A stretch of DNA of 64,000 bases from NCBI GenBank assembly GCA_903882665.1, contig CAIRXW010000003.1, positions 1 through 64,000 of the forward strand. The letters are read 5' to 3'. The position numbers and the translations under genes are program-made. The stretch comes from an uncultured Chlorobiaceae bacterium (GTDB lineage Bacteria > Bacteroidota > Chlorobiia > Chlorobiales > Chlorobiaceae). Below are positions 1 to 64,000 of the stretch, piece by piece. Numbering within the stretch: position 1 is the stretch's first letter; each line of letters opens with the position of its first letter. The notes under the pieces were generated by a model. It saw nothing but the letters and a program-made list of their open reading frames with translations. It was not told the DNA's origin and ran no database searches.

Positions 1-1
1 C

Positions 2-157
2 AGGATTATGCAGGTGATGGATGCGATCAACAAGCGCTATGGAAGCGGTGCCGTGCGACTGGCGGCAGAGAACTCAGAGAGCTGGAAGCCTCATCAGGAG
101 CGGCTTTCGGCAAGATACACGACACAGTGGGATGATATTATCGAGGTGACGGTGTAA
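2..157 (+). CDS. umuC: UmuC-like translesion DNA polymerase, C-terminal end (partial)
   Basis: Only the last 51 codons are in the window; the frame is open from base 2 to a TAA at 155-157. The residues (MDAINKRYGSGAVRLAAE, then a Trp-Lys-Pro stretch and LSARYTTQWDDI) match the conserved C-terminal tail of Y-family UmuC subunits of DNA polymerase V. UmuC with UmuD' copies damaged DNA under SOS control; the catalytic palm and any umuD lie upstream of the window. It converges on the Gfo/Idh gene, with stop codons about 20 bp apart. The assignment rests on a short tail. Confidence 0.7.
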   Translation, partial: RIMQVMDAINKRYGSGAVRLAAENSESWKPHQERLSARYTTQWDDIIEVTV

Positions 158-177
158 ACGTAAACCCGCTTCCAGGG

Positions 178-1311
178 TTAAATTTTAATCCAGCGTTCAA
201 GTTTGTCGGATTTTCGGGCAGCCTGCATCACTTTCTGGATCATGAGCCCGTCAGGAAAGCCTGCGGCATCATGCAGCCTCTTCTCCTTGTTCTTGAGCGC
301 CTTGACAATCCGGTGGGCCAGAAAAGCAAAGCCGACGGCGAAAATACCGTGAACGGCGAGGGACGACTGGCGGATTTTTTCCTGCAAAACGAGCTCGTCC
401 CACGAGAGCATCGGTTCAACCAGTTTCCATCGGGGAGCATCAATCAGGCTGCGGCCCACCTTTGCTTCGTCATTGGCAACCTCCCACAACCGTCCGGCTC
501 CATCGAGCCTGATGGTTTTGAGACTGCCAACAACTTCAAACGAAAACCAGGTGTAGGCACCAACAGTGGTGACATGCATCAAGGAAGAGCTTCCGAGGGC
601 AACCGATGAGGGGCCGAACTTCATCATCATGGCAAAGTGGTCATCTGAGGTGACACGGCACGCCTTCCCCGACTTGTCGGGCCGAAAGGGAATACTCGTT
701 GCAAGATTGCAGGAGACCTTCGAAATTTCGCCAATGAGGAAACGGTTCATGTCAATCAGGTGGGAGCCTATGGCTCCAAGGGCCCCTCCCCCTTTTTCGG
801 CGTCACACCACCATGACCAGGGCATGTCAGGCCGATTGCGTGAAGCAAGGTTCACAACAGCACGCACTTCATACACTTTGCCAATCTCGCCGCCGTCTAT
901 CATCTGTTTCATGCAGCGAACCGCAGGGTGAAACCGGAGCTGATGGTCAATGAGTGCAAACCCGCGCGCTGTGGAGGCTACGCTGACCATATCGACAGCA
1001 TCGGCAACATTGAGCGCAAAGGGTTTTTCGCAGAGCACACTTTTGCCGCTCTGGAGCACGCCGGTCACCATCTCCCGGTGCAGGCAGGTCGGCGTGGTGA
1101 CGCAGACCAGGTCAAGATCGCAGTGGAGCATGTCGCGCCAGTCAGCGAAGCCCTTGCTGATATCAAACATCTTCATGAACTTCTGGCGATGCAGTTCGGT
1201 CGGGCTTGCCACGGCTGCAAGTTCTACATCCTCTATCAGTGAAAAGGCCGGGGCCTGGGCAATTCTCGACCAGCCACTTCCTATAAAGCCTATTTTTATT
1301 TTTTTTGTCAT
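178..1311 (-). CDS. Gfo/Idh/MocA family NAD(P)-dependent oxidoreductase
   Basis: The 377-aa protein has the two-domain layout of the Gfo/Idh/MocA family. An N-terminal Rossmann motif GFIGSGWSR lies near residues 8-16 and the family's EKP motif at 95-97, whose Lys is catalytic in characterised members. The C-terminal half contains [15 protein letters not shown], typical of the substrate domain. Members oxidise or reduce sugars, inositols and related compounds, or act on biliverdin; the substrate cannot be read from sequence. It sits downstream of hemN on the same strand but is separated from it by a strong terminator at 1322-1350, so it is probably transcribed separately. Confidence 0.85.
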
Positions 1312-1321
1312 AAATTTTCAC

Positions 1322-1350
1322 AAAAAAAGGGTGACCGAAATCACCCTTTG
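1322..1350 (-). terminator. Rho-independent terminator after hemN
   Basis: A 9-bp perfect stem (aaagggtga / tcacccttt) with a 6-base loop is followed on the minus strand by seven U residues. It lies just past the hemN stop and before the Gfo/Idh start, so it should end the hemN transcript. Confidence 0.85.
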
Positions 1351-1376
1351 TAAGATTGCAACTGAAGTCAAATCAT

Positions 1377-2795
1377 TCAACCAAGCTGTTGCGCCTTTGC
1401 AAGTCGGGCTTTCTCAATGTAGGTCTTTTGGATATCGCGCGAAACGTTGTATGCCTTTGAGAGGCTGTCGGAGCTCCAGAGCCTTGCGTCGAAGGCCATA
1501 CAGATATTTCGGAGAAATGGAATGCCCGCTTCAGTTACCCTGACGCTCTTGTCGCCAAGAACAACAATGCCGTCGTTTTGCATGTCTTCGAGACGGTAGA
1601 GGGCTATGTCAAGCTCATCGGTGTAGAGCTTGGGATCTTCCCATGAGGTCTCCTGCTTGCACATCAGGTTGAGAATGTGGCGGCGAAGCACCAAATCTTC
1701 GTCGGTCAGCAAGTGGCCGCGGTGAAGCGGGAAGCGCCCTTCGTTGACGGCCTTTATATAGGATTCGTCGTCGCGCTCGTTCTGTGCAAATGCGTACCAG
1801 GTGTCGCTGATGGAGGATGAGCCGATCGCCAGCATCATCTGTGTGGTGTTTTCGGTATAGCCCATGAAGTTACGGTGCAGTGTGCCGTTTTTCGCGGCAA
1901 TGTAGAGCGCGTCACCTTCAATGGCGAAATGGTCCATGCCAATTTCGTGGTAGCCGATGGATTCAAGCATGGCGCTTCCCTTGTCGTAGAGCTCCTGCTT
2001 GACATCGCCGACAGGCAAGTCTGATTCCTTGAACTTCCGCTGTCCTTCGTACATGTGCGGGTTGTGGCCGTATGCATAGAAAGCAAGACGGTCGGGCTTA
2101 AGCTCCATCACCTTTTGGATGGTGTCGGTGATGGTGGCCATCGTCTGCTTGGGCAGGCCGTAAACAAGGTCAAAATTGACTGAGGTAAAGCCGATTTCGC
2201 GAGCCAGGTCAACCTTTTCCTTGACCAGTTCGAATGACTGAAGACGGTTGATCTCCTGCTGCACAATCGGGTCAAAATCCTGTATACCGAAACTCATGCG
2301 GCGGAAGCCGACACTGTAGAGTGCTTCAAGGTGCTCCCTTGAGGTTGACTTGGGATTGGTCTCAAAGCTGAACATGTAGTTGTCCATCTTGTTGACATGC
2401 TTGCAGATACCATCTATGAGCCTGACAAGATTTTCAGGACTGAAGAAGGTTGGTGTGCCGCCGCCGATGTGCAGCTCCTTGACGTTGAGACGACCGGGGA
2501 AAACATCGATGTACATCTGCCACTCTTTGAGCAGTGCCTCAAGGTAGGGTGTCTCGTAGGAGTGATCCTGGGTGCGATGGGCGTTGCAGCCGCAGAAGTA
2601 GCAGTGGTTCTCACAGTAGGGAATGTGAATGTACAGACTGATTCCGGTGGTCTCGTTACTGTCGTTAAAACCCTTTACCATCGCCTCTTTCCACTGCTCC
2701 TGGGTAACACCGTCGGTGCTCCACGAGGGAATGGTAGGATAACTGGTGTAACGGGGGCCGGGATTGCTGTACTTTACTGCGAGATTGGTTGCCAT
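1377..2795 (-). CDS. hemN: Oxygen-independent coproporphyrinogen III oxidase
   Basis: This 472-aa radical-SAM enzyme converts coproporphyrinogen III to protoporphyrinogen IX without oxygen, on the route to haem and bacteriochlorophyll. The radical-SAM cluster CxxxCxxC is visible at Cys61, Cys65 and Cys68 ([16 protein letters not shown]), with the extra Cys70 of true HemN. The N-terminal GPRYTSYPT segment is also HemN-specific and separates it from HemW-like paralogues. [10 protein letters not shown] follows near residue 110. Length matches the family. A good Shine-Dalgarno (agaggaaag) precedes the ATG. An anaerobic phototroph would depend on this form. Confidence 0.95.
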
Positions 2796-3057
2796 TGTTA
2801 TCTTTCCTCTGCAAGTATTATTTTTTTAAATTGGTTCTCGTGAAAATACATAAAACTCGGCAATTTCATAAATCATTAGCCCATAAACTGCCTTGAAATC
2901 CCTCTTCCCCAAGGCTCGCACTTTTGCACAACAGATATGTCGTCCCCGAAGGGATTTTTATCAAGACGCAACAACAATCGAAAGCCGTAGTTCCGCTCCT
3001 GAAGAGCTTGGATTCTCAAATCACATATTGACAAATTAATATCAACAGTGCCTTTCT

Positions 3058-3585
3058 ATGAAACAAAAAACAGACGCTGATCAGAGGCCGGTTGTCGGCA
3101 TCATCATGGGTTCCGATTCAGATTTCGACATCATGAAGGAGGCCGCAGAGGCCCTTGATGATTTCGGTATTGCCTCCGAGATCTCCGTTATATCAGCACA
3201 CCGGACACCGCATGACCTCGAAGCCTATGCCACGTCAGCCATTGAGCGCGGCCTGAAGGTCATTATTGCCGGAGCTGGCGGAGCGGCGCACCTTCCGGGT
3301 GTTACTGCTGCGATGACCGTTCTGCCGGTTATTGGCGTGCCAATTTTCAGCAAAAAACTCAACGGTCAGGACTCGCTCTACTCCATCGTGCAGATGCCCG
3401 CCGGGATTCCTGTGGCGACGGTGGGCATCGACAATGCCCGGAATGCCGCCCTGCTTGCCGTCCAGATTCTTGCACTCTCTGATGAAGCGCTTATGGCGGC
3501 TATGCTTGAGTTCCGCAAAAAACTTGCAGACGCTTCCCGGCAGAAAACGGCCAAAATCCGCGAAAAGCTTCATGCAAAAAGCTGA
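3058..3585 (+). CDS. purE: N5-carboxyaminoimidazole ribonucleotide mutase
   Basis: The 175-aa protein catalyses the carboxylate shift from N5-CAIR to CAIR in purine synthesis. Class I PurE motifs are clear: GSDSD near residues 18-22, SAHRTP near 45-50 and [10 protein letters not shown] near 80. A short non-conserved N-terminal extension precedes the core. The partner PurK is not next door. The 3' end overlaps the following cupin gene by 14 bp, suggesting translational coupling. A 262-bp spacer separates it from divergent hemN and should hold both promoters. Confidence 0.95.
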
Positions 3586-4072
3586 CTTCTGGATAGAGAG
3601 CCTCCAGCTCGCCCCCCATCCGGAAGGGGGATACTACCGCGAAACTTACAGGAGCGAGGGTTCGTACACGTTTTCCGATGCCACTCCGTTCAATGGCCCA
3701 CGCGCTTATGCAACGGCCATCCATTATCTTCTTCAGGGTAGTGATTGCTCAAAACTGCACAAGATCCATTCCGACGAACTCTGGTTCTTTCATGCCGGTC
3801 ATCCCCTGAAGGTGCATATTTTTCCGGGGGTCGGTAAAGCCTTCAACTTTACGCTCGGCCTCGAGCCCGGCAAGGGGCAATTGGTGCAGGGAGTCGTCCC
3901 TGGAGAGAGCTGGTTTGGCGCCTCCCTTGCTACTCCTGAAAACGGAAGCTACGCGCTGGTGAGCTGCGTGGTAGCGCCGGGCTTCGATTTTCGTGACTTC
4001 GCTTTTGCCGACAGAAACTCCCTGCTGCAAAAATTCCCCCGGCACACCGAAATAATTGAGCGCCTCACCTGA
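3572..4072 (+). CDS. Cupin superfamily protein (DUF985 / cupin_5)
   Basis: I place the start at the ATG at 3572, inside the end of purE, because family similarity begins immediately after it ([20 protein letters not shown]). The 166-aa product matches the cupin_5 family, with [11 protein letters not shown], an [15 protein letters not shown] metal-site-like segment and a C-terminal [12 protein letters not shown]. The family has a beta-barrel fold and no firmly assigned reaction. The upstream extension of this frame is a shadow of purE. Overlap with purE implies co-transcription. Confidence 0.85.
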
Positions 4073-4248
4073 CAAGAAACGGCATTACAATCGCACGCTC
4101 TGTTTCGGAATAGAAAAAAATGCAGCCAAAACAAACTGCATTGCACGAAAAACTGTTAAATAGCGTCATAAAGCTCAATGCATCGCTTTGGCATGCAAAA
4201 AAAAGAGTATACATTCACCCTTTTCACGGGAAAGGTAAAAACAAGGAC

Positions 4249-5553
4249 ATGAGAAAAAGGGTTGTGATTGTAGGTGGAGGATTTGCAGGACTGAATGCGG
4301 CCAGGATACTTGGCAATAAAAAGGATATTGAGGTCACCCTCATCGACCGGAAGAACTACCACCTCTTTCAGCCGCTGCTCTATCAGGTTGCCATGGCGGC
4401 ACTTGGTGAGGGCGATATTGCCGCTCCGCTGCGGAACATGCTGGCAAACTTCCAGAACATCACGGTCTTCAAGGGTATTGTCGATCGCATTGATGTTGAG
4501 AATAAAACCGTCATAACCGATTTCAAAGATATCCCTTACGATTACCTGGTACTTGCCTGCGGTGTACAGCATCACTATTTCGGGCATAACGAATGGGAAG
4601 AGTTTGCGCCCGGACTTAAAACCCTTGCACAGGCCAAGGAGATTCGCCGTCGGGTGATGGAGGCTTATGAACGGGCTGAACGGACAACGGATTTCGTCGA
4701 GCGTAAAAAACTGCTCACCTTTGTTATTGTCGGAGGCGGGCCGACCGGGGTGGAGCTGGCGGGCTCAATTGGAGAAATGAGCCGGTACACGCTCTCAAGA
4801 TTTTACAGAAACATTGACCCCAAGCTTACCCGTATTTTTATTGTTGAAGCGGCTCCGCGCATTCTTGGCTCTTTTTCTCCCGATCTTGCAAGCAAGGCGA
4901 CCCGATCGCTTGAGAAACTCGGCGTGCAGGTCTGGACAAACAGTATGGTAAGCGATGTTGATGAAAACGGGGTACAAATCGGCAATGAACGCATCGAAGC
5001 GGCAACAGTGCTGTGGGCGGCTGGCGTCACCGCCATTGAGATTGGCAAAACAATGGCCGGGGTGGAGACCGACCGTATCGGACGCATCGTTGTCGGTGAA
5101 GATCTCAGCATACCAAATCATCCGGAAATCTTTGTCGGAGGTGACCTTGCGCACTTTGTTTCGGAAAACGGAACTCCCCTGCCGGGGCTCGCGCCTGTTG
5201 CCTTGCAGCAGGGACGGCTCATCGGCAAAAACATTTTGCTTGACGTGAAAACAAAGGCCAGAAAGCTCTTCCGCTACCGCGACAAAGGACAGATGGCTAC
5301 CATCGGAAAAAACAAGGCTATTGTTGAATTCGGAAGCCTGAAGTTTGATGGTATTCTTGCCTGGTTTACCTGGCTTCTGGTACATATCTACTTTTTGACC
5401 AGCTTCCGTCATCGGGTCTTTGTGCTGCTGCAATGGGGATGGTCGTACTTCACCTTCAGCTATGGCGCCCGCCTGATTGTCAACCGGGAGTGGCGCTTCT
5501 ATCCTGATGCTGACCCCTGCGCACTTCGGACAGAAAAGGAGGAAAAGGAGTGA
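4249..5553 (+). CDS. ndh: Type II NADH dehydrogenase (NDH-2)
   Basis: The 434-aa flavoprotein has two Rossmann sites: VIVGGGFAGLNAA at the N-terminus for FAD, and VIVGGGPTGVELAG near residues 158-171 for NADH. Other NDH-2 family hallmarks are NYHLFQPLLYQVA and the C-terminal FVGGDLAHF segment. Hydrophobic, amphipathic stretches near residues 365-405 fit peripheral membrane attachment. NDH-2 passes electrons from NADH to quinone without pumping protons. I chose the ATG at 4249 because the dinucleotide motif begins eight residues later; an in-frame ATG at 4120 would add an unconserved 43-residue leader. It overlaps the next small membrane gene. Confidence 0.9.
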   Translation: MRKRVVIVGGGFAGLNAARILGNKKDIEVTLIDRKNYHLFQPLLYQVAMAALGEGDIAAPLRNMLANFQNITVFKGIVDRIDVENKTVITDFKDIPYDYLVLACGVQHHYFGHNEWEEFAPGLKTLAQAKEIRRRVMEAYERAERTTDFVERKKLLTFVIVGGGPTGVELAGSIGEMSRYTLSRFYRNIDPKLTRIFIVEAAPRILGSFSPDLASKATRSLEKLGVQVWTNSMVSDVDENGVQIGNERIEAATVLWAAGVTAIEIGKTMAGVETDRIGRIVVGEDLSIPNHPEIFVGGDLAHFVSENGTPLPGLAPVALQQGRLIGKNILLDVKTKARKLFRYRDKGQMATIGKNKAIVEFGSLKFDGILAWFTWLLVHIYFLTSFRHRVFVLLQWGWSYFTFSYGARLIVNREWRFYPDADPCALRTEKEEKE

Positions 5554-5762
5554 AAAAAAAGAGCCTTATCGAGATTATTACTGGCCTGATTTTGGGAAGT
5601 ACGTTTATCGGTATAGCCCTCTATCTCCTTTTTTTCCCTGATATCTCCCCTGCCGGAATGAAACAGGATCTCCGCCTTTATGCCCTGCTGACCGGCGCTT
5701 ATGGTATCTGGCGCATTATCCGCGTCTGGCTTGCGTGGAAAGGAGCTGAAGAACATGTTTGA
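5550..5762 (+). CDS. Small two-helix membrane protein of unknown function
   Basis: This 70-aa reading frame starts with GTG overlapping the ndh stop (GTGA arrangement) and is preceded by the strong Shine-Dalgarno aaaaggagg-like sequence at the end of ndh. It predicts two transmembrane helices (residues about 8-30 and 43-63) joined by a short loop with Pro and Lys. I do not recognise a family. Coupling to ndh suggests a membrane role next to the dehydrogenase, but that is inference. Confidence 0.7.
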   Translation: MKKKSLIEIITGLILGSTFIGIALYLLFFPDISPAGMKQDLRLYALLTGAYGIWRIIRVWLAWKGAEEHV

Positions 5763-5908
5763 ACGCATGACAATGTCACTGCTCGGACTCCGTTATCATG
5801 AATAGAGGAGTCAAGCAGATGTATAGCAACTTATAACGCATTTTTATTATACTCCATTAAAACGAGTTAGACTATAGTATATTTTGTTATAACGATAGAA
5901 AACAGAGC

Positions 5909-7135
5909 ATGAAAAGAGTGGCTGTAAACCAGGAAACCGAACAGGAGCTTTTTTTTCACAATTATGCCCGGCTTCCCATTGCCGTAACGCATGGCGAAGG
6001 GGTCTGGCTCGTCAGCGATGACGGAACCCGTTATCTCGATATGATTTCGGGAATAGGCGTCAATGCCCTTGGTTATGGCGACCAGCGTCTGGTGGAGGCA
6101 ATAAGCACTCAGGCGTCAAAGCTCATTCATGCCTCAAATCTTTTCATGATGGAGCCGCAGTTTGAGCTTGCCGCAAAACTGCTCTCACTCTCCGGTTTCT
6201 CCAAAGTTTTTTTTGCCAACAGCGGCACGGAAGCCATTGAGGCAGCCATCAAGATCGCCAGGAAATGGGCTGGACTATCGGGCGATAATGACAAAAAAGA
6301 GGTGCTCTCACTGAGCAACTGTTTCCACGGCAGAACGTACGGTGCCCTGTCGCTGACCGCAAAAGCAAAATACAGCGACGGTTTCGATCCGCTCCTTCCC
6401 GGCACAGGCATGATTGCCTTTAACGACATTGCTGACCTTGAAGCAAAGGTTTCTGACAAAACTGCCGCTGTTTTTATTGAGGTGGTGCAGGGCGAGGGTG
6501 GCATTCACCGCGTGTCGCAACTTTTTATTGACCGGCTGAAAGAGCTTCGGGAGCGCTTCAACTTCCTCATCATCGCCGATGAAATTCAGTCGGGATGCGG
6601 AAGAACCGGTACTTTTTTCAGCTATACGCCGCTCGATGCCGATCCCGATCTGGTCTGCCTGGCCAAACCGCTTGGTGGCGGCCTCCCCCTCTCTGCCGTT
6701 ATCGGGAGCGAAAAGGTTGCTGATGTGTTGACCTACGGCAACCACGGCACCACTTTTGGAGGCAACCCGGTGGCGTGCGCCGCAGGAATTGCCATGATCA
6801 AGGCGATTGAAGAGGACAATCTGATGACGCACGCCCTGGAAATTGGCACCTTTATCAATGATGCGGTGCAAAAACTGGCAGCAAAACATCCGCAGATTCT
6901 TGAGATACGCCAGTATGGCCTGATGGTGGGCATCACGGTCGACAAAGAGGCAAAACCGTACGTCGGCAAAGCGCTGCAAAAGCATGTACTCATCAATGCC
7001 ACCAGCGTTAACGTTATCCGCCTTCTTCCACCCCTGACCATCAGCCTGGAAGAGGCTCAACACTGTATCACTGTACTTGATGAAATCTTTACCGAAGAAA
7101 CAGAAGAACAAACAAGAGCAGAACAAAGCTGCTGA
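5909..7135 (+). CDS. argD: Acetylornithine-type class III aminotransferase
   Basis: The 408-aa protein is a PLP-dependent class III aminotransferase of the acetylornithine subgroup. It shows [11 protein letters not shown] near residue 50, [15 protein letters not shown] for phosphate binding, the [13 protein letters not shown] segment, [12 protein letters not shown] and the PLP Schiff-base lysine in [13 protein letters not shown] near residue 253. It probably transfers the amino group in arginine synthesis and may also act as succinyldiaminopimelate aminotransferase. No other arg gene is adjacent. The upstream spacer is AT-rich and carries two copies of TTATAACG. The 3' end overlaps a small membrane gene. 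Confidence 0.85.
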
Positions 7136-7361
7136 AATAGCCGCCACAATGCCCCTCGAAGCAGTCAACTACATCATGATTGCCCTCGGGGCTCTGGTAA
7201 TTGCCGCAAGCTACTGGGGAATGTACCTGGAACGGGAAGTTGACGGATTTTTCACTCTTTTCATAAGCCCCGTAACCCTTATCGGGGCTTATCTCTGGGT
7301 TGCCTTTGGCGTGCTCTACCGCCCAAACCGCGATAAAAAGCAACCCGGTCAGTCGAGCTGA
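7077..7361 (+). CDS. Small two-helix membrane protein (DUF3098-like)
   Basis: The 94-aa frame overlaps the end of argD by 59 bp; the conserved part begins near residue 25 ([20 protein letters not shown]), so a later ATG at 7149 is possible. Two hydrophobic helices (residues about 31-48 and 58-80) resemble the DUF3098 proteins of Bacteroidota and Chlorobiota, judged from memory of the family pattern only. Function is unknown. Its end overlaps the convergent tonB stop by 13 bp. Confidence 0.6.
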
Positions 7362-8230
7362 AAACGGATCGGAACGGTGAACCAAACCTTTATGGGGTTC
7401 CCGTTCTGAATGCCGGGATAGTATCTTGATTCCATGACGGACTTGAGGGCAACGGCATCGAATATTTCACAGTCAGCCGGGATGCGCTTCATAACCTTTG
7501 CCTTGATAGGGCGACCATCTTCACCAATAAGGACACTGACAAAGACCTTTCCGGTAATGCCGGCAGTTCTTGCCATCTCAGGATAGGCGGGTTTTTTCTG
7601 GTCCAGAAAGCCAGGCATTTTTTCACAGGGCACAAAGAGCGGCACCTCATCACCCGGAGAGCCGCTTCCGCTTCCTGAGCCTGACTGTATCGCCTGTTTC
7701 AGCTCTTTCTGCGTAGCAAGAGTCTGCTGCGCAGGCGCTTCCTCCTTACTGACCTGCTTGATTTTGCCGACATTGGGCGGAGCCGCAACCGCCGGAGAGG
7801 ACGGAGTGACCGGAACCGGTTCCGGGATATCAAGCGGAGGCGGGGGCGGAAGCTGCGTTACACTGGTCACCACTTCATAACACTCAATCATGGGTTTATC
7901 ATCCTTGCCAAACAAACCGGTCAATGAAACAAGTTTCTGCCAGTTGGCCGTGACAAGCCAGAACATGCCAAGAAGCACGATGGCTGTAATGACTCCGTGA
8001 CTGAGAAAAAGATGTGCCTGACGGCGAAGAACAAGATTGCCATACGACAACTGCCGTAAACGGTCGGTATCAAGAAACTCCTCCTGGAAAGACCATGAAA
8101 GGGCTTTCCTGCGAGCATCATGATGCATGTTATCAAATTTTGAAGACACCTGAACGAACTCCTTTTCTGATTCCTCTCCCGAATTAAATAGCCCTTTGTA
8201 TTTCGACTGCATCCTGATCCGTATAGTCAT
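7349..8230 (-). CDS. tonB: TonB family energy-transducing protein
   Basis: The 293-aa protein has one membrane helix near residues 77-97, a periplasmic Pro-rich segment ([16 protein letters not shown] near residue 130), a Gly-Ser linker ([13 protein letters not shown]) and a C-terminal TonB domain with [20 protein letters not shown] and the closing PIRFQL. TonB transmits proton-motive force from ExbBD to outer-membrane receptors. The N-terminal cytoplasmic stretch of about 75 residues is longer than in classical TonB. The start could also be the ATG at 8212. It is last in the exbB-exbD-exbD-tonB operon and overlaps the preceding exbD. Confidence 0.88.
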
Positions 8231-8708
8231 CCAGACTGAACCGGTCGATTTTCATGAGGTTCAGTTCGTCAATAATATCAACCAGATGTTTGTACTTCGC
8301 CTTTTCGCTGATCTTGACAACAATGACCAGTTTTGCATTTGCCGCCGTCTGCTGCCTGATGAGCTGGCGCAACTCGCTGCTCAAGGCCAACTGGTGGCTG
8401 TCGCGGGGATCGTAGAGAGCAATTTTCCGGGGAGTTTCTTTGCCCAGCGAGCAATAGACCATGACGTTATCGGCAACCCTGAGTGTCATCACGTTCGACT
8501 CGGCAACCTTCACTTCAGCCCTTTCCGGTGGAATATTGATCTCCATCGTATTGGATTTTGAAAAGGTTGTGGTCAGCATGAAAAAGGTCAGCAGAAGAAA
8601 TGCCACATCAACCATCGGCGTCATGTCGAGATGAAACCCGATCCTTTTTGAATGCTTTCTCCCTTTTTTTTGAGAACGGCGTCCACTTGGAGAATCAACA
8701 ATACCCAT
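8184..8708 (-). CDS. exbD: ExbD/TolR biopolymer transport protein (second copy)
   Basis: The 174-aa protein has the ExbD pattern: a basic cytoplasmic tail, the helix motif [20 protein letters not shown] carrying the proton-relay Asp, then a periplasmic domain. It is one of two tandem exbD genes; the first ends at the base where this one starts. The two share the membrane motif almost exactly but diverge in the periplasmic part, which suggests a heteromeric complex rather than redundancy. The C-terminus resembles the Bacteroidota-type ExbD, with an [16 protein letters not shown] segment. Confidence 0.88.
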
Positions 8709-9241
8709 CAGCGAACCTCCCTTTCAAGCACGGTAATGAGGTTGAAGGTGAGCATGTTTGCCTTTTTGTAAACCTTGATGACATGGTTCACGGCGTCAAA
8801 ACCTGCATTGGCATCAGCGCGTATCACCGGACGAAGCTTCTGGTCGGCAAAGCGCGCCATGACAACAAACCGGTCGAGTTCATCGCGTTCAACCCGGAAA
8901 TTTTCGGCAAGCTTGAATTTTTTCAGGGAATCCGCAACGGCGATCGAACTGAGCCCTGCTTTCTGAAGCTTGGGTTTGACCACGGAATTAAAAATTTTTA
9001 TCCTCGACTGCTGTGAGGAGACCCCCATAAAAAAGGAGTTGTCGCCACCGACCGTCACCGTCAAAACATCTGACTCGGGAAGCTTCACCTCCGAGTGAGA
9101 CGAGGGAAGATCGATCTTGACAACCTCGGGAGGACGAAACTTGGTGGTCAGCATGAAAAAGGTCAACAGAAGAAATGCGACGTCCACCATCGGCGTCATA
9201 TCGATCCGGAACCCGACCCGTTTAGCCTTTATTCTCGACAT
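8708..9241 (-). CDS. exbD: ExbD/TolR biopolymer transport protein (first copy)
   Basis: This 177-aa ExbD-family protein has [20 protein letters not shown] near residues 12-31, with the conserved Asp of the proton path, followed by a periplasmic domain ([20 protein letters not shown] near the end). It starts seven bases after the exbB-like stop and its stop abuts the second exbD. It works in the inner-membrane motor that powers TonB. Confidence 0.9.
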
Positions 9242-9247
9242 CAGCGT

Positions 9248-9994
9248 TTATTCCGGTTTACCGGTTCCGAGAGTCTGTATAATGTAAAAGGCCGCTTCAT
9301 CAATCATGTAGCTGAAACGGTCAACCCTGCTGGTAAAGATATTATAGGTGACAATGCCCATGATGCCGCCAAGAATGCCGATAGCGGTATTAAAGAGCGC
9401 CTCGGAGATACCAAGCGAAAGTTGTACGGCATCAGGAGCACCACTGGTCGCCATGGCCGCAAAGGCACGGATCATGCCAAGCGTTGTTCCAAGAAGACCG
9501 ACCATGGTGGATATGGAGGCTATGGTGGATATGGCTACAAGGTTTTTTTCGAGCAGCGGCATCTCCATGACCGTGGCCTCCTCGACAGCCTTTTCCATAT
9601 CACTGATCTTTTTTTCGCGGTCAGTAACGTTATAGGAGACAAGCATTTTATAGCGGTGAAGCACTGAGCGCAGAACAGCGGCAAGAGAGCTTTGATGATC
9701 GTCACACTTGGCAATGGCCTTATCAATAGCGCCGTTGTCGATATCCTGTTTGAGGCTCCGCACAAATTCCGGAATATTTCCCTTTCCAGCAGCTTTGTTC
9801 AGGGCAATGATCCGTTCGACGATATAGGCAACCAGCATCAAAATAAGCGCCATAAGCACGGAAACAACCGGACCGCCTTTCCATATAGCATGGAAGATCG
9901 ACTCCGGCGGAGTAGTGCCCATCCAGACATAGAAGCCCAGAGAGACCGCGTAGGTTACTGCAATGAGTATCCCCGTAAAAAAACCCTGTTTCAT
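9248..9994 (-). CDS. exbB: ExbB/MotA/TolQ family proton-channel protein
   Basis: The 248-aa protein has an N-terminal membrane helix, a second helix near residues 40-60, and the MotA/TolQ/ExbB domain with STMVGLLGTTLGMIRAFAAM and LFNTAIGILGGIMGIVTYN in the two C-terminal helices. It forms the stator channel with the two ExbD proteins encoded directly downstream. As the first gene of the operon, its promoter should lie in the 293-bp spacer shared with dnaG. Confidence 0.9.
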   Translation of the reverse strand: MKQGFFTGILIAVTYAVSLGFYVWMGTTPPESIFHAIWKGGPVVSVLMALILMLVAYIVERIIALNKAAGKGNIPEFVRSLKQDIDNGAIDKAIAKCDDHQSSLAAVLRSVLHRYKMLVSYNVTDREKKISDMEKAVEEATVMEMPLLEKNLVAISTIASISTMVGLLGTTLGMIRAFAAMATSGAPDAVQLSLGISEALFNTAIGILGGIMGIVTYNIFTSRVDRFSYMIDEAAFYIIQTLGTGKPE

Positions 9995-10106
9995 AGACTC
10001 TTATTTTTTTTGACTATTCTTATAGGTAAACGACGCGTTATGAACCACTCTGCAATTTGCTATACTGTGATGCTGATTTGAACGCACATAAAGCCGCCAC
10101 ACAAGG

Positions 10107-10205
10107 ATGAATGGAAACCCGGCACCCGGTACTGAGCCTCCAAAAAATGAAACGGCGAAACCCGGTAAAGATTTCAGGCATATCAAGGTTGAAGTTAGTA
10201 AATAA
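10107..10205 (+). CDS. Candidate 32-aa peptide gene
   Basis: In the exbB-dnaG spacer an ATG at 10107 opens a 32-codon frame ending in TAA at 10203-10205. AAGG lies only a few bases before that ATG, so the ribosome-site spacing is short. The product is hydrophilic, rich in Pro, Lys and Glu (starts MNGNPAPGTEPPKNE, ends IKVEVSK), with no membrane segment. I recognise no family. The frame could be chance; codon choice looks like the neighbouring genes, but the evidence is thin. Confidence 0.35.
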   Translation: MNGNPAPGTEPPKNETAKPGKDFRHIKVEVSK

Positions 10206-10287
10206 GCTGGCAATTTTTCAACAGTAATCAATCATTCAAGGAAAAAAAGCACGTGTTCCTGCAACAATATTTCATACAAACAGGCGC

Positions 10288-12183
10288 ATGATACCTCCCG
10301 CAATTGTTGACGAGGTGCGCCAGACGGCTGACATTGTTGAGGTTATCTCTGATTACCTGAAACTTCAGCCTTCGGGGCGCAACTACAAGGCACTATCTCC
10401 CTTTACGGTGGAGAAAACCCCCTCATTTTTTGTTTTTCCGGACAATCAAATCTACAAGTGCTTTTCAACCGGCAAGGCAGGCAACATCTTCTCCTTTGTC
10501 ATGGAGATGGAAAAGCTCTCCTTTCCGGAAGCGGTTGAACTGGTTGCCCGTCGATCAGGATTCGACCTCACCCGCTTTACCGAAAAAAAAGAGCCCAGGT
10601 CGGCACATGAAGAGAGCTTGACCGAAACCCTCCGCTGGGCGGCAAAGTTTTTTTATGGGAAACTGGCCAGCGGTGAAGGAAAAGCCGGTTATTCCTACCT
10701 GACAACTGAGCGGGGGCTGACGGAAATAACGATCAAGAGCTTCGGTCTCGGTTATGCACCCGATGCATGGGATCATCTCTTTACCGAAGCAAAACGGGCA
10801 GGCATAGCACAGGAGCATTTGGTTGATCTCGGGCTCATAACAGCAAAAAAACAGGGAAACTCATGGTATGACACCTTTCGCAACAGGGTGATCTTTCCCA
10901 TTTTTTCAGTTGGCGGCCAGGTCGTCGGCTTTGGAGGGCGCACCCTTGAGAAGGATAGTCAAACGCCAAAATACCTCAATTCACAGGAGAGCAAACTCTT
11001 TGAAAAATCAAAACTTCTCTATGGACTTCACTCGGCCAAAAACGAGATCCGGCGAAAAGAAACCGCTATACTTGTTGAAGGGTACATGGATGTTCTGGCC
11101 CTGCACCAGGCAGGCTTGACCAATGCTGTAGCCTCGTGCGGCACCTCACTGACCCGCTACCAGGCAAAAATTTTGACCCGTTACACCAGCCGCGTGCTCT
11201 TCATGTATGATGCCGACCCTGCTGGTCAAAAGTCAATGATGAGCGGAATCGATATCCTTCTTGCTGAAAACCTCACACCCTTCGTTATCATGCTTCCAAA
11301 AGGTGACGATCCCGACAGTTTTGTGCGTCGTGAAGGAGGTCAACAATTTCTGCAGTTCGCTGAAGAGAAGATGCTTTCGTTTCTGGATTTTCAGATCCGT
11401 TTCTTCATGGAAGCGGGTAATTTTGAGCAGCCAGAGATAAAATCAAAAGCGATCAGGACAATGGTACAGACGATTGCCCTGATCCCCGACCATATCCGCC
11501 AGGAACTCTATCTGCAGGAACTGTCAAAAAAACTTGATATCACCCTCCTCGCTCTCAAGGAGCTTCTTGGAAGCAAAGAGGCCGAAGAGGAAAAGAAGAG
11601 ATCGGCGGCCGAAAGCCGGCGAGATGTTCCTCCGCCACAAAAGCCTGACGCAGAGCTCTCCGTACTCGAAAAAACTTTTTTGAAATCGCTGCTTGAAAGC
11701 ACCTTGTATGGAAATACCGTGCTGGAATTTGCCGCTTCACATGAAGAGATGCTGGAGTTGCCACACCGGGTGGCGCAGCAGATTTTTGCGCATCTGATCC
11801 ACCGCTACCAGTCCATTGCCGGCAATCCTGAAGAGAAGATAGACATTACGACGGAGATAGGTTTGTTCAGCCATCCTGAATCAAGGGATCTTGCATTCAG
11901 CTTGCTGATTGATCAGCCCGTCAGTAAAAAGTGGCTCGAACAATCCAATGTTCACGCCGATAATGCGAAACGGTGCCTTGCGATGTTCCTTGACGCGTTC
12001 AAAAACCTTATTCTTGAACCGCTGGTCAGTCAGAAAAACCAGCTCACCGAAAGCATCCGTCTTGAAAACGATACCGAGCGCGAAATTGAGCTTTTGAGGG
12101 AAAAAATCATTCTTGATAAAAAAATCCAGAAAACCTCCCGTGATCTCAAAAAGATGATAACAACCATTCTTGAAAACAGTTGA
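10288..12183 (+). CDS. dnaG: DNA primase DnaG
   Basis: The 631-aa primase makes RNA primers for replication. It has the N-terminal primase region (IVDEVRQTADIVEVISDYLKL), the catalytic core, a TOPRIM segment AILVEGYMDVLALHQAG near residue 262 with its acidic partner MYDADPAGQKS, and a C-terminal helicase-binding part. The N-terminal zinc ribbon is degenerate. Where the family has Cys-x2-His and Cys-x2-Cys, this protein reads LSPFTVEKTPSF and YKCFSTGKAGN, so three of four ligands are missing. I recall similar loss in Bacteroidota-type primases, so it is likely a lineage trait and not damage. Confidence 0.93.
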   Translation: MIPPAIVDEVRQTADIVEVISDYLKLQPSGRNYKALSPFTVEKTPSFFVFPDNQIYKCFSTGKAGNIFSFVMEMEKLSFPEAVELVARRSGFDLTRFTEKKEPRSAHEESLTETLRWAAKFFYGKLASGEGKAGYSYLTTERGLTEITIKSFGLGYAPDAWDHLFTEAKRAGIAQEHLVDLGLITAKKQGNSWYDTFRNRVIFPIFSVGGQVVGFGGRTLEKDSQTPKYLNSQESKLFEKSKLLYGLHSAKNEIRRKETAILVEGYMDVLALHQAGLTNAVASCGTSLTRYQAKILTRYTSRVLFMYDADPAGQKSMMSGIDILLAENLTPFVIMLPKGDDPDSFVRREGGQQFLQFAEEKMLSFLDFQIRFFMEAGNFEQPEIKSKAIRTMVQTIALIPDHIRQELYLQELSKKLDITLLALKELLGSKEAEEEKKRSAAESRRDVPPPQKPDAELSVLEKTFLKSLLESTLYGNTVLEFAASHEEMLELPHRVAQQIFAHLIHRYQSIAGNPEEKIDITTEIGLFSHPESRDLAFSLLIDQPVSKKWLEQSNVHADNAKRCLAMFLDAFKNLILEPLVSQKNQLTESIRLENDTEREIELLREKIILDKKIQKTSRDLKKMITTILENS

Positions 12184-12202
12184 GTGATCCTTTTGCCCGA
12201 TT

Positions 12203-12229
12203 CTCCCCGCACCGTTCAGATACGGGGAG
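12203..12229. terminator. Hairpin between convergent dnaG and glyA
   Basis: A 7-bp GC-rich stem (ctccccg / cggggag) with a 13-base loop lies in the 60-bp gap between the two stop codons. There is no clear U-run on either side, so termination is only plausible. Confidence 0.45.
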
Positions 12230-12243
12230 TGTGGTCAAACAGG

Positions 12244-13560
12244 TTACACGCTGTACCCTTCGATAGGATTACGCAGGCAAAGCGCCTTGATCTCCTCACG
12301 GACAGTGCGACAAACCTCCTGGGCATCAGCCTTTTCAGCAGACAAGATAACCCTGTCGATAAGCTCTGCGATAAGGGTGCTGTCGGCCTCCTGCATCCCT
12401 CTTGTCGTCATGGCGGGAGTGCCGATCCGGATGCCGCTCGTCACAAAGGGCGACTTGTCGTCAAAAGGCACCATGTTCTTGTTGACGGTTATGCCTGCCG
12501 CGTGCAGCAGGTTCTCGGCAACCTTGCCGGTAACGTTCTTGTTGCGCAAGTCAAGCAGCATGAGGTGGTTTTTGGTGCCACCACTGACAATATTGTAGTC
12601 AAGAGCCATAAACTTTGCCGCCATCGCTGCAGCATTTTTGATGACCTGGGCCGCATAGTCGCGGAAAGCAGGCTGAAGCGCCTCACCGAAAGCTACCGCC
12701 TTGCCGGCGATGATGTGCATGAGGGGGCCACCCTGAATGCCCGGCATCACTTCAGCATCCATCACCTCAGACATCATTTTCAGCCGTGAACCGCTCTTCG
12801 TCTTGATGGTAATACCCATGGGATTTTCGAAATCGGAGCCCATCATAATCATGCCGCCCCTCGGACCGCGAAGGGTCTTGTGGGTCGTGGTGGTCACAAA
12901 ATGGCAGTGCGGGATGGGGTCGCCCAGAAAACCGGCAGCAATCAACCCGGCAGGATGAGCGATATCAGCCATCAAAAAGGCACCGACCTTGTCGGCAATT
13001 GCCCTGAATGCCTTGACATCAAAACCCTGTGAATAGGCACTTGCACCGCAGATAATAAGTTTCGGACGAACCTGCAGGGCAAGCTCCTCAACCTTGTTCA
13101 TGTCAATGCAACCCGTCTGGCGATCGACACCATAGGAGTGCGCTTCGAACATCTGGCCGGAAAAATTGACCGAGCTGCCGTGGGTCAGATGGCCTCCGTG
13201 CGACAAATCAAGCCCCATGATACGGTCGCCGGGTTTGAGTACAGCAAAAAGAACCGCCATGTTGGCACTTGAACCGGAGTGGGGCTGCACGTTGACATAG
13301 TCGCAGCCAAAAAGCTTTTTGGCCCGGTCGCGAGCGAGGTTTTCGGCCACATCCACATATTCGCAACCGCCATAATAGCGCTTGCCAGGGTACCCTTCGG
13401 CATATTTATTGGTCATCACCGATCCGCACGCCTGCATGACCGCACGGCTGGTGAAGTTTTCAGAAGCGATCAGTTCAAGCGTTTCGGTCTGCCGCACCAT
13501 TTCGCTGGCAATTGCATCAAAAAGCTCTTTATCCTGCACTTGAAGGATATCGGTATCCAT
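12244..13560 (-). CDS. glyA: Serine hydroxymethyltransferase
   Basis: The 438-aa PLP enzyme interconverts serine and glycine with tetrahydrofolate. Visible hallmarks are [13 protein letters not shown] near residue 30, [15 protein letters not shown], the [15 protein letters not shown] stretch, and [14 protein letters not shown] near residue 227 with the Schiff-base lysine. Length is close to normal, with a slightly extended C-terminus. It is followed upstream on the same strand by ribBA after a 29-bp gap. Confidence 0.96.
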
Positions 13561-13589
13561 CGTCTCTCATTCCTTTTCCTGACGGAAGT

Positions 13590-14849
13590 TTACGGGTTGG
13601 TTGGTGTTTTTTCAAAATGAGCGCTCTCTGCCGTGCATGAACAGCCAAGTATATGGCCAAGCTTGTCGCGCTTTGTGTCGAGATAGAGTTGATTCATGGG
13701 GTTTGAGGCAATTTCAAGCGGAATACGCTCAACAATTTCAAGGCCGTACCCCTCAAGACCGACCACTTTTTTCGGATTATTGGTCATCAGCTTCATTTTG
13801 CGCACACCAAGATCCTTGAGAATCTGTGCTCCAATGCCATAGTCGCGCAGATCGGCTTTGAAACCAAGCTGTTCATTGGCCTCGACCGTATCAAACCCTT
13901 CGTCCTGAAGGTTATAGGCTTTCAGTTTATTGATCAGGCCAATACCCCGTCCCTCCTGCATCAGATAAACCAGCACACCGCGTCCCTCTTGTTCAATCAT
14001 GCTGAGCGCAGAAGCGAGCTGATTGCCACAATCGCAACGCAGGGAGGCAAAGGTGTCGCCGGTAGCACATTGCGAATGAACCCTGACAAGAACCGGCTCG
14101 TCTGTGGTAACATCCCCCTTCACAAGAGCTATATGGTTCTGCTGGTCGGTAAACGATTCGTAGGCGATCAGCCTGAACTCCCCGTACACGGTCGGCAGTC
14201 TCGATTCAACCGCCCGGTGCACCAGTTTATTGCGCTGCATCTGCCAGGCAACAAGTGACTTGATGGTAATAAGCTTCAGGCCGTACTTTGCCTTCAGCTT
14301 GATCAGTTCGGGAAGCCTTGCCATGCTGCCATCATCATTGAGAATCTCGCAGAGCAATCCGACCGGACTGCAACCCGCAAGACGGGCAAGATCAACCGCA
14401 GCTTCTGTATGGCCAACACGCCTGAGAACACCACCATCCATCGCCCGAAGTGGAAAGATATGACCGGGACGGGAAAAATCGTCGGCTGTAGAAGCGAGAT
14501 CACCAAGCATCTTGATGGTCATGAACCTGTCGTAAACCGAAATACCGGTAGTGACACCCTCGGCAATCGCATCAACCGAGACGGTAAAGTTGGTCTCGTG
14601 CTGGGAGGTGTTTCTCTGCACCATCGGATCAAGCTGCAACTCCCTGGCCCGCTCCATGGTAACCGCAACACAAAGAAGACCCCGCGCCTCCTTCGTGATA
14701 AAATTTATCATATCATAGCTCACGCGGTCGGCAGCACCAATAAAATCGCCCTCATCCTCACGATCCTCGTCATCAATTACAATGACCAGTTTTCCCAGGC
14801 GAATATCCTCAAGCGCAGCATCAATCGTATCGAAATTCTTTTTAACCAT
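13590..14849 (-). CDS. ribBA: Bifunctional riboflavin enzyme RibBA
   Basis: The 419-aa protein fuses 3,4-dihydroxy-2-butanone-4-phosphate synthase (residues about 1-205; [17 protein letters not shown] near 25) to GTP cyclohydrolase II (about 206-400). The GCH-II zinc site is intact: [20 protein letters not shown] supplies the three cysteines. Both products feed riboflavin synthesis. In the first domain the [13 protein letters not shown] segment is present, so both halves look active. Its stop is close to glyA, suggesting read-through. Confidence 0.95.
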
Positions 14850-15078
14850 ACCCCTTTATTACACCTTTTTGCAAGACAGAAAAGAGACGAAGAGATGGTA
14901 ATGTAAAAAAAATCCTGAACCATTTTCATGAGGCAAAAAAAGAAGCCTCGCGAGGCGCAATCCGATGCTTTGAGAAGCATGGGCATTTTTGTATACTGGA
15001 ACGGTTTTCATATAAAGAGGTGAATTACCACCTTTACACAGCTCTGCCCTGAAGCACCTTAAACCTGATCAAAATTGC
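14850..15078. other. Divergent promoter region with two hairpins (ribBA / carB)
   Basis: The 229-bp spacer holds a 12-bp palindrome (gcctcgcgaggc, 14945-14956) and a 6-bp stem with a TGAG loop (14965-14980) followed by GGGCATTTTT. The second could be a weak attenuator reading toward carB. I looked for an FMN riboswitch ahead of ribBA and could not recognise its conserved elements. Confidence 0.35.
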
Positions 15079-16935
15079 ATGACCATTCAAGCTTCCGACC
15101 TGACGCAGGAGGTTACTGACCTTTCCAGAAAATTCCCGAAAGAGTGGCTTTTGAGGGCCAAACAGAACGGATTTTCCGATTTTCAGCTTGCTACTATATT
15201 TAATACTGCAGAGCCCTCCATAAGGGCGCTTAGAAGAGCGTACGGCATTGAATCAGTCTTTAAAACCGTCGATACCTGTGCGGCAGAATTTGATGCAAAA
15301 ACGCCCTATCACTACTCAACATACGAAGAAGAGAACGAGTCGGTCTCTTCTGACCGGAAAAAAGTCATTATTCTCGGAGGCGGCCCGAACCGGATCGGCC
15401 AGGGAATAGAGTTTGACTACTGTTGTGTGCAGGCTGTCTTCGCCCTCAGGGAGGCTGGCTATGAAACGATCATGGTCAACTGTAATCCCGAAACGGTTTC
15501 GACCGATTACGATATAGCCGACAAACTCTACTTTGAACCGCTTACCTTTGAAGACACCATCCGCATCATCGAGCATGAAAAGCCTCTCGGTGTTATTGTC
15601 AGCTTTGGAGGCCAGACGCCACTGAAACTCTCTGCAAAACTGCATGAGGCTGGCGTCACCATTCTCGGCACCTCCTCAAAAGGGATCGATCTGGCGGAAG
15701 ACCGCAAGAAATTTGGTGCGCTGCTTGAAGAGCTCGATATTCCCCATCCTGAATACGGAACAGCCATCAGTTTTGATGAGGCTCGCGATATCACCAAAAG
15801 AATCGGCTACCCAGCCCTGGTTCGACCAAGCTACGTGCTTGGCGGACGGGCCATGAAAATTGTCTACAACGATGACTCGCTCAAAGAGTATATCGACCAG
15901 GCGCTCTTTATTACCGAAAAATATCCGCTGCTTATCGACCGTTTTCTTGAAACCGCCGTTGAGTTCGACATTGATGCCCTTGCCGACACTACGGACTGCG
16001 TTATCAGCGGCATCATGCAGCATGTTGAGGCCGCAGGCATTCACAGCGGCGACTCTACCTCGATTTTGCCCTACTACGACATCAGCCCGAAGGTCATCGC
16101 AACCATGAAGGCCTATACCCGCACACTGGCCAAAAACCTGAAGGTTGTCGGCCTGATGAACATTCAGTATGCCGTGCAGAATGAGAGCGTCTATGTGATT
16201 GAGGTCAATCCGAGAGCCAGCCGTACCGTTCCGTTTGTCGGCAAAGCCACGGCGATTCCGGTTGTAAAAATTGCCACACGCATCATGCTTGGTGAAAAGC
16301 TCAGCGACCTGCGCAAGGAATATGACCTGAAGGATTGCGACGAACTTGGCATGAAGCACATGGCCATCAAGGAACCGGTCTTCCCCTTCTCCAAGTTTGT
16401 CAAATCAGGGGTCTACCTTGGCCCCGAAATGCGTTCAACCGGCGAAGCCATGAGCCTTGCCGATGAATTTCCGGAAGCCTTTGCCAAGGCCTATCAGGCG
16501 GCAAACATGCATCTTCCCCTCTCCGGCGCGGTCTTTATCAGCGTCAACGATCTGGATAAAAATCCGCGCATTCTTGCTATTGCCAAAGCGCTCTACCGCA
16601 TGGACTTTGATCTGGTTGCCACGGCCGGAACCCACAGCTTCCTGACCAGGAACGGCATTGAATGCAAGAAGGTCTTCAAGGTAGGCGAAGAGGGACGCCC
16701 GAACATTTTCGACATCATCAAACACGGCAAGATCAACTTTGTCATCAACACGCCAAGGGGTGAAAAAGCGCTGCACGATGAAGAGGCAATAGGAGCGGCA
16801 TCAGTGCTGAGCAACGTTCCCTTTGTCACCACCATCGAAGCCGCAGAGGCATCGGTACAGGCTATCGACTGCATCCGCCACCAGGAGTTCGGAGTCAAGA
16901 GTCTTCAGGAGTACGCCTCCTACCGCAACAAATAG
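15079..16935 (+). CDS. carB: Carbamoyl-phosphate synthase large chain, C-terminal half (split CarB)
   Basis: The 618-aa protein covers only the second half of CarB (normally about 1070 aa). It has an oligomerisation region (residues 1-80), then the second ATP-grasp unit starting at VIILGGGPNRIGQGIEFDYC, the VNPRASRTVPFVGKATA segment, and the C-terminal MGS-like regulatory domain (residues about 480-618). In the full enzyme this half phosphorylates carbamate. The N-terminal half must be elsewhere on the chromosome; it is not in the window. It has its own upstream spacer and an ATG start, so this is a true gene split and not a local frameshift. Confidence 0.92.
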   Translation: MTIQASDLTQEVTDLSRKFPKEWLLRAKQNGFSDFQLATIFNTAEPSIRALRRAYGIESVFKTVDTCAAEFDAKTPYHYSTYEEENESVSSDRKKVIILGGGPNRIGQGIEFDYCCVQAVFALREAGYETIMVNCNPETVSTDYDIADKLYFEPLTFEDTIRIIEHEKPLGVIVSFGGQTPLKLSAKLHEAGVTILGTSSKGIDLAEDRKKFGALLEELDIPHPEYGTAISFDEARDITKRIGYPALVRPSYVLGGRAMKIVYNDDSLKEYIDQALFITEKYPLLIDRFLETAVEFDIDALADTTDCVISGIMQHVEAAGIHSGDSTSILPYYDISPKVIATMKAYTRTLAKNLKVVGLMNIQYAVQNESVYVIEVNPRASRTVPFVGKATAIPVVKIATRIMLGEKLSDLRKEYDLKDCDELGMKHMAIKEPVFPFSKFVKSGVYLGPEMRSTGEAMSLADEFPEAFAKAYQAANMHLPLSGAVFISVNDLDKNPRILAIAKALYRMDFDLVATAGTHSFLTRNGIECKKVFKVGEEGRPNIFDIIKHGKINFVINTPRGEKALHDEEAIGAASVLSNVPFVTTIEAAEASVQAIDCIRHQEFGVKSLQEYASYRNK

Positions 16936-16957
16936 AGGGCGAACAATAGATATCAAT

Positions 16958-16979
16958 GCGCCTCCGTCAAAAGAGGCGC
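16958..16979 (+). terminator. Hairpin after carB
   Basis: A 7-bp GC-rich stem (gcgcctc / gaggcgc) with an 8-base loop lies between carB and the ferritin-like gene. A U-run is lacking, so it may be a partial terminator or mRNA end. Confidence 0.45.
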
Positions 16980-16998
16980 CACAAATAAAAGGTTGACC

Positions 16999-17469
16999 AT
17001 GCAGGTAACACACCAGAAACATCTCGACGAGTCGATACAACTTGAACTGAACCTTGCAACGCTCTACACCATCTTTAATGATGCTTTTGCGGAAGATGAA
17101 GATTTCTGGTGGGAGCTGGCCATGGAGGAGAGAGGGCACGCCGCCCTGCTCCAGCAGGAAAAGAAACAGCCCCAGCAAAGCGAGTTCTTTCCGGAAAACC
17201 TGTTAGCCAAAGACTTGCAATCCCTCGTTGATACCAACACAAGAATTGCGCAACTGATCAGCAAGTACAAAGAGCATGTGCCCTCAAGAGGCGATGCACT
17301 GAAAACGGCACATGATCTTGAAATGGCGGCTGGAGAATCCCATTACCAGCATTTTCTCGACAGCCCCACAAACTCCCCTGCCGCAAATATTTTCAAACAG
17401 CTCAACCAGGAAGATGGCGATCATGCCGCAAGAATCCTTCAATACATGCAGAAAAACCTTATTGCGTAA
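16999..17469 (+). CDS. Ferritin-like / rubrerythrin-type di-iron protein
   Basis: The 156-aa helical protein has a ferritin-like four-helix pattern with evenly spaced carboxylate/His motifs: LELNLATLY, MEERGHAALL, LEMAAGESHYQHF and EDGDHAARIL. These fit the ExxH-type di-iron ligands of rubrerythrin-like domains; no rubredoxin domain is present. It may handle oxidants or iron. I chose the ATG at 16999 after AAAGG; a TTG two codons earlier is also open. Confidence 0.75.
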   Translation: MQVTHQKHLDESIQLELNLATLYTIFNDAFAEDEDFWWELAMEERGHAALLQQEKKQPQQSEFFPENLLAKDLQSLVDTNTRIAQLISKYKEHVPSRGDALKTAHDLEMAAGESHYQHFLDSPTNSPAANIFKQLNQEDGDHAARILQYMQKNLIA

Positions 17470-17487
17470 GAGCGCCCGTCTCTCTTT

Positions 17488-18354
17488 TCAGGTAAGCGTG
17501 ACGAACTTTTGATCACAATTTCCCTGCCCGTCAATCAGTAGTTCACTGTAGCGCTGCGGAGTGTAACGGAAACTGCCTCCATTGACAAAGGTTATTCCCT
17601 GAGCCGTGTAAAACTGAAAACGGTGGAAATGACCATGCAGTACCAACTTTGCATCCATAGCATTCATGAGGGAGAGAAACTCTTCACGGTTTTTCAGCTC
17701 CATGGTCCAGTCAAAAGCCTGATCGATCAGAGAGTCAGTTCCATAGACCCTGTAGGCATGATGGCAGAGTCCGATGACAAAACACCCTCTCAAAGAGGCC
17801 AGCACACTTTCACGACCGAGGGCACGCAACTGTCCGGGGCTGATAACACCTCTGGCTCCCAGTGGATTATCGGCAGGATACCAGGGATAGACCGAATTAA
17901 GTGCGACAAAAGCGATCTTCAACGAAGGATAGTTTATGATCTTGACAAAGGGAAATGCCGCATTCCCCCTCTTCTCACCAGTTATCAGCTCCTCAAAAAA
18001 CAGGCAAAACTCTGCCAGCTTGCGCTCAAAAACTTTTTTCCTGACCGACTGAAGAGGGTTCAGTGCATTATAAAAGCGCATCTCCTCTTCAAGATTGATC
18101 AGATCGTGGTTACCGACAATAACGGTCGTCTTTTCCCAATGATACAAACCGTGGCTCTCCAGTTTTTCCCGGACAATACGCCAGTCCGCCTGGTCAGCAT
18201 TGTTGCTCAGATCCCCTGAAATGACAAGATGATCGAACCCTGCTGTATTGAAATGGGCAAGCAGACGATCAAAGTCCTGGAGCTGACGGCGATCCTGTCT
18301 ACCGGAAAAATGAAGATCCGATATATGCGCTATTTTTAGAGGTACTGTAATCAA
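17488..18354 (-). CDS. Calcineurin-like metallophosphoesterase
   Basis: The 288-aa protein has the full set of metallophosphoesterase motifs in order: ISDLHFSG (D-x-H), VISGDLSNNAD, VIVGNHDLI, GLCHHAYR and LVLHGHFHRF. These bind two metal ions and hydrolyse phosphoesters. The natural substrate (cyclic nucleotide, nucleotide sugar, or nucleic acid) cannot be assigned. It converges on the ferritin-like gene and diverges from glucan phosphorylase. It is a single-domain protein, unlike the phosphoesterase fused to NACHT at 46260-49796. Confidence 0.85.
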   Translation of the reverse strand: MITVPLKIAHISDLHFSGRQDRRQLQDFDRLLAHFNTAGFDHLVISGDLSNNADQADWRIVREKLESHGLYHWEKTTVIVGNHDLINLEEEMRFYNALNPLQSVRKKVFERKLAEFCLFFEELITGEKRGNAAFPFVKIINYPSLKIAFVALNSVYPWYPADNPLGARGVISPGQLRALGRESVLASLRGCFVIGLCHHAYRVYGTDSLIDQAFDWTMELKNREEFLSLMNAMDAKLVLHGHFHRFQFYTAQGITFVNGGSFRYTPQRYSELLIDGQGNCDQKFVTLT

Positions 18355-18504
18355 TTTATTTTGGCTTGCGATTTTAAATTCTAAAACAGTAAATTGGCAC
18401 TACGTTTTCAACCCGGCATTAACCAACCTGCCACAAAGAGCATCAAGATTATTGCCTTTCTTTAAACCTGCTGATACAATGGCAAATACCTTCCATTATC
18501 AACT

Positions 18505-20616
18505 ATGCAAAACAAAATAACATCCCTTAAAGAACTGTCAAGAAATCTCTGGTGGTCATGGGATACTGAAGCGAAACAAATTTTCGAAGAGCTCTCTCCC
18601 CTCCTCTGGGAAAGGAATAATCATAACCCTGTTGAACTGTTACAGCACATCTCCAATGATGAGCTGCAGGCCCGATGTCAGTTCGAATATGGCAAAAAAA
18701 TAGATACGGTCTATTCACGTTTTACCGCCTACCTGAACGAAAAGGAGACCTGGGCGGCAAAAAACGCTCCTGAACTGGTAAAAAAACCGGTGGCCTATTT
18801 CAGTGCAGAGTTCGGTATTCATGAAAGTGTAAGAATTTATTCCGGTGGACTCGGTGTTCTTGCAGGAGACCACCTGAAATCAGCCAGTGATCTGGGTATC
18901 AACTTTATTGGCATCACCCTGTTTTACAAAGAGGGCTACTTCCGCCAGTACCTCAATCACGATGGATGGCAGATGGAAAACTATCCCCTTCAAAATCCTG
19001 AAAGCCTTCCCATAGAAAAAGTGACCGATGCTGACGGCAATGACCTGATCATTTCGGTCAATATAGCACAAAGTGAAGTTTTTGCACAGGCATGGCGCCT
19101 CAAGGTTGGCCGCGCTACGCTTTATCTGCTCGACACCAATATTGCAACCAATGAACCCCACTACCGCGACATCTGTTGTCGGGTCTATGGCGGTGACCAG
19201 AATATGCGCATCAACCAGGAGATTCTGCTCGGTATCGGCGGAGTTAAGCTTCTTGACCAGCTTGGCGCAGAGCCAACGGTCTATCACATGAACGAAGGTC
19301 ACTCAGCATTTCTGACACTTGAGCTTCTTGCCAAAGAGCTTGCCAAAGGAGTTTCGGAAACAGATGCAATGGCAAGTGTCCGCTCACGTTGCGTCTTCAC
19401 CACACACACACCGGTTCCTGCCGGTCATGACCGCTTCTCGAGGGATATGATGCACTACACCTTTGACAGGTATCTTACTGCGATCGGCATGAACTTCGAT
19501 GACCTGATGAGGCTTGGCTCTGAAGACAAAAACAATATCTACGGCCTCTTCACCATGACGGTACTTGCGCTGAACCTTTCACGCTCGGCAAACGGTGTCT
19601 CAAAACTGCACGGAGAGGTCTCACGCGTCATGTGGCAAAACCTCTATACCGGCAAGAGTGTAGATGAGGTACCCATCGGCCACATCACCAACGGTGTGCA
19701 CGCAAGCAGCTGGACCTGTGGCCAGACCGACCTGTTCTGGAAAAAATTTGCAGTCAGCGTTGACGAGATGTCGCTCTCACGCGAAGCCGCTGAAGCTGTT
19801 CTGGCAAAAGTGACCGACCGCGAACTCTGGTCGCTCCGTTACAGCCTGAAACGTAACCTTATCGACTTCATTGACCGCTATCTGGCAAACCAGCTTTTTC
19901 ACCAGCATATCAATTCGTACCAAAACGAATACGATACCCTGAGATCGGCAGAAAACACCTTCTCTCCCGACGTGCTGACCATAGGCTTCGCAAGACGTTT
20001 TGCTACCTACAAGCGCGCACCGCTGATTTTCAGGGATCTTGACCGCCTCGACAGAATCATCAATCATGCAACCATGCCGTTGCAGATCGTTTTTGCCGGT
20101 AAGGCCCATCCGCATGACGATGCGGGCAAAGATTATATCCGCCAGATTGTCCAGCACTCCCGCAGGCCTCAGTTCAGCGGCAAGGTTATTTTTCTTGAGA
20201 ACTACAACCTTGGCGTTGCAAAACGGATGGTTTCGGGCGTTGATGTCTGGCTGAACACCCCGGTAAGGCCAATGGAAGCAAGCGGCACATCAGGCGAAAA
20301 AACCGTGCTCCACGGCGGCCTGAATTTTAGTGTCCTTGATGGCTGGTGGCCTGAAGCCTATAATGGCGAAAACGGCTTTTCCATCGCTAACGGTGAATGC
20401 TTTGAAAATCATGAGGAGCAGGACAGTTTCGATGCGGAAAAAATGTACAGTACTCTGGAAAACCAGATCATACCAGCATTTTACGAGCGCAACGAAGAGA
20501 ATATCCCTGTGCAGTGGATCAAAAAAATCCGTAACGCCATTGCCACCATTGCACCCGAATACAATACCCACAGAATGGTGCGTGACTATGCAACCAAATA
20601 CTATCTGAACAAGTAA
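18505..20616 (+). CDS. glgP: Alpha-glucan phosphorylase (short type)
   Basis: The 703-aa GT35 enzyme releases glucose-1-phosphate from glycogen-like glucans. It opens with LKELSRNLWWSWDTEAK, typical of the short bacterial/archaeal alpha-glucan phosphorylase subfamily. It contains VAYFSAEFGIHES, ERVxVL-like core segments, and the PLP-lysine region NTPVRPMEASGTSGEKTV near residue 590. Length is shorter than the 800-850 aa of classic GlgP, as expected for this subfamily. It stands alone and is followed by a strong hairpin. Confidence 0.92.
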   Translation: MQNKITSLKELSRNLWWSWDTEAKQIFEELSPLLWERNNHNPVELLQHISNDELQARCQFEYGKKIDTVYSRFTAYLNEKETWAAKNAPELVKKPVAYFSAEFGIHESVRIYSGGLGVLAGDHLKSASDLGINFIGITLFYKEGYFRQYLNHDGWQMENYPLQNPESLPIEKVTDADGNDLIISVNIAQSEVFAQAWRLKVGRATLYLLDTNIATNEPHYRDICCRVYGGDQNMRINQEILLGIGGVKLLDQLGAEPTVYHMNEGHSAFLTLELLAKELAKGVSETDAMASVRSRCVFTTHTPVPAGHDRFSRDMMHYTFDRYLTAIGMNFDDLMRLGSEDKNNIYGLFTMTVLALNLSRSANGVSKLHGEVSRVMWQNLYTGKSVDEVPIGHITNGVHASSWTCGQTDLFWKKFAVSVDEMSLSREAAEAVLAKVTDRELWSLRYSLKRNLIDFIDRYLANQLFHQHINSYQNEYDTLRSAENTFSPDVLTIGFARRFATYKRAPLIFRDLDRLDRIINHATMPLQIVFAGKAHPHDDAGKDYIRQIVQHSRRPQFSGKVIFLENYNLGVAKRMVSGVDVWLNTPVRPMEASGTSGEKTVLHGGLNFSVLDGWWPEAYNGENGFSIANGECFENHEEQDSFDAEKMYSTLENQIIPAFYERNEENIPVQWIKKIRNAIATIAPEYNTHRMVRDYATKYYLNK

Positions 20617-20649
20617 GGTAATCGAGGCTCTGTTCTGCATCTCCTTGTT

Positions 20650-20681
20650 TATTCCTGATTGGCGCGTGCCAATCAGGAATA
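20650..20681 (+). terminator. Long perfect hairpin after glgP
   Basis: A perfect 14-bp inverted repeat with a GCGT loop (stem tattcctgattggc) sits between glgP and pyrD. The downstream tract is short (AATTTG), so it may act as a terminator or as an mRNA-stabilising end. Confidence 0.65.
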
Positions 20682-20714
20682 AATTTGCTGCCACCCTCTC
20701 TCAAGCACACCGCC

Positions 20715-21659
20715 ATGAGCCAAAACAATATCCCCAACACTCCGCCCTTTGCCGCACTCTCTTTGGGCCGGGGACTTGATCTCAAATCACCGGTACTCCT
20801 TGCCTCAGGCACCGTCTCTTATGGCGAAGAGCTCAGTCAACTCTGCGACCTTTCCAAAATCGGCGGCATAGTCACCAAGGCAATTTCTCTCGAACCAAGA
20901 GCAGGTAATCTCCCACAGCGCATCGCCGAAACGCCATCAGGCATGATCAACGCGATCGGACTGGCCAATGTGGGAGTAGAGCGCTTCATTGCTGAAAAAG
21001 TGCCCTTTCTCCGCCAACTTGATACTGCGGTCATCGTCAATATTGCCGGACGTTCAATCGACGACTACTGTGAAGTCGTTGCACAGCTTGACAAGGTTGA
21101 GGGGCTCAGTGCCTACGAAATCAACCTCTCGTGCCCGAACGTCAAGGGGGAGTGCATGATTATGGGGGTGAACCGTGAGGCCACCTTTGAAATTGTCTCG
21201 GAATTGCGCCGGATTACCAACAGGCACCTCATGATCAAACTGACGCCGAACGTCACCTCCATCAGTTCCATCGCCCTTGCGGCCCAGGAGGCTGGCGCAG
21301 ACTCCCTCTCGCTCATCAACACGGTGGTCGGTATGGCCATTAATTATAAAACCCGCAAGCCTCTGCTGAAGAACATTACGGGAGGACTTTCCGGTCCGGC
21401 AATCAAGCCGATTGCCCTTGCAAAAGTGTGGGAGGTTTTCAAGGCCGTTGACATTCCGATTGTCGGCATGGGTGGCATTGCGGGATTCGAGGACGCCATG
21501 GAGTTCCTCCTCGCAGGCTCACGCGCCATACAGATTGGTACCATGAACTTTGTCTATCCTGATATCGGCGAAAAGGTGGCCACCGCCATTGAAAACTTCT
21601 TCTCGGCACCGGGCGCAATCCCACTCAGCGAGTACACCGGAAGTCTTCTTGTCGATTAA
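20715..21659 (+). CDS. pyrD: Dihydroorotate dehydrogenase, class 1B catalytic subunit
   Basis: The 314-aa FMN enzyme oxidises dihydroorotate to orotate. Class 1B features are VLLASGTVSYGEE near residue 26, the catalytic Cys in EINLSCPNVKGE, and the C-terminal PIVGMGGIAGFEDAMEFLLAGS phosphate site. Class 1B enzymes normally pair with an iron-sulfur PyrK subunit, which is not adjacent. I chose the ATG at 20715; the frame is open ten codons further from a TTG. It converges on the DUF4407 gene with stop codons overlapping by 4 bp. Confidence 0.93.
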   Translation: MSQNNIPNTPPFAALSLGRGLDLKSPVLLASGTVSYGEELSQLCDLSKIGGIVTKAISLEPRAGNLPQRIAETPSGMINAIGLANVGVERFIAEKVPFLRQLDTAVIVNIAGRSIDDYCEVVAQLDKVEGLSAYEINLSCPNVKGECMIMGVNREATFEIVSELRRITNRHLMIKLTPNVTSISSIALAAQEAGADSLSLINTVVGMAINYKTRKPLLKNITGGLSGPAIKPIALAKVWEVFKAVDIPIVGMGGIAGFEDAMEFLLAGSRAIQIGTMNFVYPDIGEKVATAIENFFSAPGAIPLSEYTGSLLVD

Positions 21660-22771
21660 CCCGGTCGTCCCAACGATCCCCGTTTATTCGAAAAGTATCT
21701 CTTTGTACGCGGTACTGTTTTTTTCAAGCCCGGACCCCGGTACTCCCTGATAGCCCGATTATGGGAGAGAGAGGAGGAGTTGGTGAGTTGCGCAATAATC
21801 CGGGATTCCGATTCCCGGACATCCACATCCGACGGTCCCACATCCGACATAAGCTTGACAAGAAGCGGAGCACATTCGAAGGTGATAAAGAGAAGCGTGA
21901 TAAACAAAACCGCATTGGCCGAGGATCGGCTCACATCATTTGACGCATGGGTAAGCTCACCGAGTGCCCAGTTCCGGTCGGCAAAACCTGCATCAGAGGC
22001 TTTCCTGTCGAGCAATGCATCACTCAACATCATCTGATTGTTGATACCCTCTGCAGCTTTCTGACGATTCATATACTCCTGAAGCCCTGCCAGGCGGGCG
22101 GCAAGAAATTCAAGCCTTGCCTGTTTAGCCATCACGACCTGCTCCTTGTTTTTGGCATAGGTGCCATATCCCTCAAAACCGGAGGTTGTTGCCGTTCGGG
22201 AACCGAACACTTCCTGCTTCAATTCCTCGCGCAGGCGGTTCACTTCGCTGCTCAACGCGTCGTACTCATCCTGGCAGGTTTTAATCTGTGACAGTTCAAA
22301 TGCGTATTTCTCGTCGAAAGAGATCTTCACCTTCTCTATCCGCTCCTTCTGCTCGGAAAGGTAACGGAGTTGCAACTGTCCATGGATCTCCTTGTCAAAA
22401 ATTTTCAGTTCAAGTGGGCGAGCAATAACAATCGCAATCAGGACAGCAAAAACCATTCTTGGAGATGCCTGGTAAAACTGCTTCATCCCCCTTGATGTTT
22501 TCTTGATACTCGAAACGATATAGCGGTCAAGATTGAAGATTGCCATACCCCAGATCATTCCGAACAGCACTGCCCAAAACCAGGCGGCAGAGGTACCGGA
22601 AAAAACAAAATAGAGTGCATAACCACCTGATAACCCGGCAAAAAATGCCGTAAAAAATATGGTCGCCCCGATACCAAGATATTTACTGTGCTCGGTAGGG
22701 TATTTTTCAATCATTGCAACCGGAGTGCCGGCACATACCCAGAAAAAATGCTGCAGTTGTGAAAAGGTCAT
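21656..22771 (-). CDS. DUF4407 membrane protein
   Basis: The 371-aa protein has four predicted transmembrane helices: three N-terminal (residues about 30-52, 60-80 and 105-122) and one near 290-310. Between the third and fourth lies a charged, probably coiled-coil region of about 150 residues. The sequence around GMAIFNLDRYIVSSIKK matches the DUF4407 family. No function is established. It is transcribed divergently from ispF. Confidence 0.75.
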   Translation of the reverse strand: MTFSQLQHFFWVCAGTPVAMIEKYPTEHSKYLGIGATIFFTAFFAGLSGGYALYFVFSGTSAAWFWAVLFGMIWGMAIFNLDRYIVSSIKKTSRGMKQFYQASPRMVFAVLIAIVIARPLELKIFDKEIHGQLQLRYLSEQKERIEKVKISFDEKYAFELSQIKTCQDEYDALSSEVNRLREELKQEVFGSRTATTSGFEGYGTYAKNKEQVVMAKQARLEFLAARLAGLQEYMNRQKAAEGINNQMMLSDALLDRKASDAGFADRNWALGELTHASNDVSRSSANAVLFITLLFITFECAPLLVKLMSDVGPSDVDVRESESRIIAQLTNSSSLSHNRAIREYRGPGLKKTVPRTKRYFSNKRGSLGRPG

Positions 22772-22969
22772 GCCGGTAGCTTTATTTCCTCTGGCAAAAA
22801 AAATCCTGAATAAACACTTTTTTTCAATTTAAAACCTCACGGCAAAACAAGCAAAAGGAAAAAGTCCGCTTTTTCTCCCTGATTTTTCCTGACCTGTAGT
22901 ATGCCGGATTCTGTTTATTCCCGATTTATTCTATCTTTGATACCTTCATATATAACCCTTTAAACCTGA

Positions 22970-23449
22970 ATGACCATGCGTATTGGAATTGGAATTGATG
23001 TGCATCCTTTTGCAGAAGGTCGGGAACTGGTAATCGGTGGCGTTCATATCCCCGGACATAACGGTCTCGACGGCCACAGCGATGCAGATGTACTGCTTCA
23101 TGCTGTCAGCGACGCACTGCTTGGTGCCGCAGCCCTGGGAGACATCGGATTGCACTTCCCCAACACCAGCCAGGAGTTCAAGGATATCGACAGCATGATC
23201 CTGCTACGGCATGTCAGAAAACTGCTTGAAAAAAATGGCTACCAGATCGTTAACATCGATACCATGCTGCTGCTGGAAGAGCCCAAAATTGCTCCCTACA
23301 TTACCGAAATGCGCAAAAACATTGCACGCTGTCTCCAGGTTGAGCTCGGAGCGGTATCGGTAAAGGCGACCACCAACGAAAAACTTGGTTACATCGGGCG
23401 CGAAGAGGGTGCTGCCGCACATGCCGTCTGCATCATTCGTCAGGCCTAA
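22970..23449 (+). CDS. ispF: 2-C-methyl-D-erythritol 2,4-cyclodiphosphate synthase
   Basis: The 159-aa MEP-pathway enzyme makes the cyclodiphosphate precursor of isoprenoids, including bacteriochlorophyll tails, quinones and carotenoids. The metal-binding motif GIDVHPF at the N-terminus and [20 protein letters not shown] near residue 41 are intact, as is [15 protein letters not shown] at the end. A second in-frame ATG at 22976 is an alternative start. The stop overlaps the convergent ABC permease. Confidence 0.96.
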
Positions 23450-24720
23450 GCACCAACTTCACCCCTGAGGATGGTAACCGGCACATAGCGTGTCGCCTTT
23501 CTTGCCGGACTCCAGGAAGAGAGCACGGCAATGAGGATGCCGAAAACAATGACGATCAGATGGGCATCCGCCATTTCAATAATGGTGATCCGGTCACTTT
23601 TCAGCACTCCTGCCGTCGTTGCCTCGAAACGGATAGAGGCAACAAACTGGCAGATCAGATGGCCGATCGGACTGCCGATAAGCACTCCGAGAACGCCGAT
23701 CATAAAACCTTCAAGCATGAAAATACGGGTAATGTTTCCTCCCGGCATCCCCATGGAACGCATAATGGCTATATCCTTGACTTTTTGCAGAATAACCGTC
23801 GTCATGACTGATGAAACACCGAGACCCGCCACAACAAAAACAAACCCGACAAGAACCAGGGTAATGAGTCCATTACGGTTGTAGAACTCAATAACGTTAC
23901 GGTTGCTTTCATCCCAGCTCTCGCTTTTATAGCCGCTGAGCGCCTCTACCCTGTCGGCGGTCTGCTGGGCACGCTCAACATGCGCCGTTCTCAGGCCGAT
24001 ACCACTCACCGAATTGGAGGCAATTCCCTCCATCCTCTGGGCAAAAGAGAGGTTGACATAAGCCTCGCGCTCATCCTTTGCATTAAAGCCGCTGCTGAAA
24101 CGACCCACAACCATGACGGGAAACTCTTCACTGTTTTTTGTCACCAGCACAATCCTGTCGTGATAACCGGCATTGAGTTTTTTTGCCAGAAGATCGCCGA
24201 CAAGCACCCCGTTCGGCGTAGCGGCCAACTCTTCAAGGGTATTCTTTTCAAGAAGGTTCTTTTTCAAGCCGGCGATCTCAGCTTCAAGATGGGGCACAAC
24301 GCCTCGGGCAATGCAGGGCGTAAAACGGGTTTTGTTGCGGGCAATCACCTTGCTGAGCACAAAAGGTGAAATACTCCTGAGCTCCGCAACAGGCCGGATA
24401 CTTCCCAAAACTTCGGCATAGTTCTTGATCACCTCCTGTTCATTCAGATTGATATTTCTGGTCACCATCGAAACCTTGCTGCCATTCTGGCCAATAATAT
24501 TGTCGGGCACCAGCGGCACCACCCGTTCTGCGCTGATCACCACATGCGGGGCGGTATCGATCACTTTGGCAATAACATTTGATGAGGAACCCCGTGAAAC
24601 GGAGATGGTCGTCACCAGCATGGCTGAACCAACGGCCACTCCAAGTGCCGTAAGGAGTGTCTGGCGTTTTCTCTCCCTCAAATGCACAAACGCGATCCTC
24701 GCCTGATCTCTGTAGTTCAT
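23446..24720 (-). CDS. ABC transporter permease, FtsX/LolC-like
   Basis: The 424-aa protein has the MacB/FtsX permease layout: one N-terminal helix (residues about 22-42), a large periplasmic domain (45-275) and three C-terminal helices (near 285-310, 330-365 and 390-410). The cytoplasmic loop [24 protein letters not shown] is the coupling region typical of LolC/E. No ATPase lies beside it, so the partner is encoded elsewhere. It may export lipoproteins or lipids. Confidence 0.85.
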
Positions 24721-24904
24721 AAAAAAAGCTCTTGTTCAGTCATCTTCAGACGCATGGGCTGTTATTAAATTTTGAGACTTATCGTTGAAAAATCACACAA
24801 AAAATCTATCTTGACTGCCAGACGCGGGAAATATTTTTCCCCCACAAATAAAGAAATTCGACCATTAAATACTAACCTTGACATCGAAACAGGAGAACAT
24901 AACT

Positions 24905-26110
24905 GTGAAAAAAATTGGTATCCTCACCAGCGGCGGGGATTGTGGCGGACTCAATGCGGTGCTGAAAGGTGCGGCAATGATGGCTTTGTCAAAAGGGCTG
25001 GAACTCTTTATTATTCCAAACGGCTATGCCGGTTTATACAATCTGGTCGACCAGGAGACGATTGTCCGGCTCGACCAGGTTCGTCTCGACCGGTTTGATG
25101 CCAGTTTTGCCGGATCCGAAGCAGGCCATTCGAGAGTTAAAATCAAGGCCATAAGCAATCCTGAAAAGTACAACCGCATCAAGGCCGGCATGAAAAAATT
25201 CGGCATTGATGCACTCGTTATCAGCGGAGGCGACGATTCGGGCAGCGTCATGGTCGATTTAAACCAGCAAGGAATTCAGTGCATCCACGCGCCCAAAACG
25301 ATGGATCTTGATTTGCAGACCTATTCCGTCGGCGGCGACTCAACCATCAACCGCATTGCACAGTTTGTGCACGACCTTAAAACAACAGGCAAAACCCACA
25401 ACAGGGTACTGGTAACCGAAGTATTCGGCCGTTATGCCGGCCATACCGCTTTCCGCAGCGGCGTTGCGGCTGAAGCTGACTGTATTCTCATACCGGAAAT
25501 TCCGGCGGACTGGGATGTTGTCTATGAACACCTTGCAGAACGCTTTACCCGCAGGATCAGGGAGAGCGACGTCCACAGTGGCACCTACACCATTGTTGTT
25601 GCTGAAGGGCTGAAAAATGCCGACGGCACCGATATTGTTGATGAATCGGCAGGTATTGACGCCTTCGGTCACAAAAAACTTGCCGGTGCGGGGAAATTTA
25701 CCTGCCAGCAGATCCAGAAGAAAATGAAAGCAGATCCGGCCATGCCTATTTTCATGAAAGAGACCGGCATGTTCGTCGAAGGTGTCTATGAAATCCCGGA
25801 GGTACGTGAAATCCATCCTGGCCACCTTGTCCGTTCCGGCAACTCTTCAGCCTACGACATCAACTTCGGCTTTGAAGCCGGTGCAGCAGCCATACTGCTT
25901 CTGCTCGACGGCAAAACCGGCGTCACGATCTCCAAGGTCAAGGGACGCAAGGTAGAGTTTATCGAGTCAAGCAAAGCGATTGTGCAGCGCCATGTCGATC
26001 TCGACCATGTCGCCATGTACGAATCTCTCGGCATCTGCTTTGGCAGAAAACCGATCGCCTACGAACCTATCCTTCGCGAAGTCGAAGGCGTTTACGAACG
26101 AATTTACTGA
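24905..26110 (+). CDS. pfp: 6-phosphofructokinase, PPi-dependent type
   Basis: The 401-aa group A phosphofructokinase has ILTSGGDCGGLNAVLKG at the N-terminus and ISGGDDSGSVM near residue 108. An Asp in GGDD, where ATP enzymes have Gly (GGDG), is the known determinant of pyrophosphate use. The catalytic PKTMDLDLQ replaces the usual PKTIDND, and EVFGRYAGHTAF is present. A GTG start at 24905 is supported by AGGAG nine bases upstream and by the motif beginning at the next residues. A strong terminator follows. The enzyme could run reversibly between fructose-6-phosphate and fructose-1,6-bisphosphate. Confidence 0.9.
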   Translation: MKKIGILTSGGDCGGLNAVLKGAAMMALSKGLELFIIPNGYAGLYNLVDQETIVRLDQVRLDRFDASFAGSEAGHSRVKIKAISNPEKYNRIKAGMKKFGIDALVISGGDDSGSVMVDLNQQGIQCIHAPKTMDLDLQTYSVGGDSTINRIAQFVHDLKTTGKTHNRVLVTEVFGRYAGHTAFRSGVAAEADCILIPEIPADWDVVYEHLAERFTRRIRESDVHSGTYTIVVAEGLKNADGTDIVDESAGIDAFGHKKLAGAGKFTCQQIQKKMKADPAMPIFMKETGMFVEGVYEIPEVREIHPGHLVRSGNSSAYDINFGFEAGAAAILLLLDGKTGVTISKVKGRKVEFIESSKAIVQRHVDLDHVAMYESLGICFGRKPIAYEPILREVEGVYERIY

Positions 26111-26132
26111 CCTTTTCATTGTTCCGGACAAT

Positions 26133-26164
26133 AAAAACCCCGCAACAGAACGCGGGGTTTTTTA
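26133..26164 (+). terminator. Rho-independent terminator after pfp
   Basis: Stem aaaaccccgc / gcggggtttt (ten base pairs, short loop AACAGAAC) is followed by a run of T residues. It ends pfp transcription before ilvE. Confidence 0.92.
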
Positions 26165-26212
26165 TATCTTGAAGTTTACTCCTTAATGCCATTAACACCC
26201 AACGCCTGCATC

Positions 26213-27154
26213 ATGAACAAGTCTGCCAAAATCTGGATGAACGGCGAACTGATTGACTGGATTGACGCGAAAATCCACATTCTGTCACATGTTGTCCACT
26301 ACGGTTCATCTCTCTTTGAAGGAATTCGCTGCTATGAAACCCTGAAGGGCTCCGCAGTTCTCTTTCTTGACGAACACATCAAACGTCTCAGGGACTCGTC
26401 AAAAATATACCGTATTGAAATTCCATACTCCGAAAAAGAGCTGAAAGAGGCCATCATCGCCACAATCCAGGCCAACGATTTCAAATCCTGCTACATCCGC
26501 CCACTGGTCTACCGGGGACAGGGCGCTTTGGGAGTCAACCCGCACCGTGCATCAATTGAGGTTGCCATTGCCACCTGGGAGTGGGGAACCTACCTTGGAG
26601 AAGATGTGCTTGAAACCGGCGTTGACGTCCGCGTCTCCTCATGGACCCGCCCAGCCCCGAACACCCTGCCTGCATGGGCAAAAGCCGGTGGCAACTACCT
26701 GAACTCGCAGCTCATCAAAATGGAAGCGCTGATGGACGACTACGCCGAAGGGCTTGCGCTTGATGTGAACGGTTATGTTTCAGAAGGAAGCGGCGAAAAT
26801 ATTTTTGTCATCCGCGACGGCATTATCTTCACCCCCATGTCGGCCCAGTCGATACTTCCCGGATTCACCCGCTACGCCATCATGCACATTGCAAAAGAGC
26901 TTGGCTACGAAGTCCGCGAAACACTGATTCCACGCGAAGCACTCTATATCGCTGACGAGGTCTTTTTGACCGGCACTGCAGCGGAAATAACTCCGGTCAG
27001 AAGCATCGACAAATATCCGATCGGCAATGAAAAACGGGGTCCGATTACCGAAGTACTGCAGGAGGCATATCTTAAAATCGTCCACACTGGCGAAGATCCC
27101 TACAACTGGCTAACCTTTATCTCACCACCGCAAGAGATACATGAGCTGGAATAA
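26213..27154 (+). CDS. ilvE: Branched-chain amino acid aminotransferase
   Basis: The 313-aa class IV PLP aminotransferase has KIWMNGELIDW at the start, HYGSSLFEGIRCYET, YIRPLVYRGQGALGV, the Schiff-base lysine in AKAGGNYLNSQLIK near residue 160, and DVNGYVSEGSGENIF. It catalyses the last step of leucine, isoleucine and valine synthesis. I prefer the ATG at 26213 because homology begins there; an upstream ATG at 26186 would add nine residues. Neither has a good ribosome site. It overlaps holB by 14 bp. Confidence 0.93.
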   Translation: MNKSAKIWMNGELIDWIDAKIHILSHVVHYGSSLFEGIRCYETLKGSAVLFLDEHIKRLRDSSKIYRIEIPYSEKELKEAIIATIQANDFKSCYIRPLVYRGQGALGVNPHRASIEVAIATWEWGTYLGEDVLETGVDVRVSSWTRPAPNTLPAWAKAGGNYLNSQLIKMEALMDDYAEGLALDVNGYVSEGSGENIFVIRDGIIFTPMSAQSILPGFTRYAIMHIAKELGYEVRETLIPREALYIADEVFLTGTAAEITPVRSIDKYPIGNEKRGPITEVLQEAYLKIVHTGEDPYNWLTFISPPQEIHELE

Positions 27155-28310
27155 CATTATCGGTCAAAAGCGTCAAATCCGCGTTCTGCAGCAAGCACTT
27201 GCAACAGGGCGCCTTGCTCATGCCTACCTCTTCACCGGCCCCGACGGGTCGGGAAAAGAGTCGGTCGCCTTTGAAATTGCTTCGCTTCTCAACTGCCAGA
27301 ATGTGGCAACCGGCAGTGAGGCGGGCTCATGCGGGGTATGCCCTGACTGCACGCTGATCCACGAATTCATGCACCCGAACGTGGAGTATATTTTTCCGGT
27401 AGAATCGGCCCTGCTTGAGCCGGGAGAGTCTGCAAAAAAAGAGAACAAGCGCTTTACCGATGCAAAAGAGCGCTACGATGCACTGCTCGAACAAAAAAAA
27501 CAGAACCCCTATCTTTCCCCTGCCATGGAGCGTTCCATGGGTATTCTGACTGAACAGATCATCTCGCTCCAGCACAAAGCGATGTTCATGCCGAGTGAGG
27601 GAAGCAAAAAGATATTCATTATTTCGCAGGCCGAACGGCTGCACCCATCGGCGGCAAACAAACTGCTCAAACTGCTCGAAGAGCCACCGCCACACGTCCT
27701 CTTCATTCTGGTCTCGTCAAGACCGGAAGCGCTGCTGCCAACCATCCGATCGCGATGCCAGGCCATCAGGTTTTCACGCATTACCGCCCAGGAACTGCGA
27801 CTCTGGCTACAGGAAAACCGCCCGGAGATCACGGAACCCGAGCTGAGCTTTATCGTCAACTTTTCGAGGGGAAACCTCCGGCTTGCCTGGGAGTTCATCA
27901 ACAATCGAGACAGCAACAGCTCAGAAACAGCAACCATTCTACTCCGTAACCAGGCGCTCGACTACCTTCGCCTGCTCCTGACCCCCAGCCGATTTCATGA
28001 AGCCATCACCTCCTGCGAGCAGAACGCCAAAAACCTCTCACGTAGCGACCTTACCCTCTTTCTTGCCGCACTTCTCCTCTTCTTTCAGGACGCCAACCAT
28101 CGCCGGATCAATCCTGACTTTCAGGAGCTGAACAACCCCGACATCAGCGACGCCATCGACCGTTTCGCAAAAAACTTCCCCAACCCGGATTTCTTCCAGA
28201 TCTCAACCATCACCGAAGAGGCCATCCGCGCCATCGAACGCAACGCCAGCCCGCTCCTTGTCATGACCTCCTTTACGTCTGAGATCAAGGGTTTGCTGCA
28301 AAGGGGCTGA
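27141..28310 (+). CDS. holB: DNA polymerase III delta' subunit
   Basis: The 389-aa AAA+ protein has the clamp-loader pattern: NNIIGQKRQIRVLQQAL, Walker A GPDGSGKES near residues 33-41, a zinc knuckle with CGVCPDC near residue 64, NKLLKLLEEPPPHVLFIL and sensor SSRPEALLPTIRSRCQ. It loads the sliding clamp with delta and gamma/tau. An insertion of about 60 residues after the zinc knuckle (DAKERYDALLEQKKQ region) seems longer than in the classical protein. It overlaps ilvE, implying co-transcription. Confidence 0.9.
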   Translation: MSWNNIIGQKRQIRVLQQALATGRLAHAYLFTGPDGSGKESVAFEIASLLNCQNVATGSEAGSCGVCPDCTLIHEFMHPNVEYIFPVESALLEPGESAKKENKRFTDAKERYDALLEQKKQNPYLSPAMERSMGILTEQIISLQHKAMFMPSEGSKKIFIISQAERLHPSAANKLLKLLEEPPPHVLFILVSSRPEALLPTIRSRCQAIRFSRITAQELRLWLQENRPEITEPELSFIVNFSRGNLRLAWEFINNRDSNSSETATILLRNQALDYLRLLLTPSRFHEAITSCEQNAKNLSRSDLTLFLAALLLFFQDANHRRINPDFQELNNPDISDAIDRFAKNFPNPDFFQISTITEEAIRAIERNASPLLVMTSFTSEIKGLLQRG

Positions 28311-28352
28311 TGCAAGTGGGAATCCCCGTTTCTCTGAATACTCTGTATCATT

Positions 28353-28697
28353 TTAGTCCTTTATGTCCGCTTCTTTCGAATCTTTATCGGTAGCGGAATC
28401 GAGCCAGTTGAGATAGCCGGGCAGTCCGCCAGTAATCTGCAGTTTGATGATTTCGGGCACGTCGTAGGGGTGGTGCTCCAGAATATGGGCTTCAAGATTG
28501 CAGTAACAGGCTTCAGTGGTTTTGATGTACAAGGCAACTTCACCCTCTTTTTGCAGCACCCCTTCCCAGATATAAAAGCTGCGAATTTCAGCCATCTGGA
28601 CGCAAGCGGCGAGACGATGCTCAAGAATGGCTTCCGCAAGCTTTTCAGCGATCTCGCGGCTGGGAGCGGTGGTAATGACCATACAATAGCTGCACAT
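28353..28697 (-). CDS. cutA: Divalent-cation tolerance protein CutA1
   Basis: The 114-aa protein has the CutA1 ferredoxin-like fold motifs: VITTAPSREIAEKLAEAIL, RLAACVQM, SFYIWEGVLQKEGEVALYIKT and HPYDVPEIIKL. It forms trimers in known members, with a disputed role in metal tolerance. I start at the ATG at 28697; the longer open frame upstream only shadows the peptidase gene. It follows that gene by 16 bp on the same strand. Confidence 0.92.
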   Translation of the reverse strand: MCSYCMVITTAPSREIAEKLAEAILEHRLAACVQMAEIRSFYIWEGVLQKEGEVALYIKTTEACYCNLEAHILEHHPYDVPEIIKLQITGGLPGYLNWLDSATDKDSKEADIKD

Positions 28698-28713
28698 ACT
28701 CACGTTGATAGTC

Positions 28714-29829
28714 TTACAGTTCGATAAGCTCCTTGCTGAAGCGCTGCAGGGAGGTTGCTCCCTGCGGGCCCATAACCACCGTATCCTCAATGCGTACCCC
28801 GAATTTTCCGGGCAGGTAGATGCCTGGCTCAATAGTAAAGAGCATATTCTCCTGCAAGGTATGCTCCCCTTTCGGACTGATCCGAGGCTCTTCGTGCACC
28901 TGAAGGCCGACACCGTGGCCAAGGCCGTGACCAAACTCATCGGCGTAACCGTGAGCAGCAATAAAGCGGCGTACCTCCTCATCAAGCTCTTTGGCTGTCA
29001 TACCGCACCGCGCCGAGGCGACACCAAGCGCCTGCGCCTCCTGCACGATACGATAGACTTCCCTGGCTTCGCCGGAAACATGACCAAGAGCAACGGTTCT
29101 GGTCTGGTCGGAGGCATACCCTTCATAGACACACCCAATATCAAGCACAATCAGCTCTCCCTGCCTGAAATGCGCCTTTGAAGGAGTTGCATGAGGCATG
29201 GCTGAACGCGCTCCAGCGGCCACAATAGGTTCAAAAGAGTCCCTTTCCGCGCCAAGCTTTTTATGCTGGTAGGTAATCTCTGCGGCAATATCGAGCTCCG
29301 TTACTGAGGAGGAAATCAGGGGAAGTACGCCCTCAAGCACAAGCTCGCTGATTTCTGCTGCGCGGCGCATCTTCGTGAGCTCAATCTCATTTTTCAGCAT
29401 TCGGAATTCATCGAAAAATGAGTCAACAGGTACGACGCGCTGTTTGCCGAGAATCTGTTCGATAAGGCGGGTCGCTTCGTGCCAGGTGATATTATCAGAC
29501 TGCAATGCAACCGTTTCGCCGAGAGGATAACGCCCTGAACCAAGCTCAGCAGCAAACCCGTCAGTAGCAATAACCGTTTCTGCCACGACAACCTCAAGGG
29601 ATGCCTGTTCCTTGTAGCGAAAATCAGTAAACAACCAGCTATTTTCTCTGGTAAGCAGCAGCCTCGCGCTCGAACCGCTGAAACCGGTCAGCCACCGGAT
29701 AACAGCAAGATCAGTAACAATAATTGCGTCAAGAGCATGGCTCATCATTTTTCTTGACACCATGCGCAAGGACTCTTTACGATGCAATGTCAACTGCTGG
29801 CTATCCATTAAAAATGTACTATGATTCAT
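28714..29829 (-). CDS. pepP: M24 family Xaa-Pro aminopeptidase
   Basis: The 371-aa protein has an N-terminal creatinase-like domain (residues about 1-140) and the pita-bread metallopeptidase domain. Metal ligands are visible: Asp in VLDIGCVYEGYASDQTRTV, His in GHGLGHGVGLQVHEEP, Glu in TIEPGIYLPG and Glu in GVRIEDTVV. It should remove N-terminal residues before proline. The exact start is uncertain because several ATG codons (residues 8 and 23) lie near the N-terminus. Confidence 0.88.
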   Translation of the reverse strand: MNHSTFLMDSQQLTLHRKESLRMVSRKMMSHALDAIIVTDLAVIRWLTGFSGSSARLLLTRENSWLFTDFRYKEQASLEVVVAETVIATDGFAAELGSGRYPLGETVALQSDNITWHEATRLIEQILGKQRVVPVDSFFDEFRMLKNEIELTKMRRAAEISELVLEGVLPLISSSVTELDIAAEITYQHKKLGAERDSFEPIVAAGARSAMPHATPSKAHFRQGELIVLDIGCVYEGYASDQTRTVALGHVSGEAREVYRIVQEAQALGVASARCGMTAKELDEEVRRFIAAHGYADEFGHGLGHGVGLQVHEEPRISPKGEHTLQENMLFTIEPGIYLPGKFGVRIEDTVVMGPQGATSLQRFSKELIEL

Positions 29830-29954
29830 AAAAATATCTGCGGAACGCCACCGTGGTTATGCTCAGAATATTCAATTTCATTTCGCAGGTAATTGCAAAT
29901 TATTTCAGCCAAATCAGAAGTTTAATGACACCAATACACTGGCATCAGGGTGAT

Positions 29955-30695
29955 CTACATACTCACAGTTAGACCTGCAAGAAACATCGTATCGGTTATG
30001 GCATGGTCAAGTCCGCCTTTAACACCAACATCAAGATCGAAATCTTTTGTTACGCTATAGATCAGGCCCCCGACAAGATAAACAGGATGGGTATTTGAAG
30101 TCTTGTCTGGATTGGTATCAATGCCGATATCTACAACAGAATGAAGTTTTTGGGTTACTTGGATTTCTGCCGCAATTGATGCATGCCAGGTGTCCAGTCT
30201 TGAGACTTCAGCATCCGATTTCAGTCCGTAGGCATTACGGGTATAACCAACATTGCAGTGCATGTCAGCTTGTTTTGCTTCCTGGGTGACTATTACCATC
30301 ATTCCGCCCGAAAAAGCGCCGTTTCCGACTCTTTTTTTCTCATCACCCGTCGGTATCGAAAATCCGGGTTTCAAGGCTAAACTCAATCCGCTCTGTTCAC
30401 CACCGAAAATCCTCCATTTGACTTGAACCGGTATATCGCCTATTCCTTTCGCGGGTGCCCATTGATAGGGAGGAGCAACGGACAGATCGACATTATCAGT
30501 TATCCCCAAGGTAAGGGCACCAGCCATCCCTCCGTTGGCATCAATGTTATTAGTTGAAAATCCGCAGTTGAACTCCAGTAAATATCTTCCTCTGCCTTGA
30601 GTTCCGGTATCATCGGTAATCATTGGATGCCCTGCGAAAGCTGGTGCTGAGCACAACAGTGCCAGAATCAAGGCTATAGATTTATTAACCATCAT
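29955..30695 (-). CDS. Predicted outer-membrane beta-barrel protein
   Basis: The 246-aa protein starts with a clear signal peptide (SIALILALLCSAPAFAG). The mature part has alternating hydrophobic and polar residues, GLSLALKPGFSIPTGDEKK and a C-terminus MFLAGLTVSM, as expected of a small porin-like barrel related to phenol-degradation MetA/transporter families. The gene overlaps the TolC-like gene upstream by 4 bp, so it belongs to the export operon. Substrate unknown. Confidence 0.65.
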   Translation of the reverse strand: MMVNKSIALILALLCSAPAFAGHPMITDDTGTQGRGRYLLEFNCGFSTNNIDANGGMAGALTLGITDNVDLSVAPPYQWAPAKGIGDIPVQVKWRIFGGEQSGLSLALKPGFSIPTGDEKKRVGNGAFSGGMMVIVTQEAKQADMHCNVGYTRNAYGLKSDAEVSRLDTWHASIAAEIQVTQKLHSVVDIGIDTNPDKTSNTHPVYLVGGLIYSVTKDFDLDVGVKGGLDHAITDTMFLAGLTVSM

Positions 30696-32167
30696 AAGAC
30701 CAATCCACCGCCCAAGGCAACAAACAGGGCGGTCGTATCCTGTAATTGCTGAGCCTGCGCCTGCAAATAACTGATTCTGGCCTTACGATACTGCATATCA
30801 GCAGCAAGCACCTGTACATAATTAACCAACCCAGCCTTATAATTATCTGTGACAAGATCCATTGCAAGTCGAGTATCCTTTACTGCCTGAGATTGTATCT
30901 GCGTCACTTCTGCATCGTGCTCCAGAGCACGCACAATATCTGCGACCTGGGCAAAAGCGGCAAGAACCGTTTGGCGATAGCTGGCAAAGCTTTGCTGATA
31001 AGCATCAACTGCCGCCTTGCGACGAGACATAAGGGTGCCGCCATTAAATATCGGTGCTGTTATATTTGTCCCTGCACCCCAAACGTTGCTTTTGCCCTCG
31101 AACAGGCTGCTTGTCATCTGACTGGACTGCCCATAATTTGCGTTCAGGGTAAAACTTGGAAACAATGCCGCCGTAGCGACACCGATCGTTGCGCTGGCTG
31201 CATGTAATTGCGCTTCTGCGGCCATAATATCGGGTCGCTGTCGAACCAGTTCCGAAGGCAAAGACAACGGCAACTGACGAGGAAGTGATATCTCGGTCAA
31301 CATGATTTTTTTAGGCTGCAATTCGGCTGGCGTTTTGCCCTCAAGAGTGGCAAGCAGATGTTCAGACTGGCTTAACTTTTGTCGCAATGGAGGCAATGTT
31401 GCGTCAAGTGCTTCAAGTTGACTTCGTAACGCCAGCACACTTGCATAAAGCGTTATGCCTGCCTGAAACTGTTTTTCAGCAATACCGATCTGCTCTTTCT
31501 CCAGGGCAATCAACTCCTCCATTGCATCAATTTCTGCCTGATAGGCTGCCATGGCAATACAGGTATTGACAATATTTCCCGAGAGCATCATATAGGTGCC
31601 AAGAGTTATCGCCCGTTGCTGATCAACCTGTGCAGCCAGACCTTCTACGGCACGACGCTGTCCGCCAAAAATATCGAGCGCATAGCTGACCGAAGCTGAA
31701 AGGGTTGAAAGATTGAAGATACTCCCTGATAAAGAGCTGCCGCTGACTGCCGGAGAATTTTTTTCGCGGCTCTGGCTAAAAGTCGCACTGAGTTGCGGAT
31801 AAAAAATTCCGGATCCGGCCCGGAGGTTATTTTGACTTTGCCGAAGACTGGCTTGAGCAGCCTGTAACCCAGGGTTATCAGCAAGCCCTTGTGTAACTGC
31901 GCTATCCAACTGCGCTGAATTGAAGAGCTGCCACCAATTCGCCACAGGGAGCGAGCCATAATTAAAATGTTGCGCAACGCCTTCAAGAGCAATCGTCTCT
32001 TTGGGATCTCCCCCGTGGTTGTACCGGTTTACCTTGGGCGCTTCAGGACGGACAAAATCCGGACCAACGGAGCATGCCGACAAAAAGCACAGTAATGCCC
32101 CGAATAAAACCAGACGGCCGCTATTTCGGGATGAAGCGGGAATACTATCGCTATTTTTTAGCTGCAT
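30692..32167 (-). CDS. TolC/NodT family outer-membrane efflux lipoprotein
   Basis: From the ATG at 32167 the product has 491 residues. A lipoprotein signal with lipobox LSAC lies just after the start, followed by SVGPDFVRPEAP, the usual start of NodT-type outer-membrane factors. Paired repeats of the TolC fold can be seen (LADNPGLQAAQASLRQSQ; LVTDNYKAGLVNYVQVLAAD) and LPSELVRQRPDIMAAEAQL is a family hallmark. The frame is open 71 codons upstream but without a signal there. It overlaps the HlyD gene by 17 bp and forms the outer part of the exporter. Confidence 0.9.
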   Translation of the reverse strand: MQLKNSDSIPASSRNSGRLVLFGALLCFLSACSVGPDFVRPEAPKVNRYNHGGDPKETIALEGVAQHFNYGSLPVANWWQLFNSAQLDSAVTQGLADNPGLQAAQASLRQSQNNLRAGSGIFYPQLSATFSQSREKNSPAVSGSSLSGSIFNLSTLSASVSYALDIFGGQRRAVEGLAAQVDQQRAITLGTYMMLSGNIVNTCIAMAAYQAEIDAMEELIALEKEQIGIAEKQFQAGITLYASVLALRSQLEALDATLPPLRQKLSQSEHLLATLEGKTPAELQPKKIMLTEISLPRQLPLSLPSELVRQRPDIMAAEAQLHAASATIGVATAALFPSFTLNANYGQSSQMTSSLFEGKSNVWGAGTNITAPIFNGGTLMSRRKAAVDAYQQSFASYRQTVLAAFAQVADIVRALEHDAEVTQIQSQAVKDTRLAMDLVTDNYKAGLVNYVQVLAADMQYRKARISYLQAQAQQLQDTTALFVALGGGLVL

Positions 32168-33098
32168 CTGTTTGTTCACCGATATAGACATCGACAAGTT
32201 GACCAGGATATATTGAAACACCTTTCGGCTTTTCAAAACTGAAAATAACCGGCAGAACACGAACATCAACCCGTTCGGTTCGCTGGCTCGACAGTTCGAT
32301 CTTTGGAGAAACGTTCGGCTGTACTCTGACAAATTCAAGCGGTATGCTGATATCTGTTCCATGAATAAACATGCGTGCACGCATCTGTGATGGAGCAGGA
32401 ATCCTTTGGATCAATATCTCGTCAACATAACACCGAACACCAAGATCACTGTGCAGATTTCCCATGACCAAGACAGGCAGAAAACCTCTGGTATAGGTGT
32501 CATAGGATCCCTGGCTTGAAATATAACTGCCAACAGCCGTGTTGATGGAAAGCACCGCTCCGGCCGAGACCGCTTTGATGACATATTTTGACAAAAGAGC
32601 ATTGGCTGCCTCATATTGCTTTTCTGCAAGTTCAAGATTTGCCTTTGCTCCTTGAGCGGCATTTTCTGCGGTATCAAGAGCATCCTTGCTGACCGATCTG
32701 GAATCAAGGTTCCATGAAATTTTCAGTTTTCTGAACTGGGCTTGCAGGTTTTTCAGATTTGCCTTTGCCACATCAATCTGCGCTTTGGCCGATGCTGCAT
32801 TTGAGCGCTGTACCTTGTCGTCAAGAATAAGCAGCGGCATTCCGGCTTGAACCTGCTGACCTTCTGCAACCGGAATTTTCACAACTGTCCCCGCGACCTC
32901 CGGATAAATATTGATATTAGCCCCACTGGTCTGCGCCGTTTCAATAATACCATTGGCATAAATACCTTTGGCATAGGGATTCGACGCCGGTTTGAATGCG
33001 GGAGGCTGCGGGTTCGACTGTATTCTCAAAAAATAGGCGCTCCCGATTCCGAGCAGGATACCGAAGATTGCAAGTCCAATCAAAATTTTATTTCTCAT
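32151..33098 (-). CDS. HlyD-like membrane-fusion (periplasmic adaptor) protein
   Basis: The 315-aa protein has one N-terminal membrane helix (residues about 5-25), a biotinyl-lipoyl-like half motif (GTVVKIPVAEGQQVQAGMPLLILDD), a central alpha-hairpin, a second lipoyl half and a beta-barrel domain. It joins the inner-membrane ABC permease to the TolC-like channel. It overlaps the ATPase gene stop by 4 bp. The adaptor resembles the DevB type paired with DevC/DevA exporters. Confidence 0.9.
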   Translation of the reverse strand: MRNKILIGLAIFGILLGIGSAYFLRIQSNPQPPAFKPASNPYAKGIYANGIIETAQTSGANINIYPEVAGTVVKIPVAEGQQVQAGMPLLILDDKVQRSNAASAKAQIDVAKANLKNLQAQFRKLKISWNLDSRSVSKDALDTAENAAQGAKANLELAEKQYEAANALLSKYVIKAVSAGAVLSINTAVGSYISSQGSYDTYTRGFLPVLVMGNLHSDLGVRCYVDEILIQRIPAPSQMRARMFIHGTDISIPLEFVRVQPNVSPKIELSSQRTERVDVRVLPVIFSFEKPKGVSIYPGQLVDVYIGEQTDAAKK

Positions 33099-33808
33099 TC
33101 TCCAACTCCCTTCAGCGCACGGTTTCTTTCAACGCCAATAATTTTACCATCTTCCATTTTCATGATTGCGTCGGCATATTCATCAATTCTGCTGTCATGT
33201 GTTACAATGATAATGCATCGTTTGTCGTTAAGAATGTTAGTTTTGACAAATTCTACAATCTTTCTGCCCGTATCACCATCAAGTGATGCTGTTGGTTCAT
33301 CAAGTACCAGAATATCCGGCTGACCGGCAATTGCCCGAGCAATTGCGACCCGCTGTTGCTCGCCGCCGCTCAACTTGACTGGCGGCAACTGGGCCCGATC
33401 TTTCAACCCCACAATCTCCAGGTATTCCAATGCAACCTTCAATGCGGTATTCCATTCCATTTTTTTCAGGATCAGGGGAATCGCCACATTTTCAGCGGTG
33501 GTCAATCGGGGGAAAAGATGATAGTCCTGGAAGACAAAACCGATCTTGTTCAGGCGAAGATCCGCAATTTCATCACTTTCCAGCATCCAGAGATCTTTTC
33601 CCTCAACAATGACGCTGCCCCCGTCCGGCTTGAGAATGCCTGAAATCATGCTGAGCAATGTCGTTTTTCCGCTGCCTGATGGGCCTACGATATAGAGCAT
33701 TTCCCCATAACGAGCCTCAAAACTTGCAGACTGCACTGCCAGGGTTCTTGCCTCTCCTTCGCCAAACCATTTTTCCAGACCGTTGGCCTTGATTGCTGCA
33801 TGTTCCAT
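33095..33808 (-). CDS. ABC transporter ATP-binding protein, LolD/DevA-like
   Basis: Starting at the ATG at 33808, the 237-aa ATPase has Walker A GPSGSGKTT, the signature LSGGEQQRVAIARA, Walker B ILVLDEPTASLD and the H-loop VTHDSR. The segment belongs to the MacB/LolD/DevA class. The start codon overlaps the permease stop. It energises the exporter encoded by its neighbours. Confidence 0.93.
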   Translation of the reverse strand: MEHAAIKANGLEKWFGEGEARTLAVQSASFEARYGEMLYIVGPSGSGKTTLLSMISGILKPDGGSVIVEGKDLWMLESDEIADLRLNKIGFVFQDYHLFPRLTTAENVAIPLILKKMEWNTALKVALEYLEIVGLKDRAQLPPVKLSGGEQQRVAIARAIAGQPDILVLDEPTASLDGDTGRKIVEFVKTNILNDKRCIIIVTHDSRIDEYADAIMKMEDGKIIGVERNRALKGVGE

Positions 33809-33809
33809 A

Positions 33810-34946
33810 TCAGCCCCTGAAAATATCGAAGGGTTGAATCTGGAGCACTTTGCGCACACCAATATAACTGGACACTCCTGCGATAATAAGCACCATCACG
33901 AAAGCAAAGCCGAGAGTCATGTAAGTAACCTGCGCTGCGTAGTCAGGGATACGGATTCTTGCGAGAATGATCATAGTCGAGGCTAACCCTACCCCGAGTC
34001 CATATCCAATGAGCGCAGTAAAGGAGGCCTGAAAAAGAATCATGGAAATCAACACGCGTCCTTTGGCACCTATAGCTTTCAGTGCGCCAAACTTGTCCAG
34101 ATTCTCCAGAATAAAGGTATAAAACGTCTGACCGGAGATAGAGAGGCCGACAATAAAACTGATCGCCGTCATTAACAGAATGTTCATTCCTATACCAGTC
34201 TTGTAGGTGTAAAAATCAGAGATTTTCTTGACAAATTCATTGCGGGTAAGAGCCTGGTAGCCAAGTTTTTTGATTTGCTGCTGAATGTACGGAATATCAG
34301 CATCGCTTTTCGGCTCAACAAGAATAAACGACGTGGTAAATCGTGTGGAGGGAATGTAGGTAACGGCTCTGCTGTGCGTGGTATAGAGTGTAGGAACTCC
34401 AAACAGCCCTGATGAAGCAACCATAGCCAAACCAACGACAACTCCACGGAAATCGTTGATTTCAAATTCTGTACCTATTTTTGGGCTTTCCAGTTTGCTG
34501 AATTCGGCATCTTTGGCTACAAAAAAGGCATTTTCCGCATAAATATTTTCAATATTTCCCTCAATCAAATCAGGTCTGCCATAGAGAGTTGCATCGTCGA
34601 GGCCAACGACTGTAACAGCCTGATAGGCACCGCTTTTCAGTTTTACCTGTGCTCCGCCAAAATACAACGGCACAGCATATTTTACTCCTTTGATGCTTCT
34701 TGCCGCCGAAAGAACATAATCCGGCATGGGAATGCTGCTGGTGGCATTGTTAACCGCGGGATCCATGACCCATATTTTCGCGCCAATGTTGTAAACAGAT
34801 GAGGAAGACCTGGCAAGAATACCTGAAAACATGGACATCATCATAACCATGAGAAAAACAGCAAACGTAATGCCAATAAGCAAGGCCGCAAACTTGCTCT
34901 TGTCATTAACCAGCAGTTTCAACGCTATTTTAAGAATTCCTGGCAC
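33810..34946 (-). CDS. ABC permease, DevC-like (FtsX family)
   Basis: The 378-aa protein has an N-terminal helix (residues about 18-42), a periplasmic domain and three C-terminal helices (near 262-284, 305-335 and 345-368). DKFGALKAIGAKGRVLISMILF is the conserved cytoplasmic coupling loop. The pattern ALKLLVNDKSKFAALLIGI fits DevC of glycolipid exporters. It is the first gene of the permease-ATPase-adaptor-outer-membrane operon. An export substrate such as a lipid or glycolipid is plausible but not shown. Confidence 0.88.
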   Translation of the reverse strand: MPGILKIALKLLVNDKSKFAALLIGITFAVFLMVMMMSMFSGILARSSSSVYNIGAKIWVMDPAVNNATSSIPMPDYVLSAARSIKGVKYAVPLYFGGAQVKLKSGAYQAVTVVGLDDATLYGRPDLIEGNIENIYAENAFFVAKDAEFSKLESPKIGTEFEINDFRGVVVGLAMVASSGLFGVPTLYTTHSRAVTYIPSTRFTTSFILVEPKSDADIPYIQQQIKKLGYQALTRNEFVKKISDFYTYKTGIGMNILLMTAISFIVGLSISGQTFYTFILENLDKFGALKAIGAKGRVLISMILFQASFTALIGYGLGVGLASTMIILARIRIPDYAAQVTYMTLGFAFVMVLIIAGVSSYIGVRKVLQIQPFDIFRG

Positions 34947-35028
34947 CTGTGGTCACCTCTCTTTACTTGTTTGACCATCTCGACCCTTGTCAGATCAACG
35001 TTATGTTTCATCGTTATTTGAACCGTAC

Positions 35029-36306
35029 CTATCCGAGCATAAACATTCCCAACGCTGCCGCGCCCATGACCGTCACCGCTACCCAGCCAAGAATAATGAT
35101 CGGCCAACTTGCGGTAAAATGGCCCATGACAGATTTTTTTGATACCAGCAGAATAATCACAACCATCAAGGGGACAGCGATAACTCCATTGATAACCGCG
35201 CTCCAGAATAATGCCTTCATCGGGCTGATTGGCGTATACTGAATAACAAGTCCAAGCAAAACGCTGACAATAATGATGCCGTAAAAACCGTGAGCATCGT
35301 TTGCCTTGTTTTCGAGACCCGAATTCCAGCCCATAGCCTCAGAAAGAGCATAGGCCCCGGAACCGGCAAGCACCGGCACACCGATCAAACCAACACCGAG
35401 AATCCCGACGGCAAAAAGCATAAATGCAAAGTCACCTGCCAGAGGCCTGAGTGCGCTCGCTGCCTGAGCTGCAGTATTGATATCCGTAATTCCTGACACA
35501 TGAAGCGTGACCGCAGTAGCCAGGATAATAAAATACGCTGTCATATCAGAGTATAACATACCGCTCCAGGTATCCCACCGGATCCGGCGAAGCTCTTCAC
35601 CTGCCGGGCTTTCATTGGATACAAGCGAAACCGCGCCCGGTTTTGAACGCATATCTTCGACCTCTTCAGAGGCCTGCCAAAAAAACAGGTAGGGACTGAT
35701 TGTGGTGCCAAAAACCCCGACAATAACGGCCGCAGCATCAGAATCAAGGGTGAATCGGGGCCAGACCGTACGCTGTATCACTTCCGGCCAGGGAACATGG
35801 ACAGTAAAGAGTACCGCGGCATAGGCCAGCAGTGAAATAGTCAGCCACTTCAAAAAATTAACGTAACGATGATACGGAACAAAAACCTGAAGTATCAATG
35901 TTCCGAACACGAAGAGTGCTGTCATGATATGACGATTGAAGCCGGTAATAAGCTCCGCAACTTCTCCCATGGCCGCAACATCAGCGGCAATATTGAGCGT
36001 ATTGGCGACCAGCAAAAGCAGCACAACTCCCTGAAGCACAATAGGTGGAAAAGCGGTTTTGATGTTGGCCGCAAGTCCTTTTCCGGTCACTCTGCCAATA
36101 CGGGCGCACATGGATTGCACAGCGGCCATCAAAGGAAATGCCAGAGGCATTGTCCAGAGCATGTTTAATCCAAATTGAGCTCCTGCCTGGGAGTATGTCG
36201 CGATGCCGCTGGGATCATCATCAGCAACACCAGTAATAAGTCCCGGCCCAATCCGGGAAAGCGGGTGCTCCTTCAAACGAACCCAAATAAATCGAATCAC
36301 GTTCAC
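35029..36306 (-). CDS. Nramp-like divalent metal transporter
   Basis: The 425-aa protein has about eleven predicted membrane helices and the LeuT-like Nramp pattern. The first unwound helix reads GVADDDPSGIATYSQAGA, where classical Nramp has DPGN. In the sixth helix, where MntH/Nramp has the metal-binding MPH motif, this protein reads TTISPYLFFWQASEE, without the methionine. It therefore belongs to an Nramp-related branch and the transported ion may not be Mn or Fe. It lies upstream of the export operon on the same strand but with an 82-bp gap. Confidence 0.85.
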   Translation of the reverse strand: MNVIRFIWVRLKEHPLSRIGPGLITGVADDDPSGIATYSQAGAQFGLNMLWTMPLAFPLMAAVQSMCARIGRVTGKGLAANIKTAFPPIVLQGVVLLLLVANTLNIAADVAAMGEVAELITGFNRHIMTALFVFGTLILQVFVPYHRYVNFLKWLTISLLAYAAVLFTVHVPWPEVIQRTVWPRFTLDSDAAAVIVGVFGTTISPYLFFWQASEEVEDMRSKPGAVSLVSNESPAGEELRRIRWDTWSGMLYSDMTAYFIILATAVTLHVSGITDINTAAQAASALRPLAGDFAFMLFAVGILGVGLIGVPVLAGSGAYALSEAMGWNSGLENKANDAHGFYGIIIVSVLLGLVIQYTPISPMKALFWSAVINGVIAVPLMVVIILLVSKKSVMGHFTASWPIIILGWVAVTVMGAAALGMFMLG

Positions 36307-36624
36307 CTATAATGCTCCCGTAGAATATTCTGTACTGATGCGCAGGGCAAATATGCTTGTAACGAAAGATACGTAAAAAAACAACATAATTCTCTTATGC
36401 TGAGGCACAGGAAAGGACAATGCGCCAAGCCGAAGGGCCTGAAGGATCGCTTCTCATAAAAAGGGAAAGCTTCCTGCGGGTTTGCTTTTTTGGATAACGC
36501 AGCCAGAAGCAGCGCGTTCTTTCGTGATCATGATTGGTATAAGGGGAAGTGTTGCATTATATTCTCTGTACCTACAACATGTACGTTTACAAAATCCGCA
36601 TTCATTTGCCAACCAGTCATTTTC
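36307..36624. other. Divergent spacer between Nramp-like gene and trpD
   Basis: This 318-bp stretch should contain the promoters of both flanking genes. I see a short palindrome (ggaaagcttcc) near 36468 followed by a T-rich tract. I found no convincing metal riboswitch, trp leader peptide or tRNA. Confidence 0.4.
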
Positions 36625-37680
36625 ATGCCACAAAAAAAGTTACTTCAAAAGCTGCTTGCAGGAGAAGATTTTTCACAGGAAGAGATGACCTTCTGCATGA
36701 ACAGCATTATGGATGGCCTTTTTTCCGAGATTGTTATTGCAGCCATGCTTGCACTCCTGCAGAAAAAAGGTGCAACGGCAACGGAAACTGCGGGCGCATA
36801 CTACGGCCTGATGGCAAAAGCCAACATTATTGAGCTGGATGAAGATGCTGTGGATACCTGCGGTACCGGCGGAGACCATGCTGGAACCTTCAATATTTCA
36901 ACGACCGCATCAATCATTGCCAACAGTGCCGGAGTGAGCATTGCCAAACATGGAAACCGATCGGTAACCAGCAGTTGCGGAAGTGCCGATGTGCTTGAAG
37001 CACTCGGGTTCACCATTGATCTCCCCCCGGAAGCGACAAAAGAGCTGTTTCAGCAAACAGGATTTGCCTTTCTGTTTGCCCCGCTCTACCACCCGTCCAT
37101 GAAAATAGTTGCTCATATCCGACGAGAGCTGGGCATCAGAACCATATTCAATATGCTTGGGCCTCTGATCAATCCGGCAAAGGCAAAACGCCAGCTCGTG
37201 GGTGTTTTCAATCGGGAACTGATGGAGCTCTATACCGAAGTACTGGTACAGACGGGCACCAGTCATACCATAATAGTTCATGCCATGACAGAAGAGGGCA
37301 TCGCACTTGACGAACCGAGCCTCAACGGCCCAACGCATCTTATCGAAATAGAGAATGGAAGTTTCAAAAGATATACGGTTTATCCTGAAGAGTTCGGCCT
37401 GGAAAGGCATGCCCTTGCGGAAATCCAGGGAGGAGAACGGGATGATAACGCCCTCATTATCCGCCGGGTCCTTGATGGAAGCGCTCCGGCAGCACACATC
37501 AATGCTGCACTCTTCACCACCGCCATGGCCTGTCACGTATCCGGAAAAGCAGCCTCCATCAACGATGGCCTCATCATGGCAAGAGCGGCACTGGAAAGCG
37601 GCCAGTCGGAGAAAAAATTTAATGAGATCCTGAAAATCAACGCTGAACTCTCCCGGAAGTACCGGCCTGCCACAAACTAA
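36625..37680 (+). CDS. trpD: Anthranilate phosphoribosyltransferase
   Basis: The 351-aa protein transfers phosphoribose to anthranilate in tryptophan synthesis. It has [17 protein letters not shown] near residue 76, [31 protein letters not shown] and [15 protein letters not shown] start at the ATG at 36625 ([16 protein letters not shown]); the upstream extension of the frame shows no homology. It is followed after 75 bp by bchG. Confidence 0.94.
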
Positions 37681-37755
37681 ATCCTTACCATTTTTGCCAA
37701 AAAACTTGTATACTGTCTGCCTTGTTTTAAGCTGTAGCGAGAACACATTATACCC

Positions 37756-38748
37756 ATGAAAGGACGCGAAACTCCAAACCCTGAAAAGCAGCAAGGCATA
37801 GCCGAAAAGCTTCTCCAGTCAGGAGTGAGCAATTCCAGACGCAAAATCATTGAACTGGCGCTTGAGAATGTCAACAAGCCCGGGTTCAGGATTGAGCCCT
37901 CGGCCATCCTTCCGCTCATGAAACCGGTAACCTGGTTCCCTCCCATGTGGGCCTTTGCCTGCGGCGTGGTATCAACTGGCGAAAATATTAGCGACAACTG
38001 GTCAATTCTTCTGCGAGGCGTTCTTCTTGCAGGACCGCTCATGTGCGCCATGTCGCAGACCATGAACGACTACTTTGACCGGGAGGTTGATGCCATCAAT
38101 GAGCCCGAACGTCCTATTCCGGCAGGTAAAATATCTAAATCGGCCAGTTGGCTGATTACCTTCGCCCTTATCATTACCGGTTTTCTTGTCGCCCTCTCCA
38201 TTCACCCCTATGTTGTCGTCATTGCGTTTGTAGGGGTGCTCATGTCACATGCCTATTCCGGCCCCCCGATCAGGGCGAAAAGAAACGGCTGGTTCGGCAA
38301 CCTTATTGTCGGACTTGCTTATGAGGGCGTCGCCTGGCTGACCGGCAGCTTTGCCATTACCCAGGGAGTTCCTTCGGGCGAGACCATCGCCCTTGCCATT
38401 ATTTTTTCACTTGGAGCACATGGCATTATGACGCTGAACGACTTCAAATCCGTCGTTGGCGACACCATTCGCAAGGTTGCCTCAATCCCTGTACAGCTTG
38501 GAGAAAAGAGAGCCGCTATTCTTGCGGCCATCATCATGGACGCGGCGCAACTGTCGGCCATCGCTATCCTGATTGCCAAAGGCTCCATAACGACTACCGT
38601 AATTGCCCTGTTACTGCTCATCGCCCAACTGCCCATGCAAAAGATTCTGATAGCAAATCCGAGGGAAAAAGCTGTCTGGTACAATGCTTTCGGTACACTG
38701 CTCTATGTCCTCTCCATGATGGTCTGTGCTGTCGGCATTCGACCCTGA
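37756..38748 (+). CDS. bchG: (Bacterio)chlorophyll synthase, UbiA superfamily
   Basis: The 330-aa integral membrane prenyltransferase attaches the isoprenoid tail to (bacterio)chlorophyllide. The first Asp-rich motif is NDYFDREVDAINEPERPIPAG near residue 103 and the second is LNDFKSVVGD near 228. About eight hydrophobic helices follow. The 45-residue hydrophilic N-terminus is unlike UbiA. I assign BchG (BChl a synthase) rather than BchK or ChlG because the trpD-bchG-rpmB order matches my memory of the C. tepidum locus. The paralogue identity is less certain than the family. Confidence 0.88.
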   Translation: MKGRETPNPEKQQGIAEKLLQSGVSNSRRKIIELALENVNKPGFRIEPSAILPLMKPVTWFPPMWAFACGVVSTGENISDNWSILLRGVLLAGPLMCAMSQTMNDYFDREVDAINEPERPIPAGKISKSASWLITFALIITGFLVALSIHPYVVVIAFVGVLMSHAYSGPPIRAKRNGWFGNLIVGLAYEGVAWLTGSFAITQGVPSGETIALAIIFSLGAHGIMTLNDFKSVVGDTIRKVASIPVQLGEKRAAILAAIIMDAAQLSAIAILIAKGSITTTVIALLLLIAQLPMQKILIANPREKAVWYNAFGTLLYVLSMMVCAVGIRP

Positions 38749-38820
38749 AACAATACTTTTCCGGTTTATAAAACTATTGTTATATTGCAGTTCGTTTTTT
38801 TAACACCAATTGAATGCACC

Positions 38821-39039
38821 ATGTCTAAAGTTTGTTTACTGACCGGCAAGAGACCCATATACGGCAATACGGTATCCCATGCGAACAACCACGTTCGCAC
38901 CCGTTTTGAGCCAAACCTCCACACCAAGAGAATCTGGATAGAAGAGGAAAAGCGCTTTGCAAAGGTCAAGCTTTCCGCAAAAGCAATGAAAATTATTGCC
39001 AAAACCGGAACCGCCGCACTCGCAAAACTGCTGAAGTAA
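38821..39039 (+). CDS. rpmB: 50S ribosomal protein L28
   Basis: The 72-aa protein starts [23 protein letters not shown] and matches bacterial L28, including [10 protein letters not shown]. The CLLTGK start retains one Cys of the variant zinc motif. An upstream open extension of 12 codons is not conserved. A strong terminator follows at 39087. Confidence 0.95.
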
Positions 39040-39086
39040 GGCAGCGGGAACAGCGGGGAAAAAAGATTTTTCACTATCTTGCAAAG

Positions 39087-39119
39087 GCTCAACCATACAC
39101 CGGTTGAGCTTTTTTTTGT
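39087..39119 (+). terminator. Rho-independent terminator after rpmB
   Basis: Stem gctcaacc / ggttgagc (8 bp) with a 7-base loop is followed by eight T residues. It separates rpmB from rnhA. Confidence 0.92.
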
Positions 39120-39129
39120 TTTTTTGTTG

Positions 39130-39570
39130 ATGGAAAAAAAGATCATTATTTACACCGACGGCGCATGCAGCGGCAATCCCGGTCCGGGCGGATGGGGTGC
39201 ACTTTTGATGTATGGCCCTTCAGTCCGTGAAATATCGGGCTACTCACCAGCCACGACCAATAACCGCATGGAGCTCAGCGCGGCAATCGAGGCACTCAAG
39301 GCACTCAAGGAACCCTGCAAAGTTGATTTGTACAGCGACTCCAGTTACCTGGTCAACGCCATTAACGAAGGGTGGCTGAAACGCTGGACTGCCAATAACT
39401 GGAAGACTGCCACAAAAAAAAGTGTCGAAAATATCGATCTCTGGCAAAAAATCCTGAAGTTGCTTACATTGCACACGATCAACTTCCACAAGGTAAAGGG
39501 CCACAGCGACAACCCCTACAACAACCGCTGCGACACACTGGCCCGTGAGGCCATTAAAAGGAAATCATAA
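39130..39570 (+). CDS. rnhA: Ribonuclease HI
   Basis: The 146-aa enzyme degrades RNA in RNA-DNA hybrids. The catalytic Asp in [17 protein letters not shown], Glu in [13 protein letters not shown], Asp in [12 protein letters not shown] and the late His-Asn-Asp region [13 protein letters not shown] are intact. The start is ATG 39130, ten bases after the rpmB terminator. Confidence 0.95.
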
Positions 39571-39582
39571 CCAGTTGACCCT

Positions 39583-40626
39583 ATGTCGCAGAACGCCCTG
39601 CCTGAAGCAACACCCGCAACACCAGGTAAACGCTCCCTGAAAAAAGGTGCCGGACTCCTCCTCTCCATGAGCGTTATCGGTACGCTATGCTTTCTCTCTG
39701 TCGTCATCTGGATCAACTGGCAAAAACCCCGCCTTCAGCCCAAGCCCTTAAGCCGGGAGCTGCGAGCGATTATTGACCGCATTCCCGATAAATCGGATGC
39801 ACTGATCTACGCAGGCCTTAAAGATATCCGCGAGAGCCGGTTCTGGAAAGAGATCATTCCTGACTCGCTGAAGCATACACCGCTCTTCAAGCCGCAAGAG
39901 CGACTCGATTCGCTCATGAAAGCGGCAAAAATCAACCCATCTCTCGACATCGACACCCTGTTGGTCACCTTCAAGCGCCACGGGTACAAAGAGCAGAACT
40001 TTCTGGGTATCGCCTGGGGCCCCTTCTCAAAAAAGCTTCCGGAATCATTTCTCAGAACCCATAGTACCACTGTTGAGCAAATCGGCGGCTACCCATGTTA
40101 TGCACTCGACAGCACACTCTGGATTTGCCCGCTCGGAGCGCGCCAGATTGCCGTGACAAACAACAGAAAATTGCTCGAAGGGTTCCTCGTCCCGGTCGGC
40201 AGTTTTTATCAGAGGGATTCGCTCACCGCTCGGCTTATCAACAAGGCCGTCTATAAATCGCACCTCTGGTTTGCCCTTCCGTCCGCCGCCTGGACCACCG
40301 GAGCACTGCAAAGCCTCACCTCGACAAACCGGGATATGAAAACCCTCGGAAACCTCAACCGCATCCAGCACCTTGCCCTCTCCGTAAAATTCAACGACGG
40401 AATTGAGGCCCAAAGTGAGTGGGTCTATAACTCCCCCAAAGCAGCCTGGTTTGCATCAACATTCCTCTGGGGCGCTGTCAGGCTTTCAGAACTCTCCGGC
40501 ACAAGAACAAGCGAACCGGCAAGACAACTGCTCAAAAAAATCGGGATCGAGCAAAATCTTGAATCGGTGATCATTCACGCCAGCCTTCCCCTTGATTTTT
40601 TTCAGTCTGCAAAACAAAAAAAGTAG
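39583..40626 (+). CDS. Single-pass membrane protein of unknown function
   Basis: The 347-aa protein has a basic N-terminus, one membrane helix near residues 24-44 and a long predicted periplasmic domain with no motif I recognise. Repeating hydrophobic/polar segments (LIYAGLKDIRESRFWKEII; ALSVKFNDGIEAQSEWVY) suggest a compact alpha/beta domain resembling DUF-type proteins that follow rnhA in relatives. It begins 12 bp after rnhA. Function unknown. Confidence 0.7.
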   Translation: MSQNALPEATPATPGKRSLKKGAGLLLSMSVIGTLCFLSVVIWINWQKPRLQPKPLSRELRAIIDRIPDKSDALIYAGLKDIRESRFWKEIIPDSLKHTPLFKPQERLDSLMKAAKINPSLDIDTLLVTFKRHGYKEQNFLGIAWGPFSKKLPESFLRTHSTTVEQIGGYPCYALDSTLWICPLGARQIAVTNNRKLLEGFLVPVGSFYQRDSLTARLINKAVYKSHLWFALPSAAWTTGALQSLTSTNRDMKTLGNLNRIQHLALSVKFNDGIEAQSEWVYNSPKAAWFASTFLWGAVRLSELSGTRTSEPARQLLKKIGIEQNLESVIIHASLPLDFFQSAKQKK

Positions 40627-40705
40627 CACTGACATCGAACGATCCAGAGAGGCCGCACACGTCATGGAGGGGTGAGTGCCTCTACAGCCCGGGTTGAGGC
40701 GCCTC

Positions 40706-41680
40706 TCAGTCGCGCATAAAAAAGAGCTTCCCCTCCTTCCAGAGCACCCGCAACTGCCCGCCAGCCATGACCATTTTGCCGGGCTGACTACCAAGAAGAT
40801 CGACCAGTTTTTGGAGCGTTTGAGAGTCTACCGGTGCATCCATATCACGTAAAGCCCTCTTGAAAAGCTCCTTCTGCTCAAAAACGGTAAGCTGCTTCAG
40901 AGCCTTGACGTCAAGCTTCCCGTCAGCAAGAGATAGCCCCGGCTCCCGTTCACAGAGATTTTCAAAATAGAGCTCAAGAAACTCTTTAAGCTCCCCTGCC
41001 TGCTCCGACACTCTCTGGATCGACGGCATCAATTTATGGGCAAACCGCTCCTCAATCAGCGGAATAACCCTGTTCCTGATAAAATTGCGGTCATAGTCAC
41101 TGGCAAAATTGCTCGAATCACTCCGGCTCGCAATCCCCTGCTCATGCAGGTAGGCAACAATATCGGCTTTATGGAAGAGAAGCATAGGGCGAATGATTTT
41201 ACCGTTGCGCGTCCTGATTCCCCTCAGTCCGGGTATGGATACCCCCCTGAAAAGGTTGAAAAGAATAGTCTCGGCATTATCGTTGACATGATGGCCGGTT
41301 GCAATTTTTGTGAACCCCTTTTGCTCCATCACCTGCTCAAAAAAAGTATATCGCAATATCCGTGCCGTCTCCTCGACCGATTTTTTCCACTCCCCGGCAA
41401 AACGCCAGGTATCAAAGCGCTCGACAAAACACTCCAAGCCAAGCAACTGGCAGTGATCGCGCACAAACGATTCATCCCGGTCACTCTCGGCACCACGAAG
41501 CTGAAAATTGCAGTGAGCAACCGCAAGTTCTGTATGCAGAAGTGGTCTTGCTGCACAAAAGAGAGAGAGCATGGCCATCGAATCCGGTCCTCCGGAAAGA
41601 GCAACAAGAACTCTCTCCCCCTCTTCAACCAGCCGCCTTGTTCTGAGATGGCCGAGAAACTTTTTTTCTAACGCATTCAC
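40706..41680 (-). CDS. tilS: tRNA(Ile)-lysidine synthetase
   Basis: The 324-aa PP-loop ATPase modifies the anticodon C34 of tRNA-Ile(CAU) to lysidine. The motif VLVALSGGPDSMAML near residues 24-38 binds ATP; GHHVNDNAETILFNLFRG and RPMLLFHKADIVAYL are family motifs. The C-terminal domain is short. It is on the minus strand between plus-strand neighbours. Confidence 0.93.
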   Translation of the reverse strand: MNALEKKFLGHLRTRRLVEEGERVLVALSGGPDSMAMLSLFCAARPLLHTELAVAHCNFQLRGAESDRDESFVRDHCQLLGLECFVERFDTWRFAGEWKKSVEETARILRYTFFEQVMEQKGFTKIATGHHVNDNAETILFNLFRGVSIPGLRGIRTRNGKIIRPMLLFHKADIVAYLHEQGIASRSDSSNFASDYDRNFIRNRVIPLIEERFAHKLMPSIQRVSEQAGELKEFLELYFENLCEREPGLSLADGKLDVKALKQLTVFEQKELFKRALRDMDAPVDSQTLQKLVDLLGSQPGKMVMAGGQLRVLWKEGKLFFMRD

Positions 41681-41910
41681 CCGATTTACATCCCTTTATC
41701 ACGTTTCGACGCAGGTAACCCTGCCGTTGTTTCTAATTCTTCCTTCCTTCTCAAGCCCCTTTCCTGCCGAAAAAAAACTCCAAAAAGAGCCTCCCCGCAG
41801 GAGAATTGCAAAATAAATCGCTAAAAAACTGCGCGTTTTATTTCAAGTTTAAGATAAATAATTATCATAAGGGAGTTTATCATAATATAACCGGCAAGAG
41901 ACGAAAAAAG

Positions 41911-42549
41911 ATGTTTACTTCCTACGGCTACAGCACCATGATAAAAGTGCTTCTCCTCTGCATGGGCGTCAGTGCTGCTGCAATGATTTTTCCTTTCGGC
42001 GCTGAGATAGCGCTGCTCCTCCTGGCCGCCGCTTTGCTCCTCTTTACCCTCTATTTTTTTCGCGACCCGAAACGAACGGCCCCCGATGAAAAGAGGATTA
42101 TCCTTGCACCGGCCGACGGCAAAATAGTGCTTGTCGAAAAACAGGCCGAAAACAGTTCCGGCAAAGCCTCAACGCTGGTCAGTATCTTTATGTCGCCCTT
42201 CAACGTTCACGTCAACCGCATACCGCTCAGCGGCAAGGTGACCCACCTTCGCTACCGCACTGGTCAGTTCCTCATGGCCTTTGACCCCAAAAGCATGGAG
42301 AGCAATGAACGAATGGAGATCGCCATCAACAATCGTGAAATAGAGGTGCGCTTCAGCCAGGTATCGGGTTTTCTGGCAAGAAGAATTGTCTGTCAACTGC
42401 AAAAGGGTGAAAACGTCACCATCGGCAAACGGTTTGGCATGATCAAGTTTGGCTCAAGGGTCGACCTCATCCTGCCCCCGTCAGCAACCATACTGGCAGA
42501 GCCCGGCCAGAGAACCCGCGCAGGCGAAACCATCCTCGCCCGCTATTGA
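41911..42549 (+). CDS. psd: Phosphatidylserine decarboxylase proenzyme, short type
   Basis: The 212-aa protein has two N-terminal membrane helices (residues about 10-50), then LAPADGKIVLVEK, SPFNVHVNRIPLSGKV and KFGSRVDLILP near residue 180, where the Gly-Ser bond is cleaved to make the pyruvoyl group. It makes phosphatidylethanolamine. I chose the ATG at 41911 over an earlier ATG at 41806 because the earlier segment is unconserved. Confidence 0.93.
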   Translation: MFTSYGYSTMIKVLLLCMGVSAAAMIFPFGAEIALLLLAAALLLFTLYFFRDPKRTAPDEKRIILAPADGKIVLVEKQAENSSGKASTLVSIFMSPFNVHVNRIPLSGKVTHLRYRTGQFLMAFDPKSMESNERMEIAINNREIEVRFSQVSGFLARRIVCQLQKGENVTIGKRFGMIKFGSRVDLILPPSATILAEPGQRTRAGETILARY

Positions 42550-42660
42550 GCGAAGAGAGCCCGGTTCCTTTGAAAAGAGTTGGTTTAGGAGAGCATATTG
42601 CTTATATAATTGGCAATAGATGCTGTTTTGATGAATGAAAATTCCGTGGAGGAACCCCCG

Positions 42661-42870
42661 ATGTTTGGTTTAGGTGGACAGGAACTTATCCTTATTCTGC
42701 TGATCATTCTGCTGTTGTTCGGCGCAAAAAAGCTTCCGGAACTTGCAAGAGGTCTTGGAAAAGGAATTAAGGAGTTCAAAAAATCCCAGAACGAGATCGA
42801 GGAAGAGTTTAAATCGACTTCAGAAGAAACGCCAAAAAAGGAGAAGTCTTCCTCTTCAACCCAAAGCTAA
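42661..42870 (+). CDS. tatA: Sec-independent translocase TatA/E-like protein
   Basis: The 69-aa protein has the TatA layout: short N-terminus [20 protein letters not shown], a [21 protein letters not shown] amphipathic helix and a charged tail rich in Ser, Glu and Lys. The start is ATG 42661 after GGAGG; the upstream extension is not conserved. It would form part of the twin-arginine export pore. tatC is not nearby. Confidence 0.93.
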
Positions 42871-42888
42871 AGTGTGCGATAACCGGCC

Positions 42889-44592
42889 ATGCTTTTCAGC
42901 CTCTACATCAAGAATTTTGCCCTGATCCAGGAGCTTTCGGTTGAGTTCAGCCCTCAATTGACCATCATCACCGGGGAGACCGGCGCAGGAAAATCCATTC
43001 TTGTCGGAGCACTGAGTCTTGTGCTGGGTGAGCGGGCAAGCAGCGATCTGGTGCGCTCAGGCACAAACAAGGCTGTCATTGAGGCTGTGCTTAAAAATGT
43101 TGATCCTGAAAAGATCGACACACTGCTCTCGGCGGCAGATATTGAGCTGGCACCGGAACTCATACTTCGCAGGGAGCTCTCCTCGGGCGGTCAATCACGC
43201 TGCTTCATCAACGACACTCCCTGCACCGTCGCGCTCCTCAAACAGGTGGGAGAGCTGCTGATTGACCTGCACGGCCAGCACGAACACCAGTTGCTGCTTC
43301 GGGCCGACACACACGAAACCCTGCTTGACGAGTACGGCGGAACCAACCCGGAAGTGGGCGCCTACAGGGCCTCCCGTTCAGGGCTCCAGCATCTTCAGCA
43401 GCAGTTGCACCAATTGAAAATAGAGAGCGCTGAAATCCGCGACAAAAAAGAGATGCTCGATTTTCAGCTCAACGAGCTCAATGCCCTTGACCTTAAAAGC
43501 GGCGAAGAGGAATCGAACGAAACCGAGATAACGCTGCTTGAAAACGCCGAAACCCTTTTTACCCTCAGCACCGCGCTCAGCGAGCTGCTCTATAACAGCG
43601 AGCACTCGGTCTACTCCTCCATCAGCACAGCACTCCATACACTCGAAAAGCTTGCCGGCATTGACAAACGGTTTGCCACGCACCTTGAAGAGAGTCGAGC
43701 GGCAAAAAGCATTATCGATGAACTTGCCCGCTTCAGCCGAAGCTATTCGTCTGACATCGACTTTAATCCAGTCAGGCTCGACTCACTGCGTGAACGCCAG
43801 CTCCTGCTCCAGCGCATCGCAAAAAAATATGGCCGCTCACTCCTGGAACTGATCGCGTTACGCAATGAACTCGACGCGAAAGTTGCCCTTGAAGAGAATC
43901 TTGAAGAGGAGGTTGAGCGCATTGATCAGAAAATCACCACCGGAAAAACAGAACTTTCACTCCTTGCAGTGCAACTCTCCTGCAAACGCCAGGAGGCCGC
44001 ACGCCGCCTTGAGGGCGTCATTCAGGGCTATCTTGCCCATCTCGGCATACCAAACGCAACCTTCATCGTCAACATGAGCCGTGAGGAACAGGATGACGGA
44101 GAGATCACTATCGAAGGAAAAACTTATGCCGCCTTGCCGAACGGCAGCGACCGGATTGAGTTTCTGATTTCCGCCAACCCCGGAGAAAAACCAAAACCTC
44201 TCGTCAAAGTGGCGTCAGGTGGAGAAATTTCAAGGGTGATGCTTGCCATGAAAAGCGCACTGGCTGAGTCGGCAAAACTGCCAATCCTCATTTTTGATGA
44301 GATCGATACCGGCATCAGTGGCCGGGTCGCAGAAGCGGTTGGAAAAAGCCTCAAAAGCCTCTCACGCCTGCACCAGATCATCGCCATCACCCACCTGCCG
44401 CAAATTGCCGCCATGGCCGACCTGCACCTCCAGGTACAAAAATCCGTGCAGGATGAGCGAACCGTAACGGAAGTGACCATCCTTGACCACGAGAGCCGCC
44501 TGCAAGCCATCGCCCAGCTCATCAGCGGCAAGAGCATCTCCCCCTCATCGCTCAATCACGCCGCCGAACTGGTTGCCAGTGCAGCTCACTGA
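42889..44592 (+). CDS. recN: DNA repair protein RecN
   Basis: The 567-aa SMC-like ATPase acts in double-strand break repair. Walker A GETGAGKSILVGAL lies near residues 30-43. Two coiled-coil arms (about 160-370) flank the hinge. The signature VASGGEISRVMLAMK and Walker B ILIFDEIDTGISGRVA lie near residues 440-490. It starts 18 bp after tatA. Confidence 0.94.
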   Translation: MLFSLYIKNFALIQELSVEFSPQLTIITGETGAGKSILVGALSLVLGERASSDLVRSGTNKAVIEAVLKNVDPEKIDTLLSAADIELAPELILRRELSSGGQSRCFINDTPCTVALLKQVGELLIDLHGQHEHQLLLRADTHETLLDEYGGTNPEVGAYRASRSGLQHLQQQLHQLKIESAEIRDKKEMLDFQLNELNALDLKSGEEESNETEITLLENAETLFTLSTALSELLYNSEHSVYSSISTALHTLEKLAGIDKRFATHLEESRAAKSIIDELARFSRSYSSDIDFNPVRLDSLRERQLLLQRIAKKYGRSLLELIALRNELDAKVALEENLEEEVERIDQKITTGKTELSLLAVQLSCKRQEAARRLEGVIQGYLAHLGIPNATFIVNMSREEQDDGEITIEGKTYAALPNGSDRIEFLISANPGEKPKPLVKVASGGEISRVMLAMKSALAESAKLPILIFDEIDTGISGRVAEAVGKSLKSLSRLHQIIAITHLPQIAAMADLHLQVQKSVQDERTVTEVTILDHESRLQAIAQLISGKSISPSSLNHAAELVASAAH

Positions 44593-44729
44593 AGCGTCAC
44601 TCGGTTTGATGAACCTCGACGCTCCTGGGCAGACTGGTTGGCAACCGAACGAAAAACGCGCCGAAGTGCAAGGCTCATCCATTTTTTCTATCTTGCAAAA
44701 AAGCTCAAGAACAGAACGGAGATACACAC

Positions 44730-45251
44730 ATGCCAACACTGAAAGCGAAAGGGTTACAATGGCTGAAAGGGTTTCACCTGCTTGCGGTTTCCTGCTGGAT
44801 AGGGGGTGCCGTGTCGCTGATATCGCTCTATTTTTTGAAAGCCGATATTACTGATGGCCGCGTTTTGTACGGAATCAACCAGAGCCTTCATCATGTTGAC
44901 ATGTCGATTGTCGTCGTTCCCGGTGCCATTGGATGCCTGCTTACCGGGCTCGCCTACTCACTGTTCAGTAACTGGGGCTTCTTCAAACACACCTGGCTGA
45001 CCGTCAAATGGATAGTGACCATCTCCGCAATTATCTTTGGTACCTTTTTTCTTGGCCCCTGGGAGAGCACAATGATGGATATCTCCGGCAAACTCGGCAT
45101 GGCATCGCTGGGCAACTCCGCCTACCTCTACAACCAAACGATGAACCTCATATTCGGAACCCTTCAGGTCGTGATATTGATGATCACTGTCTTTATCTCC
45201 ATCTTCAAACCCTGGAGAGCGAAAAAAAGGAGCATGTCAAAGGCTGACTAA
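44730..45251 (+). CDS. Four-helix membrane protein (DUF2269/CopD-like)
   Basis: The 173-aa protein has four predicted membrane helices with conserved-looking LKGFHLLAVSCWIGGAVSL near residue 13, HHVDMSIVVVPGAIGCLLTG and TWLTVKWIVTISAII. The His in helix one and HH pair near residue 54 resemble haem or metal ligands of DUF2269/CopD-like proteins, but I cannot confirm this. No neighbouring operon partner. It is the last core-like gene before the accessory island. Confidence 0.6.
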   Translation: MPTLKAKGLQWLKGFHLLAVSCWIGGAVSLISLYFLKADITDGRVLYGINQSLHHVDMSIVVVPGAIGCLLTGLAYSLFSNWGFFKHTWLTVKWIVTISAIIFGTFFLGPWESTMMDISGKLGMASLGNSAYLYNQTMNLIFGTLQVVILMITVFISIFKPWRAKKRSMSKAD

Positions 45252-45355
45252 ACGCAGCGGTTGGCTTCGAGCAACTCTTTGACTCTGTAGAAGAGCTTTG
45301 AAAGCATGTACAAACTTTGTATGCTTCCGAATCTACAACGTATAAAAAAGTTATT

Positions 45356-45607
45356 ATGAGCACGGTTACCGTGAATGTCTCTTTTCAGGACTCATTGCTG
45401 AATGAAATTGACAAAACAGCCAAAAAGGAGTATCGAAGCCGTTCAGAGTTGATAAGGGAGGCTGCAAGACTGTATATCCAGCGCCAGAGTCAGTGGAATG
45501 ATCTGTTTCAGCTTGGCGATACGGTTGCCCGAAAGCAGCAGTTGACAGAGCATGATGTTGCAACGGAGATCGTGGCTCTCCGTACAGCAAAAGCCAGGTT
45601 GTCATGA
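45356..45607 (+). CDS. Ribbon-helix-helix (CopG-type) antitoxin
   Basis: The 83-aa protein begins with a beta strand TVTVNVSFQDSLLNEID followed by two helices with EYRSRSELIREAARLYIQ, the ribbon-helix-helix DNA-binding fold. The C-terminal tail should bind a PIN toxin. Its stop overlaps the next frame (ATGA), the standard antitoxin-toxin layout. ATG 45356 fits the fold; the frame is open from 45317. Confidence 0.85.
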   Translation: MSTVTVNVSFQDSLLNEIDKTAKKEYRSRSELIREAARLYIQRQSQWNDLFQLGDTVARKQQLTEHDVATEIVALRTAKARLS

Positions 45608-45813
45608 AAATAGTATGCGATACCAATGTTCTTGTTTCCGGCATTCTCTTCGGTGGAAATCCAAGGGAAATCTTGCGACTTTGTTCTGCTGGCAAGGTGA
45701 TCAACTTCATCTCTCCTGAAATGATGCAGGAGGTGGATTTTATTCAGCGGGCTCCCACCACTTCGCATTTGCCTGGGCAAAATCACTCATGGTACGGCGC
45801 AAATCATCCATGA
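45604..45813 (+). pseudogene. Truncated PIN-domain toxin (VapC-like)
   Basis: The frame begins as a normal PIN toxin (MKIVCDTNVLVSGILFGGNP, with the first catalytic Asp at residue 6) and continues as far as ISPEMMQEV, about residue 45. It then runs into unrelated sequence from about 45740 and stops. PIN toxins are about 130-140 residues with further acidic residues, which are missing. The break coincides with the stop codon of the convergent antitoxin gene, so a rearrangement joined two modules here. Confidence 0.8.
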
Positions 45814-45991
45814 AAAGAATGTCATCTACCGCTTGCTGTATTTGCACAAGCTTTTCCTCCATTCCACGAACCGGTGCAAATTGCCTGAGCGCCTCTTCTA
45901 CCAAAGCAAACTCCTCCAACGGTAAAATAACCCCGACCGCATTACCCTCAACATCGCGGATAAACTGGCGTCCAATAACAGTCGTAGCCAC
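45740..45991 (-). CDS. Phd/YefM-like antitoxin, apparently orphan
   Basis: The 83-aa protein starts with a segment typical of Phd/YefM-type antitoxins (RQFIRDVEGNAVGVILPLEEF) and ends with a helical tail (MSDFAQANAKWWEPAE). A toxin gene would be expected just downstream on the minus strand, but there the remnant PIN gene of the other strand is found. It is therefore an antitoxin without a visible toxin, beside a toxin without its end. Confidence 0.65.
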   Translation of the reverse strand: MATTVIGRQFIRDVEGNAVGVILPLEEFALVEEALRQFAPVRGMEEKLVQIQQAVDDILFMDDLRRTMSDFAQANAKWWEPAE

Positions 45992-46115
45992 ACCATATCT
46001 CCATTAACCATTCATTCTTGATTACAAAATTATTATATCAGGAAAAACATTCCGGTGCAAACAATTTGTCAGATTTGCCGAACTTCGCCTCTGGATTTCC
46101 CCAAATTTCAAACCG

Positions 46116-46131
46116 GCCGCCACGAGGCGGC
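46116..46131. terminator. GC-rich hairpin downstream of VR1
   Basis: A 6-bp stem (gccgcc / ggcggc) with an ACGA loop is followed on the plus strand by ATTTTT. It lies beyond the VR1 hairpin at the end of the target gene. A similar stem (gaccacc / ggtggtc) sits at 52348-52364 after VR2, so both target transcripts may end this way. Confidence 0.5.
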
Positions 46132-46170
46132 ATTTTTCGGTTGTCGGTCGTTCCCGCAAAATTATGGTGC

Positions 46171-46195
46171 ACAGCAGCGCTCCGCTTGCTGCCGT
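46171..46195 (-). repeat. DGR-associated hairpin 3' of VR1
   Basis: On the minus strand the stem is ACGGCAG / CTGCTGT with one G-U pair and an 11-base loop, beginning 64 bp past the VR1 end. The equivalent stem after VR2 (52402-52426) is ACGGCAG / CTGCCGT with a different 11-base loop. DGR target genes are known to need a hairpin or cruciform near the VR. Confidence 0.65.
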
Positions 46196-46210
46196 TCACC
46201 ACAATTTTGG

Positions 46211-46259
46211 TAACTGCCCTCTCGCTCAAAAAGCAAAGCCGGAATGAGCTGCCAACTGA
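46211..46259 (-). repeat. Conserved flank 3' of VR1, identical to that of VR2
   Basis: This 49-bp block, extending by one base into VR1, is identical to 52441-52489 after VR2 but absent beside the TR. It lies between VR and hairpin and is a candidate cis signal marking a target for mutagenic homing. Confidence 0.75.
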
Positions 46260-46390
46260 CTACGGGACGAAAACAAGGCGGAAGCCAAAGTAGTTGTACC
46301 GGTAGTCGGGAGGGTAGTAGTACCGATAAGCCGACCGACAGCGCTCGGCAGGGTAGTTCCAGCTCCCGCCACGAATTACACGGGACGAAC
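46260..46390 (-). repeat. DGR variable repeat VR1
   Basis: Aligned without gaps to the template repeat (offset 4462 bp), VR1 differs at 15 positions. Fourteen are at adenines on the coding strand and one is a G-to-T change at 46289. Its first 28 bases from the 3' end (coding) are identical to the TR, the expected initiation-of-homology segment, and the repeat ends exactly at the stop codon. Eight of the twelve template Asn codons have become Tyr. Confidence 0.95.
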
Positions 46391-49300
46391 GACTATCGTC
46401 ATACCAACTATCCGTCCATTCCCATACATTTCCTGCCATATCATACAGCCCTTCCGGGGTTGCACCTTCAGGATAACTGCCAACGGGTGTTGTCTGGCCA
46501 ACATTGCTCTTATAGTTGAGCAGTTTTGAGTTTGGCTCACCTTTATCTTTCGGCCAGGGATATTCACGTTTTTCTTTCCCTGCTGCGGCATACTCCCACT
46601 CCCATTCTATGGGTAAACGATACCTCCTGGTATCCTGACCATTGCTTTCCATGAGAGAGAGCCATAAGCAGTAGGTGCGGGCAGCATACCAGCTCACTCC
46701 GACTACTGGCTGATCGTCCTCCCTGAAGCGCCGGTCATCATCATATTTTGAGCGGAACTGTTTCGATAGTTCAGGTTCTTCACCCAAACATGTCTGAAAT
46801 CCGGGAATAGTCTTTGCAAGTTCAAAGAGACTGTCTTTCAGGATTTCATCTGCCTGCCCATTATCAACCGATTGCAGCCAGGTAATAAATTTGCGATAGA
46901 GTTTATTGGTCAGTGGATATTTGGCAACATAGAGATCCCCCACTTGCTCTTTACCATCTACGGAGTGATGGCCGTTTTTGATAAGAATGTACTGGGCGTT
47001 CTGTTCGATGGGGCTGAAATGGACATCGCCATAAGACTCAACAAGCTCTCTCGGTCTGACAAGGATGGCAGGGCGCTCCTGTTCATCGGTCAGTACCACT
47101 TCATCGGCTTTTCTGAGCAACTCCTGATCTACCTCCGGATGCAGCCTTTTGAACTCTTGTGCGGCCTCAACGGCCTGCCGACTGCCGACCGTTTTCAGGC
47201 ATTCGAGGATGTAGTATTGGCGATCACGTGTGGTTACTCGATCACGGAGCTTTTCACAAAATGCTTCAACCGTTTGAGGAGCCTTGCGGATTAACTTCTG
47301 AAGAAAACCGAGGGTTCGCTGATCGAGGGATGCGCTCCGGGGTGCATCAAAAAAGGCTTTCATAAATTTGTTGAACCAGAACGCATCAACTTGCGCCACA
47401 AAAAAGAGCAGTGGTTCATCCCACCAATCAATCCCAACCTGCTCCACAAGCTTGCCGATACGCTCAGGCTCAGAGGTGACACATTTTACCAGTCGAAGAC
47501 CTGCAAGATATTCCCGGAAGGTTTTGTGACTGAAAACGTAGGTCGATCCTGATTTACCGAGAACGCCAGCTCGCCTGACCAGATTGTCGCAAATCTTTTC
47601 CGCGCTATATTTGCTCCGATATTTGTAGTCCAAAAGATCAACATCTTGCTGCATCCGATCATGAAACTGCTCAATATCAGCAGCATCCTCATTGCGGTCC
47701 TGCATCCAGAGGGAGAGCGGTTCCAGCAGCTTCTTTGACTCTGTTGCCGGAAGAAAAGGAGTGATTTTTTTATCATCTTCCCGATAAAAAAGGAGATAAT
47801 CAAGTGCTACGTCATAGAGCTTTTCACGATTGCCGGGTATCGCCTTGCTTTGCTTCCAGAGAATTGCCATGAGCTGCAAGAGAAGCGGTATACCGGCGAG
47901 GTCGTTCCGCAAGCCACTGTTTTCCGGCAGGGAAAGATAGGTGTCGAGGGCAGCAGCACTTTTTTCAGCTTCTTTTTCTTTTTCGGTTATTCTCTGCTGA
48001 CCGAACCCTTTTTCGTCACGATGAAGGTCACGCAAAAACGCTGCCCGAAACCATTTTTGCAAAAACAGGCGCTGTTGTTTTTCACTGAAGCGCTTGACCC
48101 AGGCAATCTCTTTTTCGATTTTCAGTGCGTTCTGCTCCTTTTCGCCATACCCCTTGTCGCGCGTAGTTATGACAAAAAAAGCCTTTTTCCAGGTTTTAGC
48201 AGCTTCAGAAACCCATGTACATATCGTTACCCGTTGCTTCTCGTCACTGATTTCATCAAGTCCATCCAGCAAGACCAGCGAAGAATGGGTTTTCAGGCGA
48301 TCCTCAAAAAAGCTTTTTTCAATCTTCAGATGAGGCTCAAAGCATTGCGATAATTTTGCATGAAGCGATTGCCGCTCTTCACCCGGAATTGCCATTTTGC
48401 TCAAGGGCATGTAGAGTATCGGCACAGGAAAAGCAAAACCCTTCAACCTGATGGTGCTGCTCAGGGCAAAATGCTTGATAATGGTTGTTTTGCCTGAACC
48501 CGGTTCTCCGATAATGAGCAGCAGCCGCGATCGCTCCACGGCATAGAGTAGTGCATCTTCAGGATTGACATCAGACGTTTTGGATTCTGAACCCTCAATC
48601 CCCTGTTGTTTATAGCGCTCATTGACAGAAATATCAAGTGGCACAAAGGTATCCGGCAGATTGACCGCCTCTTTATCGCCATCAATACCCGGCATTCCAA
48701 AAATCGAATTCTTGCCCAGCTCCTCTTTCAGGCGTTCATGATAACGCCTTGCATCTTCTTCATTTTTTTTGTCAAATGGTGGTGTCGTTATATTAGCAAG
48801 AGCCCCTTTGCCATCATCACCAGAGGATGACGAGCCACCATCAGGGCATCCCTGAAACGGAAAGCTTCCGATATATGATGGCGAAGGAAAGACACTGGTA
48901 TCAAGTGTCCAGACTTCGTGAGGGCTGTCTTCATAGCGAATCGGAAAGATGGTTACCTGATTCTTTTCGCAGGTAGCATACATGGCGCTGTTTGGCCACT
49001 CCCGTTTCTGGTACGAGGCTCCGGCAGCAAGCTTCAGATATCCGCCATCCGCTGAAACAATGCTTGCTGTCTCCGTCTCATGGTAATGGCCATGCAGCAA
49101 CAGATCAACCGATTTGCTCAGAGCTGCTGTTATGTTTGCTCGTTCCACCTTACTCAGCCAGTCGAGGGGATGGTGTGTCAAGGCTATGGTAAGATCCGCC
49201 GCAGCAAGCAGCTTCTTTGCTGCATCGAGACACCGGCGACCTATGAAGAGTTTCTGATGGTCATGATCATCAATACAGAAGAGTGCACTGTTCAGGGGCA

Positions 49301-49796
49301 GTATTGCAATACGACAGTTGTTAATCGTGACGATTTCTACCGTACTGCATGTGGTATTGGTGGGAAAAGACCGGATGGTTTTGAAATAGTCGTTGTACCA
49401 TTCCGTGAATGCATGAAACTTTTGTGTCAGATGTGGAGTCGGCGTGTCAGGGTCAAAGTATTCGTCAGCATCTTCCTTGGTATCGAGGGTTCTGAGAAGA
49501 AATTTACCTGACTTGCGATCAACATCATGGTTACCGGGGATGATGAAGAGGCGATCCCGATTGAGACCGGTGGCTTCGAGCAGGTCATCGAAAAATTTCG
49601 TGGCAACCTCATACTCTTTAGCCTTCCCGTACTGAGCGATATCACCTGTTGCAAAAATCAGGTCTGGAGCATTCACAGGCCCTTCTTCCCTGAAGCGATT
49701 GACAGAAGAGACAAGGGATCGAAGGATTACTTCCTGATCATAGGGGCCTTTATCACTCAGATGGAAATCAGAAACATGCAGCCAGGTAAGAGCCAT
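46260..49796 (-). CDS. DGR target 1: phosphoesterase-NACHT-FGE/C-lectin protein
   Basis: The 1178-aa protein has three parts. Residues 1-310 form a calcineurin-like phosphoesterase with Asp10/His12 (SDFH), GD at 51-52, GNHD at 88-91, THHP and HGHYHE near 236. Residues about 410-800 form a STAND/NACHT NTPase with Walker A IGEPGSGKTT near 430 and Walker B LVLLDGLDEISD near 510. Residues about 955-1178 form an FGE-sulfatase (C-type lectin fold) domain with VVGVSWYAARTYCLWL, GNVWEWTDSW and RGGSW. The last 43 residues are encoded by VR1. The layout (effector, NTPase switch, sensor) is that of bacterial NLR-like immune proteins; function is inferred. No clear Shine-Dalgarno precedes the ATG. Confidence 0.93.
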   Translation of the reverse strand: MALTWLHVSDFHLSDKGPYDQEVILRSLVSSVNRFREEGPVNAPDLIFATGDIAQYGKAKEYEVATKFFDDLLEATGLNRDRLFIIPGNHDVDRKSGKFLLRTLDTKEDADEYFDPDTPTPHLTQKFHAFTEWYNDYFKTIRSFPTNTTCSTVEIVTINNCRIAILPLNSALFCIDDHDHQKLFIGRRCLDAAKKLLAAADLTIALTHHPLDWLSKVERANITAALSKSVDLLLHGHYHETETASIVSADGGYLKLAAGASYQKREWPNSAMYATCEKNQVTIFPIRYEDSPHEVWTLDTSVFPSPSYIGSFPFQGCPDGGSSSSGDDGKGALANITTPPFDKKNEEDARRYHERLKEELGKNSIFGMPGIDGDKEAVNLPDTFVPLDISVNERYKQQGIEGSESKTSDVNPEDALLYAVERSRLLLIIGEPGSGKTTIIKHFALSSTIRLKGFAFPVPILYMPLSKMAIPGEERQSLHAKLSQCFEPHLKIEKSFFEDRLKTHSSLVLLDGLDEISDEKQRVTICTWVSEAAKTWKKAFFVITTRDKGYGEKEQNALKIEKEIAWVKRFSEKQQRLFLQKWFRAAFLRDLHRDEKGFGQQRITEKEKEAEKSAAALDTYLSLPENSGLRNDLAGIPLLLQLMAILWKQSKAIPGNREKLYDVALDYLLFYREDDKKITPFLPATESKKLLEPLSLWMQDRNEDAADIEQFHDRMQQDVDLLDYKYRSKYSAEKICDNLVRRAGVLGKSGSTYVFSHKTFREYLAGLRLVKCVTSEPERIGKLVEQVGIDWWDEPLLFFVAQVDAFWFNKFMKAFFDAPRSASLDQRTLGFLQKLIRKAPQTVEAFCEKLRDRVTTRDRQYYILECLKTVGSRQAVEAAQEFKRLHPEVDQELLRKADEVVLTDEQERPAILVRPRELVESYGDVHFSPIEQNAQYILIKNGHHSVDGKEQVGDLYVAKYPLTNKLYRKFITWLQSVDNGQADEILKDSLFELAKTIPGFQTCLGEEPELSKQFRSKYDDDRRFREDDQPVVGVSWYAARTYCLWLSLMESNGQDTRRYRLPIEWEWEYAAAGKEKREYPWPKDKGEPNSKLLNYKSNVGQTTPVGSYPEGATPEGLYDMAGNVWEWTDSWYDDSRSSRVIRGGSWNYPAERCRSAYRYYYPPDYRYNYFGFRLVFVP

Positions 49797-49946
49797 GTGA
49801 TTGAATTGAATGGATTAACCGCAATGAAAATGAAGTGCCAGTAATATAGTGTATTCTTTTTGGATCGGGAAAGTAATGGCGACACCAAAAGCACAAGCAA
49901 ACGGAGGGATGCCTGTCGGGAAGAAAACGGGGAGGGAGTTACTTTG

Positions 49947-50246
49947 TTAAAACTTACCGGTTCTCATACGCCAATTTTTTGGATCACGATTGAGATGCAT
50001 GATGGCACCGACACGAATAACATCACTGTCTACTCTGTAAAGCACACCATAAGGGAAACGATTGAGCAAACATCGACGGGTTTGTCTCGAAAACAATGGC
50101 CACGATTCAGGGAAAACCTTGACCCGATCAAAAGCACGTTTGACTTCGGCAGCAAATTCATACCCAAGTCCGGGGCATTGTGCATTGTAATAATCTACCG
50201 CCTCTGCAAATTCCTCTTCTGCAATGGAGAGAATGACAATATTCAT
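49947..50246 (-). CDS. RelE/ParE family toxin
   Basis: The 99-aa protein has the ParE/RelE fold pattern: AEEEFAEAVDYYNAQCPGLG near residue 9, FPESWPLFSRQTRRCLLNRFPYGVLYRV, and a final beta strand with VIRVGAIMHLNRDPKNW. It overlaps the antitoxin gene by 4 bp. It probably inhibits gyrase (ParE) or cleaves mRNA (RelE); the choice cannot be made by eye. It lies between the DGR core and target 1. Confidence 0.88.
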   Translation of the reverse strand: MNIVILSIAEEEFAEAVDYYNAQCPGLGYEFAAEVKRAFDRVKVFPESWPLFSRQTRRCLLNRFPYGVLYRVDSDVIRVGAIMHLNRDPKNWRMRTGKF

Positions 50247-50467
50247 CTCTGATTGATCCTTGCAAAAACATCTTCTGCTGATGACGCCTTGATTTCACCA
50301 CGGTCATAAGCGTCAAATCGAGATTCGACCTCTTCTGCCCACGCAGCATCGACGGTATTGCGTACGGCACAATCAAAACTCTGAAAAAGTTTTTCGATAA
50401 GCTCAGCCCTCTCTACAGGAAGCAAATCGAGAGCATCTTTGAAAATACGTTCTGTGACTGCTGTCAT
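50243..50467 (-). CDS. Addiction-module antitoxin (Unstab_antitox type)
   Basis: The 74-aa acidic protein carries LDLLPVERAELIEKLFQSFD near residue 13 and ends with EDVFARINQR, matching the unstable-antitoxin family paired with ParE/RelE toxins. It precedes and overlaps the toxin gene in the usual order. Confidence 0.88.
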   Translation of the reverse strand: MTAVTERIFKDALDLLPVERAELIEKLFQSFDCAVRNTVDAAWAEEVESRFDAYDRGEIKASSAEDVFARINQR

Positions 50468-50721
50468 ATATCCTTAAAATTATCTTTGCGATTGTACAAT
50501 CCTCTTGATGACTGTATTTGCAATTCAGCAAAACTTCCTCTCAACAAGTTATGAAGAAAAGATGTTTTTTATCAAGAATATAAATGCCCGTCATCTTCGA
50601 AACGGCTATCCGGCTCGTCCTACCAATGCCGGGCATGGGTGGTGGCTCTTTTTGCCCTGAAGCCTTACAGGGGCAGGGTCATCAATCTGTTCAGAGGCAG
50701 TCATCCGACTTTGCTTTTGAG

Positions 50722-50853
50722 CTACGGGACGAAAACAAGGCGGAAGCCAACGTTGTTGTTCCGGTTGTCGGGTTGGTTGTTGTTCCGATTAGCCGACCGA
50801 CAGTTCTCGGCAGGGTTGTTCCAGCTCCCGCCACGAATTACACGGTTCGAACC
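50722..50853 (-). repeat. DGR template repeat (TR)
   Basis: This 132-bp non-coding repeat, 17 bp past the reverse-transcriptase stop, matches both VRs without gaps. Read in the VR frame it encodes twelve Asn codons (eleven AAC, one AAT) at positions that vary in the targets; AAC cannot become a stop by changes at adenine. The frame is not preceded by a target gene here, so the TR is RNA template only. It lies downstream of the RT on the same strand and is probably part of the RT transcript. Confidence 0.96.
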
Positions 50854-50870
50854 CACGACTGATGCCCTTG

Positions 50871-51872
50871 TCATTCAATGGCCACCATTGCAGAGTACAC
50901 ATTTTTTCGAAATTCTCTTGCATCGGCGTATTCGGTACATGCCACCAATGGCAAGGCGTGGTTTGCAAACTCTTTTTGTGTCCATCGCCCTGTTTGCAGG
51001 TAGTGGTCATAAAGCAGGGATTTCTGGATAAAACGCTTTTTGCTTTGCCGGGCAAGGCGCACAGATCCCGGAAAAAGCAAATAGCCCAGAAAGGGCAACC
51101 CTTTACTGCTCTCGTTCAAACAAAAGGGCTTGAGCTGAAGCCGCAACTCCCTTGAAAGATATTCCTGAAAGCGGTAGCCGATTTCGAGCAATGCCTCTTT
51201 ATCGTGATGCCACAACACCATGTCATCCATATAACGGACGTATGCTGGAATGCGCAGACCCTGTTTGAGATCATAATCGGCCATCGAAAGATAGTGGTTG
51301 GCAAAGTATTGGCTGGTCAGGTTGCCAATTGGAAGGCTTTTTTCGGCTGCGGTTGAGTAGCTGTCAATTATTTGCTGGAAAATCAACAGCACATCCTTGT
51401 CTTTGAACATACGACAAAGCTGTTGTTTCAAAATGGAGTGGTCAATGCTCTCAAAATATTTGCGGACATCAAGTTTCAGGAACCAGCGGTAGTGACGATG
51501 ATACTCCCGTGCCCTGTCGAGCGCCGAGTATGTGCCTTTTCCGGGTCGGCTTGCAAAACTGGTGGCAATCTGCTGCTTTTCGAACGAAGCGTGGCAGACA
51601 TTCATCAGCGCATGGTGCAGCACCTGCTGCGAAAAAGGTGTGGCACAAATCAACCGCTTTTTAGGGTCGTAAATAGTGAAGGTGTGATAACCTCCCGTTT
51701 CGACGGTGCCCGAAAGGAGTTGCTGCTGCAAGCGTTGCAAATTTTGCTGTAACTGCTTTTTATAGGAGTAAACGTAGTGTTTGGAAACTTTGCCTTTTTG
51801 CGCCTTGTAGAATGCCTCATAAAGATTCTTCAGATCAGCTATCTGCTGAAGCAACTGCCCCTGACGTTTCAT
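50871..51872 (-). CDS. DGR reverse transcriptase
   Basis: The 333-aa protein is a group II-like reverse transcriptase with the compact DGR layout. [13 protein letters not shown] (near 132) and [13 protein letters not shown] (YMDD near 214-217) form the active site. [16 protein letters not shown] (near 180) carries the motif 4 SQ variant seen in DGR RTs. It has no maturase, HNH or RNase H domain. I place the start at the ATG at 51872, inside the HRDC gene; the frame is open to 51989 but that segment is the HRDC gene in another frame. It copies TR RNA with adenine errors into VR. Confidence 0.95.
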
Positions 51873-52308
51873 TGGGTTCCGGGTTTTCAATGAAATAGTG
51901 AGCAAAACGCTCGGTTTTCTTTTCGCCAATGCCTTTGATGCTGAGCATACTTTTGATGGTGATCTCTTCGAGTTTTGCGAGTTCGGCAAGCTCTTCGTCG
52001 GTAAAGACGATAAAGGCCGAGAGCCCTTCTGTTGCGGCTACTGTTTTGCGTATTTCACGCAGGTGCGAAAATTTCTGAAATGTTGGCTCATCGAGCACTT
52101 GACGGTAATCAACCTTTGCCTTGCTCCCGGATACCGCGCTGAAGGCTTGCTCGATGTAACGAACACAAAAGCACCAGTTGGCTCCGTTATTGTTGCTGAT
52201 CAGCTTTTGCTCAATTTCCAGAATTTTATGTGCTTTGAGAAAGGTGTTCATCTCCTGTAGCGCGCTCCCGCTGTCACCGATGGGTATGGTAAAAAGTTTT
52301 ATCTGCAT
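51835..52308 (-). CDS. HRDC-domain DGR accessory protein
   Basis: The 157-aa protein has a conserved N-terminus (MQIKLFTIPIGDSGSALQEMN) and a C-terminal HRDC helical domain (residues about 80-145) with FQKFSHLREIRKTVAATEGL and LSIKGIGEKKTERFAHYF. HRDC proteins are recorded as accessory genes in a subset of DGRs, where they replace or supplement Avd. It overlaps the RT gene by 38 bp, implying translational coupling. It probably assists cDNA priming or RT-nucleic acid binding; this is inference. Confidence 0.85.
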   Translation of the reverse strand: MQIKLFTIPIGDSGSALQEMNTFLKAHKILEIEQKLISNNNGANWCFCVRYIEQAFSAVSGSKAKVDYRQVLDEPTFQKFSHLREIRKTVAATEGLSAFIVFTDEELAELAKLEEITIKSMLSIKGIGEKKTERFAHYFIENPEPNETSGAVASADS

Positions 52309-52347
52309 GAGCGATTGATCATTGTCACTTTTTCAAAAATGTCGGCG

Positions 52348-52364
52348 GACCACCTTCGGTGGTC
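52348..52364. terminator. Hairpin between target 2 and the HRDC gene
   Basis: A perfect 7-bp stem (gaccacc / ggtggtc) with a TTC loop. On the minus strand a short U-run (ATTTTTG) follows about ten bases later, so partial termination before the HRDC-RT genes is possible. Confidence 0.5.
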
Positions 52365-52401
52365 GGTTCTGTAGTCGGTGGTTACATGAAAATCATGGCG
52401 C

Positions 52402-52426
52402 ACGGCAGTTCGTCCCTCTCTGCCGT
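52402..52426 (-). repeat. DGR-associated hairpin 3' of VR2
   Basis: A perfect 7-bp stem (acggcag / ctgccgt) with an 11-base loop, 63 bp beyond VR2. It is the counterpart of the structure at 46171-46195, with the stem conserved and the loop different. Confidence 0.7.
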
Positions 52427-52440
52427 TCACCACGATTTTG

Positions 52441-52489
52441 TAACTGCCCTCTCGCTCAAAAAGCAAAGCCGGAATGAGCTGCCAACTGA
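52441..52489 (-). repeat. Conserved flank 3' of VR2
   Basis: Identical to the block after VR1 (46211-46259). Located between VR2 and its hairpin. Confidence 0.75.
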
Positions 52490-52621
52490 CTACGGGACGA
52501 AAACAAGGCGGAAGCCAACGTAGTTGTACCGGCTGACGGGTAGGCGGTTGCGCCGATAAGCCGACCGACAGCGCTCGGCAGGGTTGTACCAGCTCCCGCC
52601 ACGAAGAACACGGTTCGAACC
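52490..52621 (-). repeat. DGR variable repeat VR2
   Basis: VR2 aligns to the TR without gaps (offset 1768 bp) and differs at 15 positions, all at coding-strand adenines. The first 28 bases from the 3' end are identical to the TR. Asn codons have become Tyr, Arg or Ser, and others changed (Ile to Leu, Asp to Val, Gln to Leu). It ends at the stop codon of target 2. Confidence 0.96.
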
Positions 52622-54733
52622 GGTTGCAGGGCCAATCGGATTTTCAACTATCCCCTTTGCTTTACACTCGTCATAAAAGCTCTCACCATACCAGTCGGTG
52701 CACCACTCCCACACATTGCCGTGCATATTGTACAATCCAAACGCATTAGGTTCCAGACTCTCAACTGCTACCGTATTATTCCGATACTCTCCTTTAGGGT
52801 GTTTGTTGTACGGAAAGTTGCCGTTATAATTCGCCTGTTTTGTTGTCAGATTTTCACCTGTACTGAATGGTGTTGTTGTGCCTGCCCGGCATGCATACTC
52901 CCACTCCGCTTCTGTGGGCAACCGGTATGTTTTCCCGGTTTTTGAACTCAACCAGGAACAATATGCCGTAGCATCGTTCCAGCTTACATGCAACACCGGA
53001 TGATTGTATTCTTCTGGTTGACGCTTCTCTCCCGACACACCATGCCGCCAGTTTATACCCGTTTTATCAATCCACGCTTTTCCATCCCATATTCTGCTGC
53101 TGTTTTGCTTTTCCGCCTCTGTCTGATACTTTAACTCTTCAATAAATCTCTTGAAATCAGCGATGGTCACCGCATATTTGCACATATAATAATCAGACAA
53201 TGTTACAGAATGCTGCATCTCAATATTTTCTCTGCCTCTTTCGTTGTCTGGACTGCCCATTAAAAACTCGTCACGTTCTATCCTTACATAATTTGATAAA
53301 ACAAGAGAAGCTATACCAGCTTCCGAACAAAACTGTTTTACCATATCCATTCCGGTAAAATCAAGCTTCATGGCAAAATCAGGATTTTCGGCAGCTTCTT
53401 TTGCCAGAAAAAACTCAAGAATTGACTTATGGGAAAATTTCCAGTTGTTTTCTGCGTCACGCGTCATAAGCGATTCTCCTGTCATGTGATAATCTTGTAA
53501 ATCAACATTAACATCAGTCGCATCTTTTCTGGATAAATAAAGCACTTTTGTCTCTTTTCGTTTTTCGTAAATGCGCAAAGCTATCTGGCGAGAATAGTAA
53601 TGAAGACTTTGTCTGAATTTTTCAGAGTCGTTATGTTCATCTTCCCTTTTTTTAACTTCCCTGTTAATCCATCCATCTACAAGAGCTTGATAAATTTGAT
53701 ATGTATTGCTGTATCTTTTTGTGCTATCAACCAGCACCTCAATGTAATTAAGCAGCATCGGGCGAACCATAAGTTTTTTAGAATTGTGCACAATTTGACT
53801 GGCAATGGCTTTTTTTCTGCGTTTCCGGATATTTAACTTGCCATATTTTTTATCCAGATACCGATTAATATCATGGTCATCAAACGGTGAGAGATACATT
53901 TTCACCAGTTCATAGTTACCCTTGTCATCATGGCGTCTGATTTCCAGTTTATATGGCTTGTTCTCATTCTGTTCAGGAAAATATTGTGTTCGACAGGTCA
54001 TAACAACCTTACGGAAATCACATACGGAGTCAATCACCTCATTGAGTACCTTGTCAAACCATTGTTTATCATTATCATTGCCATTATTGCTTTCAGGACA
54101 ATCTACAAGTGTATCGGGAGGTATCAATTTATTATACTCATCGAAAGCATCAAGCAATAATATTGTTTTTGCTGGATCTTCTTTTTTTTTGATCTTTTTG
54201 ATGTTATCAAGAATTTTCGTATCACCAAAAGGCAACAATTTTATTTTATATTTTTTTTTAAAATTAAAAAACGAGGTGTACCTCCAATAAAGATTGATCA
54301 TAAATGTTGTTTTCCCCATTCCAGAGTCCGCAAGCACCAGGTAAAATCTGTTTTCTTCTTTTTTCCTGAATGCTTCTTCTATAAAAAACGGTATTAATGG
54401 TTTCCGCACAATAAAAGCACCAGAGGTACCTGGCTCATCCTCAATTGAGGGGGTAATATTCTGTGCTCTGGTCTCAATATAGTATTGTGTTTTAGACTGC
54501 ACATTCTCAGGATTAAACTGATATTCAACCAACTCCCTGCTTGTCTTGCAGTTTCGATAATGATTGTACAATCGTTTAATGAGTAATCTGCAGCAATAAA
54601 AAATAAAGCCCACAACTCCCCAGGTTGCCCAGCCTTGTGTTCCGGTCAATGCGTTGTTTATCCAGTCAATGATCATCTTCATGCTTTTATCACTTATGAT
54701 TTCAACTCGCCTTATATTTATTTCAGGATTCAA
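52490..54733 (-). CDS. DGR target 2: membrane-anchored NACHT-FGE/C-lectin protein
   Basis: The 747-aa protein has one predicted membrane helix near residues 33-53, a NACHT/STAND NTPase from about 110 (Walker A ADSGMGKTT at 135-143; Walker B TILLLDAFDEY near 190) and an FGE-sulfatase/C-type lectin domain from about 486 (EFLMGSPDNERGREN, VLHVSWNDATAYCSWLS, GNVWEWCTDWYG, RGGSW) ending in VR2. The predicted start is TTG 54733; ATG 54679 (residue 19) is an alternative. It lacks the phosphoesterase of target 1, so membrane disruption or signalling is a possible output. It heads the target 2-HRDC-RT-TR order on the minus strand. Confidence 0.92.
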   Translation of the reverse strand: MNPEINIRRVEIISDKSMKMIIDWINNALTGTQGWATWGVVGFIFYCCRLLIKRLYNHYRNCKTSRELVEYQFNPENVQSKTQYYIETRAQNITPSIEDEPGTSGAFIVRKPLIPFFIEEAFRKKEENRFYLVLADSGMGKTTFMINLYWRYTSFFNFKKKYKIKLLPFGDTKILDNIKKIKKKEDPAKTILLLDAFDEYNKLIPPDTLVDCPESNNGNDNDKQWFDKVLNEVIDSVCDFRKVVMTCRTQYFPEQNENKPYKLEIRRHDDKGNYELVKMYLSPFDDHDINRYLDKKYGKLNIRKRRKKAIASQIVHNSKKLMVRPMLLNYIEVLVDSTKRYSNTYQIYQALVDGWINREVKKREDEHNDSEKFRQSLHYYSRQIALRIYEKRKETKVLYLSRKDATDVNVDLQDYHMTGESLMTRDAENNWKFSHKSILEFFLAKEAAENPDFAMKLDFTGMDMVKQFCSEAGIASLVLSNYVRIERDEFLMGSPDNERGRENIEMQHSVTLSDYYMCKYAVTIADFKRFIEELKYQTEAEKQNSSRIWDGKAWIDKTGINWRHGVSGEKRQPEEYNHPVLHVSWNDATAYCSWLSSKTGKTYRLPTEAEWEYACRAGTTTPFSTGENLTTKQANYNGNFPYNKHPKGEYRNNTVAVESLEPNAFGLYNMHGNVWEWCTDWYGESFYDECKAKGIVENPIGPATGSNRVLRGGSWYNPAERCRSAYRRNRLPVSRYNYVGFRLVFVP

Positions 54734-55079
54734 AAAAGACCTTTCTCAAACCCCCACCATCATCGATGGAAAGAATATTCCCTCCTTGGAACTCTGCCTG
54801 ACAGCGGTTGATATTGAACATCTTTTCGAATGTTGTTTCCAGGACGATGACTGCTTTGAGGTTAAGTTTGGTGTCGGCGAGTTTTTGCTCTCTGGTTTTG
54901 ATCTTTTTGCAAAGGCCGAATGTCGGGTTGCTGAGGCTGCGATTACCGATAACGTTCTCTCCTGCCGGTAAGTTAAAGAAGGAATGATGGTCACGGAGAA
55001 ACCTTGCTTCGCTTTCGTAGCCATTGGCCACGCCTGCCTTTTTTGCATGAGCCCAAAGTTCTGCCAGTTGAGGTGTCAT
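54723..55079 (-). CDS. Hypothetical 118-aa protein or gene remnant
   Basis: The frame overlaps the start of target 2 by 11 bp. The product is soluble, with a mixed charged composition (starts MTPQLAELWAHAKKAG). I recognise no family. It may be a real small gene at the head of the target 2 operon or the eroded end of a longer gene. Base composition is close to that of the island. Confidence 0.35.
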   Translation of the reverse strand: MTPQLAELWAHAKKAGVANGYESEARFLRDHHSFFNLPAGENVIGNRSLSNPTFGLCKKIKTREQKLADTKLNLKAVIVLETTFEKMFNINRCQAEFQGGNILSIDDGGGLRKVFFES

Positions 55080-55481
55080 GAAGGAAAAGTGACCAGTGCA
55101 ACAAAATAATCCGCACTCAAAAGCACGTTAAAACGCAGCAGTGATGTAATTTGCTAAATACAAAATAGCTGCGTGATATACAAGTGAGGTTGGAGGGACT
55201 CCCCTTGCCACTTTATGACAAAAAAGGCGTTCAGGATAGCGGACGGGCTGGTAAACGGAAGCATATTCTGATGCCTATTCCATAATTTACGGCCTTTGAT
55301 TCCATAATTTACGTTTTTATATCTTCATATATCAACTAGTTAAATCTAATCGAGCAGGTTTTCCGCCCTTATCGCTTACTCTTATAGACAGGCTCTGAAT
55401 AACCTGATCCGCCGGAAATCGGAAGAAAGAGCGTCTGACGTTATGACAGGTCATCAATAACGGATTTCAAAGCGACGCATT
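55080..55481. other. AT-rich spacer with a 15-bp direct repeat
   Basis: No gene is visible in this 402-bp stretch at the island border. It contains two exact copies of ATTCCATAATTTACG at 55277-55291 and 55299-55313, 22 bp apart, about two helical turns. They could be operator half-sites or part of a decayed element. No IS ends or tRNA are present. Confidence 0.5.
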
Positions 55482-56183
55482 ATGAAAAAATCTTTCAGTT
55501 GGCGGGTGTTTACAAGCTTCGGGCTTTTTCTCTCTTTTTTCATGCTTCTCGTCTCAGGCGTGATTCTTTATATTTTTCCAGGCAGAAGTCCGGGAGTTGT
55601 CTGGGTGATGGGCGGACTTACAAAACCAGCCTGGCAAAATCAGCATATCATTTTTGGATTCGCCTTTTCCCTGCTCTCTCTTGGCCATCTTTTTCTTATT
55701 AACTGGCATGCGTTCCTCTCCTACCTGAAAACAAAGACAACCCAGGGAATGGAGCGCCCCATCGAACTGTTGACGATACTCATTCTCTCACTGGTTGTTG
55801 GTTTCGGTACCTTTTTCAATATCCAGCCTTTTTCGGCCATTCTTGAGTTTGGTAAAAAAATCTCAAACTCCTGGGAGCCGAAAGAAAAACAGACACCGAA
55901 GCCTTTTGCTGAACGTTTGACGCTTGCGGATTTTTCTCAGCAAGAGGCTCACGGGGAGCATCACAAAGCGTATGGTCAGAAAGTGGAGGATTTTGACACC
56001 CCAGGCTCATCGTCATCAAGGGAACTTGCTTTCAGTGAGGAAGAAAATGAATCTGCCCCCGACAGCTCCGACAGAAGAAGCAACGCCATTACCGAAGAGC
56101 AGAGCAGGCCCGTGAGCGATGTGCAGGCACCTGATGACGCATTGCATCGCCGAACACAAAAGAGTTGTTCATCATGCCACTAA
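55482..56183 (+). CDS. DUF4405-like membrane protein ending in a CxxCH motif
   Basis: The 233-aa protein has three predicted membrane helices (residues about 12-33, 48-72 and 96-116) with conserved-looking His in QHIIFGFAF and SLGHLFLINWHAFLSYLK, as in DUF4405/cytochrome-b-like membrane proteins. Residues 130-225 form a low-complexity Ser/Glu-rich tail. The last five residues are CSSCH, exactly the c-type haem attachment motif, followed at once by the stop. It starts after a weak ribosome site. Confidence 0.75.
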   Translation: MKKSFSWRVFTSFGLFLSFFMLLVSGVILYIFPGRSPGVVWVMGGLTKPAWQNQHIIFGFAFSLLSLGHLFLINWHAFLSYLKTKTTQGMERPIELLTILILSLVVGFGTFFNIQPFSAILEFGKKISNSWEPKEKQTPKPFAERLTLADFSQQEAHGEHHKAYGQKVEDFDTPGSSSSRELAFSEEENESAPDSSDRRSNAITEEQSRPVSDVQAPDDALHRRTQKSCSSCH

Positions 56184-56486
56184 AGGAGTACCAAATGCAA
56201 TCCCGAGATACCTCCAAGAGCGGAACAAGTGACGCGTGGATTTTTTTCAGACACAAAGAAGCTTAAAATATTTCGGGAACGGCAAATTTGCTTTCTTTAT
56301 TTATCTTCCATCTTTCTTGATCATACAGTATCAACGGAATCAACAGGAAGAATTCCCTGATAATCTGTAACTTTCATGCAAAGCCGAAGCCGGTTTTGTA
56401 TGAATTTTTCCTTTCAACTTATTGATATAAAAAGAGTTCGAGGGATTAACATAACACGATTTCCACTAACAAGGGATTAAAAAAGT
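56184..56486. other. Intergenic region before dapA
   Basis: The 303-bp spacer is AT-rich and should hold the dapA promoter. I see no gene, terminator or conserved RNA. Confidence 0.5.
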
Positions 56487-57377
56487 ATGTCCACACGATA
56501 CCTTTCAGGATCTGCCGTTGCTCTGGTAACCCCGTTCAAAGCGGACAGCTCCGTCGATACCGATGCATTAAGACGGCTGGTGCAGTTTCATCTTGAGGCA
56601 GGAACCGATATCATCATAACCTGTGGAACGACGGGTGAGTCGCCTACACTTTCCGGGGATGAGCAGTTTGATATTATCCGCACCGTAAAGAGTGAGGCTG
56701 GCAACAATATTATCGTAGCAGCAGGTGCTGGCACCAATGATACAAAACATGCGGTTGAGCTGGCGAAAAATGCCGAGAAAGCTGGCGCTGCGGCGATTCT
56801 GTCGGTTGCTCCCTATTACAACAAGCCTTCGCAGGAGGGGATTTATCAGCACTACCGCCATATCGCCGAGGCTGTCTCTGTGCCGATTATCATTTATAAT
56901 GTTCCAGGGAGAACCGGGTGCAATGTTGCTGCGTCAACCATTCTGCGGCTTGCAAAAGATTTTGAAAATATTGCGGCCGTCAAGGAGGCTTCTGAAAATA
57001 TCAGCCAGATCTCTGAGCTTCTTGAGGAAAGACCTGCACATTTTTCGGTGCTGACCGGTGAGGATTCGCTGATTCTGCCCTTCATGGCAATGGGGGGAGA
57101 CGGAGCCATTTCTGTTGCGGCGAACCAGATTCCTTCACAGATCAAGCAACTGATCGAGGCTGCCAGACGGGGCGATCTTGAGTCTGCCCGCTCCATCAAC
57201 CGCCGCTATCGCAAGCTGTTAAAACTGAACTTTATTGAGAGCAATCCGGTGCCGGTAAAGTACGCCCTGTCAAGAATGAGGATGATCGAGGAGAATTACC
57301 GTCTGCCGCTGGTACCGCTCTCAGCCGAAAATAAACAGCTCGTCGACCAGGAGCTGAAGTCACTTGGCCTCATCTGA
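56487..57377 (+). CDS. dapA: 4-hydroxy-tetrahydrodipicolinate synthase
   Basis: The 296-aa aldolase condenses pyruvate and aspartate semialdehyde for lysine and peptidoglycan. Motifs are [50 protein letters not shown] with the catalytic Tyr, and the Schiff-base lysine in [11 protein letters not shown] near residue 165. Length is typical. A long hairpin follows. Confidence 0.97.
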
Positions 57378-57393
57378 ACAGCCCCCTCTTTCA

Positions 57394-57431
57394 GCCCTTT
57401 AAGCTGCTGGCCCGCCATTAGCTTAAAGGGC
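57394..57431. terminator. Hairpin between convergent dapA and gcvPA
   Basis: A 12-bp perfect stem (gccctttaagct / agcttaaagggc) with a 14-base loop lies between the two stop codons. It has no U-run but may serve both convergent genes. Confidence 0.7.
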
Positions 57432-57443
57432 CTGTAAGCCCTA

Positions 57444-58778
57444 TTACACCATCTCACCAAGCTTTACGGCAAAATCATCAAGTTCCTTGCGGCTCCGCTT
57501 CTCCGTAACAGCCACAAGCAAACCGGTTTCGCCGTGAGCAGCCAGGTCATAGCCGGCAAAAACCTTGTGCTCAAGCATCCGTTCAATGATGACCGCCGCT
57601 GAAACGGGTGTTTCAACAACAAACTCCCTGAAAAATGGCGACGTGTACTTCACGCAAAATCCCGGGATTGCGGCAATTTTTCCTGCCAGATAATGTGCAC
57701 CCTGTGCTGATTGTGCGGCAACCTGCTGCAACCCCTCTTTACCGAGCAGCGACAGGTAGACGGCTGCCTGAAGGGCGTTAAGTGCCTGGTTGCTGCATAT
57801 ATTTGAGGTGGCTTTTTCGCGGCGGATATGCTGCTCGCGGGTCTGAAGAGTGAGAATAAAGCCATCTTCGCCATCGCGGTCTTTGGTCATGCCGACCAGA
57901 CGGCCTGGAATCTTGCGGACCAGTTGCTGTTTTACCGTAAAAATGCCAAGGTAGGGCCCTCCAAAACTCTGCGAAGAGCCAAGGGGCTGACCTTCACCAA
58001 CTGCGATATCGGCTCCGTAACTTCCGGGAGCAGCAAGTACACCGAGTGAAAGCGGATCGGCAGAAACAACAAAAAGAGCACCCTTTTCATGGGCAATGGC
58101 CCCGATGGCTTCAACCTCTTCGAGGCAGCCGTAAAAGTTGGGTTGCTGTACCACCACAGCGGCCACATGGTCGCCGACAAGCTCCCTGAGTGCCGAAATG
58201 CTGCCAATACCCTCTTCAAGAGTGTTCTGTATCACGGCCTGGTGACCTGCCGCTTCCAGATAGGTTTTCAGTACCGAGTTGTTCCAGGGGTGCAGTTTGC
58301 CTGCCACCACAACCTCGTTGCGGCCAGTGACGTTCATAGCCATCAAGACCGCTTCCGCCAGGGCTGTCGCCCCGTCATACATCGATGCGTTGGCAACATC
58401 CATCTCATAGAGGCGGCAAATCAGGCTTTGGTATTCGTAGATCGCCTGCAGGGTACCCTGTGAGACCTCCGCCTGGTAGGGCGTATATGCGGTATAGAAT
58501 TCGCTGCGGGAGGTGATGGTCTTGATAGCAGCGGGAATGAAATGGTCATAAGCCCCTCCACCGAGAAAACTGACATAATCAGCGGTACTCTTGTTGGCCG
58601 CAGCAAGAGCTTCAAGCAGTTTGCGCACCTGTGGCTCATCTGAAGCCGAAAAAAGATCGAGCGCTCTCTTCAGGCGGATCTCTTCGGGAATATCCACAAT
58701 AAGATCTTCAAAGGAGCTGACACCGATTGCCTTGAGCATCTCCTCCCTTTCTCCGGCAGTATTGACAATAAATGGCAT
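57444..58778 (-). CDS. gcvPA: Glycine dehydrogenase (decarboxylating) subunit 1
   Basis: The 444-aa protein is the alpha subunit of the two-part P protein of the glycine cleavage system. It has [15 protein letters not shown] near residue 81, [20 protein letters not shown] and [15 protein letters not shown], typical of subunit 1. The PLP-lysine subunit (gcvPB) and gcvT are not in the window. It follows gcvH by 3 bp, so the two share an operon. Confidence 0.95.
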
Positions 58779-58781
58779 TGT

Positions 58782-59165
58782 TTACTCCCCTGTGAGCTGA
58801 CGATAGGCCTCAGCGTCAAGAAGTGCGAGAATTGCTTCCGGACTCTCAACTTTTATCTTGACCAGCCAGCCCTCTTTGTAGGGATCCTGGTTGACAATTT
58901 CGGCGCTGTCAAGCTGTGGGTTCAACTCAAGAAGTTCACCGGCAATCGGTGCAAAAAGATCGGCAACCGTTTTTACCGCCTCGACCGTTCCAAAAACCTC
59001 ATGCTGTTTCAGCACTGTTCCGATGGGTTTCAGCTCCACAAAAACAATATCGCCAAGTTCATGCTGGGCAAAGTCAGTAATGCCGACCAGCGCGGTGGTG
59101 CCATCTTCGAGCAGTTTGATCCACTCATGGTCTTTGGTATAACGAAGATCTTCCGGAATAGTCAT
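58782..59165 (-). CDS. gcvH: Glycine cleavage system H protein
   Basis: The 127-aa lipoyl carrier has the H-protein motifs YTKDHEWI and VFGTVEAVKTVADL, with the lipoylated Lys at residue 65. It passes aminomethyl groups between the P, T and L proteins. It starts the gcvH-gcvPA pair. Confidence 0.96.
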   Translation of the reverse strand: MTIPEDLRYTKDHEWIKLLEDGTTALVGITDFAQHELGDIVFVELKPIGTVLKQHEVFGTVEAVKTVADLFAPIAGELLELNPQLDSAEIVNQDPYKEGWLVKIKVESPEAILALLDAEAYRQLTGE

Positions 59166-59278
59166 GGCAGAGAGATAAAGTGTGTTGATTGAATGAGCAG
59201 CAGGAAGAGCGGCTCGTCGTTGTGAAAAGCAAGGTACTATTTTTTATAATTCCTTCAAATCAGCCGGTTATGGCCGTT

Positions 59279-60025
59279 TTATGCCAGTCGCTGCCTCATG
59301 GCCTCGTAAAGCAATACGCCTGCGGTCACACTGACATTCAGGGATTCAACGCAGCCTGCCATGGGAATTCGGACAACATGGTCGCAGAACTCCAGTGCTT
59401 CAGGCGCAAGCCCGCTTCCCTCCATGCCAAGCACAATGGCCGTCGATTTTTTCATGTCGGCATCGGTATAGTTGAGTTCCGCTTCCATGTCGGCCGCAAG
59501 TACCTGGACATGGTACTGATGAAGAAATTCAAGGGCACGCACAAGGCTTTTGACCTTGCAGATCCTCATATGGGAAAGCGCTCCGGCAGAAGCCTTGTGC
59601 ACAACGGCATTAACGGGTGCTCCCTTGCCTTCAACAAGGATAACGGCATCGGCCGCCACAGCTTCAGCCGTCCTGATAATGGCTCCGATGTTGTGAGGAT
59701 CGTCGAGTCCCTGCAGAACCACAAAGAGCGGGTATGTGTTGCGGGGGGTTGCCAGCACCTCCTCCAGCGAGTAATAGGTGACCGAGCTGATAAGGGCACA
59801 AACACCCTGGTGCTTTGTTGTTCCGGCAATCAGGGAGAGTTTTTCGAGCCGGGCCTTGCCGCTGACGAGCTTCAGCCGCCTTGCGGTAATGACAATTTCC
59901 TTGAGTTTCGGGTGAGACGTATTAAACTGAAAGTATATTTTCTCAATGCTCTCGGGCTTTTGCTGGAGAAGCTCAAGTACGGCATTCCTGCCATAGACAA
60001 TGTTTTCGGAATGTTCCGCGTCCAT
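59279..60025 (-). CDS. rlmB: TrmH-family 23S rRNA 2'-O-methyltransferase (RlmB-like)
   Basis: The 248-aa SPOUT methyltransferase has IVYGRNAVLELL near the N-terminus (L30e-like domain) and the knot motifs LQGLDDPHNIGAIIRTA, IVLGMEGSGLAPEAL and IPMAGCVESLNVSVTAGVLLYE. It should methylate G2251 of 23S rRNA or a related site. I start at ATG 60025 after GAGG; the frame is open further upstream. Confidence 0.93.
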   Translation of the reverse strand: MDAEHSENIVYGRNAVLELLQQKPESIEKIYFQFNTSHPKLKEIVITARRLKLVSGKARLEKLSLIAGTTKHQGVCALISSVTYYSLEEVLATPRNTYPLFVVLQGLDDPHNIGAIIRTAEAVAADAVILVEGKGAPVNAVVHKASAGALSHMRICKVKSLVRALEFLHQYHVQVLAADMEAELNYTDADMKKSTAIVLGMEGSGLAPEALEFCDHVVRIPMAGCVESLNVSVTAGVLLYEAMRQRLA

Positions 60026-60300
60026 AAAAGCTTTTTTCCTCTGTCTGTACGTTGAAATAACAAGGAACAGGGCCGCAGCACCATGCTGCACGTTTCCCCG
60101 ACACTCCTCGCTCTCTGTGGGGAGAGAGCTGAATCTAATTAAATTTATCAAAATCATTTTTTTTTATATCTTCCTTGACGTACCATTTTGATCTATTGCT
60201 TTATTCTTGCCTTACTGTGGTACCTTTTGCAGCACCGCCGCGCGTTCCATGTCAGTGATCTGCACATACCTTTCTCAATACAAATCAAGTGAATGACCGT

Positions 60301-63300
60301 ATGAGCCGGACTTATAAAACAATGGAGGGAAATGAAGCGTTAGCTTATGTCTCCTACCGCACCAGTGAAGTCATCTGTGTCTACCCGATTACTCCAGCAT
60401 CACCAATGGGTGAGTATTCAGAAGCGTGGTCTGCAGAAGGGAAAAAAAATATTTGGGGCACCACACCAAAAGTTGATGAACTACAAAGTGAAGCCGGTGC
60501 TGCGGCAGCGGTTCACGGAGCGTTACAGACCGGTGCACTGACAACCACCTTTACTGCATCGCAGGGTCTTCTGCTGATGATCCCGAACATGTATAAAATA
60601 GCCGGTGAGCTCACCCCATGCGTCATCCACGTATCGGCTCGTGCTCTGGCTGCACAGGCTCTGTCGATCTTTGGGGATCATGGTGATGTCATGTCAGTCC
60701 GGGGAACAGGCTTTGCCCTTCTTGCCTCAGCTTCCGTTCAGGAAGTAATGGATATGGCACTCATTACGGCTGCCGCAACGCTTGAATCACGAATTCCATT
60801 TCTCCATTTCTTCGACGGATTCCGAACATCTCATGAAATTTCCAAAATCGAGGTCATTGCTGACGATATTATAAAAGCAATGATCAGCGACGATCTCGTC
60901 ATAGCACACCGCAACCGGCGCATGAGCCCTGATGCTCCAATTATCAGGGGCACTTCACAGAATCCTGATGTCTATTTTCAGGGCAGGGAGACGGTCAACA
61001 GCTATTACAACGCCTGCGCATCAATCACCGAAAAGGCGATGGAAAAGTTTGGAGAGCTCAGCGGCCGTCACTATAAACTTTATGAGTACTACGGTGCCGC
61101 AGATGCTGAACGGGTGATTGTTTTGATGGGATCGGGTGTCGAAACCGCCCGTGAAACAGCAGAATATCTCAACAAAGAGGGCGAGAAAGTCGGTGTTGTC
61201 CATGCCCGTCTTTTCCGTCCGTTCGATATCGAGCGTTTTGTCAAAGCGTTCCCTTCCACCGTCAAATCGGTCTCCGTCCTTGACCGGCTCAAGGAACCAG
61301 GAAGTGCAGGAGAGCCCCTTTATCTTGACACAGTCAACGCCTTCCTTGAAGGAGTGCAGAATGGCTTGATAAAAACCATCCCCAACATCACCGGCGGCAG
61401 ATATGGTCTCTCATCCAAGGAGTTTACTCCGGCAATGATCAAGTCCATCTTTGACAACATGGCTGCAGTAAAACCGAAAAACCATTTCACTGTAGGCATC
61501 AACGATGATGTAACCAGGAGCAGTCTTGACTACGACCAAACCTTTTCCATTGAACCGGATGAAATGTTCCGGGCACTCTTTTACGGCCTTGGATCAGACG
61601 GGACTGTCGGAGCCAATAAAAACAGCATCAAAATTATCGGTGAAAACACCGGGAACTATGCCCAGGGCTATTTTGTCTATGACTCCAAAAAGTCAGGTTC
61701 AATCACAACCTCGCATCTGCGCTTCGGCCCAAATGAAATTCGTTCAACCTATCTGATCACTGAGGCCCAGTTTATCGGTTGCCACCACTGGATTTTCCTT
61801 GAGATGCTTGACCTTGTCAAAAATCTCAGGCAAGAGGGCACCCTGCTGCTGAACACACACTACGCTCCGGAAGAGCTCTGGGAGAAACTGCCGAAAATTG
61901 TCCAGGAACGCCTGATCAGCAAAAAGGCAAAGCTGTTTACCATCGATGCCTATAAAGTTGCCCATGCAAGCGGTATGGGCCAGCGCATCAACACGATCAT
62001 GCAGGCCTGCTTTTTTGCCATATCCGGTGTTCTGCCCCGCGAAGAGGCAATAGAGCAAATCAAGAACTCCATCCGCTCTACCTATGGCAAAAAAGGAGAT
62101 GAGGTCGTCCGGCAGAACATACAGGCTGTTGATGATACCCTCTCCAACCTCCATCAGGTAACGATCGGATCGGTCGCCGACAGTAAAACGGGGCTGCGTC
62201 AGCCTATTGTTGGTGAAGCACCTGATTTTGTCTGCAACGTTTTGGCAAAAATCATTACCGGCGAGGGTGATGACATTGCGGTCAGTGAACTGCCTGCTGA
62301 TGGCACCTACCCGACCGGAACCTCAAAATTTGAAAAGCGCAACCTTGCCGATGAAATTCCGCTCTGGGAACCCGATCTCTGTATCCAGTGCGCAAAATGT
62401 GCCATCGTATGCCCCCACGCAGTCATACGGGCCAAGCTCTATGATCCGAAATATCTGGAGAACGCACCACGCACCTTTAAATCCGTCGATGCAAAGGGTG
62501 CCGGCTGGAACGGGATGAAATATACGATCCAGGTCGCTCCCGAAGACTGTACCGGATGCGAAATATGCGCTCATGTCTGTCCGGGAAGAGATAAAAACAA
62601 CCCGGAAAGAAAAGCGCTGAACATGCATGAGCAACTTCCCATTCGTGAAACCGAGATTGACAACTGGAACCATTATCTCAACATTCCTGAATACGACCGA
62701 AACAAAATCAATATAAAGCTGATCAAGGAACAACAGCTTCAAGAGCCGCTTTTCGAGTTTTCGGGCGCATGTTCAGGTTGCGGAGAGACTCCCTATATCA
62801 AACTCATGACCCAGCTCTTTGGTGACCGGCTTGTCATTGGCAATGCTACCGGATGTTCTTCTATCTATGGAGGCAACCTTCCAACAACACCATACACCAC
62901 CAATGCTGACGGTCGCGGCCCTGCATGGTCCAACTCGCTTTTTGAAGATACCGCAGAGTTCTCGCTCGGCTTCCGGATTTCAATCGACAAGCAGCGGGAG
63001 TATGCACGCGAACTCTTGCAGAGAGTGGCTTCCGAAATCGGCGATACACTGACCACTGAGATCCTTGAGGCCAGCGAGATCAATGAACCGGAAATTTTTG
63101 AACAGAGAAAACGGGTTTCCATTCTGAAGGAGAAGCTCTCTTTGATCAATTCGTCCGATGCAAAAAATCTGCTCTCGGTAGCCGACATGCTGGTCAAAAA
63201 AAGTGTCTGGGCTGTCGGTGGAGATGGCTGGGCTTATGACATCGGCTATGGCGGTGTTGACCATATAACAGCCGGCGACAAAAACATCAACCTTCTGGTG

Positions 63301-63858
63301 CTTGATACCGAAGTCTATTCAAACACGGGAGGTCAGGCATCGAAAGCAACGCCAAAAGCTGCGGTTGCTAAATTTGCCTCAGCCGGACGGACGGTGACCA
63401 AAAAAGATCTTGGCATGATTTCGATGACCTACGGCAACGCCTATGTTGCCTCGGTTGCCCTTGGTGCCCGCGATGAACAGACACTCAAAGCATTTCTTGA
63501 AGCAGAGGCTTACAACGGTCCGTCAATCATCATAGCCTATTCACACTGTATTGCCCACGGCATCAACATGTCGACTGCACTTGAGAATCAGAAGGCTGCG
63601 GTTGATTCCGGCCACTGGATACTTTACCGTTACAATCCTGACCGCTTGCTGGAAGGAAAGAATCCGCTTGTACTTGATTCGAAAAAGCCAAAAATACCGG
63701 TAGCCCAGTTCCTCGATATGGAAAACCGCTTCAGGATGCTCAAGAAGAGCCATCCTGAACATGCAAAAGAGTACTACGCCGCAATCCAGAAAGAGGTCGA
63801 TGCCCGGTGGGCCCATTACGAATATCTTGCAGCACGCACCTTCGATGAGATCAAATAA
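60301..63858 (+). CDS. nifJ: Pyruvate:ferredoxin (flavodoxin) oxidoreductase
   Basis: The single-chain enzyme of 1185 residues has all PFOR domains: MEGNEALAYVSYRTSEVICVYPITPASPM-type domain I, the ferredoxin domain with CIQCAKCAIVCPH (near 694) and CTGCEICAHVCPG (near 749), and the TPP-binding domain with SGACSGCGETPY and GDGWAYDIGYGGVDH. It works on pyruvate and CoA with ferredoxin and, in green sulfur bacteria, runs as pyruvate synthase in the reductive TCA system. I prefer ATG 60301; GTG 60289 is also possible. No strong ribosome site precedes either. Confidence 0.96.
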   Translation: MSRTYKTMEGNEALAYVSYRTSEVICVYPITPASPMGEYSEAWSAEGKKNIWGTTPKVDELQSEAGAAAAVHGALQTGALTTTFTASQGLLLMIPNMYKIAGELTPCVIHVSARALAAQALSIFGDHGDVMSVRGTGFALLASASVQEVMDMALITAAATLESRIPFLHFFDGFRTSHEISKIEVIADDIIKAMISDDLVIAHRNRRMSPDAPIIRGTSQNPDVYFQGRETVNSYYNACASITEKAMEKFGELSGRHYKLYEYYGAADAERVIVLMGSGVETARETAEYLNKEGEKVGVVHARLFRPFDIERFVKAFPSTVKSVSVLDRLKEPGSAGEPLYLDTVNAFLEGVQNGLIKTIPNITGGRYGLSSKEFTPAMIKSIFDNMAAVKPKNHFTVGINDDVTRSSLDYDQTFSIEPDEMFRALFYGLGSDGTVGANKNSIKIIGENTGNYAQGYFVYDSKKSGSITTSHLRFGPNEIRSTYLITEAQFIGCHHWIFLEMLDLVKNLRQEGTLLLNTHYAPEELWEKLPKIVQERLISKKAKLFTIDAYKVAHASGMGQRINTIMQACFFAISGVLPREEAIEQIKNSIRSTYGKKGDEVVRQNIQAVDDTLSNLHQVTIGSVADSKTGLRQPIVGEAPDFVCNVLAKIITGEGDDIAVSELPADGTYPTGTSKFEKRNLADEIPLWEPDLCIQCAKCAIVCPHAVIRAKLYDPKYLENAPRTFKSVDAKGAGWNGMKYTIQVAPEDCTGCEICAHVCPGRDKNNPERKALNMHEQLPIRETEIDNWNHYLNIPEYDRNKINIKLIKEQQLQEPLFEFSGACSGCGETPYIKLMTQLFGDRLVIGNATGCSSIYGGNLPTTPYTTNADGRGPAWSNSLFEDTAEFSLGFRISIDKQREYARELLQRVASEIGDTLTTEILEASEINEPEIFEQRKRVSILKEKLSLINSSDAKNLLSVADMLVKKSVWAVGGDGWAYDIGYGGVDHITAGDKNINLLVLDTEVYSNTGGQASKATPKAAVAKFASAGRTVTKKDLGMISMTYGNAYVASVALGARDEQTLKAFLEAEAYNGPSIIIAYSHCIAHGINMSTALENQKAAVDSGHWILYRYNPDRLLEGKNPLVLDSKKPKIPVAQFLDMENRFRMLKKSHPEHAKEYYAAIQKEVDARWAHYEYLAARTFDEIK

Positions 63859-63873
63859 CAAATCAATCCAGAC

Positions 63874-63903
63874 AAAAACGGCGGAGAACCCGCCGTTTTT
63901 TTT
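63874..63903 (+). terminator. Rho-independent terminator after nifJ
   Basis: An 11-bp stem (aaaaacggcgg / ccgccgttttt) with an AGAAC loop and a T-run of eight. It ends the nifJ transcript. Confidence 0.93.
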
Positions 63904-63950
63904 GATGCCCGCCGCCACATCCCGTCTGAAGCACTCCATAAAAGCAAAGA

Positions 63951-64000
63951 CTACGGAATCACCTTAAGCTTTCTGGCTTTTTCCTTCATTTCAAATGCCT
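63951..64000 (-). CDS. C-terminal end of an unidentified gene (partial)
   Basis: On the minus strand a frame enters from the right edge and ends with TAG at 63951-63953, encoding a basic tail (AFEMKEKARKLKVIP). It is too short to identify. It would converge on nifJ. Confidence 0.4.
   Translation of the reverse strand, partial: AFEMKEKARKLKVIP

Follow-up and report, generated by a model that had tools for sequence, protein, structure and literature searches.

Results

Layout of the locus

The window, the 64,000-nucleotide stretch of Chlorobiaceae DNA analysed here, carries on its minus strand, in this order, a gene that we call target 2, an HRDC accessory gene, a reverse transcriptase (RT) gene, a template repeat (TR), a ParE-type toxin/antitoxin pair and target 1 (Table 1). 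The RT is of the DGR type with intact catalytic motifs, the accessory gene lies beside it, and the TR is paired with a variable repeat (VR) at the end of each target. Of the 32 adenines of the TR, 15 are changed in VR2, against 0 of its 100 other bases (Fisher p 2.6e-11); in VR1 the changes number 14 of 32 adenines and 2 of 100 other bases (Fisher p 1.5e-8). The locus is a DGR and not a chance repetition. Adenine changes in the TR can reach no stop codon and allow, by computation, ~1.7e17 protein variants. The two targets have in common the TR, ~44 variable codons and an element behind the stop codon. In a genome search, the RT was the single match and hence is the sole DGR RT of this genome (G000). 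The ParE pair is also retained in G012, a genome whose DGR RT is 90% identical, with ParE pieces that are 93–100% identical.

Target 1 matches PADLOC PDC-S60 and NCBIfam DS8_antiphage through its N-terminus, both partially, and lacks a membrane helix. For target 2, the sequence-only reading had placed the start at TTG 54733, which falls inside the upstream ORF; the alignment of orthologues instead favours ATG 54682 (MKMIIDWINN...), which is probably the start and gives a protein of 730 aa. The ORF directly upstream (54723–55079, 118 aa) has no match in Pfam or NCBIfam and belongs to no family that we recognise.

Table 1. Features of the DGR locus and of its two targets (positions in the window)
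Feature	Position	Strand	Basis
Target 2, predicted membrane-anchored NACHT/STAND NTPase with C-terminal FGE (C-type-lectin-like) domain	52490..54682	-	ORF, orthologue alignment, Pfam, structure models
Predicted transmembrane helix GWATWGVVGFIFYCCRLLI, followed by basic KRLYNHYRNCK	54578..54634	-	Hydropathy, model, family position and charge
NACHT/STAND NTPase with winged-helix region	53303..54400	-	Motifs, fold matches, profile comparison
Walker A, DSGMGKT	54308..54328	-	DSGMGK invariant in 71 relatives, T in >=90%
FGE-sulfatase-like domain (sensor scaffold)	52502..53290	-	PF03781, E 1.8e-61
Variable repeat of target 2 (VR2)	52490..52621	-	Compared with TR; ends at stop codon
Post-VR element of target 2 (TAGTCAGTTGGCAGCTCATTCCGG..., its TAG being the stop codon)	52367..52489	-	Absent from TR; shared with target 1
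HRDC-domain DGR accessory protein	51835..52308	-	PF00570, E 8.3e-14; overlaps RT start
DGR reverse transcriptase	50871..51872	-	PF00078 (RVT_1), E 1.6e-14; IGNLTSQ and YMDD read from translation
Template repeat (TR), 32 adenines	50722..50853	-	Repeat comparison with VRs
ParE-type toxin and antitoxin pair, between TR and target 1	49947..50467		
Target 1, metallophosphoesterase–NACHT–FGE, 1178 aa	46260..49796	-	PF00149 1.7e-13, PF05729 3.5e-12, PF03781 7.4e-41
Variable repeat of target 1 (VR1)	46260..46391	-	Compared with TR
Post-VR element of target 1	46120..46259	-	Sequence comparison

An NLR-like NTPase in a family that spans several phyla

In Pfam, target 2 has no match to PF05729 (NACHT), and nSTAND5 and nSTAND3 are matched at sub-threshold level only. 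An AlphaFold model of its N-terminal 475 residues, built on 71 relatives (pLDDT 88, pTM 0.86), nevertheless matches NLRC4 with a Z score of 17.7 over 348 residues and also NLRP3 and NOD2, with AVAST5 and EfAvs5 as lower-scoring matches, and profile–profile comparison with the NACHT of target 1 (hhalign) gives a probability of 95% (E 1.8e-8). The earlier claim that target 2 keeps a NACHT is therefore right as a fold and not as a Pfam assignment: as modelled, the NTPase is an NLR-like STAND, with a Walker B (ILLLDAFDE) that is conserved in its family, and on sequence grounds it and the NTPase of target 1 belong to two different subfamilies. A full-length model on 12 orthologues was poor (pLDDT 60), leaving the FGE part unresolved. 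A PDB sequence search with the helix–NTPase part gave 0 matches, none of the PADLOC and NCBIfam defence models covers this part, and PADLOC has no match for target 2.

Scanning genomes with the NTPase alignment, we kept 80 loci, 77 of them with a usable N-terminus, from Chlorobiota, Bacteroidota, Verrucomicrobiota, Calditrichota, KSB1, Spirochaetota, Chloroflexota, Lachnospiraceae and others; a scan of genome contigs with the single target 2 protein as query returned 0 loci. A clear TR for the membrane-NACHT gene, with differences that are confined or nearly confined to adenines, is present at 14 of the 80 loci, which come from Chlorobiaceae, Chlorobaculum sp. 24CR, a verrucomicrobium, Bacteroidia, Chitinophagales, Caldithrix and three KSB1. 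The second targets on the TR of a membrane NACHT include a phosphoesterase-NACHT (L107), TIR proteins (L113, L115, L181) and a KAP NTPase (L114). At the KSB1 locus L181 the variable domain is Lcl_C instead of FGE and the partner target is a TIR-Lcl_C protein; Lcl_C is likewise found in the partners at L183. Across phyla, one template thus recurrently serves a membrane NLR together with a target that carries another effector. The sequence-only reading had proposed alternate effectors on one recognition module, which holds as a design rule that recurs in related loci, but not in the sense of a single module, as both the FGE lineages and the NTPase subfamilies differ. In the KSB1 loci L175, L181 and L183, a distant DGR, with an RT that is ~27–31% identical, diversifies this membrane-NACHT type as well.

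Across the relatives the place of the sensor is taken by FGE, pentapeptide repeats, LRR or Lcl_C, with pentapeptide repeats or LRR (the latter in L156) in those that have no DGR in view. In the sequences compared, the helix–NTPase part stays constant while the sensor is exchanged, a pattern that would follow if output came from the helix end and sensing from the C-terminus.

A predicted membrane anchor with the NTPase in the cytoplasm

As had been claimed, target 2 has a helix with family support where target 1 has its phosphoesterase. The helix of target 2 lies near the lower limit of hydropathy (Kyte-Doolittle KD19 1.47), which weighs against its being the anchor of a membrane receptor, and because a KD19 of 1.4 is reached by 36% of shuffled family N-termini, the hydropathy of target 2 alone is modest. 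In the family, KD19 is at least 1.6 in 56 of 77 relatives versus 21% of shuffles, and the K/R count is higher after the helix than before it in 52 of 56 relatives and lower in 1. The distance from helix end to P-loop is exactly 83 residues in target 2, and in the 77 relatives with a usable N-terminus its median is 83.5 with the middle half at 83–85. In the AlphaFold model, a helix runs through residues 17–52, with pLDDT ~90 across residues 21–60. The fixed position of the helix together with its flanking charges argues for a membrane anchor, and the positive flank on the NTPase side predicts an N-out/C-in topology that would leave both NTPase and sensor on the cytoplasmic side. An apparent signal peptide ahead of the same helix in two orthologues fits an N-out end. 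Most likely, then, the helix is an anchor with a cytoplasmic NTPase and not a signal peptide. Export of the NTPase by a cleavable signal peptide, which the sequence-only reading had named as the finding that would overturn it, is not supported by these data.

If it were a signal peptide after all, or if the protein were oriented N-in/C-out, the FGE tip would sample the periplasm. We consider such an arrangement very improbable. Dore et al. do predict a periplasmic NACHT-CLec as second target of Thiohalocapsa DGR 3 (PMC10907252), and the remote third target described below looks exported. Against this stand the charge rule, the KRLYNHYRNCK segment right behind the helix with an AxA/signal peptidase motif absent on inspection of the helix region, the cytoplasmic ATP that an NTPase needs, and the retention of the helix in those orthologues that have gained a signal peptide.

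Several close Chlorobiaceae relatives (L113, L115–L117, L123 and L132) have a shortened, non-membrane version, and the anchor is therefore dispensable in some. These relatives retain NTPase, FGE and VR, suggesting that output may not depend on the helix; together with the single modest helix of target 2, they favour an explanation whereby the helix serves as an anchor only and the membrane-tethered NLR signals through its NTPase or a partner, leaving the membrane unharmed. We see this as a possibility to be held tentatively, because no adapter domain was found and because the helix of the family keeps a fixed distance in what is the effector place of NLRs and Avs proteins while C-terminal sensors are swapped.

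Sensor scaffolds of two separate lineages

The earlier claim that target 2 retains an FGE/lectin domain with its VR is borne out by the PF03781 match and the adenine-restricted VR2. Matches of this domain in the PDB include T. denticola TvpA (2y3c) and FGE enzymes. Of the two cysteines that the catalytic pair of human FGE would lead one to expect, VR2 RGGSWYNPAERC contains one. The phylogeny suggested by the sequence-only reading, which had raised an origin of the two FGE domains by duplication, was computed from 43 FGE domains with the VR removed. It sets the target-1 type apart from all others by a branch of 2.37 changes per column with support 100/100, and each type has its own orthologues in other genomes, those of the target-1 type within the genus. 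Target 1 and target 2 are therefore not local duplicates. The shared TR, the similar VRs and the similar 3' flanking elements are what one would expect of a recent local duplicate of target 1 with its N-terminus replaced, yet with scaffolds on opposite sides of so long a branch, separate orthologues and NTPases of different subfamilies, we find this scarcely credible. Rather, the separate FGE lineages and NTPase subfamilies indicate that what the two genes share is the template and not a duplicated sensor.

The proposition that the target-2-like FGE domains form one clade was rejected (p-AU 1e-4), which indicates that FGE scaffolds move between N-terminal modules. On the target-2 side, scaffolds are joined to TIR, EAD-like, exported and STAND N-termini.

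One template for targets in different predicted compartments

Comparison with G012 points to use of the template since the two species split. Between the two genomes the TRs differ at 4 sites and the VR2s at 22; TR adenines account for 20 of the VR2 differences, and the other 2 fall where the TRs themselves disagree. Judged by this comparison, VR2 has been rewritten since that split.

The sequence-only reading had one TR diversifying two sensors. The TR does serve both genes, but two is an undercount. A remote third gene (C6:45976-46803; L063:2465-3418) differs from the TR of the window's contig (C3) at 17 of 32 adenines and 0 of 100 other bases, and encodes an FGE protein that begins with MKPKRPCSIVSALFLAVFLLFSGALPAKATA, by eye a classical signal peptide. 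The TR thus fits target 1, target 2 and a signal-peptide FGE protein, that is, at least three different proteins of this genome with, as predicted from their sequences, different outputs and compartments. The adjoining lipoprotein-like FGE gene (L063:4433-5563) has a VR with 7 non-adenine differences, and is therefore either older or supplied by another TR. The genome also contains a second cassette, with a TR but without an RT (G000:C11:21400-27100, L049). Its two targets are an 838-aa EAD-like and a 513-aa TIR-FGE protein, one VR differing at 12 of 27 adenines and 0 of 105 other bases; with one DGR RT in the genome, this cassette is either served in trans or a recent fossil.

Similar arrangements are found elsewhere. 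G012 has a comparable exported gene on another contig (L208; 21 of 32 adenines and 2 non-adenine differences). In G018, a remote target of the membrane-NLR TR is a caspase-FGE protein (L210; Peptidase_C14, E 1e-40; 0 non-adenine differences) whose start resembles a signal peptide, and in G067 a single TR serves a zinc-ribbon/TM-FGE gene and a target-1-type gene. Given these exported or differently armed targets, sensors of cytosol, membrane and exterior on one template appear to be recurrent.

A conserved element behind the variable repeats

Nine genes of this genome have the post-VR element TAGTCAGTTGGCWGCTCATT directly behind the FGE reading frame. The element is found right after the stop codon of an FGE target in 31 of 65 genus genomes (loci L049, L062, L063, L064, L069 and L186–L203), is shared by nearly all VR genes of the genus that we examined, and in 30 of 31 distinct copies examined comes after a ...GFR(L/P)xFVP-like end; a reversed-pattern control gave 0. 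It is likely to be a cis element that marks a VR as recipient. The BPP-1 phage DGR likewise has a hairpin/cruciform, a conserved cis element directly 3' of the VR and outside the TR homology (PMC3240598), whereas the element described here is longer and conserved in sequence (TAGTCAGTTGGCWGCTCATTCCG...), that of BPP-1 being a 7–10 bp stem with a GRNA loop; when the post-VR element was folded as RNA, no hairpin of the BPP-1 type formed consistently.

An interspersed repeat was considered for the shared 3' flank and dropped, because every copy detected in the genome lies behind an FGE target gene. Both targets are also followed by a long inverted repeat (CAAAATTGTGGTGAACGGCAG...CTGCYGTGCRCCATAATTTTG; 46136–46230 and 52367–52440), which is imperfect, has changes on both sides and may be a terminator or a MITE-like sequence.

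Discussion

Altogether, our results favour, with good though not full confidence, a model in which target 2 acts as an NLR-like receptor anchored in the membrane, and in which the neighbouring DGR rewrites the FGE/lectin tip at its C-terminus. Its domain order fits that of an N-terminal effector, a central STAND NTPase and a C-terminal sensor, with the helix as the presumed effector. In this model, a VR variant of target 2 would bind a molecule of an intruder, upon which the NTPase would open and oligomerise as NLRs do; the oligomer would gather the N-terminal helices in the inner membrane, and the resulting damage would stop the infected cell. Target 1 would respond through its phosphoesterase. 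An antiphage function and membrane killing by target 2 are what we infer from this architecture.

Alternatively, the targets of this DGR might be receptors for self/non-self or kin recognition, or sensors of cell-surface ligands, with no part in defence against phages. For most cellular DGR targets the ligands are believed to be extracellular (PMC8144416), and here the third target looks exported and the neighbouring paralogue lipoprotein-like. We nonetheless regard this as unlikely, since two of the three targets are predicted to be intracellular and since fusions to NACHT, TIR, caspase and the DS8/PDC-S60-related phosphoesterase point to defence and cell death.

The general class has been published, and so, for Thiohalocapsa, has the alternate-effector rule. 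Dore et al. 2024 found pairs of STAND-CLec targets with modular N-termini and differing predicted locations in clade 5D DGRs, noted TIR, KAP and metallophosphoesterase domains, proposed antigen sensing and counted multicellular Chlorobi among the hosts (PMC10907252). In their Thiohalocapsa PB-PSB1 DGR 3 and DGR 6, as here, each TR has two STAND NTPase-FGE/CLec targets with differing N-termini (PMC10907252). The locus described here differs in that its membrane target is a member of a helix-NACHT family, here defined and traced through several phyla, with an NTPase predicted to be cytoplasmic, and in its remote exported third target, its FGE scaffolds of different lineages and its genus-wide post-VR element. 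What is added here is this family and its predicted topology, the deep FGE split, the recurrent exported third target, the second lectin type and the post-VR tag. A single TR in T. denticola serves up to seven targets, remote ones included, with an HRDC accessory (PMC4891356); this TvpA-type DGR resembles ours in having far-apart targets per TR, an FGE/CLec variable domain and an HRDC gene that overlaps the RT (PMC4891356), but its targets are mostly surface lipoproteins whereas those described here include intracellular NLR-like proteins.

Similarly to Avs and bacterial NACHT defence proteins, target 2 has a presumed N-terminal effector, a central STAND NTPase and a C-terminal sensor, consistent with the AVAST5/EfAvs5 fold match; its sensor, however, is a DGR-diversified lectin fold, its N-terminus is one membrane helix and a PADLOC match is absent. 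With the animal NLRs NLRC4, NLRP3 and NOD2 it shares NACHT and winged helix, and with L156 the family includes a member with an LRR sensor. In contrast to these NLRs, target 2 has a membrane helix in place of a CARD or PYD, and a sensor rewritten by reverse transcription.

We speculate, with about equal weight for and against, that one RT template feeds a receptor set guarding three compartments, composed of a cytosolic phosphoesterase-NLR, a membrane-helix NLR and an exported lectin (an exported caspase-lectin in a relative), and that the helix-NACHT family is a cross-phylum bacterial NLR lineage that acquired its hypervariable tip on two or more occasions, using two different lectin folds, FGE and Lcl_C. 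A metagenome survey, by its own account, missed remote DGR targets (PMC8144416); with the genus-wide post-VR tag, every target of a DGR can be found from sequence, even a remote one. The membrane NLR family is a small, testable module. If the receptors respond to phage, this would be an antibody-like scheme in which one mutable tip is copied onto receptors of different output and location. The spread of the design over compartments and phyla recommends it as a good model of bacterial adaptive immunity.
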